A stretch of 64,000 nucleotides of DNA, from NCBI RefSeq assembly GCF_030814475.1, contig NZ_JAUSVF010000001.1:1199001-1263000 (forward strand), in the 5' to 3' direction. Of this stretch, positions 1 through 64,000 are shown one piece after another. This DNA is from Pararhizobium capsulatum DSM 1112 (GTDB lineage Bacteria > Pseudomonadota > Alphaproteobacteria > Rhizobiales > Rhizobiaceae). The notes under the pieces were generated by a model. That model was not told where the DNA came from. It was given only the letters and a program-made list of their open reading frames with translations, and made no database searches. The translations under genes were made by a program, and so were the position numbers. Numbering within the stretch: the stretch's first letter is position 1; each line of letters begins with the position of its first letter.

Positions 1-284
1 TCTTGATCAAAACGCCAATCGGCATGATCTCTTTTCAACCCGACATCCTCCCATATCTCGAGCGAACCAAATATCTCTGTTTCTGGCCAACGAGGATCGG
101 GTTCCTGACTTTGACGCCAAGTCAGATGAACCTTGGCTACACGGCCATCGGCCAGCAAATAAAGTGCATCGTCTCGGTCAAACCTGCGGGCAATGAGCGT
201 CGCATTGATCTGAAACAACGGATGACCTGGACCGACTTCCCGAACCAGCTCTGCTTCCCAAGCCAGCAGATGGGTCTCATCCAT
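1..284 (-). CDS. Hypothetical protein, partial (3' end beyond left edge)
   Basis: An open frame on the minus strand begins with ATG at 284-282, preceded by an AAGGG ribosome-binding sequence about 8 bases upstream, and runs off the left edge with no stop. The visible 94 residues begin MDETHLLAWEAEL and include VHLTWRQSQEPDPRWPETE and FGSLEIWED. It is acidic and Trp-rich with no signal peptide or membrane segment. I recognise the style of small cytoplasmic hypothetical proteins, some of which are immunity-like, but cannot assign a family. The overlapping plus-strand open frame at 3-491 has no protein-like features and is treated as a shadow. Confidence 0.6.
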   Translation of the reverse strand, partial: MDETHLLAWEAELVREVGPGHPLFQINATLIARRFDRDDALYLLADGRVAKVHLTWRQSQEPDPRWPETEIFGSLEIWEDVGLKRDHADWRFDQ

Positions 285-615
285 CGTGGCCCTTACGTGC
301 TCCCAAGGCTCAAGCCATTTCAAGAAATCACCCCTGTCAATATGCACTCTACAGCAAAACAGCTAACTCACTTTGATGGGGATGTGAATGACCGCAATTT
401 GGCGCTAAGCCGTCATCGGCGGACGCGCGCGTCCATTCCATCACGATGGGGCCACCAAGCGCCCAACCGCCCAGCTATTAGACCGTTCTGAGTCTACGCC
501 ACCTTGAGGCCCGGATTGTTAAACCGACGCGGACGATTGCCGGGCCGCCCCTACGCGGCAAAATCGGGCAATGGCCTTGAAGCGGCTGAGCCCAGAGGGG
601 GGTATTTCCTAGCGC
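285..615. other. Intergenic stretch, nothing recognised
   Basis: No convincing gene, repeat or strong hairpin was seen. It separates two minus-strand genes and presumably carries the promoter of the leftmost one. Confidence 0.4.
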
Positions 616-957
616 CTAGTCTCTGAGGGCAAAGTTGTCAAAACTATCGGCGGAAGGCAGAAGACCCGAGAGCGTTAGATCGTGTAAAAACCGGCTGTAC
701 GGAAGAGCGAGAAGCACTTGTGGAGCTATTTCTATAATCGCCGCGCGTTCACATTCCGGGTCGGTAGTGCGCGTTCTCAGGCACATGGCTGTCGTGCTGT
801 CGACCAACCGGTAGCCATGGCCGCCGCCAATAAGCGCGACGCCCTCGCTCATTGCGAAGGAGACGCTGGGGACCACCACCACGCGAAGGCCTCCAAGCCA
901 AATCCCCATGATCGCCAAAAACAGTATAGCCGTGAGCGTTTGCAGTAACAGGCGCAT
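616..957 (-). CDS. Small membrane-anchored hypothetical protein
   Basis: The protein of 113 residues starts MRLLLQTLTAILFLAIMGIW, a hydrophobic segment typical of a signal anchor or signal peptide, followed by a polar domain with two cysteines (AMCLRTRT and DPECERAA). The start at 957 was chosen because GAGG lies about 9 bases upstream; a longer start at 993 lacks one. Probably inner-membrane anchored with a periplasmic domain. No family recognised. A two-Cys periplasmic domain could form a disulfide, but that is inference. Confidence 0.5.
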   Translation of the reverse strand: MRLLLQTLTAILFLAIMGIWLGGLRVVVVPSVSFAMSEGVALIGGGHGYRLVDSTTAMCLRTRTTDPECERAAIIEIAPQVLLALPYSRFLHDLTLSGLLPSADSFDNFALRD

Positions 958-1176
958 TGTGTCTACCTCGGATGACGCACCCATGGTTTGCACAATTCAA
1001 GGTGGAGGTGAAGATCGAACTGGGACTCACCGCACATGATGGTAAACAATATGTAGAACCGACCCGCACGGTACTTTTCGCAAGAGCATCTGGGGCGGCC
1101 TTTGGGCCCTAAGCAGTCTAAGTCACATAACTGATGTCAGGTGATAACAGCCAGCAAATCTCTTCTTCAAAGCGGC

Positions 1177-1206
1177 TTGACGAACCCATAACCCGTGAGC
1201 TATTAA
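1177..1206 (+). promoter_or_regulatory. Candidate promoter of the arsR-type operon
   Basis: TTGACG at 1177-1182 and TATTAA at 1201-1206, 18 bases apart, resemble -35 and -10 elements. The left arm of the inverted repeat at 1186-1232 lies between them, so repressor binding would block polymerase. Seen by eye only; no transcription start is known. Confidence 0.4.
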
Positions 1207-1232
1207 TTTAACCAATAGCTCACGGGTTATGG
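1186..1232. promoter_or_regulatory. Perfect 19-bp inverted repeat, likely ArsR operator
   Basis: Left arm CCATAACCCGTGAGCTATT (1186-1204) and right arm AATAGCTCACGGGTTATGG (1214-1232) are exact reverse complements separated by 9 bases. The repeat overlaps the candidate -10 element and ends 7 bases before the ATG of the ArsR-family gene. ArsR-type repressors bind such dyads and repress their own promoter, so autoregulation is the natural reading. In RNA the right arm would also pair with any transcript starting upstream of 1186. Confidence 0.65.
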
Positions 1233-1239
1233 ATTGCCA

Positions 1240-1575
1240 ATGCCAGATATCGCCATCCCAAATCGGGACATGATTTTTAAGACGCTTGCCGACCCAACGC
1301 GGCGCGCCATTTTCGAAGGGTTATGCCGCAAGGGTGATCAGACTGTCGCAGTCCTGACGGCTCGGGCGGGAATTTCCCAGCCGGGAGTATCGAAGCATCT
1401 GGCCGTCCTCAAGCAGGCTGGCTTGGTGAGCGACCGCCACCACGGTCGCCAAACCCACTACAGCGCGCAGCTCGGTGCCCTCGCTCCGTTGATCGACTGG
1501 ACAAACCAGATGAGAACATTCTGGGAGGGCCGGTTCGACGACCTCGAAGACTTGCTGGACAGGATGGATCAATGA
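1240..1575 (+). CDS. ArsR-family winged-helix transcriptional regulator
   Basis: A 111-residue protein with the ArsR fold. The opening IFKTLADPTRRAIFEGL is the family's alpha-1/2 signature, and GISQPGVSKHLAVLKQAGLV (about residues 42-61) is the helix-turn-helix. No metal-binding ELCVC motif is present, so it belongs to the non-metal ArsR group usually paired with AHSA1/SRPBCC proteins. The ATG at 1240 is preferred over an in-frame TTG at 1234. Its end overlaps the next gene by 4 bases (ATGA), indicating translational coupling. The 19-bp dyad directly upstream suggests autorepression. Confidence 0.9.
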   Translation: MPDIAIPNRDMIFKTLADPTRRAIFEGLCRKGDQTVAVLTARAGISQPGVSKHLAVLKQAGLVSDRHHGRQTHYSAQLGALAPLIDWTNQMRTFWEGRFDDLEDLLDRMDQ

Positions 1576-2003
1576 GCGAAACATCGACTGCAACACGCAC
1601 CGTGATCGTCGAGCGCGAGATCGCGCATCCACCAGAGAAAATCTGGCGGGCGCTCACCCAGCCTCATCTGATCTCGGAGTGGCTGATGAAAAATGACTTC
1701 AGCCCTGTCGTCGGTCACCGGTTCAACCTTCGCGGCGAGTGGGGTGGCGTTCTGGATTGCGAGGTGCTCGTTGTCGAGCCGCAAACAACGCTCTCCTATA
1801 CCTGGAACTTCAAGCATGACGATCCGGCCTTCGACCTGAATAGCGTCGTGACGTTTTCGCTCTCGCCCACGACGACGGGCACTCGGCTGCGTATGGAACA
1901 GGCTGGATTCCGGCCGGATCAGCGGCAGGCATATGGTGGCGCAAAGGCAGGCTGGCCCGAGCACCTTGCAAAGCTGGAACAGGTTTTAACCGGGACAGAA
2001 TGA
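1572..2003 (+). CDS. SRPBCC/AHSA1-domain protein
   Basis: A 143-residue single-domain protein of the START/Bet v1 (AHSA1, activator of Hsp90 ATPase homologue) type. It has the usual EREIAHPPEKIWRALTQP opening, LISEWLMKNDF, TLSYTWNF and a C-terminal WPEHLAKLEQVL helix. Members bind small hydrophobic ligands in a helix-grip pocket; the ligand is unknown. It overlaps the ArsR-type regulator by ATGA, the conserved pairing for this family, so the two are one operon and the ArsR protein probably senses or controls the same stress. Confidence 0.88.
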   Translation: MSETSTATRTVIVEREIAHPPEKIWRALTQPHLISEWLMKNDFSPVVGHRFNLRGEWGGVLDCEVLVVEPQTTLSYTWNFKHDDPAFDLNSVVTFSLSPTTTGTRLRMEQAGFRPDQRQAYGGAKAGWPEHLAKLEQVLTGTE

Positions 2004-2061
2004 CGGGGCAGACTGAAAGTCTCTCCCGCCCATTCAGCCGTGACAAGTAAAGGAGTTGCAC

Positions 2062-2274
2062 ATGCGTTCGAATGCGTGGATTCGCTGGGTTCATCGATGG
2101 CTGTCGATTGTCTTCACGATGGCCGTCATTGCAAACTTTGTTGCCATGGGGCTCGGAGAGCCTCCGCCGTGGATCGTAGATGCGCCGCTACCACCACTTT
2201 TTGTGCTGATGTTTACCGGCCTGTACATGTTCGCCGTCCACTACGCCATCCGGTGGCGCGGATTGAAAGCATAG
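2062..2274 (+). CDS. Small two-helix membrane protein
   Basis: A 70-residue protein with a basic N terminus, a membrane segment (LSIVFTMAVIANFVAMGL, about residues 14-31) and a second one (PLFVLMFTGLYMFAVHYAI, about 44-62). ATG at 2062 is preceded by AGGAG 6 bases upstream, which decides the start. It lies 58 bases after the AHSA1 gene on the same strand and is likely its third operon member. It resembles small rhizobial inner-membrane proteins of unknown role. Confidence 0.7.
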   Translation: MRSNAWIRWVHRWLSIVFTMAVIANFVAMGLGEPPPWIVDAPLPPLFVLMFTGLYMFAVHYAIRWRGLKA

Positions 2275-2314
2275 TCACGCGGGATGTTTCCCTCCATTAG
2301 CAGCGAGAGATTCG

Positions 2315-2956
2315 ATGGAATTCGCAGTCCGTACCATGATCACCTCGATTGAAGATTATTTTACCAAGGGATGCGGGCGCTGCGAGCGCTTTGCCGGACC
2401 GGACTGTTCGACGCGGCAATGGGCACAAGGGCTGAACGACCTGCGCCAGATTTGCCGCGATGCGCGGCTGGTCGAGACAATAAAATGGGGGCATCCATGT
2501 TACATGCATCGAGACCGCAACATCGTCATCTTCGGTGCTTTTCGCGACAGTTTCCGCTTAACGTTCTTCAATCCGGCATTGATGAAGGACCCTCACGGCG
2601 TCCTTGAGAGACAAGGCCCGAACACACGCCATCCCGATATGATCCGTTTCGTGGACAACGCTCAGGTCGCACCGATGAAGGCCGTCATCTCGGCTTACCT
2701 GAGGGAGGCGATGGATTATGCGGAGGCTGGGATCAGGCCACCAAAGGATGTGAGTGAAATCGAGCTGCCCGATGAGCTGGTTGACGCCCTGGACTCCGAC
2801 CCTGAACTTGCAGAAGCCTTCCGGAGCCTGACGCCAGGGCGGCAGAAAAGCTATGTTATCAATCTCAGTTCTACCAAGAAGCCCGAAACGCGGATATTAC
2901 GCATCGCAAAATTTCGACCGCATATCGTCGCCGGAAAAGGTGCCTTGGAACGGTAG
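2315..2956 (+). CDS. YdeI/OmpD-associated family protein with DUF1801-type domain
   Basis: A 213-residue cytoplasmic protein. The first half carries the DUF1801 (YdhG) fold, with QWAQGLNDLRQI, ETIKWGHPCY and VIFGAFRDSFRLTFF. The C-terminal part carries the YdeI signature (ELPDELVDALDSDPELAEAFRSL and the basic GRQKSYVINLSSTKKPETR helix). Functions proposed for the family, including bacteriocin protection, are poorly established. The start at 2315 has a weak GAGAG nearby; an in-frame ATG at 2336 is possible. It follows the ArsR/AHSA1 group on the same strand. Confidence 0.85.
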   Translation: MEFAVRTMITSIEDYFTKGCGRCERFAGPDCSTRQWAQGLNDLRQICRDARLVETIKWGHPCYMHRDRNIVIFGAFRDSFRLTFFNPALMKDPHGVLERQGPNTRHPDMIRFVDNAQVAPMKAVISAYLREAMDYAEAGIRPPKDVSEIELPDELVDALDSDPELAEAFRSLTPGRQKSYVINLSSTKKPETRILRIAKFRPHIVAGKGALER

Positions 2957-3122
2957 TCGACATTTCCATGAGAGATTCTGGCGCAAACATGCCTCGCAAG
3001 TCCACTGATTGCGCGTAAATAATTACCACCACGGCACTGGCGGCGGGCACCGGCCCGACGTCAGACATTTCACTGCACCGAGGCACGTTCCAACATTTTT
3101 CTAATAATTCATCACACCCAAG

Positions 3123-3163
3123 AGTTCGGCCGGGACCGGGGGATTAACCGTCCCGGCCGAACT
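3123..3163. terminator. Stem-loop with 14-bp perfect arms
   Basis: AGTTCGGCCGGGAC (3123-3136) pairs with GTCCCGGCCGAACT (3150-3163) across a 13-base loop. It sits between the YdeI-like gene (plus) and the truncated alkylsulfatase frame (minus), a convergent position fitting a terminator, though only TTT follows on the plus side. It may have been the terminator of the original alkylsulfatase gene. Confidence 0.5.
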
Positions 3164-3197
3164 TTGCAGACGAGGTTGGAGGCCGGCCACGAGGCTT

Positions 3198-3375
3198 TTA
3201 AGGGGTGACGATGTTGAACCAGAACTCGAAGTTATCGAGCATTGAGACAAGTTGGGTAAGCTTTCCAGCATCTCCGGTAATCTTGACCTTCCCGTCTGAC
3301 ACCGCGGCGTCGAGCTTGGTCTCACCGAGCACGATGCTGTTCAGCGTATCGCGCGAGAGCGCAATCGGGCTGCTG
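3198..3375 (-). pseudogene. C-terminal remnant of an alkylsulfatase (metallo-beta-lactamase type)
   Basis: Reading leftward, the minus strand encodes PIALSRDTLNSIVLGE, then KLDAAVSDGKVKITGDAGKL and finally LDNFEFWFNIVTP before TAA. This is the characteristic SCP2-like C-terminal tail of linear alkylsulfatases of the SdsA1/YjcS group, whose proteins usually end in DFWFNIVTP. Only about 57 residues remain. The catalytic beta-lactamase domain is absent and homology stops where the neighbouring methyltransferase ends, so this is a truncated fragment left by a rearrangement. Confidence 0.75.
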
Positions 3376-3376
3376 G

Positions 3377-4114
3377 TTAATAATCGGCAAGGCGAAAGAC
3401 TGAGACGTGAGAACGTGACTCAGACGTGAATGGCGTTCCCGTCCAGTCAGCGTGCCGACACTCGAGTTCGAATCCTGCAAGTTGACCCATTAGGTCTAGT
3501 TCTGCTGGCCAAATGTAGCGGTGAGGAGACCGGAAAACCTGTGCCTGCTTGGTGTCGTCAAATCGGAAATGGTGCGAAATGACCTGCTGAAGCACCACAT
3601 CGTAGGTGTCGAGGCCAATATAGCCAGGTTCCGAATGCCAGACCACTGCTTGTTCGCCCGGTGTCAACTTGCGAAGCTCGGGCACCCATAGCTCCACAAC
3701 GAAACGACCGCCAGATCGAAGATGGAGCGCTGCGTTACAAAAGCAGCGGACTTGCTCCGCTTGAGTCAGCAAGTTCGAAATTGTGTTGTATACAAGATAG
3801 ACTAGCGAAAAGCTTCCGGGAACGACGGTCTTAGCCATGTCACCAAGTGTGACAGGGATGTTTTCTTCGCCGGCTTTTGTACGCATTTGAGCAATCATGG
3901 CGGGAGATTTTTCGATCCCGACGACGGAAATTCCCCGCTCTCTGAGCGGAACAGCCACCCGGCCAGTTCCGATGGCGAATTCGAGAACCGGCCCACCTTC
4001 CGCAAGTTCAACAAGTCGATCAACTGTGGGTCCCAACACGCTCGTCGAAAACATTCCGATGCCGGGCGTATCGTAAGACCTAGCTGTTTCGTCATCCCAT
4101 ATGTCACCATCCAT
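3377..4114 (-). CDS. Class I SAM-dependent methyltransferase
   Basis: A 245-residue cytoplasmic enzyme with the Rossmann motif VLEFAIGTGRVAVPL (motif I), GISVVGIEKSPAMIAQM (motif II, acidic ribose-binding Glu) and the conserved LVYLVYNTISNLLTQAEQV block. The substrate cannot be told. The start MDGDIWDDETARSYDTPG at 4114 matches how relatives begin; the frame stays open to 4216. The gene's own stop (3377-3379) lies at the junction with the alkylsulfatase remnant, so the real C terminus could have been altered by that rearrangement. Its base composition is less GC-rich than the downstream operons. Confidence 0.8.
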   Translation of the reverse strand: MDGDIWDDETARSYDTPGIGMFSTSVLGPTVDRLVELAEGGPVLEFAIGTGRVAVPLRERGISVVGIEKSPAMIAQMRTKAGEENIPVTLGDMAKTVVPGSFSLVYLVYNTISNLLTQAEQVRCFCNAALHLRSGGRFVVELWVPELRKLTPGEQAVVWHSEPGYIGLDTYDVVLQQVISHHFRFDDTKQAQVFRSPHRYIWPAELDLMGQLAGFELECRHADWTGTPFTSESRSHVSVFRLADY

Positions 4115-4440
4115 GGTATTGGACGTTACAGCACGAACTTCCTGGTTGTCGAGGTCGGGCGAGACAGGTGGCTCTCGGAGTGGTGCCCGACCTTCCAGAT
4201 CGCCTATATTATCCAAGCCGTCGAAGTCCCTCGCCAGCCTTCGCGGCGTTCGTCACTGCTTTCCGGTATCGACCGGGAATGCGTTAGGTCGCACACTACA
4301 ACGTCTCCTACTGGCGCTTTTGGACCATGACGCCTTCCCGGCGGCCCGTTGCGGTCGTGAGGGCGCTGCCTGTCTGCGCGCGTTGCTAAACCCCTTCAGG
4401 TTGCTACGGTGCGACTCACCGATTTTGCGTGGGGTAACGT
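4115..4440. other. Intergenic stretch, nothing recognised
   Basis: Divergent space between the methyltransferase and the Imm50-like gene. Short out-of-frame openings exist on both strands but none has protein-like composition. It presumably holds both promoters. Confidence 0.4.
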
Positions 4441-4875
4441 ATGATTTACGGAGATGTGCCGGGAGGAGATGAGCTGTTGGCATGGTTCGGAGAGGTCCCA
4501 ACTTTCCACGATGCCGAGATTATCAGCCTGTGTCTCAGCAGAACCGGAGCTAGCGAACTGAAGGTACACGGCTGGATCATGACCGACGGAGTCGATCCGA
4601 ATGGGTATATTGTGCTCGACAAGCACGCTGTCGTGACTTTCAGGTTTGAAGAAGTTATGGACCTTCAACTAGATGGTTTTAGCGGCCAGAACGTCCTCGC
4701 AGGCCTTACCCTTCAACGTGCAACGGACCGAGGCCGATTCGGCTACTACGCGATGCCAGAGGATGCCGACGACATCGAGATTGAACTCCTACCTTGTTAC
4801 GGCTTGGACGGCTTCATCAGGGCAAAAACGGTCGCGATATCATTCGTTCCAGGACGACCGGCTAAAGCGAGATGA
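4441..4875 (+). CDS. Small acidic protein, Imm50-like (possible orphan immunity protein)
   Basis: A 144-residue acidic protein beginning MIYGDVPGGDELLAWFGEVP. The TFHDAEIISLCL segment and the later alternating beta-type sequence with FRFEEVMDLQLDGF resemble the Imm50 immunity family, in which FHDAE follows a short N-terminal helix. No signal peptide or membrane segment, so cytoplasmic. No polymorphic toxin is next to it. It lies in a series of small unrelated genes (4441-6422), typical of orphan immunity arrays. Assignment is by motif resemblance only. Confidence 0.6.
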   Translation: MIYGDVPGGDELLAWFGEVPTFHDAEIISLCLSRTGASELKVHGWIMTDGVDPNGYIVLDKHAVVTFRFEEVMDLQLDGFSGQNVLAGLTLQRATDRGRFGYYAMPEDADDIEIELLPCYGLDGFIRAKTVAISFVPGRPAKAR

Positions 4876-4957
4876 CGATCATGTGGCTTTGGTTGGATCA
4901 GTTTTACGTCCGCTTATGGGCCAAAAGCAGTCATTGCCGTATCGCCTCGCGACCGAA

Positions 4958-5470
4958 TTAAGTTGGGGATCGCACGAGCTCTCGCAGATGCGTAACAGAC
5001 TTCGCGGGAAATTCTCCTTCGCCCCATAGCTTCGCATAGCCCATGAGACCATGCTCATCCATGACGCGGTCGGCAGCCTCAAGGACAGCAGCTCCAAAAG
5101 CTACAATCTCACACATTTCGTCGACTAACACCTTTCCAGCCTCAATTGGCTTGTCGGACCAGAGTTCGTCGAACTCGATTATGCGAATTCTGATACTTTC
5201 GCCGACTTTGTCGATAACCCATCGATACTCCCCAGGCTCTTCCCAGAAATGCGCCTCCAATTGAGTTTCCCCGGACATGACAAGACATGCTGCATCGACA
5301 AGCTCTTTGAGAGCATCCCCCAAGTAGGAGGCCGTAATCGTGACAGAGGAAAACGCAATGGCCACATCGCATGACGCCCATCCGATTGTGTTGGCTCTAA
5401 GCTGGAAATTGATGTGTACGACGGGTACCTGCGGTAATATCGAATCTGCCATTGGAATTTGGTACACCAT
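4958..5470 (-). CDS. Hypothetical cytoplasmic protein
   Basis: About 170 residues, soluble and acidic. Features are an N-terminal beta-rich part (VVHINFQLRANTIGWASCDVAIAF), an amphipathic helix YLGDALKELVDAACLVMSG, the aromatic strand FWEEPGEYRWVIDKV, and a C-terminal helix around AAVLEAADRVMDEHG. The EEPGEYRW segment recalls small immunity-type proteins, but I cannot name a family. The start is uncertain: ATG at 5470 is used, ATG at 5452 and TTG at 5488 are alternatives, and none has a strong ribosome-binding site. It converges on the Imm50-like gene. Confidence 0.55.
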   Translation of the reverse strand: MVYQIPMADSILPQVPVVHINFQLRANTIGWASCDVAIAFSSVTITASYLGDALKELVDAACLVMSGETQLEAHFWEEPGEYRWVIDKVGESIRIRIIEFDELWSDKPIEAGKVLVDEMCEIVAFGAAVLEAADRVMDEHGLMGYAKLWGEGEFPAKSVTHLRELVRSPT

Positions 5471-5569
5471 GAGGGTGTGCGACGACAAACAAGGTTTACA
5501 GGATGGGCAGGTTTTAGGCCCTCAGCGGACTTGCTCTTATGACGACGAAATGTCAGGTGGGTGTCTCAA

Positions 5570-5962
5570 ATGAATTGGAAAATCTTACGCTGCGCATTCG
5601 TATTCGCGGCGTTAACATCCGCAAACGGTGCTGAAATGACAAGTGAATTTGCCAAGAATGAAGAAGTTCGGCTGGATTTGCGGAAACAGGGTGACGACGG
5701 CAGAACACCAAGACTACTCCAGCACTACGCTTATTTTCCAAGCGCTGACGCAGAAAAGGCTTACGCCGATTTTTTGATATCGAAAGCCTATCAAATTGAG
5801 CGCGAAAGCGGTGATAGCCCTGGGGATAATCCTTGGGGAGTGATCTTCACGAAGGTTCAGGCACCCATCGACATCGATGATGAAACGGCCAATCTTGGAT
5901 TGAAGGCAAATAGCCTCGGCGGTGAATATGATGGCTGGGAGACAGACCTTATCCGCAAGTGA
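5570..5962 (+). CDS. RraB-domain protein with N-terminal signal-like segment
   Basis: A 130-residue protein. After a hydrophobic N terminus (MNWKILRCAFVFAALTSANG, signal-like), residues about 35-95 match the RraB (regulator of ribonuclease activity B) fold: LDLRKQGDDGRTPRLLQHYA, FPSADAEKAYADFLISKAYQIE and NPWGVIFTKV. RraB inhibits RNase E in E. coli, but this superfamily fold is also used by uncharacterised and immunity-type proteins. An exported version could not act on RNase E. ATG at 5570 is preferred to GTG at 5561. It sits in the small-gene array. Confidence 0.65.
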   Translation: MNWKILRCAFVFAALTSANGAEMTSEFAKNEEVRLDLRKQGDDGRTPRLLQHYAYFPSADAEKAYADFLISKAYQIERESGDSPGDNPWGVIFTKVQAPIDIDDETANLGLKANSLGGEYDGWETDLIRK

Positions 5963-6000
5963 CTGCCGTTTTTGGCGCGAAGCTGCCGATCGCTTGACGC
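5960..6000 (+). repeat. Dispersed intergenic repeat, copy 1
   Basis: The block TGACTGC, a short spacer, then GGCGCGAAGCTGCCGATCGC and TTGACGC recurs at 16954-16968 joined to 18546-18572. There it is split by an insertion sequence. The 27-base core (5974-6000) differs from the other copy at two positions. The function is unknown. Confidence 0.5.
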
Positions 6001-6020
6001 CTTCCGGCCCATTGCAGATG

Positions 6021-6422
6021 TTAATTTCGCACTGCGGCGGCGGACCAGAAGTCCTCAACCCTTTGCCACCAGATTGCCGTCTCTGGCAGAAGCCATTTGC
6101 GGAATTGTTCAGGAACTGTCTGATCATGAAGAGCCGGGTTCTGAAGGTCTTCAAGCAGTCCTATGGTGGCGGCAGTTCTGGCTTCTTCATCGCCGTGAAT
6201 GTGCCACTTCTCCACTAATTCGAATATCTCCTCGAACCCGTCGGTGTCGCCGTTCTTGAGCCGATCGATTAGATACGATGCTAGTTCGCCTAACACCGCG
6301 TACGGAAGTGTTTGATGGGTTTCTATGCCAGCAAATGACAAAGCTACGGATTTCTCGCGGAAGTCGGGAACGATGCGCCAAAGCGGAGCGAACATTTCAC
6401 TGATGCTAAGCGGTGCGGTCAT
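6021..6422 (-). CDS. Hypothetical helical protein
   Basis: A 133-residue soluble acidic protein starting MTAPLSISEMFAPLWRIVPD. The ATG at 6422 is chosen because AGGATGAG lies upstream. It looks all-helical: LGELASYLIDRLKNGDTDGFEEIFELVEKW, then EARTAATIGLLEDLQNPAL, ending PETAIWWQRVEDFWSAAAV. The LLEDLQN...WWxxVEDFW ending is common to a group of small uncharacterised proteins found beside toxin-immunity loci. It is the last of the small-gene array before the integrase. Confidence 0.65.
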   Translation of the reverse strand: MTAPLSISEMFAPLWRIVPDFREKSVALSFAGIETHQTLPYAVLGELASYLIDRLKNGDTDGFEEIFELVEKWHIHGDEEARTAATIGLLEDLQNPALHDQTVPEQFRKWLLPETAIWWQRVEDFWSAAAVRN

Positions 6423-6491
6423 ATTGGTCTCATCCTGAACGAAACAGTACGGTAGCAGCCAGAGCCTGATGGCTGCAATTGGCGCATGGGT

Positions 6492-6515
6492 GACCACCGG
6501 CGTTCGCCGGTGGTC
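6492..6515. terminator. Compact hairpin between minus-strand genes
   Basis: GACCACCGGCG (6492-6502) is the exact reverse complement of CGCCGGTGGTC (6505-6515), leaving a tight turn. It lies downstream of the integrase stop on the minus strand, next to the 8-bp repeat array. It could terminate integrase transcription, though no T-run follows. Confidence 0.4.
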
Positions 6516-6576
6516 AGGATGTCAGGATGTCAGGATGTCAGGATGTCAGGATGTCAGGATGTCAGGATGTCAGGAT
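6513..6576. repeat. Eight tandem copies of an 8-bp unit (GTCAGGAT)
   Basis: Eight perfect consecutive GTCAGGAT units fill 64 bases and end one base before the stop codon of the integrase (6578-6580, minus strand). The first unit overlaps the right arm of the preceding hairpin. With no spacers it is not CRISPR. Such arrays vary in copy number by slipped replication; a role as recombinase binding sites is speculative. Confidence 0.9.
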
Positions 6577-6577
6577 T

Positions 6578-7198
6578 CTATAATTCAATCTGCTCAGCAA
6601 TCCTTAGGGCGTCATCCACTTCGACGCCAAGGTATCGGACGGTGCTTTCAAGTTTTGCGTGACCCAGCAGAATCTGGACGGCACGAAGGTTTCCAGTCTT
6701 CTTGTAAATCTGCGCAGCCTTGGTTCTCCTCATGGAGTGGGTTCCGTAGGCGCTGCTTTCCAACCCGATAGAGGCGACCCATCGATGCACAATCCGGGCA
6801 TATTGCCTTGTCGACAAATGCCCCGTTGTTTTTCGGCGGCTCGGGAACAGATAGCTGCCCCCATTCCTTCGTATGAATGGAAGCCACGCAACGATTGCGG
6901 TCTTCGTTTGTTCAGTGACCTCAAACTGCACAGGCCGCTTCGTTTTTTTCTGGATAATGGTCGCGCGATCTCGCATCGAACTACCAGACCAAAGGTCCTC
7001 AATCCTTAGTCTGACGAGGTCGCATGCACGGAGCTTGCTGTCGATGGCGAGGTTGAAGAGTGCCAACTCCCGGATCGCTCCGCTCATCTCAAGGCGAACG
7101 CGGATGGACCACACGTTCTTGGGCTGAAGTGGGCGCTTCTGGCCGACCAGAATGCCTTTGTTCCACGGATATCGAGTACGAAAAATGGCGGTGTCCAT
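6578..7198 (-). CDS. Short tyrosine recombinase / integrase
   Basis: A 206-residue tyrosine recombinase made almost only of the catalytic domain. All expected active-site residues can be seen: Arg57 in SKLRACDLVRL, a Lys near 85 (IQKKTKRP), His154 and Arg157 (THSMRRTKAAQ), His180 (LLGHAKLESTVRYLG) and the nucleophile Tyr189. The ATG at 7198 has GGAG about 9 bases upstream. The SAM-like core-binding domain is greatly reduced, as in the widespread short integrase-like proteins of rhizobia. It marks the right end of the small-gene accessory array. Confidence 0.85.
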   Translation of the reverse strand: MDTAIFRTRYPWNKGILVGQKRPLQPKNVWSIRVRLEMSGAIRELALFNLAIDSKLRACDLVRLRIEDLWSGSSMRDRATIIQKKTKRPVQFEVTEQTKTAIVAWLPFIRRNGGSYLFPSRRKTTGHLSTRQYARIVHRWVASIGLESSAYGTHSMRRTKAAQIYKKTGNLRAVQILLGHAKLESTVRYLGVEVDDALRIAEQIEL

Positions 7199-7381
7199 GG
7201 CCAAGTCTCCGCCACACCTCCCACCTCGTCGCCCGTGATGGGCAGTCCAAAACTATCATAGTTCGTCACCTGTCAGGCCCATTTCAGTCATGGGCCGAAC
7301 CGTCGCGGATAGGGTCGTCGACGTAGGTCGTCCAGCGCCGCGCTTGAGTGCATCAGTGTCGGATCAAAGCGAAGCGCCGGA

Positions 7382-8068
7382 TCAAGGCAATGCAATCCTT
7401 GTCGACACAATGGTACTCCCAGGCATGAGCGTCCTGAGACCGTCGGCCAGCATCGATGTCGCTTCAAGCAGTGCGTGCTCCGGCATCGTATCCATGGCCT
7501 CGAGAACGAACCACATGCGGCCGCCTGTGTCCTCGATACGGGTCCGCGTGCCCTGACGCCAATTCCAGCGCCGACACGTCACGCCCGAATCGTCACGCCA
7601 GATGACCTCTCCCGGTTCAGGATGCTCGAGCACTGCCTCTCCGTTCATCACCGTTTCGAAATCCTCGCTGCCGTCGGCGATGGACAGGAACGGATGCCCG
7701 AAATAGGCATCCGCATTCTCGCCGCCAACAGGAATGGCGTAACGGAGGCTGACGGCATTGTAGAGATCGACGACGGGGTTGATCGGCTGCATGCGGCCGT
7801 CCTTGAGAACGCGCTTGCGCAGCGCCTGCGCCGAACAGGGCGTCCGGTTTGGCTTCGCGCCGAAACGCTGATAGGCTTCCGCCCAACTTGCCAGATGGGC
7901 ATCTGCCCATGAAGGCCCGCCGCTGGTCACGAACGCACAGGCGTCGCTCAGAATATCGTGATCCTGATTTCCTTCGGCGGCGGCGGTCGCATCGACGATA
8001 ATGCTCACTGCCCTGAAGCCGGGTGCTATTGTTGCGATGCGGTCGTCGATTGTGGGAAATTCGAACAT
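7382..8068 (-). CDS. B3/B4 tRNA-binding domain protein
   Basis: A 228-residue protein consisting of the B3/B4 fold that in PheRS beta contributes to editing, here as a free-standing protein. Typical motifs are SWAEAYQRFGAKPNRTPCSAQAL, PINPVVDLYNAVSLRYAIPVGGEN and EPGEVIWRDDSGVTCRRWNWRQ. Stand-alone members are inferred to act on mischarged tRNA or aminoacyl compounds, without firm proof. It lies 23 bases downstream of the paiB-like gene on the same strand and is probably cotranscribed with it. Confidence 0.88.
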   Translation of the reverse strand: MFEFPTIDDRIATIAPGFRAVSIIVDATAAAEGNQDHDILSDACAFVTSGGPSWADAHLASWAEAYQRFGAKPNRTPCSAQALRKRVLKDGRMQPINPVVDLYNAVSLRYAIPVGGENADAYFGHPFLSIADGSEDFETVMNGEAVLEHPEPGEVIWRDDSGVTCRRWNWRQGTRTRIEDTGGRMWFVLEAMDTMPEHALLEATSMLADGLRTLMPGSTIVSTRIALP

Positions 8069-8091
8069 CTGGCCTCCCTTCCAGCCCGTAG

Positions 8092-8715
8092 TTAGGTCGG
8101 AACCATGGCGGCAACGGCAACGTCATGCCGCTCACCACGTTCCTCGATACCGCGCTTGACGCCCTTGCGATCTTCTTCGGGGCGGTTCTGGCTCATCTTC
8201 CGCTTTCCATTCAGATTGACGATCGGCATGCGGATGCCGACGATCCCGCGCAATTGCGCCTTGATGTAATTCTCCGGAGCGTCCGTTACGGCCCAGGGCG
8301 CTTTGCGCGACGATTCATGCAAGTTTGTTAGACGGCTGACGACATCGAGCAGCCGATCGGTATCGTCGAAAAAGTCGACTGGACCGGAGGCGTGCACCGC
8401 GGCGTAATTCCACGTTGGAACTACCTTTCCATGCTCAGCTTTCGTTGCGTACCACGAGGGTGTCACATAGGCGTCCGGCCCCATAAATACCGCCAGTCCA
8501 TCTCCGAGGACTTCCGCCTGCCACTGCGGATTCGGCCGAGCGAGATGCGCATAAAGCACCCCCATATCGCCTTCGGTTTCGTCAAGAAACATCGGCAACG
8601 GCGTGGCCATCGGGCCACTCGCAGTTGCGGTGATGAAGTTGGCGAGATGACACTGGCGAATCATCTCATAGAGCTGGAGCCTGTCGGCGACGATGAATGC
8701 TGGAGGCGTGTACAT
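8092..8715 (-). CDS. paiB: FMN-binding negative transcriptional regulator (PaiB family)
   Basis: A 207-residue protein of the PaiB/split-barrel FMN family. It begins MYTPPAFIVADRLQLYEMIR and contains LANFITATASGPMATPLPMFLDE, HLARPNPQW, FMGPDAYVTPSWYATKAEHGKVVPTWNYAAVHASG and the closing QLRGIVGIRMPI. Bacillus PaiB is linked to repression of sporulation and protease genes; in proteobacteria the role is unclear. The start at 8715 has GGGAGA upstream. It is divergent from a MocR-type regulator with only 63 bases between, so that regulator likely controls it. Confidence 0.92.
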   Translation of the reverse strand: MYTPPAFIVADRLQLYEMIRQCHLANFITATASGPMATPLPMFLDETEGDMGVLYAHLARPNPQWQAEVLGDGLAVFMGPDAYVTPSWYATKAEHGKVVPTWNYAAVHASGPVDFFDDTDRLLDVVSRLTNLHESSRKAPWAVTDAPENYIKAQLRGIVGIRMPIVNLNGKRKMSQNRPEEDRKGVKRGIEERGERHDVAVAAMVPT

Positions 8716-8778
8716 GAAGGTCTCCCTTGACTTGGCTCTGTTATCGCATCCAACTCGCATGAGAGGGAGTGCCAGTTC
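8716..8778. promoter_or_regulatory. Short divergent promoter region, paiB / MocR-type gene
   Basis: Only 63 bases separate the two start codons, so both promoters and any MocR-type operator must lie here or inside the coding ends. No clear direct repeat was identified by eye. Confidence 0.5.
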
Positions 8779-10269
8779 ATGACCAAAATCATGGTCCAGT
8801 TTGACCGAGACGGAGAAAACATCCGAACCTCGCGCGCCATCTACCTCGGATTGCGGGACCAGATCGCAACGGGTGTCTATGCTGTCGGAGACAGGCTGCC
8901 GTCGACGCGGGCATTGGCGGAGGAACTCGGCGTTTCCCGCACGACCGTGACGGCCGCCTTCGAGCAGCTCACTTCGGAGGGCTATGTCCATGTGCGGCAT
9001 GGCGCGCGAGCCGTCGTCGCGGGCAATGTCGCCGCCAGTAGCGATATCTCCAGGCTCACACGGCCCAGCTCGACAGGGAGACTGTCGGCCTATGCGGCTC
9101 GCGCCATGGAACTACCCTCCATTGTCCCGAGCGCAACAGGACCGCTCGACCATGACTTCCGGTATGGGGATGTCGCGCCCGGCGACTTCCCGAAACTGGC
9201 ATGGCGGAAGTCATTGGGGTCGGCGGTTCTCGCCCATCGGGACAAGCTGAGCTACGGACATCCCGCCGGCAGTCCAGCCTTGCGGCAGGCTTTGCAGGGA
9301 TATCTGTGGCGGGCACGTGGCATCAGGTGCACAGCCGAGCAGATCGTCATCGTCAACGGTTCACAGCAGGCGTTGGACCTTTGTGCGAGGGTCCTTGTCG
9401 ATCCGGGCGACAAAGTGCTGTTCGAAGAACCCTGCTACGCGATGGCCCGCAACGTCTTGGTCACCCTTGGAGCCGTGCCCACCGCCATCAATTGCGATGA
9501 GGATGGTTTGGACACGTCCAGCCTGCCTGATCCTGCTGGCTACGCGCTTGCCTGCGTCACGCCGAGCCATCAATTTCCCCTGGGAGGCGTTCTTTCTATC
9601 GGTCGTCGGCGGCAACTGGTGGAATGGGCCACGGCCGGAGACGCATTTATCGTTGAAGACGACTATGACGGCGAATACCGTTACGATGTACGCCCGATCC
9701 CGCCGCTCTATCTCGCAGGCCGCGGACGGGTGATCTATGTCGGGACGACCTCGAAGATTTTGTCTCCGACATTGCGCCTGGGCTATCTCGTCTTGCCCGA
9801 GCCACTCATCGAGCCGTTCGTGCTGTGCAAGCAAATCATGGACCGGCACACTTCCATGTTTGAACAAGAGGCGCTCGCCAAGTTCATCGAGTCCGGTGGC
9901 TACGAGCGGCATGTGCGAAAAATGAGACGGGCCAACGCCGAGCGTCGGGGCATCTTTCTGGATGCCATGGTCGCGGCCTTCGGGGAAAAGATCGAGATCA
10001 TCGGCACGTCGGCGGGTCTTCATGTGGTTGTCTGGTTCAATGAGTTTGGCCGTCGGGACGAGCAAAACATTGCGGACACCGCCCGGCACAACGGCATTGG
10101 AGTCTATCCAGTCTCGCGGTTGTACTCCAATCCGGTGGAGCGACGTGCCGGGTTCATCTTTGGATATGCGTCCATGCCCATTCGCCAGATACCAAGCGGT
10201 GTCGATAGACTTCGCCAAGTCATGGCGCAACAGGCTGCATCCAGCGCCGTCTTCGACGCGGGGGCATGA
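8779..10269 (+). CDS. MocR-type PLP-dependent transcriptional regulator
   Basis: A 496-residue fusion. Residues about 10-80 form a GntR winged helix (SRAIYLGLRDQIATGVYAVG and LAEELGVSRTTVTAAFEQL). Residues about 110-490 form a fold-type I aminotransferase domain, with SYGHPAGSPALRQALQGYL, VNGSQQALDLCARVL, the EDDYDGEYRYD block and the PLP lysine in VGTTSKILSPTLRLGY. MocR proteins sense PLP or an amino compound. It is transcribed divergently from paiB, the most likely target. Confidence 0.93.
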   Translation: MTKIMVQFDRDGENIRTSRAIYLGLRDQIATGVYAVGDRLPSTRALAEELGVSRTTVTAAFEQLTSEGYVHVRHGARAVVAGNVAASSDISRLTRPSSTGRLSAYAARAMELPSIVPSATGPLDHDFRYGDVAPGDFPKLAWRKSLGSAVLAHRDKLSYGHPAGSPALRQALQGYLWRARGIRCTAEQIVIVNGSQQALDLCARVLVDPGDKVLFEEPCYAMARNVLVTLGAVPTAINCDEDGLDTSSLPDPAGYALACVTPSHQFPLGGVLSIGRRRQLVEWATAGDAFIVEDDYDGEYRYDVRPIPPLYLAGRGRVIYVGTTSKILSPTLRLGYLVLPEPLIEPFVLCKQIMDRHTSMFEQEALAKFIESGGYERHVRKMRRANAERRGIFLDAMVAAFGEKIEIIGTSAGLHVVVWFNEFGRRDEQNIADTARHNGIGVYPVSRLYSNPVERRAGFIFGYASMPIRQIPSGVDRLRQVMAQQAASSAVFDAGA

Positions 10270-10329
10270 CCGCTCATGGCGGGCGCTTTTGGGCCATTAC
10301 GGGTTTCGGCCGCCCAAAGCGGCCTTCGT

Positions 10330-10815
10330 TCAGGTGTAGGCGAGAAGCCGCCCCGAAAGTATCACGCCGATCCACGCCACCATGGACACGACTGCCGCCG
10401 CACGAGCAGCGATCGGCGTCACCGCGGCTTCGGCCCACTCGTCGACCTGACGGTAGACGCCGTAGTGGAATATCGGGACGTTTAAACCAGCCAGGATCAG
10501 AAGACCGAGCTTCCATGGCGCGGCTCCGGTGTTGGCGACTACTGTCGCCTGCGCGCTGAGCAGGACGATCCCGGTGACGAAGGCTATGGCAAGCCCCACA
10601 TGCGAAACGGGCAACAGATGCCGCGCCGCCGTGGGCACGCTCACGACGCGGTTTGCAACGCCCAGGAGGCGGAGGTCAAATGCGAAGGCGGGGCCGACCA
10701 GAAGGGCGATGCCAAGGATGTGGATGGCTTCAAGCACTGGGTAGAGGTACTGGGCATTCCGCACCATGTCGCCCAGCGCTGAGCCCTGCAGCAGCATAAG
10801 CAATGAGTTGAGCAT
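10330..10815 (-). CDS. DUF6644-type inner-membrane protein
   Basis: A 161-residue protein with four hydrophobic segments: YLYPVLEAIHILGIALLVG, a segment around VGLAIAFVTGIVLLS, LGLLILAGLNVPIFHYG and VVSMVAWIGVILSGRLLAY. It begins MLNSLLMLLQGSALGDMVRN and matches the DUF6644 group, whose two-histidine pattern (one in EAIHILG, one in NVPIFHYGVY) could bind heme by analogy with DUF2214-like proteins; that is inference. It is the last gene of the seven-gene minus-strand operon, just after a DUF6152 protein, its usual partner. Confidence 0.8.
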   Translation of the reverse strand: MLNSLLMLLQGSALGDMVRNAQYLYPVLEAIHILGIALLVGPAFAFDLRLLGVANRVVSVPTAARHLLPVSHVGLAIAFVTGIVLLSAQATVVANTGAAPWKLGLLILAGLNVPIFHYGVYRQVDEWAEAAVTPIAARAAAVVSMVAWIGVILSGRLLAYT

Positions 10816-10916
10816 TCAAGTGCACTCCGTGCGATAAGGTCGGCGCATTGCGTGGAAGATCGACATCGCCGACCTTCCAATATTCATGTGCGAATTTGCC
10901 CAGAAGCGTTGGCTGC

Positions 10917-11474
10917 CTATTTCGGCAACGGTGCCCGTACCGGAAGTTCGTTCCCAAGCACTTGGTTTACAGGCACAGCATCGTCGCCGTACCAAAACAC
11001 AACGGGACGGAACAGGCCGTCATCCGTGCGGTTGATGTAGCCGACCGCCTGGAAACGCTCGCCGACCTTCAAAGCACGCGCAAGGCCCCACCTCCCAGAC
11101 CACGCTGGCGGCGCGATGATTACCTCAAGCTCCTTGTGGGGGCCGCCGTAAGCGAACGCGGCATTCACCCTGACACTGTCCTCGGGATCGCTCAACTGCT
11201 CCGGTATCGTCAGATCGGGCGTGTCTCCGGGCAGATTGCCGTCCAAGATCACATCGAACTGCGAGTGCGGGTTGCCCCAGACGCCATCTGACGAGACCGT
11301 GCCCGAGATGTAGACGAGCCGATCGGTCTGGAAGCCGGGCCACCCGTGGTGCGCCGACGCGGGAGATACTGGCATCAACATGGCACCCAGCGCAACCGCG
11401 GCCGAAATCCCGACTTTGGTCACCAGGCGCAAAGCCCGGATTGGCTTGGCGAGAAGTGAAGTCATGCTCTTCAT
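10917..11474 (-). CDS. DUF6152-type periplasmic protein
   Basis: A 185-residue exported protein. An N-terminal signal peptide with basic start and hydrophobic core ends at SPASAHHGW, so the mature protein would begin near the His-His pair; the HHGW start is the DUF6152 hallmark. The body is beta-rich (LVYISGTVSSDGVWGNPHSQFDV, ERFQAVGYINRTDDGLFRP). ATG at 11474 has AAGGA upstream. The N-terminal histidines suggest metal binding, unproven. It lies between the cupin and DUF6644 genes of the operon. Confidence 0.82.
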   Translation of the reverse strand: MKSMTSLLAKPIRALRLVTKVGISAAVALGAMLMPVSPASAHHGWPGFQTDRLVYISGTVSSDGVWGNPHSQFDVILDGNLPGDTPDLTIPEQLSDPEDSVRVNAAFAYGGPHKELEVIIAPPAWSGRWGLARALKVGERFQAVGYINRTDDGLFRPVVFWYGDDAVPVNQVLGNELPVRAPLPK

Positions 11475-11549
11475 TCTATTTGTCCTTGCGTTTAATCCGC
11501 TTCGCATCAGGCCGAGACCGACCGCTGCCTCGCGGCCAAGACCGTTGCT

Positions 11550-11945
11550 TCAGCCTTCGAATTGCTCCTGGGTGACGTGCTCCATCCAGTCCACGACCTT
11601 GCCGTCGAGATGTTCCTGGATGGCGATGTGGCTCATCGCCGTTGTCGGTCCAGCGCCATGCCAATGTTTCTCGCCCGGCTCGAACCACACGACGTCACCG
11701 GGGCGGATTTCCTGTATCGGTCCACCTTCGCGTTGCACGCGTCCCAGTCCGCTCACCACGATGAGGGTCTGGCCGAGCGGATGGGTGTGCCAAGCCGTTC
11801 GAGCGCCGGGCTCGAATGTTACCGTTGCGGCGGCACCGCGCCTTGCTTCGTTGGCGTTGAACAGCGGGTCGATCCTTACCGAACCCGTGAACCAGTCGGC
11901 CGGACCTTTGCCGGACGCCTGGCCGCCGAGGAAAATGATATCCAT
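11550..11945 (-). CDS. Small cupin-domain protein
   Basis: A 131-residue single cupin. The first motif is seen in [21 protein letters not shown] (two His) and the second in [19 protein letters not shown] (His). These metal ligands are those of the (R)-mandelonitrile lyase-like/carboxymuconolactone-associated cupins. ATG at 11945 has GGAGAT 6 bases upstream. Metal-dependent oxygenase, isomerase or lyase activity are all possible. It lies downstream of the alpha/beta hydrolase in the operon. Confidence 0.88.
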
Positions 11946-12005
11946 GGTCAAATCTCCTTTGTGGAACCGAACCGACCGCCCGAACGGCGACCGGCTCGGT
12001 CGGCA

Positions 12006-13070
12006 TTACGCCGCCAGGTGCTGGTTGAAGAACTGAGCCAGCTTGTCGAACGGAATTACATCCGTCTTGTCATAGAGGTCGGTGTGGCTCGCGCCCGGGA
12101 TGACCATCAACTCCTTCGGCTCGGCCGCCGCTTCGAAGGCCGTCTTGGCGAAATAGAGGGAGTGAGCCTTTTCACCGTGGACAAATAGAATCGGGCGCGG
12201 GGAAATCTCCGCGATGTAGGACAGGATCGGCATGTTCATGAACGAGAGCGGGGTTGTCTGCGTCCAGGCGTTGCCGGAGTTGACGGCGCGCTTGTGGTAT
12301 CCACGCGGCGTGCTGTAATAGTCGTGATAATCGATCATGAACTGCGGCGAGTCTGCCGACACAGTAACGTTGTAGGCCGGCTGATAGGCAGGGCCGCCCT
12401 TTTCTGCGTCCGCCCAGCGCTGGCGGCTCATCTGTTCCAGAGCCTGGGTGCGCTGTTCCAACGTAACGCTGTCATTGTAGCCCTTCGACATGACGCGGGT
12501 CATGTCGTACATCGTGCTGGCAACCACGGCCTTGACCCGCTTGTCGGCGGCGACGGCGTTCAGAGCCATGCCACCCCAGCCGCAGATGCCGATGACACCG
12601 ATGCGCTCACGATCGACTTCAGGGCGCAGGCCGATATAATCCACCGCCGCGCTGAAATCTTCTGTGTTAATATCAGGCGAGGCGACATTGCGGGGCTCAC
12701 CGCCACTTTCGCCTGTGTAGGACGGGTCGAAAGCAAGCGTAATGAAACCACGCTCAGCCATCGTCTGCGCGTATAGGCCGGAGGACTGCTCCTTGACCGC
12801 GCCGAAGGGGCCACCCACGGCAATCGCCGGCAGGCGGCGATCACCGCGGTTCTTCGGAAGGTAGAGGTCGCCCGACAGGGAGATGCCGTAACGGTTGTTG
12901 AACGTAATCTTCTCGTGGTCGACGGCTTCACTCTTGGGGAACGTCTTGTCCCAGCCAGCACTGTCCTGAGCGAATGCGGGTGCGCCGACTGCGGTCGCGA
13001 CGCTCAATGCGGCGACGCCAGTTCCGGTCAGCTTGAGAAAGGTACGGCGAGCTTCGTTATGGTCTGACAT
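12006..13070 (-). CDS. Exported alpha/beta hydrolase with Tat signal
   Basis: A 354-residue hydrolase. The N terminus holds a twin-arginine signal (EARRTFLKLTGTGVAAL) with cleavage after AFAQD expected. The hydrolase fold follows: LYLPKNRGDRRLPAIAVGGPFGAVKEQ (oxyanion region), VDRERIGVIGICGWGGMALN with a Cys at the nucleophile elbow, RPILFVHGEKAHS, and GASHTDLYD with the catalytic His. A Cys nucleophile recalls dienelactone hydrolases. ATG at 13070 has GGAG upstream. The substrate is unknown; context suggests detoxification of a carbonyl or lactone in the periplasm. Confidence 0.88.
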   Translation of the reverse strand: MSDHNEARRTFLKLTGTGVAALSVATAVGAPAFAQDSAGWDKTFPKSEAVDHEKITFNNRYGISLSGDLYLPKNRGDRRLPAIAVGGPFGAVKEQSSGLYAQTMAERGFITLAFDPSYTGESGGEPRNVASPDINTEDFSAAVDYIGLRPEVDRERIGVIGICGWGGMALNAVAADKRVKAVVASTMYDMTRVMSKGYNDSVTLEQRTQALEQMSRQRWADAEKGGPAYQPAYNVTVSADSPQFMIDYHDYYSTPRGYHKRAVNSGNAWTQTTPLSFMNMPILSYIAEISPRPILFVHGEKAHSLYFAKTAFEAAAEPKELMVIPGASHTDLYDKTDVIPFDKLAQFFNQHLAA

Positions 13071-13227
13071 GTTTGCTTCTCCTTGATGACAGTTACTTGC
13101 AGTGTGAGGTTCGATCCGGACATGAGGGCGCGGGTGCGGAAACCGGAGGTCTCCACATCGCAATCCGGGGTCTTGGGCGTAATCGGCAGCCAGCGGGCTC
13201 GAATCTCCCGCTGGCGACCGGAAGGCG

Positions 13228-14244
13228 CTAGAGGCGCAGCAGGGTCTTGATCGCGCGGCGTTCGTCCATGGCTTTGTAGCCTTCGGCGACGTCCTCCAGC
13301 GGAAGCTCGAGGTCGAACACTTTGCCGGGATCGATTTTGCGGCTCAGGATCAGGTCGAAGAACTGCGGCAGGTAGCGTCGCACGGGGGCCGGACCGCCTA
13401 GCAGGTTCTTTTGGGCGAAGAACAGCATCTGGCCGTCAAGCGACACCCCATGCGGAACGCCGACGAAGCCGATCGAGCCGCCCGGCCGAGCCGCGTTGAC
13501 AGCCTGCATCATCGATTCCTGCGTACCGACGCATTCCAGAACCGAGTCAGCGCCGATGCCGTTCGTCAGTTCCCGAATCTTGGCGGCACCTTCGTCGCCG
13601 CGCTCGGTGATGATATGCGTCGCGCCATATTCCAACGCCAGTTCCTGACGCGGCTTGTGCCGGCTCATTGCGATGATCCGCTCGGCACCCAACTGCTTGG
13701 CGGCGAGGACGCCCATGAGGCCGACCGCGCCGTCGCCAACGACAACGGCCGTGCAGCCTGGCTGGACACGCGCGGCATCCGCGGCATACCAACCCGTGCC
13801 CAGCACATCTGATGCGGCGAGCAGGCTCGGTATCAAGTCCTCGGGCGGCATCTCGGCGGTCGCCACCAGCGTGCCGTCGGCATTCGGGATGCGCGCGATC
13901 GGCGCTTGCCCGCCAGACATGAACTGACGATTGACGCAGGACGACGGCCAGCCGCCGAGGCAGTTGGGGCACTTGCCGCAGGACAGCACGAACGAGCCGA
14001 CGACGAACTGGCCGGGCTTGACCGTCGACACGGCCGATCCGACCTCGACGACGACACCGCAATACTCATGACCCATATGGGCAGGTTCATTGACGGGCTG
14101 GAGTCCGCGATACGGCCAAAGGTCGGAGCCGCAGATGCAGGACGCCGAAAGCTTGATGATCGCGTCCGTGGGCTCGATGATCCTGGGTTCTTCGACTTCC
14201 ACGCAGCGGACATCGCCGGGGCTGTAGAGAACTGTTGCACGCAT
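13228..14244 (-). CDS. Zinc-dependent alcohol dehydrogenase (MDR family)
   Basis: A 338-residue medium-chain dehydrogenase. Catalytic zinc ligands appear as Cys in SASCICGSDLWPY and the GHE motif (HMGHEYCGVVVEVG). The structural zinc site is CGKCPNCLGGWPSSC. The nucleotide-binding motif is VVVGDGAVGLMGVLAA. The segment QLGAERIIAMSRHKPR, with Ser-Arg-His after the second strand, suggests NADP(H). ATG at 14244 has GGAAGGA upstream. Relatives reduce or oxidise diverse alcohols and aldehydes. It lies 19 bases after the cyclophilin-like gene in the operon. Confidence 0.92.
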   Translation of the reverse strand: MRATVLYSPGDVRCVEVEEPRIIEPTDAIIKLSASCICGSDLWPYRGLQPVNEPAHMGHEYCGVVVEVGSAVSTVKPGQFVVGSFVLSCGKCPNCLGGWPSSCVNRQFMSGGQAPIARIPNADGTLVATAEMPPEDLIPSLLAASDVLGTGWYAADAARVQPGCTAVVVGDGAVGLMGVLAAKQLGAERIIAMSRHKPRQELALEYGATHIITERGDEGAAKIRELTNGIGADSVLECVGTQESMMQAVNAARPGGSIGFVGVPHGVSLDGQMLFFAQKNLLGGPAPVRRYLPQFFDLILSRKIDPGKVFDLELPLEDVAEGYKAMDERRAIKTLLRL

Positions 14245-14263
14245 GATCGTGTCCTTCCTTTGA

Positions 14264-14731
14264 TTATTCGGCGCGCTCGATGCGTAGGGGAAACTCGCCG
14301 CGGGTTAGCATCGGTTCGATCCCGCCCTCGACGCGCCCGAGCCGGATCAAACCGCTGGAATAGCGATAGGATGCATAGAAAAGGATGACGTCACCCCAAG
14401 GCGCGTAATAGCAGACGTCGCCGGGCTGCTCGTTTCCGAATGGACCGCTACCGTCCTCCGTCAATTTCCGCGGCAGGTAGGCAATCTTCTCATTGTTGGA
14501 ATAGTCCTCGATCTTTAGGTCGAGCGGCAGCATCGATGCGAAGTCCCGTGCCGAGGGATTGTCGTAGAGGGTCGCGTTGACGGTGTGCCTGTCGAAGCTG
14601 AAGCGGACTTTCATATTTGTGGGCTCCTGATTCGCGGGGTCGCGGCCCTGCTGGCCGAATGCCAACGGCGGGAACATGATGGTGGCGAGGCTGCCGGCCA
14701 ACACCGTTCGGCGATGCAATTGCGATGTCAT
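14264..14731 (-). CDS. Exported cyclophilin-like-fold protein
   Basis: A 155-residue protein with an N-terminal Arg-Arg signal (MTSQLHRRTVLAGSLATIMF ending PPLAFGQQG). It continues with the cyclophilin-like-2 domain: MKVRFSFDRHTVNATLYDNPSARDFASMLPLDLKIEDY, EKIAYLPRKL, and the FGNEQPGDVCYYAPWGDVILFY block typical of the family. No peptidyl-prolyl isomerase activity is established for it. Its start overlaps the stop of the MFS gene by ATGA (14728-14731), so translation is coupled. Confidence 0.88.
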   Translation of the reverse strand: MTSQLHRRTVLAGSLATIMFPPLAFGQQGRDPANQEPTNMKVRFSFDRHTVNATLYDNPSARDFASMLPLDLKIEDYSNNEKIAYLPRKLTEDGSGPFGNEQPGDVCYYAPWGDVILFYASYRYSSGLIRLGRVEGGIEPMLTRGEFPLRIERAE

Positions 14732-15918
14732 ACGGCGTTTCTCCGGGCGTTGCGCATGGCGGCAAGCGCGAGAATGGATGAAGCCGCCAAGATAAGGGTC
14801 GCAAGAGCGAATGGACCCCACCATCCGATGGTGTCGAACAAATATCCACCGCCCGCGGCTCCAGCCGTGATGCCGAGTTGGATGACGGCGACGCTCAGCC
14901 CGCCGCCGGCCTCGGCGTCATCGGAGATGTGCCTGCTCACCCAGGTACCCCAGCCCACGGGCGCAGCGGTGCCGAAGAAACCCCAGGTAACGAGCAATGC
15001 CGCCACGAGCAGAGACGCTGAGGTGAGTGCGACCATGCCGATCGAGAGCAGCGCCATTATGGCGGGAATGCCGATCAGGAGGCTGAACAGGCGTGTGCGC
15101 AAGGCTCTGCCGATGGCGATCGTGCCAAGTACGCCCGCAAGGCCCATGAGCAGAAGCACAAGGGAGATTGCCTCGATCGAGAAGCCGCCCGCAGTTTCGA
15201 GATAGGGCCGCAGATAGGTGAACAGTGCGAACTGGCCCATGAACAGGAACATGGTCGAAGCCATGCCCAGAAGGACCTGACGGCGGGCGAGGATTCGCAG
15301 CACATTGCCGCCGGACTTCTGATAACGAGGTCGCATTGGCGGCAGGCTGATCCATTGCCAAACAAGCGCCAGCAACGCGATGGGAACGACCAGGAAGAAT
15401 GCGCTGCGCCAGCCGACATATGCACCCAGCAGACTGCCGAGCGGCGCGGAGATCGTGGCCGCCAGTGCGTTGCCGCCGTTGATCCAGGCGAGCGCCCTCG
15501 GGACCTCGTTCTCCGAGACCAGGCGCATGACGATCGATGTCGACATCGACCAGAAGCCGCCGATGGCAATTCCGAGCATGACCCGGCCAAGCATCAGAAC
15601 CGGATAATTTGGCGCGAACGCCACGATCGTTCCCGACACGACGAGCAGCGATGTGAAGCCGCTGGCGACGAGGCGACGGTCGATGCGGCGGGTTAGGTGA
15701 GCAACCACCAGACTGGTGAGCACGGCGAACACGCCGGAGATCGAGATCGCCTGTCCCGTTTGCCCCTCGGTGATCGCGAGATCGTGGGCCACAAGCGGGA
15801 GCAGGCTCACGGGCATGAACTCCGATGCGATGAGGACGAACGCGGCCAGCGCCATCGAAGATACCGCACCCCACGCTCCTGCTATGCGGACGGGCCGTTG
15901 ATCGTAAGTCAATGCCAT
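14728..15918 (-). CDS. MFS transporter (AraJ/SotB-like efflux family)
   Basis: A 396-residue protein with twelve predicted membrane segments. It begins MALTYDQRPVRIAGAWGAVS, with VLIASEFMPVSLLPLVAHDLAITEGQTGQAISISG, the family motif found in sugar/arabinose efflux transporters. It also carries LGRVMLGIAIGGFWSM and the conserved loop-2 motif HLTRRIDRR. Efflux of a small metabolite or drug is inferred. It is the first gene of the operon and is divergent from the LysR regulator. Confidence 0.9.
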   Translation of the reverse strand: MALTYDQRPVRIAGAWGAVSSMALAAFVLIASEFMPVSLLPLVAHDLAITEGQTGQAISISGVFAVLTSLVVAHLTRRIDRRLVASGFTSLLVVSGTIVAFAPNYPVLMLGRVMLGIAIGGFWSMSTSIVMRLVSENEVPRALAWINGGNALAATISAPLGSLLGAYVGWRSAFFLVVPIALLALVWQWISLPPMRPRYQKSGGNVLRILARRQVLLGMASTMFLFMGQFALFTYLRPYLETAGGFSIEAISLVLLLMGLAGVLGTIAIGRALRTRLFSLLIGIPAIMALLSIGMVALTSASLLVAALLVTWGFFGTAAPVGWGTWVSRHISDDAEAGGGLSVAVIQLGITAGAAGGGYLFDTIGWWGPFALATLILAASSILALAAMRNARRNAV

Positions 15919-15971
15919 AGGTTCGATTCATCCTCATCATTGCTTCGTTACGATCGGAATATACGCCGTAG

Positions 15972-15983
15972 TCATTCCAATGA
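15972..15983. promoter_or_regulatory. Candidate LysR operator, TCATT-CC-AATGA
   Basis: A perfect 5-bp dyad in the roughly 100-base divergent space between the MFS gene and the LysR-family regulator. LysR proteins bind such short AT-rich dyads near their own promoter. By-eye assignment only. Confidence 0.35.
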
Positions 15984-16022
15984 TTAGATGCCATAATCCG
16001 AAAGGACTTATCGACGTTGAAT

Positions 16023-16937
16023 ATGAATGGGAGTTGGCGGTTGGAGCGGCAGGACCTTAACGACATGTTGTCGTTCATCGCAGTGGCCGAGCAACGGAGC
16101 TTCACCAAGGCTGCCGCAAAGCTTGGGACGTCGCAGTCTACGCTGAGCCATACGATCAAACAGCTAGAGGGCCGGCTGGGCCTCAGATTGCTGACGAGGA
16201 CCACACGCAGTGTTTCACCGACGGATGCGGGGGAGCGGTTGCTCAAAGCCTTCGTACCCCGTCTTCGGGAGCTTGAAGGCGAGCTCGAAGACCTGATGTC
16301 GGCCCGTGACAAACCTGCCGGGGCGGTCAGGATCACTCTTTCCGACCACGCCCTGGCTACCGTCGTTTGGCCGAAGGTGCGGCCGCTTCTTCTGGATTAT
16401 CCCGATATCAAGCTTGAACTCAACATCGACAACGGGTTCAGGGACATTGTCGAAGAACGCTTCGATGCGGGCGTTCGTTTGGGCGAGAGCCTCGACAAGG
16501 ACATGATCGCCGTGCGCATTGGTCCGGATTGGCGGCTCGTTGCAGTTGGCGCACCTTCGTATTTCATGAACCATCCCGTTCCCGAAGTCCCGCAGGACCT
16601 GGTGGAGCACGTCTGCATCAACACCCGGCAATCCCGATCGGGCGGCCTCTATGCATGGGAGTTTGAGAAGGCCGGCCGCGAACTCCGTGTCCGGGTCGAT
16701 GGGCAGATCACGCTGAACAGCTCGATCGCCCAAGCCGAGGCGGCCGCGGCAGGCTACGGAATCGCCTACGTTCCCGAAAACCTCGTGGAGCGCCAGATCG
16801 CGGAAGGCGAGCTCGTCCAGGTTCTCGACGATTGGTGCCCGATGTTCACGGGCTACTACCTCTACTATCCTAGTCGACGTCAGAACTCGGCAGCGTTCCT
16901 GCTGATCATGAACGCTTTGCGGTTTCGGGCCGAGTGA
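16023..16937 (+). CDS. LysR-family transcriptional regulator
   Basis: About 304 residues with the LysR layout: N-terminal winged helix (DLNDMLSFIAVAEQRSFTKAAAKLGTS, then QSTLSHTIKQLEGRLGLRLL and TRTTRSVSPTDAGERLL), linker helix and periplasmic-binding-like effector domain. The start is ambiguous: ATG at 16023, or TTG at 16017 whose spacing from AAGGA (16002-16006) is better. It is divergent from the seven-gene operon 10330-15918 and is its probable activator. The effector is unknown. Confidence 0.93.
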   Translation: MNGSWRLERQDLNDMLSFIAVAEQRSFTKAAAKLGTSQSTLSHTIKQLEGRLGLRLLTRTTRSVSPTDAGERLLKAFVPRLRELEGELEDLMSARDKPAGAVRITLSDHALATVVWPKVRPLLLDYPDIKLELNIDNGFRDIVEERFDAGVRLGESLDKDMIAVRIGPDWRLVAVGAPSYFMNHPVPEVPQDLVEHVCINTRQSRSGGLYAWEFEKAGRELRVRVDGQITLNSSIAQAEAAAAGYGIAYVPENLVERQIAEGELVQVLDDWCPMFTGYYLYYPSRRQNSAAFLLIMNALRFRAE

Positions 16938-16953
16938 CTTCGTGATGCTAGGA

Positions 16954-16968
16954 TGACTGCTATTGGCG
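16954..16968 (+). repeat. Dispersed repeat copy 2, left part (split by IS)
   Basis: TGACTGC then TATTGGCG, continuing across the insertion sequence into GGCGCGAAGCTGCCGAGCG at 18546. Removing the element and one GGCG copy restores a sequence very like that at 5960-6000. Confidence 0.5.
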
Positions 16969-18545
16969 GATATCGTTGAAAAACTCGACGGATTATCCGC
17001 TCACACGCCCTTTTCGGTCTTTTGGGCGGTGCACTATGCTGCGATCTGCCCACGCCTTAGCGCAGGGTATCGGTCGATGCCGCCCTCAAGCGGCGATGGC
17101 ACCGCATGGCGGCATCTGAGGCCTGAGTTTGGCCAGCCTCCTCAGGTTCTGTGCGGTTGCGGCAAGCAGGAATTCGTCTCTCGCACCACACGGCCCTCGA
17201 AGCCTTAAACGTGCCATCCGTAGTATGCGCTTGAGGTGAGCGAAGAGCATTTCGACCTTCTTTCGACGATGCCGTGACTGCTCATACTCCGGTGTCTTGG
17301 CAATCGCTCGGGCGACATCGCGTGCATCCTCGTTGAGATCGCGCGGTACTTTGCGCATAGGCATGTTCGGGCAGCATCGAGGCTTCAGTTCACACTGATC
17401 ACAGTCCTTCTTGCTGGCACGATAAAGCCGGGTTCCCTCGGCCGTGATCCCCGATCTGGGTGGGTCGTAAGTGCGTTGGAATTGTTTCAGCTCCTTTCCG
17501 GCAGGGCAAAGGTATTGCTCCTTCTCGGCTTCCCAGGTGAAGTCGGAACGCGAGAAGGTGCCATCCGTCCGCTTCGACTTGTCGAAGACCGGAATGTGCG
17601 GCGCGATCTCCTTCTCGTTGACCAACCAGGCGAGGTTGTCGGCAGAACCGTAGGCACTGTCGGCCGCGAGGTAATCGGGCCGCAAGCCGAAGCGGTTCTC
17701 GGTCCTGCCGAGCATTGTGCGGGATGCACCGACCTCCGCCTGGCGGATCGCCCGTGTCGCCTCCACATCCAGAATGACGCCGTGGTCTGTATCGATCAGA
17801 TAGTTGGTCGCATAGGCGAAGAAGGCGTGGCCTTTGTGGGCACCGGTCCATTGGGCGGCCGGATCAGACGAGGAGATGAACTTCGGCGTGACCGGCGAGG
17901 CAGCGCCGAAAGCAGCATCATCGAGAACAGCCAGATATTCCTGTACCGAGCGTCCCGCATCTTCTTTGGCTTCCCATTCCGATCCTGGTACCGAGCGCTG
18001 CTTGTTTGCATCCGCCGCGATCAAGCTGGCATCGACTGCAAATCCTTCCGTACCAACCAACCCTTGAGAGAGGCAGCGCTCCACTACCGTTTCGAACATA
18101 TGCCGCAGGATGTCGCTTTGCCGGAACCGGCCATGGCGGTTCTTCGAGAAGCTTGAGTGATCAGGGACCTTGCCGTCCAGACCGAGGCGGCAGAACCAGC
18201 GATAGGCGAGATTGAGGTGGACCTCTTCGCAAAGCCGTCGCTCCGAGCGAATGCCCATGGAATAGCCGATGATCAGCATTCGCATCATAAGCTCGGGATC
18301 AATCGAGGGGCGACCCGTGGCGCTGTAGAAAGGCTTCAAGTGCGCTCGTACGCTGTCGAGTTCGAGATGGCGGTCGATCCCGCGCAGCATGTGGTCGGCA
18401 GGAACGTGATCATCAAGGCAGAAGTCGTAGAAGAGCTGCGCTGGAGCTGTCTGGCATCCCATCATCACTCAATCCCCCGCAAATCAATGCGACGATTGAA
18501 TCATGACATCCCAATGCCGACAACGGTTAGTTTTTCAACAGTATC
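16969..18545. mobile_element. IS1182-family insertion sequence, complete
   Basis: The ends are GATATCGTTGAAAAACT on the left and, read inward from the right, GATACTGTTGAAAAACT: imperfect inverted repeats matching at 14 of 17 positions. GGCG lies directly outside each end (16965-16968 and 18546-18549), a likely 4-bp target duplication. The element is about 1577 bp with one transposase gene on the minus strand. The repeat interrupted by the insertion supports these limits. Confidence 0.8.
17086..18468 (-). CDS. IS1182-type transposase
   Basis: A 460-residue DDE transposase. The N-terminal region has DDHVPADHMLRGIDRHL and FYSATGRPSIDPELMMRMLIIGYSMGIRSERRLCEEV. The catalytic part shows the first Asp in GFAVDASLIAADANK, the second in YLAADSAYGSADNLAWL, and a Cys-rich zinc-like stretch (KKDCDQCELKPRCCP). 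The closing RRKKVEMLFAHLKRILRM has the catalytic Glu. Uninterrupted and full length, so probably active. It fills the element bounded at 16969 and 18545. Confidence 0.93.
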   Translation of the reverse strand: MMMGCQTAPAQLFYDFCLDDHVPADHMLRGIDRHLELDSVRAHLKPFYSATGRPSIDPELMMRMLIIGYSMGIRSERRLCEEVHLNLAYRWFCRLGLDGKVPDHSSFSKNRHGRFRQSDILRHMFETVVERCLSQGLVGTEGFAVDASLIAADANKQRSVPGSEWEAKEDAGRSVQEYLAVLDDAAFGAASPVTPKFISSSDPAAQWTGAHKGHAFFAYATNYLIDTDHGVILDVEATRAIRQAEVGASRTMLGRTENRFGLRPDYLAADSAYGSADNLAWLVNEKEIAPHIPVFDKSKRTDGTFSRSDFTWEAEKEQYLCPAGKELKQFQRTYDPPRSGITAEGTRLYRASKKDCDQCELKPRCCPNMPMRKVPRDLNEDARDVARAIAKTPEYEQSRHRRKKVEMLFAHLKRILRMARLRLRGPCGARDEFLLAATAQNLRRLAKLRPQMPPCGAIAA

Positions 18546-18572
18546 GGCGCGAAGCTGCCGAGCGTTTGACGC
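18546..18572 (+). repeat. Dispersed repeat copy 2, right part
   Basis: GGCGCGAAGCTGCCGAGCGT then TTGACGC, 25 of 27 bases identical to 5974-6000. It is the continuation of the copy beginning at 16954, cut by the insertion sequence. Confidence 0.5.
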
Positions 18573-18786
18573 GTTGTGATCGGTTGGCGAAACGGTGAAC
18601 GATATTCCTGTGCGCATGCGCCAGACTCGCATGCCAACCCAGCAAAAGGAATCCCATACCGAACTCTTATGTCAGGCGGTAACCACTAGCTTGTCGAGGA
18701 GGCGCGTGCAGAGGCGGTTTTGGGTGTCGGGCTGCGCATTGCTCCGGTTCATATCGTTCCCCTCAAGTATCATGAACTCGGCGGTT
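18573..18786. other. Degenerate stretch beside the IS element
   Basis: No intact gene seen. Short frames on both strands look like shadows or leftovers of the neighbouring decayed gene. Confidence 0.35.
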
Positions 18787-19214
18787 TTAATTCTTCCGGG
18801 TTCTGTATTGGTCGGCGGCAAATCGGCCGGCGGCGGCGTTGACGAGACCGCTCCAAAATCCGGCCAAGCCGCAGACGCGATCGATGACGTGATTCGCCGG
18901 CTTTGCGTTGAAGGGGCCGCGGAATTGCCGCACATTGTCGTCTTTGTTTCTATCGTTGCTAGCGGTTAGCCGGCCGGAAGCACACCGACAATTACAGGAA
19001 GGCGTCGTCGTCGAGACGGGCGTCGTATAGCCCCCGGGCCGATGCATTGATGCATCCGGTTGCCTTCGTGCCGCTGCGCCCTTGGAGACTTCAGCGGTAC
19101 GAGGTTGTGGCCGACGCCGAGATCGTAAATGAAGGCTTCGTCCTCCGGACCGAGGACGACTTCGCCGCCGGTCTTACAATGACGAAGACCCTTGTTGGGC
19201 GCTTGTGGGGCCAT
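18787..19214 (-). pseudogene. Decayed PcfJ-like domain gene
   Basis: Three minus-strand frames together spell a PcfJ-type protein. The first gives GLRHCKTGGEVVLGPEDEAF and VPLKSPRAQRHEGNRMHQCIG (PcfJ has a Cys at the corresponding CVG). A one-base shift in a G run near 19030 leads to YDARLDDDAFL, then a TAA in place of an expected aromatic residue. A later frame gives NVRQFRGPFNAKPANHVIDRV. At least two frameshifts and a stop make it nonfunctional. PcfJ domains occur in plasmid and mobile-element genes. The recognition is by motif memory. Confidence 0.5.
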
Positions 19215-19444
19215 CAAGCTTGACTGCGCCCGATACTGAGGGTGCGAGGATCGTTTCCAGTATGGTAATGGATGGGTTATACTGCGGGTCATCATGCGCG
19301 GGCCTCCTATCGCGATAACTTCCAAGCCGCCGGGTCGCCGCACCGCTTACCCTTTATGCCAATGAAAAATGGGTTTTCGTCTCTTAAAATTGATGGTTTC
19401 GGGCATAACGTCTAGGAATTTGCGAGACAATTGGCGGAAAAAAC

Positions 19445-20176
19445 ATGACCACAAAGATGCATGCCCACAACAAGTCAGTTGCGCTAGCTGTTTGGACGGC
19501 CTTCCTACTGATGGGGCTACCCAGTTCTTCGTTCAGCGAAACATTTGAGCAAACTCAGAAATTCTGCAAAATTTCTCAAATGTTGATCCCGATCTTTCTT
19601 GATGGCGGCAAAATATCTGGTGAAAGTGTTTGCAAGGCAAGTGGCGTCGCAAGCTATAACTGCACCAGCAACATGAGCCTCGGACAAGGCATCTGCATGG
19701 CAAGCGGCGTTGCAAGCTATAACTGCACCAGCAACATGAGCCTCGGACAAGGCGTCTGCATGGCAAGTGGCGTCGCAAGCTATAACTGCACCAGCAACAT
19801 GAGCCTCGGACAAGGCGTCTGCATGGCAAGTGGTGTCGCAAGCTATAATTGCACTAGCGGCATGAAATATGCTCAAGGCGTCTGTATGGCAGGTGGGGTC
19901 GCGAGCTATAATTGCACAAGCGGCATGACGCTGGGAGCCGCCGTATGTATGTCGGGCGGCGTCGCAAGCTACCAATGTTCAGGTGCAGGCCATGACGACC
20001 TCGGTGAAGGGATATGTCTTGCTCTGGGCGGCTCTAGCACGCAATGTTCAGGGATGCCTGTTCATCAGGCCGTATGCGGTTTCACAGGAAACTGCAAAGG
20101 TGATGACGCGTTATCAATCGCCGTGTCCATGGTGGAAGCCTGTGGGCCTAAAGTCCTGCATTTCGGCATCGAATAG
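19445..20176 (+). CDS. Exported Cys-rich protein with 21-residue tandem repeats
   Basis: A 243-residue protein. After a signal peptide (hydrophobic core near residues 10-27, cleavage near SFSETF) and a short linker come five regular units of 21 residues (residues about 65-169; core GVASYNCTSNMSLGQGVCM). Two diverged ones follow (GGVASYQCSG and LGGSSTQCSG). Cysteines alternate with spacings of 9 and 10 residues throughout. A final two-Cys segment ends MVEACGPKVLHFGIE. The regular Gly/Ser/Cys pattern suggests a disulfide-stapled solenoid outside the cytoplasm. No known family recognised. Confidence 0.75.
   Translation: MTTKMHAHNKSVALAVWTAFLLMGLPSSSFSETFEQTQKFCKISQMLIPIFLDGGKISGESVCKASGVASYNCTSNMSLGQGICMASGVASYNCTSNMSLGQGVCMASGVASYNCTSNMSLGQGVCMASGVASYNCTSGMKYAQGVCMAGGVASYNCTSGMTLGAAVCMSGGVASYQCSGAGHDDLGEGICLALGGSSTQCSGMPVHQAVCGFTGNCKGDDALSIAVSMVEACGPKVLHFGIE
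19637..19951 (+). repeat. Five tandem 63-bp coding repeats
   Basis: Units begin at 19637, 19700, 19763, 19826 and 19889. The first and third differ at one base and the second and third at two, while the fourth and fifth have diverged. This indicates recent expansion by duplication, with the unit length kept at exactly 21 codons. Confidence 0.9.
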
Positions 20177-20220
20177 ACAAATATCGCAACGATCTGAGTG
20201 TATACGCGAGTTTAAGGTCT

Positions 20221-20601
20221 ATGAAAGAAGCTCACTTGCCTGAAATAAACTTAAAAAGTGACGGCACGCTGAGTTATGATAACGGCTTAGTGACAGCCGT
20301 TATTGAAGACCATCAAGATGGCTGTGTGATCCTTGAGTTTTGTTCCCGCTTTCCCGGCCAAGGAAATGCCAAGCGAACTCTAAACTGTCTAAAAGATACC
20401 TATGGCCCATTAATTGTAGTCGATCCAGGCACTGAAGAATATGCGCCTGAGTCTTTTAACTTTTGGCGACACATCGTACGGTCGGGGCTGGTGAAGATGA
20501 TGTTAGATACCCAACGCAATCTTCTTTACAAGGAGGGGGAATGGCTCAAAGAGGCCATTGACGAGACAGCGTATCCTGCGTTGTTTGCTGAACTGACTTA
20601 A
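20221..20601 (+). CDS. GNAT-like hypothetical protein
   Basis: A 126-residue acidic protein. The segment CVILEFCSRFPGQGNAKRTLNCLKDTYGPLIVVDPG, followed by SFNFWRHIVRSGLVKMM, has the layout of a GNAT acetyltransferase: an acyl-CoA-binding Q/R-x-x-G-x-G/A-like loop, then a beta strand and helix, then a late FW motif. Phage and island proteins of this kind often lack proof of activity. The base composition is clearly more AT-rich than the core genes, fitting foreign origin. It is 44 bases after the repeat protein, same strand. Confidence 0.55.
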   Translation: MKEAHLPEINLKSDGTLSYDNGLVTAVIEDHQDGCVILEFCSRFPGQGNAKRTLNCLKDTYGPLIVVDPGTEEYAPESFNFWRHIVRSGLVKMMLDTQRNLLYKEGEWLKEAIDETAYPALFAELT

Positions 20602-20647
20602 TATAAAAGGCATTTGTTACGTGCCGTGAGTGGCTCGCGGAGGCGGC

Positions 20648-22258
20648 TTAGGCCGCGTCCTCGTTGGACATTGTAAGCTTCTTCTGGCGTGCGTACTCAC
20701 CGAGAACGGCATCGCACCAGACTTTGATAGCTTCGCGCTTGAGAGCAAGGTGCTGCGCACCGCCATAGGCCAATTGCGTCACCTTTGCCTGTCGCTGCCG
20801 CAAGAAGTCGGCGCGCTGCCGTTCGGTGGCGGAGACCGCCATAGCCTCCTTTTCCTTTACCTCGTGGGCTAGGATGACGGATGCGCCGCCAGGAATACCC
20901 GCCTCGTCGAGAGCCTTAGTGATGGCGCGACGCAGGTCCTGAAGGCTCCACCAGTCGATACCGGCCTCGGCCAAGAGGTCCCGCCGTTCAGTCCGCCGGG
21001 GAATGACTTTCGTTCTTTCTCGTTCTACGTCCTGAAGCAGTTCGTCCCGGCCTGCGAGACGGTAGAGGACACGATACACGCCCGAGGCGGAGACGTGGAC
21101 GTCTCCTTTCTTGCGTTCTGAAGGAAAAGCCCATTCTTGCGTACTCAAGCCGTGCTTCGCTTTTGACCTGAACCGATCGACCATTTCCCAAGCCTCAGCG
21201 GGGATAGGAAGCGCGTGCGCGCGCCCGGCCTTCATGACATCCTTGGACCATGCGGCCAACCTCCATCCCACGACCTTGTCGTCGACAACGTCGTGGCCGA
21301 GTAGGCTCATCCCCGCGTTTGCACGCTGACACGTCAGTACAAGCCACCAGAGCCCGGAAAGGGCTGCGTGTCCTACGCCCGCGATCCTCTGGGCGCGTCC
21401 CGGCAGGGGCTTGTCGAGATACTGCTCGGCGAGGAGCAGCGTAGACACGATCGCCTCGATTTCGGGCCTTCGGTCACGTGGCCTGATCTCGTAGGGAGCA
21501 GTGACCATATTCCACCATGCGTCGCCGACCAGACCAGACTTGCTCGAATTGTTCTGGGCGCACCACGTCATCACCGCGCGGAAGTACGTAACGACCTTCA
21601 TTGCGCCAGCCGGTGACTTTCCAACGGTCCGCCTGACCTCGTCACGAACATCTTCGATGTCGCCCCGTGTGATGTTCACTGCATGGGTATCCATCAGTTT
21701 TGTGAATGCGGGCCGATTGAATGTCAGCTTGTAGTCCTTGACCGTATTAGCTCCGATGCGGTCCGTCTCTCTGGTCGCCGGATCGGTCTTTGCCCGAATT
21801 GTTTCCTCAACACACTCCCGCAGCGTCCATGTCGTCGGCCGCGCAGCTTCAATAGCCTTGCGCGTTGCTTCTTCAGCTTCGCGCTTGACGATCTCGGCGG
21901 CCGCCTTTTTGACGTCGCCGCTCCCAACTCCATTGCCATGGTAGACGCCGAGGAATGTCTTCACGTCCTCCTTGGTCTTCCCGTCGTTGAGCATGGACCT
22001 GACAGCTCTTGCCAGCCCTCGGACCTTTGACAACGCGGTGAGCGTCCTGTCGCCCTGGGGATACACGTAGCCGATGGTGACAGATGAGTTGCGGAACCTT
22101 ACAACCCACGCCGCAGTCCGCCCCTGCATCTGTAAGCGCAAGCCAGTTTCATTGGCATCCGGGAGCGTGGTGATGTCGCTCCCGAAGCCTTCCCTCTCGG
22201 CTTTATACGCTGCCTGGCGGACGTGGTGATCCTCTATCGCAAACTTCACTCTGCCCAT
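20648..22258 (-). CDS. Large tyrosine site-specific integrase
   Basis: A 536-residue integrase. The N-terminal DUF4102-like arm-binding region has TGLRLQMQGRTAAWVVRFRNSSVTIGY. A core-binding domain (NTVKDYKLTFNRPAFTKL) and catalytic domain (WWLVLTCQRANAGMSLL, WSLQDLRRAITKAL, ILAHEVKEKEAMA, TQLAYGGAQ with the putative Tyr) follow. The usual His of the HxxR motif is Gln or Asp here, an unusual active site. Its start faces the tRNA-Phe remnant at 22471-22523, about 210 bases away, the normal arrangement for an island integrase at its attachment site. Confidence 0.85.
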   Translation of the reverse strand: MGRVKFAIEDHHVRQAAYKAEREGFGSDITTLPDANETGLRLQMQGRTAAWVVRFRNSSVTIGYVYPQGDRTLTALSKVRGLARAVRSMLNDGKTKEDVKTFLGVYHGNGVGSGDVKKAAAEIVKREAEEATRKAIEAARPTTWTLRECVEETIRAKTDPATRETDRIGANTVKDYKLTFNRPAFTKLMDTHAVNITRGDIEDVRDEVRRTVGKSPAGAMKVVTYFRAVMTWCAQNNSSKSGLVGDAWWNMVTAPYEIRPRDRRPEIEAIVSTLLLAEQYLDKPLPGRAQRIAGVGHAALSGLWWLVLTCQRANAGMSLLGHDVVDDKVVGWRLAAWSKDVMKAGRAHALPIPAEAWEMVDRFRSKAKHGLSTQEWAFPSERKKGDVHVSASGVYRVLYRLAGRDELLQDVERERTKVIPRRTERRDLLAEAGIDWWSLQDLRRAITKALDEAGIPGGASVILAHEVKEKEAMAVSATERQRADFLRQRQAKVTQLAYGGAQHLALKREAIKVWCDAVLGEYARQKKLTMSNEDAA

Positions 22259-22470
22259 GTTGTCCGTATCCCCTTGGAAACCCCTGCCACTCTCTACCGT
22301 CTCTCTACCGTTTTAAAATTGGTTGACAAGGGCTTCAGTGGCAAGATTTTTTGCCTTAGATAAGTCTAATATTCAGGCTCAAAGTGTTAGCAATGTCCTT
22401 GAACGAAAAGGGATTTATCAAATAGCATCGTTGACAGGCAGGGGGCTGTCAACCTATTTGTATTTCTAGA

Positions 22471-22523
22471 CAGCAGGATTGAAAATCCGCGTGTCGGTGG
22501 TTCAAATCCGCCTCCGGGCACCA
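22471..22523 (+). other. 3' remnant of tRNA-Phe gene, likely integration (att) site
   Basis: The sequence has the 3' half of a tRNA with anticodon GAA: anticodon arm GGATT-GAA-AATCC, variable region, the T arm GGTGG-TTCAAAT-CCGCC and acceptor end TCCGGGCACCA. The 5' half and D arm are missing, so no tRNA is made from it. Islands that integrate into a tRNA gene duplicate its 3' end in this way. One integrase flanks each side (20648-22258 and the decayed 22594-23043), pointing to two successive insertions. Confidence 0.75.
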
Positions 22524-22593
22524 TTTTTAGCCCTTGTTATGTTTCGAGTTTTTCACGTTTTTCTTGGCTCCTGATTTTTCTAGTTTGACAATT

Positions 22594-23043
22594 TCAAACT
22601 GTCGGTTTGACAACTTTCGTTTTCCGTTTGTTCAATTCAGCCTCGAAATCGGTGACCGCAGACGTCGCTCGTGTCGTCATGTCGGCCCATCTCGAATAGT
22701 GTTTTGCCATCGCTTCGGTGGCGTGGCCGAGCATCAGCGCGATCGTGCCGTTGTCTTTGCCCATTTCTGCCAAGATGGTCGCTACCGTGTGCCTGAGGCC
22801 CTTTAAAGTAAGGCCCGGCTGGATCACCTTCGGTCTCCAGTTTGCCTTTCACCTTTGCCCAGCTCGTACTGAAACCGTTATAGGTCCAGGGACGGCCCAG
22901 CTATTGGCGCAGAGCGCGAGGGCGTTGTGTTTTGGTGCGCGGGCTATCGCACTTTCAACGGGCTCGAACAGCGGTAGATAGATAGGGCGCCCCGTCTTGT
23001 TTCGCCGGGTGTGAACATCTCGACGCGTATACGGCCAAACGAA
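22594..23043 (-). pseudogene. Frameshifted phage-type integrase, C-terminal part
   Basis: Three minus-strand frames join into one integrase C terminus. The pieces are TRRNKTGRPIYLPLFEPVES and ARAPKHNALALCANS, then RPWTYNGFSTSWAKVKGKLE, then GLTLKGLRHTVATILAEMG with TIALMLGHATEAMAKHYSRW, holding Arg-His, His and the Tyr nucleophile. The frame changes near 22910 and 22830, and no N-terminal half is visible. It ends 70 bases from the tRNA-Phe remnant. Confidence 0.75.
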
Positions 23044-23079
23044 CGTTCGAGCAGCGCCGGTTGCTTCAGACTATCCACC

Positions 23080-23265
23080 AGATGCCCGATACGGCCCTCG
23101 ATCCTCGCCATTCTATAGAAGAGATCTTGGGCCGGCCGGTCACTCTCTACGAAGGTCTGAGGGGCGATACCCGACGGGAGCGGGTAAGGGAACTACCGGC
23201 CAAGGTGGAGCTCGATACTTCTTTGGCAAACCGCTACCCGCTTTCGCTGTCGGGCGGTCAGAAGA
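23080..23265 (+). pseudogene. Internal fragment of a peptide ABC transporter ATPase
   Basis: The frame reads QMPDTALDPRHSIEEILGRP, then LYEGLRGDTRRERVRELPAKVELDT, then RYPLSLSGGQK, a well-known stretch of Dpp/Opp-type ATPases from the Q-loop region up to the LSGGQ signature. After GGQK the frame turns into unrelated sequence, and the Walker A half is absent. A clear truncated scrap between the decayed integrase and the KaiC-like gene. Confidence 0.75.
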
Positions 23266-23561
23266 TAGCTGGTGATTTGTTTGCCCTCGCACGAAAGGCG
23301 CAATTCTCTCCATCGCGATTTGAAGGTGTGACGGTTAGTGGACGCGGTGTTAGTGCCATTGCACGCCACCGTGTTGGTCATCACATTTGCAATCGGCCTG
23401 ATACCGTCGTCACTGTTTGTTGTCAGGGCCGGCTCGTAGTGCGTCTCCTTTCCACTGAAGTGGGCTGGCTCCTTAGATGACAACGATAATGACAATCGGT
23501 TGAACCGCAGTCTTTGTTTTCCGAATCTTCGTCCTATTTTCTCCTGAAATCAGGAGGTAAA

Positions 23562-25070
23562 ATGAACGAAGTCTCGAACGATAAGGCGCTCACCGGTGTT
23601 GTCGGGCTCGACGATATATTGTCAGGTGGTCTCACGCGTCGTCACGTGTTTCTCCTGGAAGGCTCGCCCGGCACAGGTAAAACCACGATCGCCTTGCAGT
23701 TCCTTCTCGAAGGCGCGGCTCTGAAGGAGCGGTGTCTCTACATCAGTCTTTCGGAAACGGAAGAAGAGTTGCGCGACAGTGCCCGTTCTCACGGCATCGA
23801 ATTTGGCGACACGATCGAGATTTTCGAGCTCGTTCCCCCTGAAAGCCTTCTTGATGCGGACCAGCAGCAGAGCCTTCTTTATTCCTCGGACCTCGAACTC
23901 GGCGAGACCACGAAGCTGATCTTTGAGGCGTTCGAGCGGGTGAAACCGCATAGGGTGGTGATCGACAGCCTTTCGGAAATCAGGCTTCTGGCGCAGGGCT
24001 CGTTGCGCTATCGCCGCCAGATTCTGGCGCTGAAGCATTTCTTCTCGCGATCGGATGCGACTGTTCTGCTTCTCGACGACATGACCTCCGACAATCTCGA
24101 CAAGACCGTCCACAGCGTGGTTCACGGCGTCATTCATCTGGAGCAGCTCGCGCCGGACTATGGAGCGGAGCGCCGACGGCTGCGGGTCATCAAATATCGG
24201 GGCCAGTCCTTTCGCGGCGGCTACCATGATTTCGTTATCAAGACTGGCGGCGTGTCGGTGTTTCCGCGACTGCGCGCGGTCGAGCATCGAACCGGTTTCG
24301 AGCGGACGACGCTGAAAAGCGGTATCCCGGAATTCGACGATCTGCTCGGCGGCGGTATCGAGCGAGGTTCGAGTACGCTTCTGATCGGCCCGGCTGGAAC
24401 GGGCAAAAGCCTGTTTACGCTTCAGTTCGTAGATGCGGCAGTCAGGCGCGGGGAAAAGGCGGCGGTCTTCATCTTCGACGAGGAACTCGGGCTGCTGTTT
24501 TCCCGGACGAAGACGCTTGGGCTCGATCTTGAAGAGCTTCGCGACAATGGCTCCATTCATATCGAACAGCTGGATGCTGCCGAACTTTCGCCCGGCGAGT
24601 TTTCGCAGCGGGTCAGGGATCGCGTTGCAAGTTTCGACGCAAAGACCGTCGTGATCGACAGCATCAACGGCTATCAAGCATCGATGCCGGAGGAGAATGC
24701 CCTCATCCTCCACATGCACGAATTGCTGCAGTATCTGAACCGCCAGGGCGCCAACACCTTCCTGACGGTGGCGCAGCATGGCCTTGTGGGAGACATGAAA
24801 TCGCCGGTGGATGTCACCTACCTTGCGGATACGGTCATCCTGCTGCGGTATTTCGAGGCCATGGGCAAGGTTCGGCGGGCGGTGTCGGTGATCAAGAAGC
24901 GGACGGGCAAGCACGAGGATACCATCCGGGAATTCCGCATTGACAGTACCGGTCTGACGCTCGGCGAGCCGCTTTCAGGCTTCCAGGGCGTGCTTCGCGG
25001 GGTGCCGACCTTCGTCGGGGAAAGGCAGCCGTTGCTTCCGACTGCAGACAAAGGTGACGACAATTCCTAA
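23562..25070 (+). CDS. Two-domain KaiC-like ATPase
   Basis: A 502-residue cytoplasmic protein with two RecA/KaiC domains. The first has Walker A GSPGTGKTT (residues 34-42), Walker B RVVIDSLSEI and SLSETEEEL. The second has Walker A GPAGTGKS (276-283), FDEELGLLFSR with the Glu pair, and Walker B TVVIDSING. Start: AGGAGG 4 bases before ATG at 23562. Such proteins occur outside cyanobacteria without KaiA/KaiB and usually next to a histidine kinase, as here: the next gene overlaps it by 17 bases. A timing or signal-relay role is inferred. Confidence 0.92.
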   Translation: MNEVSNDKALTGVVGLDDILSGGLTRRHVFLLEGSPGTGKTTIALQFLLEGAALKERCLYISLSETEEELRDSARSHGIEFGDTIEIFELVPPESLLDADQQQSLLYSSDLELGETTKLIFEAFERVKPHRVVIDSLSEIRLLAQGSLRYRRQILALKHFFSRSDATVLLLDDMTSDNLDKTVHSVVHGVIHLEQLAPDYGAERRRLRVIKYRGQSFRGGYHDFVIKTGGVSVFPRLRAVEHRTGFERTTLKSGIPEFDDLLGGGIERGSSTLLIGPAGTGKSLFTLQFVDAAVRRGEKAAVFIFDEELGLLFSRTKTLGLDLEELRDNGSIHIEQLDAAELSPGEFSQRVRDRVASFDAKTVVIDSINGYQASMPEENALILHMHELLQYLNRQGANTFLTVAQHGLVGDMKSPVDVTYLADTVILLRYFEAMGKVRRAVSVIKKRTGKHEDTIREFRIDSTGLTLGEPLSGFQGVLRGVPTFVGERQPLLPTADKGDDNS

Positions 25071-27132
25071 TCGCGTTGCCATCGCTCTTATCCATGCACC
25101 TCTCGGACGTGACGCGCAGATTGCTGCCTCGTTGCTTGAGGAAGCAGGTATTCGCTCGCAGATTTCGCCGGATCTCGCGACCTTCGTTGGCTGGTTGAGG
25201 GACGATGTGGCTTTCGCTGTCGTGACTGAAGAGGCGCTGCGATCAGCCGATCTTCGGGCGATTTCAAGCTGGATAGAAGCGCAACCAAGCTGGTCCGATC
25301 TTCCCTTCATCGTGCTCACCAGCCGAGGTGGTGGTCCCGAGCGCAATCCAGCCGCAGCGCGCCTGTCCGAAGTTCTGGGCAATGTCAGTTTCATCGAGCG
25401 GCCGTTCCATGCAACAACCTTCATCAGCGTTACGCGATCGGCATTGCGCGGGCGGCGGCGGCAATATGAGGCGCGGTTGCGGATAGAAGCGCTCGACGAG
25501 GGCGAGCGACGCCTTCAAACGGCGATCGAGGCAGGACGGCTTGGCACCTGGGAACTCGATCTCGCAACCTATGGGCTGACGACATCGACGACCTGCAAGC
25601 AGATTTTCGGCAAGGATCGGGACGACATTTTCAACTATCAGGATCTGCTCGACAGCATTCATCCCGACGATCTTGAGCGCATGCAGGCTGCGGTGAAGGC
25701 GACTGTCGAGACGGGCAGGGACTATTCCATCGAGTACCGGACGATCTGGCGCGACGGTTCTGTCCACTGGGCGGAGATTCATGCCCAGCTTTATCGGGAT
25801 AGATCGGGCAGGGCGATCAGGCTGGTCGGCGTTTCCGCCGATATCACCGCCGGCGTGAAGGCAGACGAGCACCAGCGGCTGATAAATGAAATTCTGGAGG
25901 AACGGGTTGCCGAGCGCACTCGCGACCTCAAGCAGGCCCATGCCGTGGTGATGGCGGAGGTGAGCCAGCGCGAGCGCGCGGAAGAGCAACTTCGCCAGGC
26001 GCAGAAGATGGAGGCGATCGGCCAGCTGACGGGCGGGGTGGCCCACGACTTCAACAATCTTCTCATGGCTGTCCTGAGCAATCTCGATCTTTTGCGCAAG
26101 CATGCCGGGGACGACCCCAGAGCGACACGGCTGATCGACGGCGCCTTGCAGGGCGCGCAGCGCGGCGCCTCGCTGACGCAGAGACTACTTGCCTTTGCCC
26201 GTCGGCAGGATCTCCATGTCGGCCCCGTCGATCTGTGCAGGCTTGTTGTCGATATGGAGGATCTGCTGAGGCGGACCGTCGGATCGAACATTCTGATCGA
26301 GACCGTGGTTCCGGATGCGCTTCCGGCCGTATCGGCGGACGCAAACCAGGTAGAATTGGCGCTTCTGAACCTCGCAGTGAACGCGCGTGATGCGATGCCG
26401 GATGGCGGGACGATCCGCATCGACCTCAGGGAGGTCGATCATGTCTCGACCTCGCAAGACCTTGCGGCGGGCCGCTATGTCGTTCTGTCCGTTGCGGATC
26501 AAGGACATGGCATGGATGCGGAGACGCTGCAGAAAGCCATCGAGCCGTTTTTCTCGACGAAGGAACTGGGCAAGGGAACAGGGCTCGGACTTTCCATGAT
26601 CCATGGGCTAGCCTTGCAATTGCACGGAGACTTCAAGCTGGCGAGCACAATTGGCCAGGGCACGACGGCCGAACTCTGGATCCCGGTCTCGGCAACATTC
26701 GCCGCAACCGAGGCCGAACGGACAGAGGCCGTGCCGAGAGAGGCGGAACAGGACTCTGCTTCGAGACGCATATTGCTCGTCGATGACGACATGCTCATCG
26801 CCATGAGTTCGGCCGATATGTTGACCGATCTGGGGCATGAGGTTGTCGAGGCGCACTCCGGCAAGGAGGCGCTTGAATATCTCGGGAACGGGGCCGCATT
26901 CGACCTTATGATCACGGATTACTCGATGCCGGGAATGACGGGGGGCGACTTGACTAAGGCGGCCCGCGAACGTTTTCCCGATCTACCGATCCTCATTGCT
27001 TCGGGATATGCCGAGCTGCCGCCGGGCGTCGATCTCGATGTCGCAAGGCTCGGCAAACCGTACACTCAACAGGATCTCGCGCGCGAGATCAGCAAGCTGA
27101 GTAAGGGCCCATCTTCAATGAGACCACGGTGA
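25054..27132 (+). CDS. Hybrid sensor histidine kinase with PAS and C-terminal receiver
   Basis: A 692-residue soluble protein starting at GTG. Domains: N-terminal receiver-like region without a clear phospho-Asp (about 1-130), a PAS domain (about 155-270, with [16 protein letters not shown] and [10 protein letters not shown]), coiled coil, HisKA with phospho-acceptor His331 (GGVAHDFNN), HATPase ([30 protein letters not shown]) and a true receiver with Asp622 ([13 protein letters not shown]). It overlaps the KaiC-like gene by 17 bases, so the two are cotranscribed and probably act as a pair. No membrane segment, so it senses a cytoplasmic signal. Confidence 0.92.
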
Positions 27133-27179
27133 CCGCGTAGAGGTCGACGGCAACCTTCTCCGTCTTCGTTTTCGCGGAG

Positions 27180-28019
27180 TCACGGCTGCCGAAGCGTCGC
27201 CACGCGCAATCCGATCAACAGCATGATGTAGATGAAAATCGATCCCGCGCTCATAACGAAATACTGCGTGATCGCGCCCTTGGTGGCCTCATCGAACTCG
27301 GAGGCAATGCCAAAAATCAGCCCGTCCAGCAAGGCAGAAAACATGCCCGCGAAGGAAATCCCCAATAGCAAGGAGTCATTGCGGGAGTAGAACATCCAGG
27401 GGGTGGATGCAACCGAGAGAGCGGCGGCAGCGGGGAGTATCATGAGTTGCAGGGTGCCGCCGTAAGTGCCGGGGCTCGTCGCGAGCACCTTGACCATGCC
27501 ATCCAGAAATCCCTCGTTGAATCCGCCTGAGGACAAAGACAATAGACTGCTGAGCAGGATCATCACGAATGGAAGCGCCGCCGCAGAGGCGAGGATCGTG
27601 AGCATGGTAGACGAGAATTGCCTGCTGTGCTGTGAATACAGGTCGCGCTGTTCGGTGTCCGTGCCATGCACCTGCTGCAAAACCGGCGTCTTCTCCTCTA
27701 CGGCTATATTCTTTTGCTGGGTTGTTTCGGTCGGATGCCCGTTTCGGATTATGGCGAAGGATCTGAGCCCTTCCCTGGCCTCGCTCAACAATGCAGAGCG
27801 CTGTCCCCCCTCATCGTTGCCGAGGGACAGGGCGGCCGACACCTTCTCGATCAGAGGACCGATTTCCGGTTCGGGATATGCCGGGGCATTGGCGGCCACT
27901 TCCCCAAGCAACAGGTAGAGTGTGCGAAGCGTCGCCTTTTCCTCGGGGTCGAGGTTTTCTTGCGCCAGTTTGGGTTCGATTGCGGACAAGGCCCGACCGG
28001 CGGCCTCCTGCACAGTCAT
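27180..28019 (-). CDS. Unrecognised membrane protein with helical N-terminal domain
   Basis: A 279-residue protein. Residues 1-115 are a soluble helical, acidic region (LAQENLDPEEKATLRTLYLLLGE). Then come about four membrane segments: ILASAAALPFVMILLSSLLSL, LMILPAAAALSVAS, LLLGISFAGMFSALLDGLIFG and MSAGSIFIYIMLLIGLRV. GGAGGTG 5 bases before ATG at 28019 decides the start. It is divergent from the large membrane gene at 28210 and converges on the histidine kinase. No family recognised. Confidence 0.7.
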   Translation of the reverse strand: MTVQEAAGRALSAIEPKLAQENLDPEEKATLRTLYLLLGEVAANAPAYPEPEIGPLIEKVSAALSLGNDEGGQRSALLSEAREGLRSFAIIRNGHPTETTQQKNIAVEEKTPVLQQVHGTDTEQRDLYSQHSRQFSSTMLTILASAAALPFVMILLSSLLSLSSGGFNEGFLDGMVKVLATSPGTYGGTLQLMILPAAAALSVASTPWMFYSRNDSLLLGISFAGMFSALLDGLIFGIASEFDEATKGAITQYFVMSAGSIFIYIMLLIGLRVATLRQP

Positions 28020-28209
28020 ATCGCACCTCCAAGGCATCACAACCTGGTTCAGCTCTCGCAAACAAGCTGCCGCCGCTCTTTTCAGGACGGCGCGCGCTCT
28101 CACCTGAGCCCGGACGAACAATATGATCAACGGGGAGGCTTGTCGATATGTTCTGCAGTTTCCGATTGCAGTGCGTTGGCCGCTACCATTACTATCGAAG
28201 GGGTTGCTC
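28020..28209. promoter_or_regulatory. Divergent promoter region of two membrane-protein genes
   Basis: About 190 bases between the start codons hold both promoters. No clear operator dyad was picked out by eye. Confidence 0.35.
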
Positions 28210-30534
28210 ATGTACGCGGGAATATCCGGCAAAGGACCTCGGCGCATGTTCGTTCTTGCCATCATGTTTGTTTATGCGGTCGTCGATCCCGCTCGCGGCT
28301 TTCCTCTGGATTCCGCACGCATCTTTGACCAATCACTCTACGCCGCCCCCGCGGTTCTCTTCTGGGCCTTTCTCGTTCACCGGGGGAATGCCCGCGACAG
28401 GTATCAGTGGTTGTCGCTCTTGTTTTTCATTTACGTTCCACTGGTTTCATTGGCGATATACAATGCCTTCTTCGGGACAGTTTCTCTTTTTCTGTTCGGC
28501 GATATTTCTGATGTCACCGAGCTTCTCGAGTATCTCTGGTCTGCCCTTCCATCTGTGGAGCTTCTAGCAACGCTGGGCATCGCAGTCCTCGCTGCAGGCT
28601 GGGGGTTCAGGTTATTCGTACCCACCTTCAAAGACGGACAAGGAGAAGATCCGGAGACAGCCAGGCCTTTGACGCGGCGGGCACTGAAAATACTCGCATG
28701 CGTGGTCGTGGTCTCGCTCTGGTTCGACCGACTGCCAAATCTTCTCGTCGACTTCACAAACACCGATAGCCAGGCGAATTACGATCTGGTTTTCGCCGCA
28801 GCCTGCATTCTCTTCGTCATGCTGGTTGCCCTGGCGGCAAATGCACTGCTCGCGACGAATACATTCCGGCTGGCGCGGCCCTACATATTCATGGCGGCCT
28901 TTACGGTATGCTATCCCCAAGTTGAGAAGCTGGTGCGCAGCATTGCGGCCTCCGCAATGACTGTTCCCGTGCCCGTTGCACCGGGCGTGGAGGCTCAGCC
29001 GCCTTCATCCGATTTTATTGATCCGGCCCCGTTGCCTTTGCCAGAGACGGACTGGAATGAATACTGGTACATATTGTTCCGGCAACGGCATCCGTGGACA
29101 CTCGATGTGACATGGACAGAGAGCCTCTTGCTGTGTCTCATCATCATCACCTCTGCTCTCATCACCTTCGCACTGCTTCGACTCTGGATACCGCCCGACA
29201 GCGGGCAAGCCGAGGATGCACGCAACACGGATGCCTCCGGCGAATGGCCGAACGACGCATCCTTCACCGGGATGAACGACATGAACGAAATCGCTAGACT
29301 GGACGTGGCCTCAGCAACCGCGGAAAGCAAGGAAACGTTCAATCGCCTGACGATCGTTCTGGTCACGACCAGCGTCGTCGTCCTGTGTTTCACGGCCGTG
29401 CTGCTTTTGGGGCAAGGATTTTCGCCGCTGCCGGTGGTGCTTGGCACACTCCTGAGCATACTTTTGGCATGGTTGCCCGTTCTCATCAGCCACAGCCAAA
29501 GCAGCACGCGCCAGCAGCAATTCCAGCGGCTCGGCAGTCTGGCGGGCCATCCTCTTTCGCAAACGGCCTACTTCCGGGCCGCGACGGCAATCTTGAAGGC
29601 CCAACGACCGGTTTCGCTCAACAGCGTCTATTCACTGCCTATAGCGACGCTGGCGACCATACTGACGATAGGCTTCCTCGTCATATTCCTCGCGACAAGC
29701 ATGACGGACGTTTTCAAGACGCAAAGCTTTCTTCTGGGTGGGTTTGAGGCTCTCAACCTGAAGGATGAGGCGGCACGCGTTCGGTATCAGCAGGAGACCT
29801 TCGTCTGCTTCGCCGTCGCGTTTCTCGGCAGCTACACGTCCATGCTCTTCAGCATCCTGTTCCGCACGCAGAATATCGATATACAGCCCGCCACGTTCTA
29901 TTATTATTCTGTGCGACTGATTTCATCGACGATAGTCGCGATCGTTCTGCGGCATGTCTTCGGCGCCCTGTCGCAAGATAGCCCCAGCGTTCTCATTCTC
30001 GCAGCATTCATTGTCGGATTTGCGCCCGATCTATTCATCGCCACAATGGCGCGGCGCGCATTCCAGTTCCTCAAGATGCTTGGCAGCCAGCGTGATCCTT
30101 CCGAGGAGTCCGTCCCGACCAATCTCAATATGCTGATGCTCGAGGGGATGAGCCGAGACAAGATCGATCGGCTGAGCGAACTCGGCATCGATTCCGCTCA
30201 ATATCTTGCGTGCCAGAACCCCTTTCTTCTCTGGCCCCGGTTACCCTATGAACTGACGCTGATCGTCGACTGGATCGCGCAGGCGCAACTCTATCGATGG
30301 GCCAAGGAGGATCGATTGGTTGCGATGCGCGGCATTGGTATCAACAATATTATTGAATTTCATGCCTTGCTCAGAGCACCTGACCCGCCCGATAGCCTGC
30401 TTCAGACCCTCCGCTTGGAGCGCGCGACACTCGCGACCTATCGGGAGAGCCTGGAGACGGATCCATCTTTCGCAAGGTTGCAGGCCGTCCAATCCGTTCT
30501 GAAATATTCCGGCATTGAGGAAGATCGCTTGTAG
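28210..30534 (+). CDS. Large unrecognised polytopic membrane protein
   Basis: A 774-residue protein with about ten hydrophobic segments in two groups (residues about 10-260 and 330-620). Between them is a Pro-rich periplasmic-type loop (VPVAPGVEAQPPSSDFIDPAPLPLPE). The last 130 residues are a soluble helical tail, with MSRDKIDRLSELGIDSAQYLACQNP resembling a helix-hairpin-helix-like or death-fold-like bundle. AAGGGG 7 bases before ATG at 28210 decides the start. No transporter or enzyme motif found. It is divergent from 27180-28019 and followed by a DUF3616 gene 34 bases later. Confidence 0.75.
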   Translation: MYAGISGKGPRRMFVLAIMFVYAVVDPARGFPLDSARIFDQSLYAAPAVLFWAFLVHRGNARDRYQWLSLLFFIYVPLVSLAIYNAFFGTVSLFLFGDISDVTELLEYLWSALPSVELLATLGIAVLAAGWGFRLFVPTFKDGQGEDPETARPLTRRALKILACVVVVSLWFDRLPNLLVDFTNTDSQANYDLVFAAACILFVMLVALAANALLATNTFRLARPYIFMAAFTVCYPQVEKLVRSIAASAMTVPVPVAPGVEAQPPSSDFIDPAPLPLPETDWNEYWYILFRQRHPWTLDVTWTESLLLCLIIITSALITFALLRLWIPPDSGQAEDARNTDASGEWPNDASFTGMNDMNEIARLDVASATAESKETFNRLTIVLVTTSVVVLCFTAVLLLGQGFSPLPVVLGTLLSILLAWLPVLISHSQSSTRQQQFQRLGSLAGHPLSQTAYFRAATAILKAQRPVSLNSVYSLPIATLATILTIGFLVIFLATSMTDVFKTQSFLLGGFEALNLKDEAARVRYQQETFVCFAVAFLGSYTSMLFSILFRTQNIDIQPATFYYYSVRLISSTIVAIVLRHVFGALSQDSPSVLILAAFIVGFAPDLFIATMARRAFQFLKMLGSQRDPSEESVPTNLNMLMLEGMSRDKIDRLSELGIDSAQYLACQNPFLLWPRLPYELTLIVDWIAQAQLYRWAKEDRLVAMRGIGINNIIEFHALLRAPDPPDSLLQTLRLERATLATYRESLETDPSFARLQAVQSVLKYSGIEEDRL

Positions 30535-30568
30535 GCCGGCATGATGGACCCACTGCAAGGAATGCAGG

Positions 30569-31648
30569 ATGCATACGCAAAATAGGTTTGTTGCCGGAGC
30601 CGACATGTCGGAAAAATTGGATCGCATCTCTTTGCAATATGGCCGTGCGGCATCAGACGAACTGCTCGGTAACCTGTCCGGTATCGCGGTGAATGGCGAT
30701 ACGATGTGGACGGTTTCCGATGAGGGAAGAACGATCGAATGCCTGAAGGCTGACGGAGATGGGTTCGTGTTGCGGCAGCAATATCTGATCGACGACCTCG
30801 GTGTGGACTTGCCGGGGGCTCCGAACGCCAAGGACATCAAAGGAGATGAGCTCGATCTGGAATCGATCGACTTCCACGATGGGTTGCTTTGGCTTTGTGG
30901 CTCACATTGCAATGTCCGAAAAAAACCGGTGCGCGAAGGCCAGCTTAACCCGGAAATACGAAGTCGTCCAAGCCGACATTTCCTCGCAAGAATTAAAGTG
31001 AAGTCGGATGGATGCTCGCTGGGCAAGATTGCGATAGCACCGAGAATTGGCCCGGGTTCCATTCGAGCGGTGCTCGCGAAAGATCCATATATCGGACCAT
31101 TCGTCGATCTGCCCAGCAAGGAGAACGGGCTCGACATTGAGGGGATCACGGTGTCGGATGATAAAACGCTTCTGGGCCTGCGAGGTCCTCTTCTCGACGG
31201 CTTCGCAGTGGTTGTTCATCTTCAGTTGAGCAATCGTCTTTCGATCAAGGAATATGCCCTTTCATTTTTTGACCTTGGCGGGTTGGCGATACGTGACCTC
31301 ACCTGGATCGGTGGCGGTGTTCTGATCATTGCCGGCCCGGTAAGCGAGGCTGCAGGGCCGTTCGCGCTTTATGAGTGGGACGGTAGGACAAGCTCGACGA
31401 TTCAGCATCCCCGTCAGATCTATCAATGGCAACATGGTTCTGAAAACGCTGGTTCCTCTGAAAATCCGGAGGGGCTTTGCCGGCTGGATCGCTTTGGCAA
31501 GCCTGGGTATGCGATGATATATGACCACCCTCGCGCCGATCGTGCCACCGGCTCCGTTTACTTCGCCGATTGGCTGTCTCACGAAGCCTTAGATACCTTA
31601 GGTGGGGCGAAACTTTATTGCGCGCCTACTGTTGTGAAGGCTGATTGA
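30569..31648 (+). CDS. DUF3616 protein (esterase/propeller-like)
   Basis: A 359-residue protein with the DUF3616 pattern: LLGNLSGIAVNGDTMWTVSDEG, LDLESIDFHDGLLWLCGSHCNVRKKP, NGLDIEGITVSDDKTLLGLRGPLLDG and AIRDLTWIGGGVLIIAGPV. Repeating strand-turn units suggest a beta-propeller. Biochemical role is unknown. No signal peptide. ATG at 30569 has AAGGA upstream. It probably shares a transcript with the large membrane protein 34 bases upstream, so the two may work together. Confidence 0.85.
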   Translation: MHTQNRFVAGADMSEKLDRISLQYGRAASDELLGNLSGIAVNGDTMWTVSDEGRTIECLKADGDGFVLRQQYLIDDLGVDLPGAPNAKDIKGDELDLESIDFHDGLLWLCGSHCNVRKKPVREGQLNPEIRSRPSRHFLARIKVKSDGCSLGKIAIAPRIGPGSIRAVLAKDPYIGPFVDLPSKENGLDIEGITVSDDKTLLGLRGPLLDGFAVVVHLQLSNRLSIKEYALSFFDLGGLAIRDLTWIGGGVLIIAGPVSEAAGPFALYEWDGRTSSTIQHPRQIYQWQHGSENAGSSENPEGLCRLDRFGKPGYAMIYDHPRADRATGSVYFADWLSHEALDTLGGAKLYCAPTVVKAD

Positions 31649-31834
31649 TCAGTCAATTCAACCCCATCGGACGGTCGAGCATGGGGCGGAGCTTGGTTAT
31701 GGCAAGCTCGATCGGCTCCGGCCCAATGCGGACGGGTTCCTTGACATGAGGTTCTGTCGGCCTCAGGGGGCAGACATTTCATTTGCCTCTAATTTATACT
31801 TTAGTATTATATTGGTTGGATGGAGGATCCTGCC

Positions 31835-32023
31835 ATGGACAATACCAAACTGGAAAAAGTCGAAAGCGACGTCGAACAGCGCGTCTGGTCCATAGACGCT
31901 TTCGCAAAACGTCATCGTCTCGATGACGAAGAAAAACTTCGGCTCACCTGTCTATTGGGTGTTGTGGCGACAGAGTCTGAACTCCTCAGAAACGCCAGAC
32001 GCAATCCGCGTTGGCGCCATTAA
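31835..32023 (+). CDS. Small hypothetical helical protein
   Basis: A 62-residue charged protein (NTKLEKVESDVEQRVWSIDAFAKRHRLDDEEKLRL) with a helical C-terminal part ending in basic residues (RNARRNPRWRH). GGAGGATCC precedes ATG at 31835, so this start is preferred over ATG at 31820. Similar short proteins are common in rhizobia and uncharacterised. The dispersed repeat at 32022 begins at its stop codon. Confidence 0.6.
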   Translation: MDNTKLEKVESDVEQRVWSIDAFAKRHRLDDEEKLRLTCLLGVVATESELLRNARRNPRWRH

Positions 32024-32126
32024 AGCATGTGCGCAAAAGTGTGCAGCGGTTTTGCGATAACGACTTGCGCAGGAATAAAGAGCTAAAGCGTGGGCAGCGA
32101 ATCTGAAAGATCGCGACACGCGTTAG
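32022..32126 (+). repeat. Rhizobial intergenic repeat (RIME-like), copy 1
   Basis: About 105 bases sharing blocks AAAGCATGT, GCGGTTTTGCGATAACGAC, AGAGCT, GCGAAT and TGAAAGATCGCG with 34487-34591 in the same order and spacing. The sequence style matches mosaic repeats scattered through rhizobial intergenic regions. It starts at the stop codon of the preceding small gene. Confidence 0.65.
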
Positions 32127-32396
32127 CGAATTCCGTCCCGCGGCGATCAATCGGCCAATACCGACAGTGGATCTTGCTGGTCGATGCGGCCGCATAAATG
32201 TGCTGGGTCTCGATCCCAGGTCGCGACCATCCAGGCGCCGGTGTCTTCCCTGATGATCAACAGCATAGCTGGTCGTATGGATCAGTGTGGTCGGCAACAG
32301 CGTGCTGTCCACGCAAACACTCGCGAAGCAAGGCATCGCTAAATTCGGCAATTGCTCTGGAGCGAGCTATTTTTACGACGAAATATCGAGTTTGTC
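32127..32396. other. Intergenic stretch, nothing recognised
   Basis: Lies between the repeat and the hairpin downstream of the cold-shock gene. Frames on both strands lack protein-like composition or ribosome-binding sites. Confidence 0.4.
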
Positions 32397-32436
32397 CGTT
32401 CGAGGATCAGCAATCTCCATTGCTGATCCTCGAACG
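32397..32436 (-). terminator. Strong 16-bp hairpin downstream of the cold-shock gene
   Basis: CGTTCGAGGATCAGCA (32397-32412) and TGCTGATCCTCGAACG (32421-32436) are exact reverse complements with an 8-base loop. It begins 13 bases after the stop of the cspA-like gene (minus strand), a terminator or mRNA 3'-stabilising position. No T-run follows, so a simple intrinsic terminator is not certain. Confidence 0.6.
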
Positions 32437-32449
32437 CAAGGCAATGCGA

Positions 32450-32653
32450 TCAAAGTGGGTGAACGTTCTCGGCCTTGGACTTTCCGGTTTTACGGTCCTG
32501 GCCGACGTCATAGCTCACTTGCTGTCCCTCGCGCAGCACGCTGCCGCCTTGCAGCGCAGATACGTGTACAAACACATCGGCTCCGCCGTTCTCGGGCGTG
32601 ATGAAACCGAATCCCTTGTCTGTGTTGAAAAACTTTACCGTGCCAGTAGCCAT
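32450..32653 (-). CDS. Cold-shock protein (CspA family)
   Basis: A 67-residue OB-fold protein with both RNA-binding motifs: KGFGFITPE (RNP1) and VFVHVSAL (RNP2). It starts [14 protein letters not shown] and ends in [11 protein letters not shown]. It binds single-stranded RNA and melts mRNA structure. AGGGATT precedes ATG at 32653. Alphaproteobacterial genomes carry several such genes, so cold induction cannot be assumed. Confidence 0.97.
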
Positions 32654-32859
32654 TTCGAATCCCTATGTTAGCCGCAAGCGTTCCTGCGACCCGCAAACTA
32701 GAGTTCTAAGGCGCTTACTTCAACCGTCATCTTCTGGCTCTCCGTCAACTGTGCACAATCACTCCGATTGACCGGGCGCCGCATGGACGAAGAGGGAGCT
32801 GGTTTCAACTCCAATTCTCGGCCTCTCTATCGACGCCAGTCATGACCGGATGGCCCGGT

Positions 32860-34326
32860 TCAGGTCTCTTGCGGCGCCTCTCCAACGGGCTGGGGCCGAG
32901 GAACAAACAGGCAGGCAGGGACGATCAATGCGGCGATCAGGAGCATGGCGATGAAGGTGGCGTGCAGTGCCTGCTGCAAAGCAAGCCGGATTGCCTCTCC
33001 GTCCGCCAGAACGACGCCGGTGCCATTCAGGAGGCTTCGTAATTGTTCCGGCGTAATCGGCTGGCCGTTGGTGGAGTGCGCCAGACCATAGGTAAGCACT
33101 GCACCGAGCACGGCTGCGCCGAGCGTGCTGCCGAGGTTGCGCGAAAAAACATTGGACGCTGTGGCGCTGCCACGTTCGGACCAGCTCACGCTATCCTGGG
33201 TGAGAATCAGGGCGCTGATATTGAGCAGTCCCATGCCGAAACCCATTATCAGCGAACCGGCGCCCGCCAGTGCGGCAGAACTCGAGGGCGTGAGCAGGAC
33301 GAGAAGGCACGTGCCAACCGGAATGCAGAGGCTGCCTGTGATCATGATGGGCCGCAGGCCGAATCGGGCAAACTGGCGCGATGCGATTGTTGCCCCGCAG
33401 GGCCAGCCAAGGAGCAGCATGGTCAACGCGAAGCCCGCTACGAGCGGTGTGCCGTTGAGAACCGTCTGCACATACATTGGCAGGAATGTCGTCAAGCCCA
33501 TGATCGACATGCTTGCAAAAAAGACAGCCACGTTCGCGAATGCTATCGGTCGCTTCAGCCACAGGTCGGGCGCGACCATCGGCACCTCGGCGCGACGCTC
33601 CTGCCAGATGAAGGCGACAAGGGCTGCGATGGAGACGAGCAGGGCAATCATGGCAGAGCCGGAAATCGTGGTCTCCATTTCGGTCAGGGCAATCATCAGG
33701 GCGGAGATGGAGACCGCAAAGAGTGAAGCGCCAAGAATGTCGATGGAGACGACACGTATCCGTTTCTCCTCATGCAGGAACAGGACGAACCCCAAGGCCG
33801 CGAGAAGTCCGACCGGTACGTTGATCCAGAAGACCCATGCCCATGGAAGATTGTGAATGATAAGGCTGCCGAGAAGCGGCCCGACCACGGCGGACAACGC
33901 CCAGACGCTTGCCAGGTAACCCTGAACCTTGCCACGCTGATTGCCGGGAAACAGATCAGCAACCACGGTCATTGCAACAGGTTGTATCGCCCCCGCCCCG
34001 ATCCCCTGCAACAGACGAAAGGCGATCATCGACGGCATCGACCATGCAAACCCCGCAAGCACGGAAGCAAACAGGAAGAGCGCGATGCCTATGAGGATCA
34101 TCGGCTTGCGGCCATAAATATCCGCAAGCTTGCCGAAGACCACGGTCGTCGCCGTCTGGGTCAGAAGGAATGACGAAAAAACCCAGGAATACAGATTTAT
34201 CTGCCCGAGCTGTGCCGCGATCTGTGGCATTGCCGTCGAAACGATCGTTGCCTCAATGGCGATCATTGCCATGCTTGCCATGATCGCGGCGACGACGAGG
34301 CTGCGATGGGAGCTTCTTTCCGACAT
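32860..34326 (-). CDS. MFS multidrug exporter, DHA2 (EmrB/QacA-like) family
   Basis: A 488-residue protein with fourteen predicted membrane segments. Signatures: IEATIVSTAMPQIAAQLG (motif D1 of drug exporters), GKLADIYGRKPMILIGI (motif A), LLQGIGAGAIQPVAM and the motif-C-like VWALSAVVGPLLGSLIIHNLPWAWVFWINVP. Substrates cannot be told. No clear ribosome-binding site precedes ATG at 34326. It stands alone, with a repeat upstream. Confidence 0.9.
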   Translation of the reverse strand: MSERSSHRSLVVAAIMASMAMIAIEATIVSTAMPQIAAQLGQINLYSWVFSSFLLTQTATTVVFGKLADIYGRKPMILIGIALFLFASVLAGFAWSMPSMIAFRLLQGIGAGAIQPVAMTVVADLFPGNQRGKVQGYLASVWALSAVVGPLLGSLIIHNLPWAWVFWINVPVGLLAALGFVLFLHEEKRIRVVSIDILGASLFAVSISALMIALTEMETTISGSAMIALLVSIAALVAFIWQERRAEVPMVAPDLWLKRPIAFANVAVFFASMSIMGLTTFLPMYVQTVLNGTPLVAGFALTMLLLGWPCGATIASRQFARFGLRPIMITGSLCIPVGTCLLVLLTPSSSAALAGAGSLIMGFGMGLLNISALILTQDSVSWSERGSATASNVFSRNLGSTLGAAVLGAVLTYGLAHSTNGQPITPEQLRSLLNGTGVVLADGEAIRLALQQALHATFIAMLLIAALIVPACLFVPRPQPVGEAPQET

Positions 34327-34486
34327 GGAGGGGCTTTCAGGCTAGGTGCGTGACTGAGAATGGCACTTGGCGCCGAGGAGGGGATAATTAGTCGAGCCCT
34401 AACTACTCTTCGGTTCCCAAGCGTCAAGCAGCGATGCGATTTTTTGCCACACGGAGGCCAGCCGGCATTCAGCTTATGCCCGCCCA
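34327..34486. promoter_or_regulatory. Upstream region of the exporter gene
   Basis: Contains the AT-rich segment near 34380-34410 (ATAATTAGTCGAGCCCTAAC) that may hold the promoter. No clean dyad found. Confidence 0.3.
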
Positions 34487-34591
34487 AAGCATGTCACCCA
34501 AAGGTTTGCTGCGGTTTTGCGATAACGACATGCGGAAAAACAGAGAGCTGAAGCTGGGGAAGCGAATGTGAAAGATCGCGGCGCGCTTTAA
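34487..34591 (+). repeat. Rhizobial intergenic repeat (RIME-like), copy 2
   Basis: Same order of blocks as 32022-32126 (AAAGCATGT, GCGGTTTTGCGATAACGAC, GAGAGCT, GCGAAT, TGAAAGATCGCG), with scattered differences. Same orientation. The two copies flank the cspA-exporter segment. Confidence 0.65.
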
Positions 34592-34877
34592 GGCAAATCG
34601 TTAAAGCCCAGGAGGGCAGTAATTGTAGATTTTCTAACGTATTTTCTTGTTCTCCTAAATTGAGCTAATTCCTCTTCAGTCCTACGGTGTGTGTCACAAG
34701 CCGCTGTGGGAGGCGGCTGAGAGAGGCGCGGCGGCTTGCTGCGTTTCCGGAGGAGAACCATCGATCAGCAGATCCTGTTTGCCGGAAGGGCGGCCCTGCC
34801 CATTTGCCGGAAGGTTTTGTGCGTCGATGATCCGGCCGGGCGCTCTTCAAGTGTTTTCCCCAGCCGAGGATGTTGAA
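34592..34877. other. Upstream region of the decayed oxidoreductase gene
   Basis: No gene supported. GAGGAT at 34867-34872 is the ribosome-binding site for the start at 34878. Confidence 0.35.
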
Positions 34878-36230
34878 ATGAACCTTTACTGCTTTCGCTT
34901 CGCGCCCGCCAATGGGCGCCCCGTGCGGGTAGGCCTGATCGGCGCGGGCAAGTTCGGGTCGATGGTGCTTGCCCAGGCACAGCGCATTCAAGGCCTGAAT
35001 ATAGTCGCGATCGCCGATCTCGATGTCGGCAAGGCGAAGGAATCGCTGCAGCGCCTCGGCTGGCCGAAGGAGCGCTATGCCGCGAACAGCTGCGGCGATG
35101 CGATCAGGACCGGCGGAGCCTTCGTCACCGACGATGCGGGGGCGCTCTTCGAATGCGGCGAGATCGAGTGCATCATCGAGGCGACCGGGCATCCGATTGC
35201 CGGCACGCGCCATGCGCTCGGCGCCATCGAGCACAACAAGCATGTGTGATGGTCAATGTCGAGGCAGACGTCATGGTCGGCCCGATCCTGGCGGAAAAGG
35301 CGCGCGCCAAGGGCCTTATCTATTCCATGGCTTATGGTGACCAGCCGGCGCTGATCTGCGAGCTGGTCGATTGGGCACGCGCCAGCGGCTTCGAGATCAC
35401 CGCCGCCGGCAAGGGCATGAATTTCGAACCGCGTTACCGCTATTCCACGCCGGATACGGTGTGGGGACTGTTCGGCTGGACGGAAGAACAGGTCGCCGCA
35501 GACAACCTAAATCCGAAGCTTTACAACTCCTTCACCGACGGCACCAAGGCGGCGATCGAAATGGCAGCCGTGGCCAACGGCACGGGCCTCGATTGCCCGG
35601 ACGACGGTCTCGCCTTTCCGCCGGCCGGCCTGCACGACCTTGCCCGCGTCTTCCGCCCGGCAGCCGATGGCGGCCGCATGGCCCGCTCGGGTCTCGTCGA
35701 CATTGCTGCCAGCCAGGAGCCGGATGGCCGCGAGGTCCTCAACAACATCCGCTACGGCCTTTGTCACCTTCAAGGCCCACAACGAATATACCCGCGCCTG
35801 CTTCAAGCAATATGGCCTGCTGACCGATCCGTCGGGCTGGTACGCCTCCATGTGGCGTCCCTTCCCCATCATCGGTCTCGAAACCTCGGTAAGCGTACTT
35901 TCTGCGGTGTTGCGCAACGAGCCGACCGGCTCATCGAAGGAGTTCCGCGGCGATGCCGTCGCGACTGCCAAGAAGGACATGCAGCCGGGCGAAATGCTGG
36001 ACGGCGAGGGCGGCTATGCAGTGTGGGCAAACGCCATCCCGGCGACGCGCAGTCTCGACCTCAAGGCGTTGCCAATCGGGCTTGCGCATAACGTCAAGCT
36101 CAAGCGGCCGATCAAGAAGGACCAGATCGTCTCCTTCGACGATGTCGAGCTTGTCGCCGATCTCGATGTCGTGTCCTTGCGCCAGCAGATGGAAGATCGC
36201 TTCCGCCCGGCCCGGATTGCGGCCGAATAA
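34878..36230 (+). pseudogene. NAD(P)-dependent oxidoreductase with SAF-like C terminus, two frameshifts
   Basis: Three frames add up to a homoserine-dehydrogenase-like protein of about 450 residues. Part one starts MNLYCFRFAPANGRPVRVGL with the Rossmann motif GLIGAGKFGSMVL, and stops at 35247-35249 after EHNKHV. Part two continues with VMVNVEADVMVGPI and FEITAAGKGMNFEPRY as far as NNIRYG near 35757. Part three continues FVTFKAHNEYTRACFKQYGL to a SAF-like tail (GLAHNVKLKRPIKKDQIVSF). The missing bases look like a lost G at the first junction and about two at the second. Real decay or sequencing error cannot be separated here. Confidence 0.8.
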
Positions 36231-36243
36231 CCCGGAGACGAAG

Positions 36244-36549
36244 ATGAGCACACCAGCCTTTGTCGTGATTGCGGAGTTTCAGGTGAAGCCCGGCAAGTTG
36301 GGGGCCTTCCTGGAGGCTGCCCGGGACGATGCGAAACACTCAGTTGCCGACGAGCCCGGTTGCCGGCAGTTCGACGTCGTTTGCCTGGAAGGCACCGACG
36401 GCACGGTGGTCTTCTATGAGGTTTATGACAGCCGGGCCGCCTTCGACGCCCATCTTGAGACGCCTCATCTTGAGCGCTTCCGCCAAGCCTTCCCACCGCT
36501 CATCGTCGAGAAGCGGCGGGTCCGCTTCGCCGAACGACAGAACCCTTGA
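36244..36549 (+). CDS. Antibiotic-biosynthesis-monooxygenase (ABM) domain protein
   Basis: A 101-residue ferredoxin-like protein with the ABM pattern: FVVIAEFQVKPGKLGAFLEAARDDAKHSVADEPGCRQFDV, VVFYEVYDSRAAFDAHLETPHLERF. Members dimerise and act as small oxygenases, or as quinol- or aldehyde-handling auxiliary enzymes. It is intact, with GGAG upstream, and lies between two frameshifted oxidoreductase genes on the same strand, suggesting an operon for catabolism of a hydroxy-acid or sugar derivative. Confidence 0.88.
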   Translation: MSTPAFVVIAEFQVKPGKLGAFLEAARDDAKHSVADEPGCRQFDVVCLEGTDGTVVFYEVYDSRAAFDAHLETPHLERFRQAFPPLIVEKRRVRFAERQNP

Positions 36550-36565
36550 GCGCGAAGGAGACATT

Positions 36566-37440
36566 ATGAGCGACGCGGTAACCATCGCCGTTCTCGGCAC
36601 CGGCATCACGGGCGCGCCCATGGCCGGCCGGCTAGCGGATGCCGGCTTCGCTGTCACGGCGTGGAACCGGACAATGGAAAAGGCCGCGTCCCTCGCTGAG
36701 AAGGGCATCGTCATCGCTGGCGGCGCTGTCGAGGCCGCCGTCGCTGCCGACGTCGTGATCTGCATGGCTGAGTTCGGGCCCGGTCTGCGAGGCGGTGCTG
36801 GCAGGGGAAGACGGCGTCATTTCCGGCATGCGGCCCGGTGCGGTGTTGGTCGTTATGAGTTCCATTCCGGTCGAAACGGCCGCGGGGCTCGCGACTGCCG
36901 CTGCGGCCCGGGGCATTGCGTGTCTCGATGCGCCGGTCTCCGGCGGCAAGAAAGGGGCGCGGGAAGGTACGCTCGCCATCATGGCGGGGTGGTGATGGTG
37001 CCGTTTTCGAACGGCTGCGCGGCGTTTTTGCCTGTCTTGGGCGGCCGACCCACGTCGGCCCGGCTGGCAGCGGTGCGCTGACCAAGCTCGCGAACCAGCT
37101 GATCGTCGCCTCGACGATCTGCGCCGTCGCCGAAGCGCTGACGCTTGCCGAAAGCGGCGGCGCCGACCCGGCAACGGTGCGTGAGGCGCTTCTCGGCGGC
37201 TTTGCCGATTCGACGGTGTTTCGCCAGCACGGGCTGCGCATGGTGGAAGGCAACTTCCAGCCCGGCGGTCCCGCGAAATATCAGGTGAAGGACACATCTA
37301 CCGCGATCGCCTTCGCCAGAACGCGCGCATTGAGGCTTCCGGTCAGCGAGGAGGTTGACCGGCTCTTCCAGGCCATGGTGGATCATGGCGACGGAGACCT
37401 TGATCACAGCGGCGTCATTCTCGAACTGCAACGCACCTAG
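36566..37440 (+). pseudogene. 3-hydroxyisobutyrate-dehydrogenase-like gene, two frameshifts
   Basis: The start MSDAVTIAVLGTGITGAPMA (Rossmann GxGxxG) has GAAGGAG upstream. The frame is lost near 36780 by one extra G, resumes as VCEAVLAGEDGVISGMRPGA and the family's CLDAPVSGGKKGAREGTL substrate loop, then meets TGA near 36995 because of an extra G in a G run. It resumes as GDGAVFERLRGVFACLG and GSGALTKLANQLIVAST, which holds the catalytic Lys, to the end. Both faults sit in or beside G runs. Confidence 0.82.
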
Positions 37441-37731
37441 ACTCTTTTGTTTTTCGTTTGTCTTTTCGGGAAACCGTTTTCCACTTTTCCCTGACAAACT
37501 CCAGGGCTGCCTGCGACGCAGTTGCGTTGTGTAGGTCGGGCCGAATTTCAGCATTCGCCGGGTTCCAGAAGCAACCATCCGCGCCGGGAAACGACGCTTC
37601 TTATGACCGCCGGCTTGCTCATGTCAGGCCGACGGTTCTCACCGCAAACAAGTTCCAGCCCATTTCAAGGTCATCCTTGATTAAGCACGGCAATCCGGTG
37701 CCGCAGATAGTATATCAACATTTCCGCGCCA
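37441..37731. other. Intergenic stretch between convergent genes
   Basis: No gene or strong terminator recognised in about 290 bases. Confidence 0.35.
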
Positions 37732-40305
37732 TCACCGTCGACCACCGCCGCCTCCGCCTCGGAAGGTGACGCCACCACGCCCACCGCCACCGCTGAAGCT
37801 GCGACCGCCACCGCCGCCGCCATTGAAACTCCGATTGCCACCCCCGCGACTTCCTTCAAACCGGTCGAAGTTGCCTGACGACGGCCGATTATAGGTGTCG
37901 AACTGGTGAGACCGTTGATTTCCCACCTGGCGTCCGGCGCGGTCGATGGCGAGATGGTCGGGCGCGCGGTCCCGAGTCCGGCTTGCGGCAGGTCGCTTCG
38001 CCGGTCTGTTGTTGGCGGGCCGATTGTCGACGTTGGGCCGCTGCTGGATATTGTTAAGCGCGTCCGGATGCTTTGCGGCAAAATTTTCGCCGGGTTTCTT
38101 CAGGTTTTCGCTAGAAGGCTTCTCGACCGGTGTCCATCCGCCGTCGGTATGCTTCTGCCACTGCCCGTCCTGACGGCGATAGACACTGCCGTCACGGCCG
38201 GCATAAAGGTCGCCGCCCTTTTCACCGGCAACGAAGCCACGGTCGCCCTCGGAACTGCGCCAGCGCACCGCGCCGGAATCGCCGTTGGAACCACCGCTGA
38301 CGCGGGCGTAGTTTGCGCCGTTCTTCACACTCACCGACCCCCACGAGCCGTAGACATTCTCGCCGCCCCGGACAACCGCGCCGTTGCCCGTACGCGGATT
38401 GTAGGCCGCGACGAACCCACGTTCGCCCGCCGGCCCGGCAACTGCGCCACCGCGCACATAGGTCCCTGTGCGCGGATTGTAGGCCGCCCCGCCGATAATC
38501 CCGCGATAGGGACCATAGGCGTAGCCGTAGCGGCCGAATGCCCCGATCGCCGGATTGTAGAACACGTCAGCTCCGTAGGTTATCGGCCGGGGATAGAAGG
38601 GCCAGTCACCGTCGTCCCAGCCCGTGTCCCAGTAGTCGTCATAGTACCAGCCGGTGCCGTAGACATAGCTGCCCCAGGCGAGATAACCTCCGAGATAACC
38701 CATCGTATAACCATACCAGACGGCATCGTCCTCGGTGTTGTAGATGCGCACATAGGTGGCGTTGTAGACCGGTGAGGATGGCGGGATGGTGTAGACCTCA
38801 TCGGGAATCGCCTGTGCCACCACGAACGGGCCGGTCGGTGTATCGCCGACGAACCATATGCCGTCCTTGAGGACGAAATACTTGTCCTTGACCTTGATCA
38901 CCAGTTCGTTGGTGTTGACCGCGTAGGACATCTTCGTGCCCTCGATCGGCTCGAATTTTGGCTCACCGCTGTAGACGACATCGACTTTCACCGATCCGTC
39001 GAGCGCAACCCGCGCCATCTTCGGAATGCTTGCCTTCAGCCGGGCTTCAGCGCTTTCGGAAGTTCCCGGCACCGAAGAGCGAACAGTGTAATAGGGCACA
39101 TCATCCGGTATGTTCTGGAAGTCCGCCGGCAATGTCGGCGTGGCGAATGTCCAAGGTCCGTCAAGCGAGGCGGCCGAGAACCAGCGCCCGGAAAGAAGCA
39201 CGTACCAGTGCGCATCGGCGTCGCGGTAGAAAACATCGTTCTCGCTGTTCGAAGCCCATTTCAATCCCGTGCCCGTCACCGCCTCGAGTGCTGGCTCTCC
39301 CGTGAACTGGACAAGTTCGGCCGGCTTGTCCGAATAGATCACCTTTGGCGGCTGTCCGCCTTCGAACGGTTGGGGCGGGATTGCCGCGTGTGCATCCTTC
39401 CAGCTGTCGTCGTCGGGCAGCCTTGACAGAAGCGGCGGCAGAGTGGTCGTCACCACCCAGTTTCGGTCCAGCTCCTTCGAGGTTAGCCAGGATTTTTCGG
39501 CGCGCAGATAGTAGGTGTTGTCCGCGTCCGTCTTGAATAGGTCCCAGTTGGTGTTGACTACGAAATCCAGCCCTTCGACGCCCTTTACCGGCGAAAAGAC
39601 GGGCTTGTCTCTCGTCTGCACAAGGATCGCCGGCGTCTTGCTGATGAAAATCGGCGGCGGGTCGGCCTTCAGGCCCTGAACGTCATCGACACGCTTGTAG
39701 TCGGCGATGCTCGCCGCCAGTCGCTCCTCGCTGATCGTCAGCATCCCGGTAGGCACGAGTTTGCCTACCTCCAGCGATAGCTCGGTGAGATGCGTGCGGT
39801 CGAGCGTCGAAAAGTTGATCTCCGTGACTTTGACATCGCTGATGACAACGTCGTCGGAATCGCTATCGGAAACTGTCTGGCCGCTGACCCCGATGACGCC
39901 GAAGATCGGGGTCGAATCCTTGGACGCCCGGTATTCGGAAGCGACCAGCGCTGAAAGCGTGGTGAAATTCTCCCAGTCGGTGATTTGTGGCTGATAGAGG
40001 GTTATTTCCCCGCCCGATTCCATGGTGTAAGTGCGTGGCCAACGCGGCTTGTCGGCTTCGATCTCGTTGAGATATTTTCCGTTGACGAACCCCGTTTTGC
40101 TGTCATAGCGCACGGCGCACCACGCTCCGCTGGCGTCGCACTCGATAAGATCTACCTGCGTACCCTGCTTGATCGTTTCAAATCTTGCAAAACCCGTCCC
40201 CGGCCCTTCCCGGAAATTGACGTTCGCCGTCGAAACCGCGGGACCGGCAGCGACCGGTCCGGCAAAAAGCGTCACCGTCATCAGCAAAAACACCGATCCT
40301 CGCAT
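37732..40305 (-). CDS. Large exported SH3-domain protein with Gly-rich tail
   Basis: An 857-residue protein. Signal peptide (MRGSVFLLMTVTLFAGPVAA), then a bacterial SH3 domain (residues about 23-85: VNFREGPGTGFARFETIKQG, WCAVRYDSKTGFVNGKYL). A long central region repeats a W-rich unit (DGPWTFATP, DGIWFVGDTPTGPF). A Tyr/Trp/Gly-rich segment (WYGYTMGYLGGYLAWGSYVY) with two AAYNPRTG repeats follows, and a low-complexity tail of Gly/Arg/Ser. GGAGGAATGGGAC precedes ATG at 40305. Probably an envelope or surface protein; no enzymatic motif seen. Confidence 0.85.
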   Translation of the reverse strand: MRGSVFLLMTVTLFAGPVAAGPAVSTANVNFREGPGTGFARFETIKQGTQVDLIECDASGAWCAVRYDSKTGFVNGKYLNEIEADKPRWPRTYTMESGGEITLYQPQITDWENFTTLSALVASEYRASKDSTPIFGVIGVSGQTVSDSDSDDVVISDVKVTEINFSTLDRTHLTELSLEVGKLVPTGMLTISEERLAASIADYKRVDDVQGLKADPPPIFISKTPAILVQTRDKPVFSPVKGVEGLDFVVNTNWDLFKTDADNTYYLRAEKSWLTSKELDRNWVVTTTLPPLLSRLPDDDSWKDAHAAIPPQPFEGGQPPKVIYSDKPAELVQFTGEPALEAVTGTGLKWASNSENDVFYRDADAHWYVLLSGRWFSAASLDGPWTFATPTLPADFQNIPDDVPYYTVRSSVPGTSESAEARLKASIPKMARVALDGSVKVDVVYSGEPKFEPIEGTKMSYAVNTNELVIKVKDKYFVLKDGIWFVGDTPTGPFVVAQAIPDEVYTIPPSSPVYNATYVRIYNTEDDAVWYGYTMGYLGGYLAWGSYVYGTGWYYDDYWDTGWDDGDWPFYPRPITYGADVFYNPAIGAFGRYGYAYGPYRGIIGGAAYNPRTGTYVRGGAVAGPAGERGFVAAYNPRTGNGAVVRGGENVYGSWGSVSVKNGANYARVSGGSNGDSGAVRWRSSEGDRGFVAGEKGGDLYAGRDGSVYRRQDGQWQKHTDGGWTPVEKPSSENLKKPGENFAAKHPDALNNIQQRPNVDNRPANNRPAKRPAASRTRDRAPDHLAIDRAGRQVGNQRSHQFDTYNRPSSGNFDRFEGSRGGGNRSFNGGGGGGRSFSGGGGRGGVTFRGGGGGGRR

Positions 40306-40388
40306 GTCCCATTCCTCCCGTGGCCTATGCGTCGATACGCCGGCCGTCGAAACATGCCGCGTTCCCGCATTATATACAAATAATTCCC

Positions 40389-40631
40389 TCACGACCCGCG
40401 GCAAGTACGTACTGTTGGTATCGGATTGAATCTTGCTGGAAAATTTGAGGTTACGAGCCCCCCGCTATCCTCGCCGTGTCGGCGGCCTCGTGCTGATACA
40501 GCGGGGACCATCAGGGCGTCGCCAATCAGGACCGTGCGTCCGCGGTACCAGAAGTTCTCAACGAAGATCATTTCCGGCGGCGGAGAGATGTATTGAGGCG
40601 TATTGATCGGCATATATGGAGAATTGTTCAT
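40389..40631 (-). CDS. Small doubtful ORF with a flavin-monooxygenase-like scrap
   Basis: An 80-residue frame beginning MNNSPYMPINTPQY. The segment ENFWYRGRTVLIGDAL resembles the GD motif of FAD-dependent aromatic monooxygenases (usually RGRVxLxGDAAH), but the rest does not match and the expected AAH is ALM. It could be a remnant or a real small protein; weak support. Confidence 0.25.
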   Translation of the reverse strand: MNNSPYMPINTPQYISPPPEMIFVENFWYRGRTVLIGDALMVPAVSARGRRHGEDSGGLVTSNFPARFNPIPTVRTCRGS

Positions 40632-40690
40632 GTTTAATTTTCCAGTGGGCTTTTTAATACCCCGATCGTCAATTTAAATTTGGGCGAAAG

Positions 40691-41701
40691 ATGAAAAAGC
40701 AACACTTCGAGACGCTAGACGGCATGCGCGGCATGGCGGCAGTCGCGGTCGTCCTATACCATATGAATGCAGTGCCCTTTCTGCGAGCGCCGTCAGGCTA
40801 TCTCTCTGTTGATTTCTTCTTTGTTATCAGCGGTTTTGTCATCGCATATTCCTATCGCAATCGATTGCTCACGACTCTGTCGTTTGTCGATTTCATAAAA
40901 ATCCGCTTTGTGCGATTATACCCAATTCTCTTTCTGGGTTTTGCATTGGCTTCGTTGCGAGGTGCAGCGATGATTTTCGCAAACCATCCAGATGCACCAT
41001 CGTTCCAAGAGTTATTACTCGGAAGTACTATAAATCTCGTTCTGCTTCCCATGCCTATCGTTGGAAGTTGGATGTTTCTCAACGTGCCGGTTTGGTCGCT
41101 GATGTTTGAGGTGATTGCCAACTTTGGCTACGCACGATTTGTATCCGTGGCGTCCAATAAAAATTTGATGATCGTGACATTTATTGCTGCGGCATGTTTG
41201 ATTCCGGTAGCCATTTCCGGCTTGTTCGCAACCGGCGCGACGATAAATTCCTTCCATGTAGGGTTTATCCGAGTTGTATTTTCCTTCTCGCTTGGACTTC
41301 TGATATTTGGATCCTTCGACAAGCTACCCGTCTTCCAGATTAACCCGTATATTCTGGTATCGTTACTGTTCTTGGCGTTGGTTATTCCTATTAAACATCC
41401 CGTTTACGATCTGCTATTCACGCTCTTTCTCAGCCCGTTTTTCCTTGTTGCCGGCGCTCATTCCCGGTCATTCTTTCCCGGTAAGTGGCTGGGTGAGTTA
41501 TCATATCCTCTGTACGCCACTCATTTCTCGTTGATCTCAATAGGAAGCCTGCTCGCTCATCGACTAAAAATCGAACAATGGGTGGGGGTGCTTGCTGTAG
41601 TTCTCATCTTCTGCCTCTTGGTCAGATTGCTTACGAGGATTTATGATCAGCCTCTTCGGAGGTCCCTGCAAATATTATTGTCTTCTCGATTGATTGCCTG
41701 A
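40691..41701 (+). CDS. Acyltransferase-3 family membrane protein
   Basis: A 336-residue protein with about ten membrane segments. It opens LDGMRGMAAVAVVLYHMN (catalytic-type His in the first helix) and SVDFFFVISGFVIAYSY, the signature of OafA/NodX-type O-acyltransferases that modify surface polysaccharides. The conserved Arg in FIKIRFVRLYPILFLGF is also present. The coding sequence is more AT-rich than its neighbours, suggesting acquisition by transfer. It stands alone; the acceptor is unknown. Confidence 0.9.
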   Translation: MKKQHFETLDGMRGMAAVAVVLYHMNAVPFLRAPSGYLSVDFFFVISGFVIAYSYRNRLLTTLSFVDFIKIRFVRLYPILFLGFALASLRGAAMIFANHPDAPSFQELLLGSTINLVLLPMPIVGSWMFLNVPVWSLMFEVIANFGYARFVSVASNKNLMIVTFIAAACLIPVAISGLFATGATINSFHVGFIRVVFSFSLGLLIFGSFDKLPVFQINPYILVSLLFLALVIPIKHPVYDLLFTLFLSPFFLVAGAHSRSFFPGKWLGELSYPLYATHFSLISIGSLLAHRLKIEQWVGVLAVVLIFCLLVRLLTRIYDQPLRRSLQILLSSRLIA

Positions 41702-41952
41702 TTTCATCCCAACAGGCCCCAATACTTTGTTCTTTCGTGAAGTCTGCGGATGATACGGTTGGCTCGGTCGAGCAGATCTGCGGCCTTCCTGCGGTCGGAT
41801 TGTTCTTCATGGCCCGCCTCGGATTTGTTTAGTTTTCCACTTTCCCGAATTGTTCACAGTCATCACGGCCGCGGATGTGCGTGGTGCGTTTTCTATTTCA
41901 TAAATTTGAAAATGAGATAGAAGTTTTCAGAAAACACTGTCAGAGGTCGAAA
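41702..41952. promoter_or_regulatory. Upstream region of the polyamine cluster
   Basis: About 250 bases. It holds the AT-rich dyad listed at 41891-41922. Nothing else recognised. Confidence 0.4.
41891..41922. promoter_or_regulatory. AT-rich inverted repeat upstream of amine oxidase gene
   Basis: TTCTATTTCAT (41891-41901) and ATGAGATAGAA (41912-41922) are reverse complements at 10 of 11 positions, 10 bases apart. A related TTTTCAT-ATGAAAA dyad precedes the next gene. Likely an operator for the cluster's XRE-cupin regulator. Confidence 0.45.
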
Positions 41953-43239
41953 ATGCCGCTATGTCCTGAAACTCGCTCTGCCTGGATAAAGGCCGATGGC
42001 ACCGGATCAATCCACACGCCGATGTCTTCCTCGGAAAATGTCGATGTCACGATCATTGGGGCAGGGTTCATGGGGTTGTCCACCGCGCTTGAGCTTGTGC
42101 GGCAGGGCAAATCCGTCAGGGTTTTGGAGGCAAATGAAGTCGGAACCGGTGCATCCGGGTTAAATGGTGGTCAGGTCATTCCCGGCCTGAAATATGATCC
42201 CGATTGGCTCATCGAGTATTTTGGCCCCGCGCGCGGCGAGGCAATGATCGCGTTTGCCCAGTCAACTGCGGACAGCGTCTTTGATCTCATCGATCGCGAG
42301 CATCTCAGTGTTCCCAGGGTGCGCAACGGCTGGATCCAGGCCGCACACACTGAAAATGCGCTTAAAGCAGCCCAGCGCCGTGACGGGCAGTGGCGCGCCC
42401 GTGGAGCTGACGTGCGCACGCTTGATGCGCAGGAGATCGAATCGCTGACAGGTGCTCGTGGTTATCTCGGCGGATGGCTGGATCGGCGCGCCGGCATCAT
42501 CGATCCCCTGGCCTTCGTCAGTCAGATGGCGGCCGCTGTCGTGCGGGCGGGTGGCCTGGTCACCGAGCGCACGAAAGCGCTGTCCGTAAGGCGGGAAGCC
42601 GGCGGCTGGACCGTCCAGGCGGAAGGGGGGCGGTCGGTCCGGTCCCGGTTTGTGGTCGTTGCCACGAACGCCTATAGCGACGATTTTGTGCCGGGGCTTG
42701 CGCGCACCATCGTGCCGTTACATTCATTCCAGATCGCAACAGAGCCGCTTCCGGACAGGCTGCAAAAGATCATCCTTCCCGGAGAGCAGGCGGTTTCCGA
42801 CTCCCGCAGAATCCTCGTTTATTACCGCAAAAGTGCGGACGGCCGGCTGGTGCTTGGCGGCAGGGGACGTATGGCCGAGCCGAAAAGCCAAGCCGATTGG
42901 AAGCATCTCGAACGCGCGATGCGGCGGCTCTATCCCGAGGTCGCGGGCGTTCCGATTGCAAGGCGCTGGTTTGGCCGTGTTGCGATGACCCCCGACCATT
43001 TGCCTCATATCCATGAGCCGGAGCCTGGATTGCTCACTGTCGTCGGTTGTCAGGGGCGCGGTGTCGGCATGATGACGGCGCTCGGCCAGCGATTTGCCTG
43101 TTACATCGAAACGGGGGATCGGACCGTGTTGCCATTTCCGGTCACCGCCATCCTGCCCATTCCATTTCACGCTTTCCGCCAGGTCGGCGTCGCCGCGATG
43201 ATTGCCTGGTATCGGCTGCTGGATGCGCTTGAAAAATGA
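41953..43239 (+). CDS. FAD-dependent amine oxidase (DAO family, PuuB-like)
   Basis: A 428-residue flavoenzyme. The FAD-binding motif is VTIIGAGFMGLSTALELV with the acidic residue in VRVLEANEVG, followed by GASGLNGGQVIPGLKYDPD, an arrangement typical of gamma-glutamylputrescine oxidase relatives. C-terminally there are PLHSFQIATEPL and VGCQGRGVGMMTALGQ. AGAGGT precedes ATG at 41953. It heads a cluster with a Pot-type ABC transporter and an aldehyde dehydrogenase, so it probably oxidises a polyamine or related amine to the aldehyde. Confidence 0.88.
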   Translation: MPLCPETRSAWIKADGTGSIHTPMSSSENVDVTIIGAGFMGLSTALELVRQGKSVRVLEANEVGTGASGLNGGQVIPGLKYDPDWLIEYFGPARGEAMIAFAQSTADSVFDLIDREHLSVPRVRNGWIQAAHTENALKAAQRRDGQWRARGADVRTLDAQEIESLTGARGYLGGWLDRRAGIIDPLAFVSQMAAAVVRAGGLVTERTKALSVRREAGGWTVQAEGGRSVRSRFVVVATNAYSDDFVPGLARTIVPLHSFQIATEPLPDRLQKIILPGEQAVSDSRRILVYYRKSADGRLVLGGRGRMAEPKSQADWKHLERAMRRLYPEVAGVPIARRWFGRVAMTPDHLPHIHEPEPGLLTVVGCQGRGVGMMTALGQRFACYIETGDRTVLPFPVTAILPIPFHAFRQVGVAAMIAWYRLLDALEK

Positions 43240-43265
43240 GGCAAGGCAAACGTCGCGCTTGACAT

Positions 43266-43283
43266 TTTTCATAAAAATGAAAA
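43266..43283. promoter_or_regulatory. Perfect dyad TTTTCAT-AAAA-ATGAAAA upstream of permease gene
   Basis: Seven-base perfect arms with a 4-base spacer lie about 37 bases upstream of the permease start. It shares TTTCAT and ATGA half-sites with the dyad at 41891-41922. Candidate binding site of the XRE-cupin regulator. Confidence 0.45.
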
Positions 43284-43319
43284 TTATGAAGTTAATTTCA
43301 CAATGGTGCGGGCGATCAC

Positions 43320-44201
43320 ATGAACAATGAAGGCGTTTCGCTCCGGGCATTTGACAGGACGCGGATCTTCCGCGGTTTCATGCTGACGCCGGGCGCGATC
43401 GTAACTCTCGTCCTCGTGCTCTTCGCCCTCTTCCTCGTCGTGTTCCTGTCAGTTCGCGTCAATGACGATTCCTTGCTCGGTGCTGGCGTGTCCCTCCAGA
43501 ACTTCGTTACGATCTTTACCGAGCCGCTTTACGGGCTCGTGGTGTTGAGGTCTCTGACGATCGCAGGGTTGGTCACGCTTGCCACTGTCGTCGCCGCCTA
43601 TCCCGTTGCCTATTATCTGGCGTTTCACGCCGGTCCACGCCGGAGCCTGATCCTCTTTCTTGTCACGCTGCCGTTCTGGACGAGTTATCTCCTGCGCGTC
43701 TTCGCCTGGAAAATCGTCCTTGCCTACAATGGAGTGCTGAATTCGGTGCTGATGCTCACCGGACTTTCAGCCGAGCCATCGACCTTGTTTCTCAATACGC
43801 CGGCGGCGGTCGTCCTCACGCTTGCTCATGCATACGCCCCCTTTGCGATCCTGCCGATCTTTGTTGCGCTTGAGACCATACCGAAATCTCTGATGGAGGC
43901 GGCGTCCGATCTCGGCGCCAGGCCCTTCACGACATTCCGGCGTGTCATACTGCCGAATTCGATGCCGGGGGTGCTGTCGGCAGCCGTCGTCGTGTTTGTC
44001 CCGACCGTCGGGGATTATGTCACCCCGGCCATGATCGGCGGACCGACCAGCACGATGATCGGCTCTCTGGTGCAGGCCCAGTTCGGAAAGGCAAATGATT
44101 GGCCCTTCGGCGCAGCCCTGGCCGTCATGGTCATGCTGGTCATTCTGGCCGTTGTTCTGATCGTCCGCCAGGCCGACCGGCTGTTTGGGAGCCGCACATG
44201 A
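43320..44201 (+). CDS. ABC transporter permease (PotB-like)
   Basis: A 293-residue inner-membrane protein with six predicted helices. The EAA loop is seen in LMEAASDLGARPFTTFRRVILPNSMPG. The N-terminal RIFRGFMLTPGAIVTLVLVLF and the VGDYVTPAMIGGPTSTMIG segment are characteristic of spermidine/putrescine permeases of the PotB/PotH type. Its stop overlaps the next permease start by ATGA. Confidence 0.92.
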   Translation: MNNEGVSLRAFDRTRIFRGFMLTPGAIVTLVLVLFALFLVVFLSVRVNDDSLLGAGVSLQNFVTIFTEPLYGLVVLRSLTIAGLVTLATVVAAYPVAYYLAFHAGPRRSLILFLVTLPFWTSYLLRVFAWKIVLAYNGVLNSVLMLTGLSAEPSTLFLNTPAAVVLTLAHAYAPFAILPIFVALETIPKSLMEAASDLGARPFTTFRRVILPNSMPGVLSAAVVVFVPTVGDYVTPAMIGGPTSTMIGSLVQAQFGKANDWPFGAALAVMVMLVILAVVLIVRQADRLFGSRT

Positions 44202-45016
44202 GCCGCCGGAACATAAAAACTGCGGGCAGCGGGTGGCTGCGTTGGTATGTCGGGCTCTATCTTGTCTTCCTGTATCTGCCCGTCGCCCTGATACCGCTCT
44301 TTTCGTTCAACGATTCCGTTCAGGCTGCCTTTCCGCTGAAGGGCTTCACCCTCGCCTGGTATGAAACGCTGATCGGAAACGAGACATTGATCGGCGCGCT
44401 GATAACGAGCCTTTCGATCGGGCTCGCCGCCGCGGCCATTGCGACCCTGTGTGGCATCACCATTGCCTACATGGATACGCAGGTCCGCTCCTCCGTCGCC
44501 AGGCTTATCTCCGGTATCGCTCGACTGCCCATTCTCATTCCTGGCGTTGTGGTCGGCATTTCGCTGCTGATCCTTGTGAACCTGCTGGGGTTCGGTCCCT
44601 CGCGGCTCGCGATCGTGCTTGGCCATGTTCTCGTCTGCCTGCCCACGACGGTCATCATCATGCGCGGGCGCTTCGCATCCATTCCGCGCAGCATTCCCGA
44701 GGCTGCGGAAGATCTCGGGGCAGGGGAGATGATCGTTTTCCGGCGCGTCATGCTGCCGCTGGCGCTGCCTGCAATTGGCTCGTCATTCATGCTCGCCTTT
44801 CTCACCTCGTTCGACGAATTCATCGTCGCTTTCTTCCTGGCTGGTACGCAGCCGACCTTGCCGCTTTATATCTGGAGCCAGCTGCGTTTCCCCAAGTCGC
44901 TGCCCACCGTGATGGCCCTTGGTACCGCCATCCTTGTGGTGTCGATTATCATCGCCGGCTGCGCCGAGCTTTTGCGGCAGCGTGGACTGTCGAGATCAAT
45001 GTCTTCCCGTGCCTGA
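44198..45016 (+). CDS. ABC transporter permease (PotC-like)
   Basis: A 272-residue permease with six helices. It has IPLFSFNDSVQAAFPLKGFTLAWYE near the N terminus and the EAA loop in PEAAEDLGAGEMIVFRRVMLPLALPA. TSFDEFIVAFFLAGTQPTLPLYIW is a PotC/PotI hallmark. Forms the heterodimeric channel with the preceding permease; the 4-base overlap indicates coupled translation. Confidence 0.92.
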   Translation: MSRRNIKTAGSGWLRWYVGLYLVFLYLPVALIPLFSFNDSVQAAFPLKGFTLAWYETLIGNETLIGALITSLSIGLAAAAIATLCGITIAYMDTQVRSSVARLISGIARLPILIPGVVVGISLLILVNLLGFGPSRLAIVLGHVLVCLPTTVIIMRGRFASIPRSIPEAAEDLGAGEMIVFRRVMLPLALPAIGSSFMLAFLTSFDEFIVAFFLAGTQPTLPLYIWSQLRFPKSLPTVMALGTAILVVSIIIAGCAELLRQRGLSRSMSSRA

Positions 45017-45045
45017 AACAAGAATAATCAAAGAGGAGAACTGCT

Positions 45046-46119
45046 ATGAAACATGATCATCGAGGCCGTTTCGCCAGACAGACATCAGGTGCCTTGACCG
45101 CGATGGCTCTTTTGCTGTCGCTCGGCCTGCCGGCCGAGGCTGCCGACAAGCTCACCTACTTCACCTGGTCAGGCTATGAGCTTCCCGACTTTCACAAGGC
45201 ATTTGATGCAGCCCATCCCGACAGCATCGATATCTCCGTCTTCGGCGACGACGATGATGCTTTCACCAAGGTAAAGGCCGGGTTCCGTCCGGACGTCGCA
45301 CATCCGTGCTACGACAAGATTGCCCGCTGGAACAAGGAGGGCCTGCTGCAGCCGATCGAGACCGCCAGGATCAAGAACTGGGACTCGATCTTCCCGGTCT
45401 TCCGGAACCTGCTTGATATTCAAGCCGGTGATGGCAAGGTGTGGATGGTTCCCTGGGATTGGGGCAACACGTCGATCCTCTATCGCACAGATCTCGTGAA
45501 GGACCCTGAAAAGAGCTGGAACCTTCTGTGGGACAAACAGTATGCCGGCCGTATCGCCACGATCGATGCCGTGCATGATACGCCTGTCGTCGCCGCGCTG
45601 CTGGCCGGCGTCAGCCCCTTCGACATGACGCCGGAGCAGCTCGACAAGGTCGCAGACAAGCTGCGGGAACAGCGTCCGCTCGTCTCGGCCTATACGACCG
45701 ACATGACCTCGGTCGAACAATCGCTCGCCAGCGGCCAGCTGGTCGCGGCAATGACCTGGAACGCATCGGCGGTTGCCCTGAAGAAACAGGGCGTACCAGT
45801 GGAATTCATGAAGCCGAAGGAAGGCATGCTGACCTGGGCATGCGGTTTCGTCATGCTGAAGGATGCGAAGAATATCGATCTTGCCTATGACTTCATCAAC
45901 AGCCGGCTTGAGGCGGAATCGGGCAAGGCGCTGATCGAGAACTACGGTTACGGCGCATCGACAACGTCCGCCTTCGCCGCCGTTCCCCAAGATGAACTGG
46001 AAAATCTGCAGCTCCCGTCCGATCCTGAAACCATGCTCAAGTCGACCGTCTTTACCGGTCCGATGAAGCAGAACGACGACCTTGCGAAGATGTTCGAGAA
46101 GGTCAAGGCAGGGGGCTGA
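45046..46119 (+). CDS. Periplasmic polyamine-type substrate-binding protein
   Basis: A 357-residue PotD/PotF-like protein with a signal peptide ending near PAEAADKLTYFTWSGYE. It has VFGDDDDAFTKVKAGFRPDVAHPCYDKI and VWMVPWDWGNTSILYRTDLV, where aromatic and acidic residues of the polyamine pocket normally lie, and LTWACGFVMLKDAKN. AGAGGAG precedes the ATG. It delivers substrate to the two permeases just upstream. Polyamine binding is inferred from family and context. Confidence 0.9.
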   Translation: MKHDHRGRFARQTSGALTAMALLLSLGLPAEAADKLTYFTWSGYELPDFHKAFDAAHPDSIDISVFGDDDDAFTKVKAGFRPDVAHPCYDKIARWNKEGLLQPIETARIKNWDSIFPVFRNLLDIQAGDGKVWMVPWDWGNTSILYRTDLVKDPEKSWNLLWDKQYAGRIATIDAVHDTPVVAALLAGVSPFDMTPEQLDKVADKLREQRPLVSAYTTDMTSVEQSLASGQLVAAMTWNASAVALKKQGVPVEFMKPKEGMLTWACGFVMLKDAKNIDLAYDFINSRLEAESGKALIENYGYGASTTSAFAAVPQDELENLQLPSDPETMLKSTVFTGPMKQNDDLAKMFEKVKAGG

Positions 46120-46185
46120 GCTTGCTATCCGTGGCCCGGATGCGATTGTCCGGGCCATTTTCCAATGTATCGATGTGGAGTGCCG

Positions 46186-46797
46186 ATGGACGCGGATGAT
46201 GTGACGAGCAAAGCCGAACGGGAGGCCGATGAGGCCGATGTTCGCGTAGGACGGCGCGTGCGGGCCCTGCGGCTCGAGAAGAACCTGTCTCTGGCGGATC
46301 TTGCTTCCAAAGCCGGAATATCGATCGGGGCGCTGAGCCAGATCGAGCGCGGCATGTCATCCCTGCGTGTTCGGGTCATCTGGCCGCTGGCCGCAGCCCT
46401 CGATGTGGAACCATCCGCGCTGATTGCCGATGGCAGCCAGCCTGTCAACGACCTCTATTGCGTGCGGGCAAACATTCGCCGTCCCCTGCCAGTCCATTCC
46501 GAAGGGATCACCAAGGATCTGCTGTCACCACCCGGTGCATTCCTGACCGGCATGTTGGTGACTGTCGAGCCCGGCGGCGGCACGGATGCCTATGCTCACA
46601 CTGGCCACGAATTCGGTGTCGTAACGACCGGCGAGGTCGAACTCGTGGTCGATTCCACGCGCTACATGTTGAAGACCGGGGACAGCTTCGCCTTCAAGAG
46701 CACGTTGCTGCATTCCTTCAGCAATCCGGGAACGGAGCACTGCACCATCGTGTGGGTGAACACCACGAAGCCTTCGGAGACGCGTGATGGCGACTGA
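46186..46797 (+). CDS. XRE-family regulator with C-terminal cupin (PuuR-like)
   Basis: A 203-residue regulator. The N-terminal helix-turn-helix is VGRRVRALRLEKNLSLADLASKAGISIGALSQIERG and the C-terminal cupin has GTDAYAHTGHEFGVVTTGEVELVV and GDSFAFKSTLLHSFSNPG. PuuR-type proteins repress polyamine catabolism genes until the amine binds. GGAG precedes ATG at 46186. It lies between the binding protein and the ATPase gene, whose start overlaps its stop, so it is autoregulated within the operon. The dyads at 41891 and 43266 are candidate targets. Confidence 0.9.
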   Translation: MDADDVTSKAEREADEADVRVGRRVRALRLEKNLSLADLASKAGISIGALSQIERGMSSLRVRVIWPLAAALDVEPSALIADGSQPVNDLYCVRANIRRPLPVHSEGITKDLLSPPGAFLTGMLVTVEPGGGTDAYAHTGHEFGVVTTGEVELVVDSTRYMLKTGDSFAFKSTLLHSFSNPGTEHCTIVWVNTTKPSETRDGD

Positions 46798-47872
46798 TGC
46801 TCTGCTTCGTCTGGATAGCGTGTCCAAGCATTTTTCAGGCGGCATTGTCGGCCTGAACAACATCAATCTTTCGATCGCAGAAGGGGAATTCCTGAGCCTT
46901 CTCGGTCCCTCGGGCTGCGGCAAGACCACGACGCTGCGCGTCATTGCAGGCTTCGAAGCCCCCACCGAGGGTGAAATCCGGCTTGATGGAAAAGACATCA
47001 CGCCGCTTCGTGCTTTCGACCGGCCGGTCAACACCGTGTTCCAGGACTACGCGTTGTTTCCGCACATGTCGGTTGCCGAGAATGTGGGCTTCGGTCTTTC
47101 GCTGAGGAAGATTGCCGCTTCTGAGCGCCGCAAGCGCGTTGCCGCAGCGCTCGATATGGTCGGCCTTGCTGACAAGATTAACCAGCGGGTGCAGGCACTC
47201 TCCGGTGGTCAGCGCCAGCGCGTCGCGCTCGCTAGGGCGATTATCTGCGAACCTCGAGTCCTCCTTCTCGACGAGCCCCTCTCTGCACTCGACGCGCATC
47301 TGCGCGAGCAGATGCAGGTGGAACTGAAACGCCTGCAGCGTGAGCTGGGCACGACATTTGTGATGGTCACACATGACCAGACCGAAGCTCTGTCCATCTC
47401 CGATCGCATCGTGGTGATGAACAAGGCGGCAATCGAGCAGATTGCCTCGCCGTCGGTACTTTACGACCGGCCGGCAACAGCCTTCGTCGCCGGGTTCATC
47501 GGCACGAGCAACCTGCTGAAGGTGCGCCTGGTCAGTCGCGATGCATCGGTCTTGCGCTTCGCCGCAGGGACACTTTCCCTTGACGTGCCTTCGAACGGAA
47601 ACACCGACTTGCAGCCGGGCGATGGCGCGACGCTGGGCGTGCGCCCCGAGGACATTCTTGTTTCGTACGAACGAGCCGAAGGCTCCGTGGGTGCGAGCGT
47701 GGAAAGCGTCGTTTTTCATGGACGCAGCCTGCGCGTGCACCTTCTCACCGAGGACAAGGACAGCCTGACGGCCGACATACCGCGGCAGGCAGAGCCTGCC
47801 GCTATGGCGACCGGTGAACACATCTTCGTATCGCTCCGGCCGGGCGCCTCCTGCCCGATCCTTCCGTCCTGA
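46787..47872 (+). CDS. ABC transporter ATP-binding protein (PotA-like)
   Basis: A 361-residue ATPase. Walker A is GPSGCGKTTTLR, signature LSGGQRQRVALARAI, Walker B VLLLDEPLSALD, H-loop MVTHDQTEAL. The TOBE-type regulatory domain follows (GVRPEDILVSYE). It energises the Pot-like permeases. ATG at 46787 has GGAG 7 bases upstream; the gene overlaps the XRE-cupin regulator by 11 bases. Confidence 0.95.
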   Translation: MATDALLRLDSVSKHFSGGIVGLNNINLSIAEGEFLSLLGPSGCGKTTTLRVIAGFEAPTEGEIRLDGKDITPLRAFDRPVNTVFQDYALFPHMSVAENVGFGLSLRKIAASERRKRVAAALDMVGLADKINQRVQALSGGQRQRVALARAIICEPRVLLLDEPLSALDAHLREQMQVELKRLQRELGTTFVMVTHDQTEALSISDRIVVMNKAAIEQIASPSVLYDRPATAFVAGFIGTSNLLKVRLVSRDASVLRFAAGTLSLDVPSNGNTDLQPGDGATLGVRPEDILVSYERAEGSVGASVESVVFHGRSLRVHLLTEDKDSLTADIPRQAEPAAMATGEHIFVSLRPGASCPILPS

Positions 47873-47897
47873 GCCAACCAACAACAGTGGAGTACCC

Positions 47898-49322
47898 ATG
47901 AACAACCATCTGCAATTCTTCATCGACGGTTCCTGGGTCGATCCCGTGACCCCAAGGACGATCGACGTCATCGACCCGTCGACCGAGGAAGCCTATACGG
48001 CAATTTCCGCAGGCGCCGCTGCAGATGTGGACAAGGCGGTCCGCGCCGCAAAGAGCGCTTTCGCAAGCTTTTCGCTGACTTCCAAGGAAGAACGTCTCGC
48101 GCTCCTGAAGCGGATCCTTGAATGCTACAACGACCGTTTCGAGGATATTGCGCAGGCGGTTAGCCAGGAAATGGGCGCACCCTTGCCCTTCGCCCGGGAT
48201 TCCCAGGCATGGGCAGGACGAGGGCATATGGAAGCAACCATCGCCGCTCTCGAAGGGTACACATTTAGCGAAGAACGCGGCTCGACGACGGTCATCAAGG
48301 AACCGATCGGTGTCTGCGCTCTCATCACGCCATGGAACTGGCCGCTGAACCAGATCGTGTGCAAGGTCGCTCCGGCGATAGCGGCGGGTTGCACGGTGGT
48401 GTTGAAGCCATCGGAAATCGCGCCGATCAGCGGCATCATATTCGCCGAAGTCATGGCGGCGGCTGGAACGCCGAAGGGTGTGTTCAACCTGGTAAATGGT
48501 ACCGGTCCCGATGTCGGCCAGGTCATGGCGGGGCATCCCGACGTCGATATGGTCTCGTTCACAGGATCGACGCGCGCCGGCATCATGGTCGCGAAGACCG
48601 CGGCCGACACCGTCAAGCGCGTTGCGCAAGAACTTGGCGGCAAGTCCGCGAACATCATCCTGCCCGATGCCGATTTCGAGACAGCAGTGACAAAGGGCGT
48701 CCAGGGCTGCTTCAGCAATACCGGCCAATCCTGCGATGCGCCGACGCGTATGCTGGTGCCAGCCGACCGCCATGAAGAGGTTCTGGCGATTGCCAGGAAG
48801 GCTGCGGAAGCCTTCAGGACAGGCTCTCCGAAGGCCGATGGCATCGATCTCGGACCAGTTGTCAGCCAAATCCAGTATGACAAGATTCAGCGGCTGATCG
48901 AAAGCGGCATCAGCGAAGGTGCAACGCTGGTAACGGGCGGCCCGGGCCGGCCCGAGGGATTGAACCGCGGCTACTACATCCGCCCGACAGTCTTCGGCAA
49001 TGTGACGCCGGACATGACAATTTCACGCGAGGAAATCTTCGGCCCTGTGCTGTCCATCATCTCCTACAAGGACGAGGAGGATGCCGTTCGCATTGCAAAC
49101 GACACCGTCTACGGCCTTGCCGCCTATGTTCAATCGACGAACATCGAACGCGCCCGTGCAGTTGCCAAGCGCATGCGCGCCGGCTCCGTCTATCTCAACT
49201 ATCCGGCCTGGGATACGTTCGCACCGTTCGGCGGCTACAAGCAGTCGGGAAACGGGCGCGAATATGCGGATTGGGCAATCCATGATTTCCTGGAAATCAA
49301 GGGTATCGTCGGCTGGGCGTAA
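47898..49322 (+). CDS. NAD(P)-dependent aldehyde dehydrogenase
   Basis: A 474-residue enzyme. It has the cofactor and oxyanion Asn in ITPWNWPLNQI, the catalytic Glu in VAQELGGKSANIIL and the catalytic Cys in NTGQSCDAPTRML. EEIFGPVLSIISY and PFGGYKQSGNGREY complete the fold. In this cluster it should oxidise the aminoaldehyde made by the amine oxidase to the acid. GGAG precedes ATG at 47898. It closes the polyamine operon. Confidence 0.94.
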   Translation: MNNHLQFFIDGSWVDPVTPRTIDVIDPSTEEAYTAISAGAAADVDKAVRAAKSAFASFSLTSKEERLALLKRILECYNDRFEDIAQAVSQEMGAPLPFARDSQAWAGRGHMEATIAALEGYTFSEERGSTTVIKEPIGVCALITPWNWPLNQIVCKVAPAIAAGCTVVLKPSEIAPISGIIFAEVMAAAGTPKGVFNLVNGTGPDVGQVMAGHPDVDMVSFTGSTRAGIMVAKTAADTVKRVAQELGGKSANIILPDADFETAVTKGVQGCFSNTGQSCDAPTRMLVPADRHEEVLAIARKAAEAFRTGSPKADGIDLGPVVSQIQYDKIQRLIESGISEGATLVTGGPGRPEGLNRGYYIRPTVFGNVTPDMTISREEIFGPVLSIISYKDEEDAVRIANDTVYGLAAYVQSTNIERARAVAKRMRAGSVYLNYPAWDTFAPFGGYKQSGNGREYADWAIHDFLEIKGIVGWA

Positions 49323-49539
49323 CCAATTGCCGTCATTTTCCCCCTGGTGGGCGGCTCTCTCACGGTTTGCGAGCGCCATCCACCACATCGGGTTGATGCC
49401 AACCGCAAGCTTCGGTTCAGTGATAGGCCCCGCCAAAGAGATGCCGGAAACAGCGGCTGACGGGTTGAGATGGCACCGGGCAAAGGCTATCAGGTGCCAA
49501 TCGCAAGCGGGTTCTCCGCAAACATAAGGCAATCCCGGC

Positions 49540-50466
49540 ATGACCCCAGATTTTCTCGTCACCCATTCCGGTGGCTTCCATGCCGATGAGCTGCTGTCCA
49601 GCGTCGTTCTCACCCGCCTCTTCCCGCAGGCCCGCCTCATTCGCAGCCGGTCACCGGAATGGATCACGCCGGCCGCCGATCGCATCATTTACGATGTGGG
49701 CGGCCTTTATGATCCTGCAGCCCAGGTCTTCGATCACCACCAGCGCGGGGCACCTCTTCGCGACGACGGCCAGCCATACAGTTCGTTCGGGCTGGTCTGG
49801 AAACATTATGGCCGCCGCTATCTTTCCGCCCTGGGTGTTTTGGAGGCAGATATCGAGGCGATACATACGTCGTTCGATACGAGCTTCGTGCTGCCGATCG
49901 ATCTGGTCGATAACGGCGCGCTTAGCCCCTCGACCGCTGGATCGCTCGCGACGCTGACGTTGCCCGTTCTGCTGGAAACCTTGAAGCCGGTGTTCGACGA
50001 GACCGACCCGGGGGTGGACGATCGTGCATTCCACAGGGCGCTTGCTGTCGCGGGCGTTTTTGTCGAGGCAAAGATAGGGCAAAGCGCGGCGAAGTTCCGC
50101 GCTGAAGGGTTGGTGTATCAGGCCATAAGGCAAGCAGGGGAGAGCCGCGTTCTTGAGCTTCCCATGGGAATGCCGTTCCGTTCGGCCGTCGTGAAGTCGG
50201 GCGCCGATCACCTGCTGTTCGTCGTTCATCCGCGCGAAAAGGACTGGTGTGTGACCGGCATTCGTCGCGCGGAGGAGGGATTTGACCTGCGCGCGGATCT
50301 GCCCGCGGCTTGGGCCGGCTTAACGGGGCGGGACCTTGAGACGGCTTGTGGCGTCGATGGCGCGAGCTTCTGCCACAATGGTCGCTTCATCGCTGCCGCG
50401 AGAACCCGCGAGGCTGCGCTGGCAATGGCAGAGTTGGCGGTAGCGGAAGCGTCTCAGTCTCGCTAA
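49540..50466 (+). CDS. MYG1-family metal-dependent hydrolase
   Basis: A 308-residue protein of the MYG1/UPF0160 group, related to DHH phosphoesterases. Metal-ligand motifs are THSGGFHADE near the N terminus and FDHHQRG (DHH-like). IPIDLVDNG-type sequence appears as LPIDLVDNGAL. The closing LETACGVDGASFCHNGRFIAAARTREAALAMAEL is family-typical. Eukaryotic MYG1 is a 3'-5' RNA exonuclease; the bacterial role is unproven. It stands alone between the polyamine and purine clusters. Confidence 0.9.
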   Translation: MTPDFLVTHSGGFHADELLSSVVLTRLFPQARLIRSRSPEWITPAADRIIYDVGGLYDPAAQVFDHHQRGAPLRDDGQPYSSFGLVWKHYGRRYLSALGVLEADIEAIHTSFDTSFVLPIDLVDNGALSPSTAGSLATLTLPVLLETLKPVFDETDPGVDDRAFHRALAVAGVFVEAKIGQSAAKFRAEGLVYQAIRQAGESRVLELPMGMPFRSAVVKSGADHLLFVVHPREKDWCVTGIRRAEEGFDLRADLPAAWAGLTGRDLETACGVDGASFCHNGRFIAAARTREAALAMAELAVAEASQSR

Positions 50467-50881
50467 TCCAAAGTGGTGCTGCACTATTCCAAAACCTTGC
50501 TTCAAGTGACCAAATTTGCTTTTCTTTAAATGCCCGATTTCATGCAGAGACCGCGGTTAAATGCGGTCGAATTTGCAAATCTGACGGGATGCATGGCGAC
50601 AACGACTATGAGTCGTGGATCGGGCCTGCGGCAAAAATGCCCTTGAAAATCTTGAAAGTCTTTTACAAAGACACAGCAAATGGCGCTCTAGCGCCGCCTG
50701 CTTGGAAGACGCACAATCCAGATCCTGTGAACGGGAGCAATGCGGTGACGCATCGCCGCCCGTCCAGCGCGACCGCCACGTCGTTTGATGTTGCGGTTGG
50801 ATAGTCCCGAGGCGGGAGGAGCGCGCTATCGGATCTTATCGTCGTTCGGCGGCGTCGGGGACGTCCGCCATGGGAGGGAAT
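50467..50881 (+). promoter_or_regulatory. Long leader of the purine permease gene
   Basis: About 415 bases. It contains the 17-nt motif at 50645-50661, a small hairpin GGCGC-TCTA-GCGCC near 50683-50696, and GC-rich segments before the ribosome-binding site GGGAGGG. The length allows a structured leader, but no known riboswitch class was recognised. Confidence 0.35.
50645..50661 (+). promoter_or_regulatory. Candidate purine-pathway operator, copy 1
   Basis: GAAAATCTTGAAAGTCT differs at one base from GAAAATTTTGAAAGTCT at 54375-54391 in the puuE/uraH divergent promoter. A weaker match lies near 60628. Shared motif upstream of two pathway promoters suggests a common regulator. Confidence 0.45.
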
Positions 50882-52174
50882 ATGTTTGAACGGCTTTTCA
50901 AGCTGAGTGAGCACGGAACGTCTGTCCGCACCGAAGTGATTGCGGGCGTCACGACGTTTCTCACGATGTCCTATATCATCTTCGTCAACCCTGACATCCT
51001 GTCGACAACGGGCATGGATCGGGATGCGATCTTCGTTGCAACCTGTCTGGCTGCGGCACTCGGCACGCTGATCATGGCGCTCGTCGCCAACTGGCCGATC
51101 GGCATGGCCCCGGGCATGGGCCTCAACGCCTTCTTCGCCTTCACCGTCGTCGCGGCGCTGGGCTTTACCTGGCAGCAGGCGCTGGGCGCGGTGTTCATTT
51201 CCGGCGTCATCTTCCTGATCCTGACGGTGACCGGCGTGCGAAGCTGGCTGATCGCCGGCATCCCCCATTCATTGAGAAGCGCCATCGCCGCCGGTATCGG
51301 GCTTTTCCTCGGCATCATCGCCTTGAAGAATGCCGGCATCGTCGTCGACAATCCGGCAACGCTCGTCGGCTTGGGCGATCTGAAGCAGACCGGGCCGCTG
51401 CTGGCGATCTTCGGTTTCTTCGTCATCGCAGTGCTCGATGCGCTCAGGGTCAAGGGCGCAATCCTGATCGGCATTCTCGCCGTTACCGTACTGTCCTGGG
51501 TCACCGGCGTCAGCGAATTCCGCGGCGTCGTTTCCATGCCCCCGTCGATCCTGCCGACTTTCATGCAGCTCGACATCATGGGCGCGCTGCATGGCGGCCT
51601 CGTCCACGTCATCCTCGTCTTCGTCCTCGTCGAAGTGTTCGATGCGACCGGCACGCTGATCGGTGTCGCCAAGCGGGCGAACCTGATCGAAGATGGCAAG
51701 CCGAGCCGCCTCGGCCGCGCACTGCTCGCAGACAGCACCGCCATCGTTGCGGGTTCCCTGATGGGCACCAGCAGCACGACGGCCTACGTCGAAAGCGCGT
51801 CGGGCGTACAGGCCGGCGGCCGCACGGGCCTGACTGCTCTGATCATCGCGATCTTCTTCCTGGCCGCCCTGTTCATCTCGCCGCTTGCCACTTCGGTTCC
51901 GACCTATGCGACGGCGCCGGCGCTGCTCTACGTGGCTGGCCTGATGATGCGCGAACTGACGGAAATCGACTGGGACGACCTGACGGAGGCGGCACCGGCG
52001 GCGCTGACCGCGCTTGCCATGCCGTTCACCTACTCGATCGCCAACGGTCTTGCCTTCGGCTTCGTCAGCTATGTCGTCCTGAAGGTGTTCACCGGCCGCT
52101 GGAGCATCCTGCATCCGGCCACCCAGATCGTAGCGGCGCTGTTCGTCATCCGCTTCGCCTTCTTCGCGGGATAA
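50882..52174 (+). CDS. Purine base permease (AzgA / NCS2-type)
   Basis: A 430-residue membrane protein with about 12-14 helices. AzgA motifs: SEHGTSVRTEVIAGVTTFLTMSYIIFVNP, GMAPGMGLNAFFAFTVV, FVLVEVFDATGTLIGVAKRA (substrate-site Asp/Glu) and LMGTSSTTAYVESASGVQAGGRTGL. AzgA proteins import adenine, guanine or hypoxanthine with protons. ATG at 50882 follows GGGAGGG. It is next to the purine catabolic genes, which fits a supply role. Confidence 0.93.
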   Translation: MFERLFKLSEHGTSVRTEVIAGVTTFLTMSYIIFVNPDILSTTGMDRDAIFVATCLAAALGTLIMALVANWPIGMAPGMGLNAFFAFTVVAALGFTWQQALGAVFISGVIFLILTVTGVRSWLIAGIPHSLRSAIAAGIGLFLGIIALKNAGIVVDNPATLVGLGDLKQTGPLLAIFGFFVIAVLDALRVKGAILIGILAVTVLSWVTGVSEFRGVVSMPPSILPTFMQLDIMGALHGGLVHVILVFVLVEVFDATGTLIGVAKRANLIEDGKPSRLGRALLADSTAIVAGSLMGTSSTTAYVESASGVQAGGRTGLTALIIAIFFLAALFISPLATSVPTYATAPALLYVAGLMMRELTEIDWDDLTEAAPAALTALAMPFTYSIANGLAFGFVSYVVLKVFTGRWSILHPATQIVAALFVIRFAFFAG

Positions 52175-52185
52175 GAAAACCGCTC

Positions 52186-52224
52186 AAGCAAAAGGGCCGC
52201 GTCATCGACACGGCCCTTTTGCTT
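52186..52224. terminator. Bidirectional terminator between azgA-type gene and allA
   Basis: AAGCAAAAGGGCCG (52186-52199) and CGGCCCTTTTGCTT (52211-52224) are perfect 14-bp arms around an 11-base loop, with A/T-rich outer ends. A textbook intrinsic terminator just after the permease stop codon. Confidence 0.85.
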
Positions 52225-52245
52225 TGGGTTGATTTCGAGAGCATC

Positions 52246-52280
52246 GGCCCCGGCCCGGACATTCCGGGCCGGGGCCTTTT
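52246..52280. terminator. Second, GC-rich terminator hairpin
   Basis: GGCCCCGGCCCGGA (52246-52259) and TCCGGGCCGGGGCC (52263-52276) form a 14-bp perfect stem with a 3-base loop, followed by TTTT on the plus strand. It begins 8 bases beyond the allA stop on the minus strand. Two terminators back to back insulate convergent genes. Confidence 0.8.
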
Positions 52281-52284
52281 CCGT

Positions 52285-52770
52285 TCAGCGGACGAGGAAG
52301 GGCTGGTCGTAAAAATGCTCTTCCAGGTTCACGCCCTCACCGCCGCGATCGACGACGGCGAAATCGGAGATGCCATCGAGCGGCGTCAGGATGCCGTGCC
52401 AGACGTTGCGGCCAATATTGACGCCCTGGCCGGGGGCGGTGCGAAAGGCGATCGGCTCTGCTGGACCATCCGGCGTTTCCTCGGCGACGACGACGAGGAA
52501 CGGGTAGTCGGTGAGCGGAATGAAAGCCTGGCTGCCGAGCGGATGACGCTCGACCATGCCGAGCTTCAGCGGCAGCGGATAGGGCTCGCCGCGCAGCAGG
52601 CTGATCATCGGTCGCGCTTTCTCGCCCGCAGTCTCGATCTTGGCGAGATCGTGGTAACGCGTACATTTGCCGGCATTGATCGGGAAATTGGGCGCGCCAT
52701 CGGTCTCGATGACGTCGCCGAAGGGCGCGAATGCCTCGCGGGTCAGCGGTTGGATTTCGATCGTTTTCAT
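52285..52770 (-). CDS. allA: Ureidoglycolate lyase
   Basis: A 161-residue cupin-like enzyme that splits ureidoglycolate to glyoxylate and urea. Motifs: PLTREAFAPFGDVIETDG, MVERHPLGSQAFIPL, PFLVVVAEETPDGP, the catalytic-region VNIGRNVWHGILTPLD, and the tail DFAVVDRGGEGVNLEEHFYD. The second of two adjacent ATGs (52770) is used because GAGGAGG lies too near the first. It follows the allantoinase fusion gene by 120 bases on the same strand. Confidence 0.94.
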   Translation of the reverse strand: MKTIEIQPLTREAFAPFGDVIETDGAPNFPINAGKCTRYHDLAKIETAGEKARPMISLLRGEPYPLPLKLGMVERHPLGSQAFIPLTDYPFLVVVAEETPDGPAEPIAFRTAPGQGVNIGRNVWHGILTPLDGISDFAVVDRGGEGVNLEEHFYDQPFLVR

Positions 52771-52889
52771 CATGCCTCCTCAAGAATGAACGGGGTGAAA
52801 TCTGCAGTCCCCGCCTGGGCGACGGCTGCTTTGGAAACTGCGACCGGGAGAATGGCCGCGTGGGTCACCCTCCCGGTCCTGTCGGTGTC

Positions 52890-54308
52890 TCAGGCCGGCA
52901 ACATGTCGCAGAGGCGCAGAAGCGCGATCCGCTCGACCTGGCGGCAGGCCGTGTTGAACTCGGTCTGCCGGTCGTTGGCGACGCGGGTTTCGAACGCGGC
53001 AAGGATCTCGTCCTTGCTGCGCCCCTTGACCGCCATGATGAACGGGAAGCCGTATTTTTCGACATAGCTGCTGTTGAGCGTGGTGAAACGGGTCCGTTCC
53101 GCATCCGTCAGTGCATCAAGGCCGGCCGAGGCCTGTTCGCTGGTCGAGCTTTCGGTCAGGCGCTTGGCCAAGGCGAGCTTGCCGGCAAGGTCCGGGTGGG
53201 CGTTAAGGACACCCAGTCGTTCCTTTTCCGTCGCGGTGCGAAAGACGGCGGTGAGCGCCGCATGCAGGCCGCCTGCCGTATCATTGGCCGGGCCAAGTTC
53301 TCCGGCATGGGCGCGGCGCGCGATCCAGTCAGAATGTTCGAACACGCCGCCGAACTGCGCGATGAATGCGTCTTGCGGCATGCCTGACGGCCGGCTTTCA
53401 TAGGTCCGGGGCGGATGGGTTTTCGCCCAGTGCTCGGCAATGTCGATGCGGCGGGCGAGCCAGACCTGGTCGTGGCTTTTCACGTAGTCGAGGAACCGGG
53501 CAAGCGCCATTGCGCGGCCCGGGCGCCCGACGAGACGGCAGTGCAGGCCGATATTCATCATCTTCGGCTGGCCGGAAGCACCCTCGGAATAGAGCACGTC
53601 GAAGGTATCCTTCAGGTAGTCGAAGAACTGCTGGCCGCTGTTGAAGCCCTGCGCCGTTGCAAAGCGCATGTCGTTGGTATCAAGCGTATAGGGGATGACA
53701 AGTTGCTGGCCGCCGGCATGGGCGTGCCAGTAGGGCAGGTCGTCGGCATAGCTGTCCGAGACATAGGCGAAGCCGCCTTCCTCGGCGATCAGATCGACGG
53801 TGTTTTCAGAGCAGCGGCCGGTATACCAGCCGCGCGGCCGTTCGCCGGTGACGGCGGTATGCAGGCGGATCGCCCCAGCGATCGCAGCACGTTCCGTGTC
53901 GCGGTCCATGTCCTTGTGCTCGATCCATTTGAGGCCGTGCGAGGCGATCTCCCAGCCGGCATCCTGCATCGCCGCGACCTGGGCCGGGGAGCGCTGCAGC
54001 GCTGTCGCAACACCATAGACGGTGACGGGGATATCGCGCTCGCTCAGCAGCCGGTGCAGACGCCAGAAGCCGGCGCGGGCGCCGTATTCGTAGATCGATT
54101 CCATGTTCCAGTGGCGCTGGCCGACCCAGGGCTGGGCGCCGACGATCTCGGACAGGAAACCTTCCGAGGCCGCGTCGCCATGCAGCACACAGTTTTCGCC
54201 ACCCTCCTCATAATTGACGACGATCTGCACGGCGATCCGCGCGCCGTTTGGCCAGGTGGCGTCGGGCGGGGTCGCGCCGTAGCCGTGCAAATCCCTGATA
54301 TATCTCAT
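52890..54308 (-). CDS. puuE: PuuE-type allantoinase fused to OHCU decarboxylase (UraD)
   Basis: A 472-residue bifunctional protein. Residues 1-300 are a polysaccharide-deacetylase-type allantoinase (MRYIRDLHGYGATPPDATWP, VNYEEGGENCVLHGD, WNMESIYEYGARAGFWRLH, WEIASHGLKWIEH). Residues about 310-472 are the 2-oxo-4-hydroxy-4-carboxy-5-ureidoimidazoline decarboxylase (FGGVFEHSDWIARRA, VLNAHPDLAGKLA, LTESSTSEQASAGLDAL, YVEKYGFPFIMAVKGRSK). The two consecutive steps, decarboxylation to allantoin and ring opening to allantoate, are thus on one chain. Divergent from uraH. Confidence 0.94.
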   Translation of the reverse strand: MRYIRDLHGYGATPPDATWPNGARIAVQIVVNYEEGGENCVLHGDAASEGFLSEIVGAQPWVGQRHWNMESIYEYGARAGFWRLHRLLSERDIPVTVYGVATALQRSPAQVAAMQDAGWEIASHGLKWIEHKDMDRDTERAAIAGAIRLHTAVTGERPRGWYTGRCSENTVDLIAEEGGFAYVSDSYADDLPYWHAHAGGQQLVIPYTLDTNDMRFATAQGFNSGQQFFDYLKDTFDVLYSEGASGQPKMMNIGLHCRLVGRPGRAMALARFLDYVKSHDQVWLARRIDIAEHWAKTHPPRTYESRPSGMPQDAFIAQFGGVFEHSDWIARRAHAGELGPANDTAGGLHAALTAVFRTATEKERLGVLNAHPDLAGKLALAKRLTESSTSEQASAGLDALTDAERTRFTTLNSSYVEKYGFPFIMAVKGRSKDEILAAFETRVANDRQTEFNTACRQVERIALLRLCDMLPA

Positions 54309-54466
54309 GAATGTTCCTCCAAATTGCTGATGTCGACTGAATGCTAACGCAGAAGCCGATGGCCCCATTCCTCCGAAAATTTTGAAAGTCTCGAAGAACA
54401 GGCTCGCTATTCAGGGGAAATGGCTTCGTCGATAGTCGGACAGCAATCGTTCGGGAGGTTTGTCCT
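54309..54466. promoter_or_regulatory. Divergent promoter region, puuE-uraD / uraH-xdhABC
   Basis: 158 bases containing the motif at 54375-54391. The site lies between the two start codons and could control both operons. Confidence 0.5.
54375..54391 (+). promoter_or_regulatory. Candidate purine-pathway operator, copy 2
   Basis: GAAAATTTTGAAAGTCT matches 50645-50661 at 16 of 17 positions. It contains the palindromic core AAAATTTT and sits in the middle of the divergent promoter region. Confidence 0.45.
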
Positions 54467-54832
54467 ATGAAGTCTCACTCTGGAAATGACGGTCGCCTGA
54501 CGACCCATGTGCTGGACACGGCCTTGGGCCGCCCCGCCGCCGGCCTGCGCATCGATCTCTACCGGATTGAAGGCGCCGACAGCCAGCATGTTCGGACCAC
54601 CGAGACCAATGACGACGGCCGCTGCGACCAGCCGCTCTTGAGCGGCGCCGACATGAAGGCCGGCGTCTACGAGCTGCGCTTCCACGCCGGCGCCTATCTG
54701 GCGAACGCCGGTTCCGGCCCGGCCTTTCTCGACCTCATCCCGATCCGTTTCGGCATTGCCGACGAGACGGCGCATTACCACGTGCCGCTGCTGGTTTCGC
54801 CCTACAGCTACTCGACCTACCGGGGGAGCTGA
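54467..54832 (+). CDS. uraH: 5-hydroxyisourate hydrolase
   Basis: A 121-residue transthyretin-like enzyme that hydrolyses 5-hydroxyisourate to OHCU. It begins with [23 protein letters not shown] (catalytic His) and ends in the diagnostic [11 protein letters not shown] tetrapeptide. [20 protein letters not shown] carries another active-site His. GGAGG precedes the ATG. It opens the uraH-xdhABC operon, 2 bases before xdhA. Confidence 0.96.
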
Positions 54833-54834
54833 GC

Positions 54835-56304
54835 ATGGCCACGCGCAACACAATCCGCTTTCTTCTGAACCACAAGCCGGTCGAACTTTCCGACGTCTCG
54901 CCGGTTCGCACCCTGCTCGATTTCCTGCGGCTGGAGCGCAATCTGCGCGGCACCAAGGAAGGCTGTGCGGAAGGCGACTGCGGTGCCTGCACGGTGCTGG
55001 TCGGGCGGCTTCTGAACGGCGTCCTGAAATATGAGAGCGTCAATGCCTGCATCCGATTCGTCGGTTCGCTGGATGGCTGTCATGTTGTGACGGTGGATGC
55101 TCTGGCCCTGCCGACCGGCCCGCTGCATCCCGTGCAACAGGCCATGGTCGACACGCACGCTTCGCAATGCGGCTTCTGCACGCCGGGCTTCGTCATGTCG
55201 CTCTACGGCCTCTGGATGGAAGATCCGAAACCTTCCATCACCGCGATCGAGAAGGCGCTGCAGGGCAATCTGTGTCGCTGCACCGGCTACGCGGCAATCA
55301 TCCGCGCGGCCGAAGCGGTGTCCACGATCGGCGATGCCAACCGCGATCCGCTCATTGCGGAGCGCGCGGCGATCACCGAAAAGCTTGAAGCGCTTCGCGA
55401 CGGCAGCCGCGTCGTCGTGGGCGAGGGCAAGGACCGGATCATCCTGCCTGCCTCCGTCAATGACCTCTCGGAAGTCTTTGCAGCAGAACCCTCGGCGCGG
55501 ATCGTCGCCGGCTCGACCGATGTCGGCCTGTGGGTGACGAAGTTCATGCGCGATATCGCGCCGGTCGTGCATATCGGCCACCTCGACGAATTGAGGGCGA
55601 TCACGACCGATGCCGATAGCATCACGCTCGGCGCCGGCGTCAGCTACACCGAGTCCTATACCGTCATCGTCAGGCACTTCCCGCAGCTTGCCGAACTCTG
55701 GGACCGTATCGGTGGCCAGCAGGTGCGCAACATGGGCACGGTCGGCGGCAACATCGCCAACGGCTCGCCGATCGGCGACACGCCGCCAGCCTTAATTGCG
55801 CTTGGCGCCAGCGTTTCGCTGCGCAAGGGTAGAGAGCGCCGCCGTGTGCCGCTTGAAAGCTTCTTCATCGACTATGGCAAGCAGGATCGCCAGCCCGGCG
55901 AGTTCGTCGAAGCGGTGCATATCCCGTTCCTGAACAAGGGCGAACAATTCGCGGTCTACAAGATCACCAAGCGCCTCGACGAGGACATCTCCGCCGTCTG
56001 CGGCGCATTCCGTGTGGCATTCGATGAGACCGGCAATGTCGCCAAGGCCGTCATCGCCTTCGGCGGCATGGCCGGAACGCCGAAGCGGGCGGCCAACGCC
56101 GAAGCTGCCCTTGTCGGCAAAGGCTGGAACGAAGCGTCCGTCGCGGCCGCGATGGAGGCCCTTGGCGCCGACTATACGCCGCTCACCGATTGGCGCGCCT
56201 CGGCCGATTATCGCCTGCTGGTCGCGAAAAATCTGCTGAAGCGCTTTCATCTGGAAATGCAGGGCACCGAGCCCGTGCGGCTTGACCGCAAGATCGCCGT
56301 GTGA
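54835..56304 (+). CDS. xdhA: Xanthine dehydrogenase small subunit (2Fe-2S and FAD)
   Basis: A 489-residue subunit. The first 2Fe-2S cluster is bound by cysteines in GCAEGDCGACTVLVG and the upstream-downstream partners; the second by QCGFCTPGFVMSLY and LCRCTGYAAI. The FAD domain has RIVAGSTDVGLWVTKF and MGTVGGNIANGSPIGDTPP. It passes electrons from the molybdenum subunit to NAD+. Separate XdhA and XdhB chains are the bacterial arrangement. Confidence 0.96.
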   Translation: MATRNTIRFLLNHKPVELSDVSPVRTLLDFLRLERNLRGTKEGCAEGDCGACTVLVGRLLNGVLKYESVNACIRFVGSLDGCHVVTVDALALPTGPLHPVQQAMVDTHASQCGFCTPGFVMSLYGLWMEDPKPSITAIEKALQGNLCRCTGYAAIIRAAEAVSTIGDANRDPLIAERAAITEKLEALRDGSRVVVGEGKDRIILPASVNDLSEVFAAEPSARIVAGSTDVGLWVTKFMRDIAPVVHIGHLDELRAITTDADSITLGAGVSYTESYTVIVRHFPQLAELWDRIGGQQVRNMGTVGGNIANGSPIGDTPPALIALGASVSLRKGRERRRVPLESFFIDYGKQDRQPGEFVEAVHIPFLNKGEQFAVYKITKRLDEDISAVCGAFRVAFDETGNVAKAVIAFGGMAGTPKRAANAEAALVGKGWNEASVAAAMEALGADYTPLTDWRASADYRLLVAKNLLKRFHLEMQGTEPVRLDRKIAV

Positions 56305-56314
56305 GGAGAACGCC

Positions 56315-58681
56315 ATGAATGTGATGCAGCCCATCGACCGCATCCGCGGCGCCGTCCACGACAAGGAACGGCATGAATCCGGACACAAGCACGTCACCGG
56401 AACCGCGGAATATATCGACGACATGCCGGAACCGGCAGGCACCCTGCATGCCTATCTCGGCCTGTCGCAACGGGCCCATGCCGAAATCCTGTCGATCGAT
56501 TTCGACGCGGTTGCCGCAAGCACCGGTGTCGTCGGCATCCTGACGGCTGTCGATATTCCCGGTGAAAACGATGTGAGCCAGGCGCACAAGCATGACGATC
56601 CGGTGTTTGCGACCGGCCTTGTCGAGTTTCATGGCCAGCCGATCTTCGCCGTCATCGCCGAGAGCCGCGAGGACGCGCGGCGCGCCGCCGCCAGGGTGAA
56701 GATTGACTACCGCGACCTGCCGCATGTGACCGATGTCATCGAGGCGACCGAAGCCAACTATCCCCTCGTCATCGATCCCTTGAAGCTCGAACGCGGCGAT
56801 ATCGCCGATGGTTTCGCCAGGGCAAGGCACATCCTAGAAGGCGAGATGCGAATCGGCGGGCAGGACCATTTCTATCTCGAAGGCCAGATTTCGCTCGCCA
56901 TTCCCGGCGAAGATGAAGAGGTGACGGTCTATGCCTCCACCCAGCATCCCAGCGAAACACAGCACATGGTCGGTCAGGTGCTCGGCGTGCCCTCCCATGC
57001 CGTGACCGTCAATGTGCGGCGCATGGGCGGGGCCTTTGGCGGTAAGGAGACGCAGGCGAACATTTTCGCGGCCGTCGCTGCCCTTGCAGCGAAAAAATAC
57101 GGCCGCGCGGTGAAAATCCGCCCGGACCGCGACGACGATATGACTGCCACCGGCAAGCGCCATGATTTTCATGTCGACTACAAGCTCGGCTTCGACGATG
57201 AGGGGCATATCGATGCTGTCGACGCAGTGTTTGCCGCGCGCTGCGGCTTTTCCGCCGACCTGTCCGGCCCGGTCACCGACCGCGCATTGTTCCATGCCGA
57301 TAACTGCTATTTCTACCCGAATGTTCGCCTGCGCTCGCGGCCGGTGAAGACCAACACCGTCTCCAACACCGCCTTCCGCGGTTTCGGCGGGCCGCAGGGC
57401 ATGGTCGGCGGTGAGCGCTTCATCGAGGACATCGCCTATACGCTCGGCAAGGACCCCCTGGAGATCCGCAAGCTGAATTTCTATGGCGGTGAGGGCCGGA
57501 ACCTGACGCCCTATCATCAGACGGTCGAGGACAACATCATCGGCCGCATCATCGAGGAGCTGGAGCAGTCGGCGGACTATGCGGCGCGGCGTGCCGACAT
57601 CGTCGCCTTCAACCGCAAGAGCAGCGTCATCCGCAAGGGCATCGCGCTGACGCCGGTGAAGTTCGGCATCTCCTTCACCAAGACGGAATACAATCAGGCC
57701 GGCGCGTTGGTGCATGTCTATGCCGATGGCTCGATCCAGCTGAACCACGGCGGAACCGAGATGGGGCAGGGGCTCTATACCAAGGTCGCGCAGGTGGTGG
57801 CAGACGAGTTCCAGGTCGATCTCGATCGCATCAGGGTCACGGCGACCTCGACCGGCAAGGTGCCGAACACATCTGCGACCGCGGCCTCCTCGGGTTCCGA
57901 CCTCAACGGCATGGCGGCGGCCGATGCGGCGCAGCAGATCAAGGCGCGGCTGGTCAAGTTCGCGGCCGAACGGTTCGGTGTTGCCGAAAGCGATGTTGCT
58001 TTCGAACCCAATGTCGTGCGCGCCGGGATCGAGCGCATTCCCTTCCCGGATTTCATCAAGGCTGCCTATGGCGCCCGCATCCAGCTTTCGGCGGCGGGTT
58101 TCTACAAGACTCCGAAGATCCACTGGAACCGTGCCGAAGGCCGTGGCCGACCATTCTTCTACTATGCCTATGGTGCATCGTGCTCCGAGGTCAGCGTCGA
58201 TACCCTGACCGGCGAATATCAGGTCGATCGCACCGATATCCTTCACGATGTCGGCCGCTCGCTCAATCCGGCTCTTGATATCGGCCAGGTCGAGGGCGCC
58301 TTCGTGCAGGGCATGGGTTGGTTGACAATGGAGGAGCTGTGGTGGGATGCGAAGGGGCGGCTGCGCACCCATGCGCCGTCGACATACAAAATCCCGCTTG
58401 CGTCGGACCGTCCGCGCATCTTCAATGTCCGCCTTGCCGACTGGTCGGTGAACCGCGAGGAGACGATCCGGCGGTCGAAGGCGGTCGGCGAGCCGCCCTT
58501 CATGCTCGGCATCTCCGTGCTTGAGGCGATCTCCATGGCGGCGGCGAGCGTTGCCGATTACCTGATACCGCCGCGCATCGATGCGCCGGCGACGCCGGAA
58601 CGGGTTCTGATGGCGGTCGAGCGCCTGCGCTGCCAAGGTATAGAGGATAACGATGCTGGCCTTCCGCGAAGACATTCGTGA
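56315..58681 (+). CDS. xdhB: Xanthine dehydrogenase molybdenum-binding subunit
   Basis: A 788-residue subunit that hydroxylates hypoxanthine and xanthine to urate. Molybdopterin-region motifs: VRRMGGAFGGKETQA, NTAFRGFGGPQGM, GGTEMGQGLYTKVAQ, TSATAASSGSDLNG and the catalytic Glu in SKAVGEPPFMLGISV. The start MNVMQPIDRIRGAVHDKERH is set by GAGGAG upstream. It overlaps xdhC by 29 bases. Confidence 0.96.
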   Translation: MNVMQPIDRIRGAVHDKERHESGHKHVTGTAEYIDDMPEPAGTLHAYLGLSQRAHAEILSIDFDAVAASTGVVGILTAVDIPGENDVSQAHKHDDPVFATGLVEFHGQPIFAVIAESREDARRAAARVKIDYRDLPHVTDVIEATEANYPLVIDPLKLERGDIADGFARARHILEGEMRIGGQDHFYLEGQISLAIPGEDEEVTVYASTQHPSETQHMVGQVLGVPSHAVTVNVRRMGGAFGGKETQANIFAAVAALAAKKYGRAVKIRPDRDDDMTATGKRHDFHVDYKLGFDDEGHIDAVDAVFAARCGFSADLSGPVTDRALFHADNCYFYPNVRLRSRPVKTNTVSNTAFRGFGGPQGMVGGERFIEDIAYTLGKDPLEIRKLNFYGGEGRNLTPYHQTVEDNIIGRIIEELEQSADYAARRADIVAFNRKSSVIRKGIALTPVKFGISFTKTEYNQAGALVHVYADGSIQLNHGGTEMGQGLYTKVAQVVADEFQVDLDRIRVTATSTGKVPNTSATAASSGSDLNGMAAADAAQQIKARLVKFAAERFGVAESDVAFEPNVVRAGIERIPFPDFIKAAYGARIQLSAAGFYKTPKIHWNRAEGRGRPFFYYAYGASCSEVSVDTLTGEYQVDRTDILHDVGRSLNPALDIGQVEGAFVQGMGWLTMEELWWDAKGRLRTHAPSTYKIPLASDRPRIFNVRLADWSVNREETIRRSKAVGEPPFMLGISVLEAISMAAASVADYLIPPRIDAPATPERVLMAVERLRCQGIEDNDAGLPRRHS

Positions 58682-59510
58682 CTTCCTGCGCGCCGAGCCT
58701 GACTGCATCCTCGTTACGTTGACGGGGGCGGCAGGCTCCACGCCGCGCGATACCGACGCTTGGATGCTGGTGTCGCGCGCGCGGCTGTTCGGCACGATCG
58801 GCGGCGGCCAGCTGGAATATATGGCCATCGACCAGGCCCGCCGCGCGCTTCGAACCGATAGTCTTGCGGCGGGGCTGGCCGTGCCGCTCGGGCCTGCCAT
58901 CGGCCAATGCTGCGGCGGTCATGTCGGCATCGCCTTTACCCGTATGGACAAGGATGTGGCCCTGCAGCTTGTGGCGCGCAGCGACGCCGAGATCGCCAGC
59001 CGGCCGCATGTCTATGTGTTTGGCGCAGGCCATGTCGGCCGCGTGCTGGCGGCAGCCCTTTCGCTTGCGCCGCTGCGGGTTATTCTGGTGGATACGCGCG
59101 AGGAAGAACTATCGGCCTGCCCGGTCGCGGGCATCGAGACCTGCCTCACGCCGATGCCGGAAGCGATCGTGCGCGATGCGCCGCCGGCAAGTGCCTTCGT
59201 GGTGCTGACCCATGATCATGCGCTCGATTTCCTGATCACCGCCGAAGTCCTGCAGCGCGAGGATGCCGCCTATGTCGGCATGATCGGTTCGAAGACCAAG
59301 CGCGCGACATTCCGCAACTGGCTGTCGCGGGAAGTCGCCCGGCCCGATCTCTTCGATCGCCTCATCTGCCCGATCGGCGGGACGACGGTGAAGGACAAAC
59401 GCCCGGCTGTCATCGCAACGCTTGCCGCCGCGGAAATCCTGACGGCGGCGCTCCTGCATAATTCCTTAAATCGAAATCGATTTAAGGATAAAATTATGCA
59501 GAAAATTTAA
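58653..59510 (+). CDS. xdhC: Xanthine dehydrogenase accessory protein
   Basis: A 285-residue chaperone that loads sulfurated molybdenum cofactor into XdhB. Motifs: LVTLTGAAGSTPRDTDAWMLV, GTIGGGQLEYMAIDQAR, the Rossmann-like VFGAGHVGRVLAAAL and VGMIGSKTKRATFRNWL, with GGTTVKDKRPAVIA. The last 17 or so residues (NSLNRNRFKDKIMQKI) are encoded by an AT-rich palindrome and look unlike the family, so the natural C terminus may have been replaced. Confidence 0.93.
   Translation: MLAFREDIRDFLRAEPDCILVTLTGAAGSTPRDTDAWMLVSRARLFGTIGGGQLEYMAIDQARRALRTDSLAAGLAVPLGPAIGQCCGGHVGIAFTRMDKDVALQLVARSDAEIASRPHVYVFGAGHVGRVLAAALSLAPLRVILVDTREEELSACPVAGIETCLTPMPEAIVRDAPPASAFVVLTHDHALDFLITAEVLQREDAAYVGMIGSKTKRATFRNWLSREVARPDLFDRLICPIGGTTVKDKRPAVIATLAAAEILTAALLHNSLNRNRFKDKIMQKI
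59454..59501. repeat. Long AT-rich interrupted palindrome at the xdhC 3' end
   Basis: Inner arms CCTTAAATCG and CGATTTAAGG (59464-59473, 59478-59487) surround AAAT. Outer arms CTGCATAATT and AATTATGCAG (59454-59463, 59492-59501) continue the symmetry, with ATAA inserted on one side. It ends inside the last codons of xdhC and could act as terminator, insertion scar or regulator site. Confidence 0.7.
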
Positions 59511-59629
59511 AGGGTTACAGCAGCCTTGGCGCGTCATATCTGACGCACGGCGCTGTAAGGCGGCCGCTCGCTAGGAAAGCTGAAAAACCGCGTGTCGAAG
59601 TGAAAGCCTGAACGGCTGGACCGCGCCCC

Positions 59630-60577
59630 TCAGCCGGTGGCGACCGCGTCCTCGCGGGGCGGATCCGCAAGCAACCTGCCGATCAGTCGCTGACAGCGCT
59701 CGGCCATGAAATCGATCATCAGCCGGACCTTGGGATCCTGGAACCGCTTGTGCGGATAGATCGCCGCAAGCTGCACGCTTGTCGGCGGCGAGTCCTTGAG
59801 GATCTCCACCAGCGCGCCGCAATCCAGATGCGCCTTCACCTCGAACAGCGGCTTGTTGATGATGCCGCGTCCTTCCAGCGCCCATTGGGTCAGCACATCG
59901 CCGTCGTCGGAATCATAAGGGCCGCCGATCTCGAATTTGCGCGGTCCTTCCGGCGTCTGCAGCGTCCAGTAATATTCCTTCGAGCCCGGATAGCGCAGCA
60001 GAAGACAGTCATGCTTGTCATCGATCAGCGCATCGGGGGTCGCGGGCGTACCGCGCTTTTCGAGATAGGCGGGGGCCGCGCAGATTACGCGCTCGCAATT
60101 GAGGATGCCGCGCATGCGCAGGTTGGAATCCTCCAGCACGCCGAGCTTGAATGCGACATCGACGCCTTCGCTCAGGATATCGATATTGTGGTCTGACAGG
60201 CGAAGCCTGACCTCGATGTCAGGGTATTTGTCGTGGAAGGCGGGGATGCCCGAGGCGATCAGGCGCCGCCCGATGCCCAGCGGGGCAGTGATGCGCAGCG
60301 CGCCCTTGGGGTTCTGCGAAAGATCAGCGATCGCGCCCTCGGCCTCGTTGACGGCCTCGATGATCTTGACGGCGCCCTCGTAGAACACCCGGCCATGCTC
60401 GGTCGGCGTCAGCTTGCGGGTGGTGCGGTTGAATAGCCGGACGCCGAGATGGCGCTCCAGCTCCTTGATGCGATTGCTGGCGACGGCGGGCGTGACGCGT
60501 TGGTCGCGCCCGGCTGCTGACAGGGTTCCGAGTTCGACGACCCGGACAAAGACACGCACGTTATCGAGATAGGACAT
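59630..60577 (-). CDS. LysR-family regulator of the purine locus
   Basis: A 315-residue LysR protein. The helix-turn-helix is FVRVVELGTLSAAGRDQRVTPAVASNRIKELE and is followed by HLGVRLFNRTTRKLTPTEHG. The effector domain begins GALRITAPLGIGRRL. It is convergent with xdhC and divergent from puuD-guaD, a placing typical of a pathway regulator. The effector is likely a purine intermediate such as urate or xanthine, but this is inference. Confidence 0.92.
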   Translation of the reverse strand: MSYLDNVRVFVRVVELGTLSAAGRDQRVTPAVASNRIKELERHLGVRLFNRTTRKLTPTEHGRVFYEGAVKIIEAVNEAEGAIADLSQNPKGALRITAPLGIGRRLIASGIPAFHDKYPDIEVRLRLSDHNIDILSEGVDVAFKLGVLEDSNLRMRGILNCERVICAAPAYLEKRGTPATPDALIDDKHDCLLLRYPGSKEYYWTLQTPEGPRKFEIGGPYDSDDGDVLTQWALEGRGIINKPLFEVKAHLDCGALVEILKDSPPTSVQLAAIYPHKRFQDPKVRLMIDFMAERCQRLIGRLLADPPREDAVATG

Positions 60578-60715
60578 GGCTCTTCATACCACACCAGATT
60601 GCCGATAGCAGCCGAGCCGATCTTATAGATTTTTTTGATAGTGTTCGGGGAATAGGCGGGATTTTCGTGGTAATCGCCAGATGGCACAAGCCTCCCAAAG
60701 ACAGGGGAGAGCTGT
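60578..60715. promoter_or_regulatory. Divergent promoter region, LysR gene / puuD-guaD
   Basis: 138 bases. The segment GATTTTTTTGATAGTGT (60628-60644) matches the candidate purine operator at 12 of 17 positions. Confidence 0.35.
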
Positions 60716-61957
60716 ATGTATGAATATGCCATTGCCTGGGACTGGTTGACCTTCGTCGTCCGCTGGCTTCACGTCATCACCGCGATTGCCTGGATCGGCT
60801 CGTCCTTCTATTTCGTCGCGCTCGATCTCGGCCTGAAGAAGCACCCGAACCTGCCGGCCGGCGCCTATGGCGAGGAATGGCAGGTCCATGGCGGCGGTTT
60901 CTATCACATCCAGAAATATCTCGTGGCGCCGTCCAACATGCCGGAGCACCTGATCTGGTTCAAATGGGAAAGCTACGTCACGTGGCTTTCCGGCTTCGGC
61001 ATGCTGTGTCTCGTCTATTATGCCGGCGCCGATCTCTATCTGATCGACCCCAATGTGCTTGACGTTTCCAAGCCCGTCGCCATCGCCATATCGCTCGCCT
61101 CTATTGCCTTTGGGTGGATCGCCTACGACCTGATCTGCCGCTCGCCCCTAGGCAACGACAACACGCGGCTGATGGTGCTGCTTTATTTCATCCTGGTCGC
61201 CATGGCCTGCGGCTATACACAGCTGTTCACCGGCCGTGCCGCCTTCCTGCATCTCGGCGCCTTTACCGCGACGATCATGTCAGCCAACGTGTTCTTCATC
61301 ATCATCCCCAACCAGAAGATTGTCGTCGCCGACCTTATCGCCGGCCGCACGCCGGATGCGAAATACGGCAGGATTGCCAAGCAGCGCTCCACCCACAACA
61401 ACTACGTGACGCTGCCCGTCCTCTTCCTGATGCTATCGAACCACTACCCGCTGGCGTTCGGCACGCAGTTCAACTGGATCATCGCCTCGCTCGTCTTCCT
61501 GATGGGCGTCACCATCCGCCACTATTTCAACACCCGCCATGCCAATGCCGGCAACCCGACCTGGACGTGGCTCGCGACCGTGCTGCTTTTCATCGTCATC
61601 ATGTGGCTTTCCACCGTGCCGAAGGTGCTGACGGGCGGGGCGGCAGAGACGAAGATCTCCGCCGCGCAACAGCCTTTCGTGACGGCGGAAGCTTTCCCGA
61701 AGGTGCGCGACACCGTGCTCGGCCGCTGCTCCATGTGCCATGCCAAAGAGCCGGGATGGGAAGGTATGGTCGTTCCGCCCAAGGGGGTCATCTTCGAAAC
61801 GGATGGCGATATCGCAGCTCATGCCCGCGAAATCTACCTGCAGGCGGGGCGTTCGCACGCCATGCCGCCGGCCAATGTGACCGCCATTTCCGACGACGAG
61901 CGGCGCCTGCTCGTCGCCTGGTATGAGGCCGCCGTCAAGGGAGGAGAAACCCGATGA
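60716..61957 (+). CDS. puuD: Membrane urate hydroxylase with cytochrome c tail
   Basis: A 413-residue protein. Residues 1-310 form about eight membrane helices (WDWLTFVVRWLHVITAIAWIGSSFYFVALD, GGGFYHIQKYLVAPSNMPEHLIWFKWES, HLGAFTATIMSANVFFIIIPNQK) with conserved His residues. The C terminus is a cytochrome c domain with heme motif CSMCH (residues 338-342). PuuD oxidises urate to 5-hydroxyisourate and feeds electrons to the respiratory chain, replacing soluble uricase. GGGAGAG precedes the ATG. It overlaps guaD by ATGA. Confidence 0.94.
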   Translation: MYEYAIAWDWLTFVVRWLHVITAIAWIGSSFYFVALDLGLKKHPNLPAGAYGEEWQVHGGGFYHIQKYLVAPSNMPEHLIWFKWESYVTWLSGFGMLCLVYYAGADLYLIDPNVLDVSKPVAIAISLASIAFGWIAYDLICRSPLGNDNTRLMVLLYFILVAMACGYTQLFTGRAAFLHLGAFTATIMSANVFFIIIPNQKIVVADLIAGRTPDAKYGRIAKQRSTHNNYVTLPVLFLMLSNHYPLAFGTQFNWIIASLVFLMGVTIRHYFNTRHANAGNPTWTWLATVLLFIVIMWLSTVPKVLTGGAAETKISAAQQPFVTAEAFPKVRDTVLGRCSMCHAKEPGWEGMVVPPKGVIFETDGDIAAHAREIYLQAGRSHAMPPANVTAISDDERRLLVAWYEAAVKGGETR

Positions 61958-63297
61958 ACGAACTTTTGATCCGCGGCCGCGTGCTGACCTTTGTCGATGA
62001 GCCGAACGGCCTCGAGGATACCGCATCTTATCGTTATTTCGAAGATGGCGCCGTGCTCGTCCGCGCGGGCCGTGTCGTGACGAGCGGACCCTATGACAGG
62101 GTGAAGGGCCTCGCCACCGCAGACGCCGAAATCGCCGATCACCGCCCGAACCTCGTGCTTCCCGGCCTGATCGATACCCATCTGCATTTTCCGCAGACCC
62201 AGGCGATCGCCTCCTATGGCGCGCAGCTGCTGGAGTGGCTGAACACCTATATCTTCGTGGAAGAGCAGAAGTTCGCGCAGCCCGAGCATGCCGCCTTCAT
62301 CGCCGGCCGCTTCATGGACGAGCTCATCTCCAACGGTACGACGACGGCGGTCGCCTATTGTTCCGTCCATCCTGAAAGTGTCGATGCCTATTTCACCGCA
62401 GCCGAACAGCGCGGCATGCGCATGATCGGCGGCAAGGTTATGATGGACCGAAATGCGCCGGATGCACTCTGCGATAGCCCGGAGCGTGGCTATGACGAGA
62501 CCCGCCAGTTGATCGAGAAATGGCACAATCGCGGCCGCGCGCACTACGCGATCAGCCCGCGCTTTGCCATCACCTCGACGCCGGAACAGATGGAGGTGAG
62601 CCGTACCCTCGTGGCCGAGTTCCCTGACTGCTACGTCCAGACCCATCTTTCCGAAAACCGCGACGAGATCGCCTATGCAACGTCACTCTATCCGGACGCG
62701 AAGGACTATACGGACATCTACGCCCGTTACGGCCTTCTCGGCGACAAGACGCTGCTCGGACATTGCATCTATCTCGACGACCGCGAGGTTTCTGTTCTGG
62801 CAGAGACCGGCGCCGTCGGCGTGTTCTGCCCGACATCGAACCTCTTCCTCGGCTCGGGGCTTTTCGATCGCGACCGTTTCGATCGTCTCGGCGCACGCTG
62901 GTCGGTGGCGACGGATGTCGGGGCGGGAACGAGCTTCTCCATGCTGGAAACGATGGACGAGGCCTACAAGGTGCTGCACCTTCAGGGGCAGCGGCTTTCG
63001 CCGCTCAACTCCTTCTACCGCATGACGCTCGGCAATGCCCGCGCGCTCGGGCTCGACGACCGGATCGGCTCGCTCCATGCCGGCGCCGACGCCGATATCG
63101 TCGTTCTCGATTCCAGCGCCAAGCCGGCGATGGAACTACGGATGCGCACGGCAAAGTCGCTGGTCGAGGAACTGTTCATCCTGCAGACGATGGGCGACGA
63201 TCGCTGCGTGGCCGAAGTCTATGTCGCCGGCAAGGCGATGAAGGCGAAGGCCATCACACGGCAGGGAGCATTAGCACGACTTCTGGAAACCGCTTGA
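61954..63297 (+). CDS. guaD: Guanine deaminase
   Basis: A 447-residue amidohydrolase converting guanine to xanthine. The metal-binding motif is VLPGLIDTHLHFPQTQAIASYG. QTHLSENRDEI, LLGHCIYLDDREV, FCPTSNLFLGSGLFD and WSVATDVGAGTSFSM (zinc Asp region) follow the GuaD pattern. It overlaps the puuD stop by ATGA, so the two are cotranscribed. Its product enters the xanthine dehydrogenase step. Confidence 0.95.
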   Translation: MNELLIRGRVLTFVDEPNGLEDTASYRYFEDGAVLVRAGRVVTSGPYDRVKGLATADAEIADHRPNLVLPGLIDTHLHFPQTQAIASYGAQLLEWLNTYIFVEEQKFAQPEHAAFIAGRFMDELISNGTTTAVAYCSVHPESVDAYFTAAEQRGMRMIGGKVMMDRNAPDALCDSPERGYDETRQLIEKWHNRGRAHYAISPRFAITSTPEQMEVSRTLVAEFPDCYVQTHLSENRDEIAYATSLYPDAKDYTDIYARYGLLGDKTLLGHCIYLDDREVSVLAETGAVGVFCPTSNLFLGSGLFDRDRFDRLGARWSVATDVGAGTSFSMLETMDEAYKVLHLQGQRLSPLNSFYRMTLGNARALGLDDRIGSLHAGADADIVVLDSSAKPAMELRMRTAKSLVEELFILQTMGDDRCVAEVYVAGKAMKAKAITRQGALARLLETA

Positions 63298-63390
63298 TCA
63301 TGAGGCTCTCACAGGATGCGGAAAAAGGCGCTTGCTGCGAGCGGACTGCCGTGATTGCATGCCCGAGTGATTGGCCGGCAGGAGCAGGAC

Positions 63391-64000
63391 ATGCGGGGCA
63401 GTGATATCCAGACGGCGGGTCTGTTTTCTTATGTGAGCTGCGAAGCACGCGTTCCGACAAGCCATCCGCTGCGGGCAATCCGCGCGATTGTCGACGAGGC
63501 ACTGGAAGTTCTGTCGCCTGATTTCGAGGCGATGTATTCAGCGATCGGCCGCCCGTCGATCCCGCCGGAGAAGCTTCTGCGCGCCCTGTTGTTGCAGGCT
63601 TTCTACACGATCCGCTCGGAGCGCCAGCTCATGGAGCAGATGGACTACAATCTGTTGTTCCGATAGTTCGTCGGCTTGTCGATGGACGCGCCGATCTGGG
63701 ACGTCACCGTGTTCACCAAGAACCGTGAGCGGCTCCTGGCTGGCGACATCGCCGCCAAGTTCCTGGCCGCATTGCTGAGCCAGCCGCGAGTTAAGGCTCT
63801 CTTGTCAGACGAGCACTTCTCGGTGGACGGCACCTTGATCGAAGCCTGGGCCAGCATGAAGAGCTTCAAGCCCAAGGACGAGACTGATGGTGACGGTGAT
63901 GACAACAACGGCTCCGGCGCTGACGCGAACAAGCCCGCAAAGGCTACGGCACGCAACCCTGAGCGGGATTTCCACGGCGAGAAGCGCAGCAACGCAACTC
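63391..64000 (+). pseudogene. IS5-type transposase with internal amber codon, partial
   Basis: The frame starting at ATG 63391 reads VPTSHPLRAIRAIVDEALEV and SPDFEAMYSAIGRPSIPPEK, then LLRALLLQAFYTIRSERQLMEQMDYNLLFR, then TAG at 63664-63666. It continues in the same frame as FVGLSMDAPIWDVTVFTKNR and FSVDGTLIEAWASMKSFKP (first catalytic Asp), running off the right edge. IS5-group transposases have Trp where the TAG stands (LLFRWFVGL), so one G-to-A change explains it. Confidence 0.8.
63391..64000 (+). mobile_element. IS5-type insertion sequence, partial
   Basis: Defined by the transposase frame. The left terminal inverted repeat should lie between 63298 and 63390 but cannot be fixed without the right end, which is beyond the window. 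Confidence 0.55.

Follow-up and report, generated by a model that had tools for sequence, protein, structure and literature searches.

The repeat-protein gene and its island

The gene considered here lies on the forward strand at 19445–20176 of the window, a 64,000-nucleotide stretch of the Pararhizobium capsulatum genome, and consists of an open reading frame of 243 codons followed by a stop. Read by eye, its first 31 residues (19445–19537) form a predicted Sec signal peptide, with a basic N-region, a hydrophobic core and the residues S-F-S preceding E32; no lipobox was seen by eye in this region. An N-terminal cap follows (residues 32–63, 19538–19633), which carries C41 and C63 together with the motif FC-x2-SQML-x-PIFL-x-GG, shared with the homologue described below. 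Units 1–5, each of 21 residues or 63 bp (19634–19948), make up the tandem array, which Tandem Repeats Finder reported as 4.7 copies of 63 bp (90% match, score 428). Two further, diverged units come next, unit 6 (19949–20017) and unit 7 (20018–20077), and these are followed by a C-terminal cap (residues 212–243, 20078–20173) containing C217 and C233. Counted from the residue after C63, the unit lengths are 21, 21, 21, 21, 21, 23 and 20 residues. Promoter-like sites (3, against 1.6 in shuffled sequences) and terminator-like sites (0, against 2.6) were uninformative.

The protein has 18 cysteines, all located in the mature part, and no CXXC; the residues between successive cysteines number 21, then 9 and 10 five times over, then 9, 12, 9, 9, 5 and 15. 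The CX9C spacing, between C21 of a unit and C10 of the unit after it, is constant (7/7), while the other spacing is 10 in units 1–5, then 12 and then 9. Each canonical unit also contains three to five glycines, as counted by eye. A peptide precursor cleaved between units at basic sites was considered and is unlikely, since K64 and K141 are the only Lys or other basic sites inside the seven units. The sequence-only reading had described a Cys-repeat protein with a signal peptide, built of five exact 21-residue units and two diverged ones, and this description stands, the signal-peptide-like start having been recognized by eye; the strict alternation of 9 and 10 residues that it proposed holds up to and including unit 5 and breaks down in the diverged units 6 and 7.

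Downstream, 44 bp after the stop codon and on the same strand, a second open reading frame codes for 126 residues (20221–20601); it gave no match in Pfam, NCBIfam or PHROGs and no relative among 151 genomes, its own included. It is followed, on the reverse strand, by a tyrosine-type integrase (20648–22258), matched by a PHROGs integrase (E 4.3e-14) and, below the cut-off, by Pfam Phage_integrase (E 0.0019). The repeat-protein gene lies beside this integrase, whose start is about 210 bp from a forward-strand repeat of the 3′ end of tRNA-Phe(GAA) (22467–22529), the second copy of this tRNA sequence and the presumed boundary (att) of an island. In the source genome the two tRNA-Phe copies are 70,660 bp apart and bound a segment of about 70.7 kb; the proposal that the gene is island-borne beside an integrase is supported. 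On the left, the alignment to four genomes of the same genus ends at the tRNA-Phe(GAA), with 2.1 kb beyond it compared. On the right of the second copy, little but the tRNA itself matches the DNA beside tRNA-Phe in the same four genomes and, because this DNA is unaligned, the right border is drawn from the tRNA repeat and the integrase only. The G+C content is 49.9% over 19300–20600, compared with 57.9% for window positions 1–22466 and 59.8% for the DNA right of the boundary.

A C-terminal fragment of another phage integrase (22597–22827) lies immediately beyond the tRNA-Phe repeat; the site has probably been used repeatedly, and two or more elements may be inserted there. Further right are a KaiC-like double ATPase (23514–25070), for which DNA matches of 70–77% identity are found in seven genomes of the genus, among the matches listed, and, next after it, an open reading frame resembling, by eye, a histidine kinase with a receiver. 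On the other side of the repeat-protein gene, an IS1182-like transposase (17086–18468; DUF772 and DDE_Tnp domains, the IS1182 name deriving from plasmid annotations) has at least 10 further copies, 99–100% identical, in the same genome, as seen with positions 16900–25000 of the window as query. At 6513–6576, between a DUF7674 reading frame and a phage-integrase-like one, the 8-mer GTCAGGAT is repeated eight times perfectly, and this array is possibly a phase-variable repeat.

A single homologue and the search for relatives

No convincing match for the repeat protein was obtained in Pfam, NCBIfam or PHROGs. The best Pfam hit was LysM_RLK (E 0.0082; 16.6 bits against a cut-off of 27, over 14 residues), NCBIfam gave none at E ≤ 1, and the best PHROGs value, in a library used without a curated cut-off, was E 0.079; the C-terminal part of both this protein and its homologue reached at best E 0.15 in Pfam. 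Among solved chains, a PDB search by sequence at E ≤ 10 returned a ribosomal protein alone (E 0.54).

Out of 84,980 species genomes, a scan for exact peptide patterns taken from one sequence, a method that would miss distant relatives, returned one locus, in Arenibacterium halophilum (Rhodobacterales, Paracoccaceae; NZ_VCPC01000002.1, L005 9995–10714), near a contig end. On the side of the window, plasmid DNA matches to the neighbourhood of the gene are most numerous in Sinorhizobium, Rhizobium and Agrobacterium, so that the two proteins probably come from different orders. The homologue is 239 residues long and has 59% identity with the window protein (138/235 aligned); by eye, a hydrophobic core follows a basic stretch at its start, and the N-, h- and c-regions of a signal peptide are legible in both proteins. 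The 18 mature cysteines are all kept, at identical spacings, and the homologue carries one extra Cys inside its signal-peptide-like start. Identity at the other positions is 120/216, a rate at which the retention of 18/18 cysteines has a probability of about 2.5e-5. A frame that is open over its full length in two genomes, with its cysteines kept, indicates a translated and selected protein; the existence of a full-length homologue also led us to reject a random open frame or low-complexity sequence. An assembly artefact of the unit number, a possibility named in the sequence-only reading itself, is unlikely, as judged from the equal number of units in an independent genome.

The cysteine set, even in number and conserved at 18/18 aligned positions, is as expected for disulfides. 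The same residues could be viewed as an exported store of thiols or a binder of metal, in which they would be reduced and metal-bound, and they do amount to 8.5% of the predicted mature protein; however, the lack of CXXC, the regular spacing and the complete conservation of an even number of cysteines make this quite improbable, and disulfides are preferred.

Further searches for relatives used single sequences and profiles, on sampled genome sets that overlap and most of which contain the genome of the window or of the homologue. A single-sequence search of 201 relatives, the window genome included, gave matches in four genomes, the window genome being the only one of its genus, and none was accepted beyond it; in 25 other genomes of the genus, none of the matches listed spans the repeat-protein gene. 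A full-length profile accepted nothing beyond the own genomes in 394 genomes of the homologue's family and 394 of the window's family, and the same was true of a two-unit profile in 398 genomes of the phylum and 149 of the homologue's order; a C-terminal profile accepted nothing in 279 genomes of the class. No relative was found in viral contigs by either a single-sequence or a profile scan. With the homologue as query, plasmids and phages gave nothing at E ≤ 1; with the window protein as query, tblastn matches in seven plasmid or phage records (E 0.05–0.8) were rejected on E-value and coverage (46–60% of the query at 25–29% identity); these fall in an unannotated stretch of a conjugation cluster, in TraN and in hypothetical or predicted proteins.

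Six weak matches were attributed to chance, and the repeat pattern is absent from all the matched stretches. Three came from the single-sequence search (G155, G108 and G039; E 0.004–0.009) and contain 2, 1 and 0 cysteines, respectively; two from the full-length profile in the homologue's family (G513 and G218; E 9e-5 and 6e-4), with 3 and 4 cysteines; and one from the same profile in the window's family (G742, E 8e-4), which is a repeat protein with no Cys in the matched stretch. The strand opposite the G155 match has a longer open frame (334 versus 166 residues), the match in G108 is inside a 565-residue frame read as an ABC transporter ATPase, and the stretches in G039, G513 and G218 are interrupted by stops. 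No paper was recognized as describing the family in the literature searched on it, and the search on Arenibacterium halophilum gave no paper. With one relative that shares its seven units, the repeat family looks real and rare, and without description in the libraries and literature covered.

No neighbouring gene was found that the homologue shares with the repeat-protein gene and that might suggest a function, 418 bp of contig being left downstream of the homologue, and the surroundings point to no ligand. An unrelated reverse-strand reading frame some 3 kb away from the homologue (L005 6871–7176) contains 16-residue repeats rich in FWIDDGWIWGP. The neighbourhood bears on the hypothesis that the repeat protein is exported and takes part in antagonism among bacteria, the 126-residue product serving as its immunity or modifying partner. 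The two genes are in tandem on one strand, 44 bp apart and beside an integrase, and both are without accepted matches in other relatives (201 and 151 genomes, own included); however, the smaller frame was not found beside the homologue within the 418 bp available, it has no family match, and no toxin domain of Pfam, NCBIfam or PHROGs was matched in the repeat protein. Such a pair, for which adjacency is the positive evidence, seems improbable to us.

Evolution and fold of the units

The Arenibacterium protein has the same seven units, of equal lengths and in the same order, and both caps; its units are homogenized to a sequence other than that of the window protein (e.g., IAGGGASYECPSTMSLGAGIC versus MASGVASYNCTSNMSLGQGVC). 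The DNA identity among units 1–3 is 94–97% within the window gene, in line with the earlier observation of three nearly identical units, and 86–92% within the Arenibacterium gene, compared with 57–63% between the two. In units 1–4, no residue is common to the two proteins at positions 1, 3, 5, 9, 11 and 13; at four of these, 3, 5, 9 and 11, each protein has a single residue of its own. Other features mark individual units across the two lineages: a charged residue opens unit 1 in both proteins, MKYAQGVC ends unit 4 and GHDDLGEGIC ends unit 6 in both, and the front half of unit 4, ahead of the common MKYAQGVC, is lineage-specific.

A recent expansion, with ongoing change of copy number, had been proposed on the basis of the near-identical units; it is unsupported, because the only homologue shares the seven units in order and units 4 and 6 are recognizable orthologs. 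The simplest reading of the aligned sequences is concerted evolution at a constant unit number, with the units homogenized separately in each gene. Independent expansion to an equal number of units in both lineages is possible, the comparison being one of two sequences.

For the whole protein, AlphaFold2 produced a beta-solenoid with about three strands per unit; pLDDT was 64–83, in blocks of 10 residues, over units 1–5 and 52.9 on average, and Foldseek gave no match for this model at E ≤ 0.001. AlphaFold2 is reported (PMC11795689) to yield confident false beta-solenoids for perfect repeats. A fragment devoid of units 1–3 was modelled as helical from residue 186, that is, over the end of unit 6, unit 7 and the cap, while units 4 and 5 and the start of unit 6 remained strands. 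The block scores of the fragment were 51–65 over its residues 61–110 versus 41–48 over residues 1–60 (mean 49.5), and most of the helical region coincides with the better-scored part.

The pattern of substitution gives a second view of the fold. Over the ten canonical units, site variability has a period of 2 (power 4.96 at 180 degrees, p 0.038 for 21 positions; p 0.002 over positions 1–16, a range picked after seeing the data), whereas the helix period gave p 0.65 and 0.70. This alternation, which is weaker when distinct residues are counted (p 0.086 and 0.015) and is gone in windows starting at positions 11–13, favours strands where it is seen. Hydrophobic moments are mixed, 11-residue windows from positions 4–9 having the strand period and those from positions 14–19 the helix period, and Chou-Fasman propensities were indecisive. 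Thus, the solenoid proposed earlier is in part sustained, by the whole-protein model, of low reliability, and by the period-2 conservation, and in part weakened, by the fragment model and the mixed hydrophobic moments; a beta-solenoid fold is plausible as a model.

The main structural competitor would be an array other than a beta-solenoid, namely a helical or mixed strand-helix repeat with a disulfide-closed loop, in which the helix would extend from about M14 to A2 or G4 of the next unit, either by itself or combined with a strand at about positions 4–12. Besides the fragment model and the moments in the windows from positions 14–19, it may draw on DDLGEGICLALGG and DDALSIAVSMVEAC, which appear helical by eye, and on the C-terminal cap, which both AlphaFold2 models show as helical, though with low confidence. 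We consider it rather unlikely, since variability over the unit follows a period of 2 and not of 3.6, units 4 and 5 and the start of unit 6 are strands even in the fragment model, and each canonical unit holds three to five glycines.

If the units do form a beta-solenoid, an ordered outward face could in principle bind ice, as the sequence-only reading had envisaged. That suggestion is weakened by the absence of T-x-T from both proteins and by the replacement of T11 of the window units with P11 in units 1–4 of the homologue, and the structural model on which it would depend is itself unreliable; on these sequences, an ice-binding role is unlikely, and of the alternatives weighed here it is the one to which we attach least weight.

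Possible roles and comparison with known systems

The best explanation is that the protein is exported and forms a rod of repeats, stapled by disulfides, with a binding face that recurs from unit to unit, and for this statement as a whole we estimate a probability of about 45%; confidence is higher for export and the disulfides, lower for the strands and lowest for binding. The reading frame, its repeats, the 18 conserved mature cysteines, the homogenization of the units and the site beside the integrase and the tRNA repeat are direct observations; export, the disulfides, the rod and the strands we infer from them, and the binding role is a guess. According to this explanation, the protein would be exported by Sec and, once outside the cytoplasm, would undergo oxidative folding to give a short rod stapled by disulfides, to which each of the seven units would contribute two cysteines, the invariant CX9C segment, from C21 of a unit to C10 of the next, acting as a rigid module. 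Conserved residues would point inward and variable ones outward in alternation, which would fit extended strands, a beta-solenoid being the simplest case. Gene conversion or unequal exchange would keep the outward positions alike across the units of one genome, and the result would be a repeated, multivalent face differing between lineages; a face of this kind would be expected for binding a ligand on the surface of the same or of another cell.

A more specific reading, which we hold to be doubtful, is that the proteins are exported beta-solenoids of a very rare, horizontally moving and undescribed family. Each coil of 21 residues would have its own disulfide staple, and gene conversion would rewrite the outward face of several coils simultaneously, leaving the core and the number of coils unchanged. 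If true, it would represent a concerted-evolution route to changing a multivalent recognition surface; the comparison of two species, with equal unit numbers and the exposed residues of three to four units replaced together, would then offer a way to probe such change in repeat proteins at constant length. A disulfide-stapled solenoid would also provide a compact scaffold of bacterial origin that obeys a simple rule (a 21-residue coil and seven CX9C modules), and a protein that proved not to be a solenoid would be a natural test case for the solenoid bias of AlphaFold2.

Among known systems, CHCH (twin CX9C) proteins consist of two helices with two CX9C pairs, and their Cys pairs are nine residues apart, as in the window protein; the latter, however, has seven CX9C segments centred on Gly, and CHCH was absent from its Pfam matches at E ≤ 1. 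The modelled coil is similar to that of beta-solenoid ice-binding proteins such as 3p4g and ChloroIBP, the latter described as secreted and disulfide-bonded (PMC4838330), a similarity that depends on a model of low reliability; unlike these proteins, the window protein has no T-x-T array, and it showed no sequence match to them in the PDB search. The Knotted Solenoid (PMC13123833) was considered as a lead. The window protein may also be likened, again by description, to the secreted cysteine-rich repeat peptides (SCREPs), which are secreted, Cys-rich and built of tandem repeats, and which form a class assembled by data mining, not by homology (PMC6262176).
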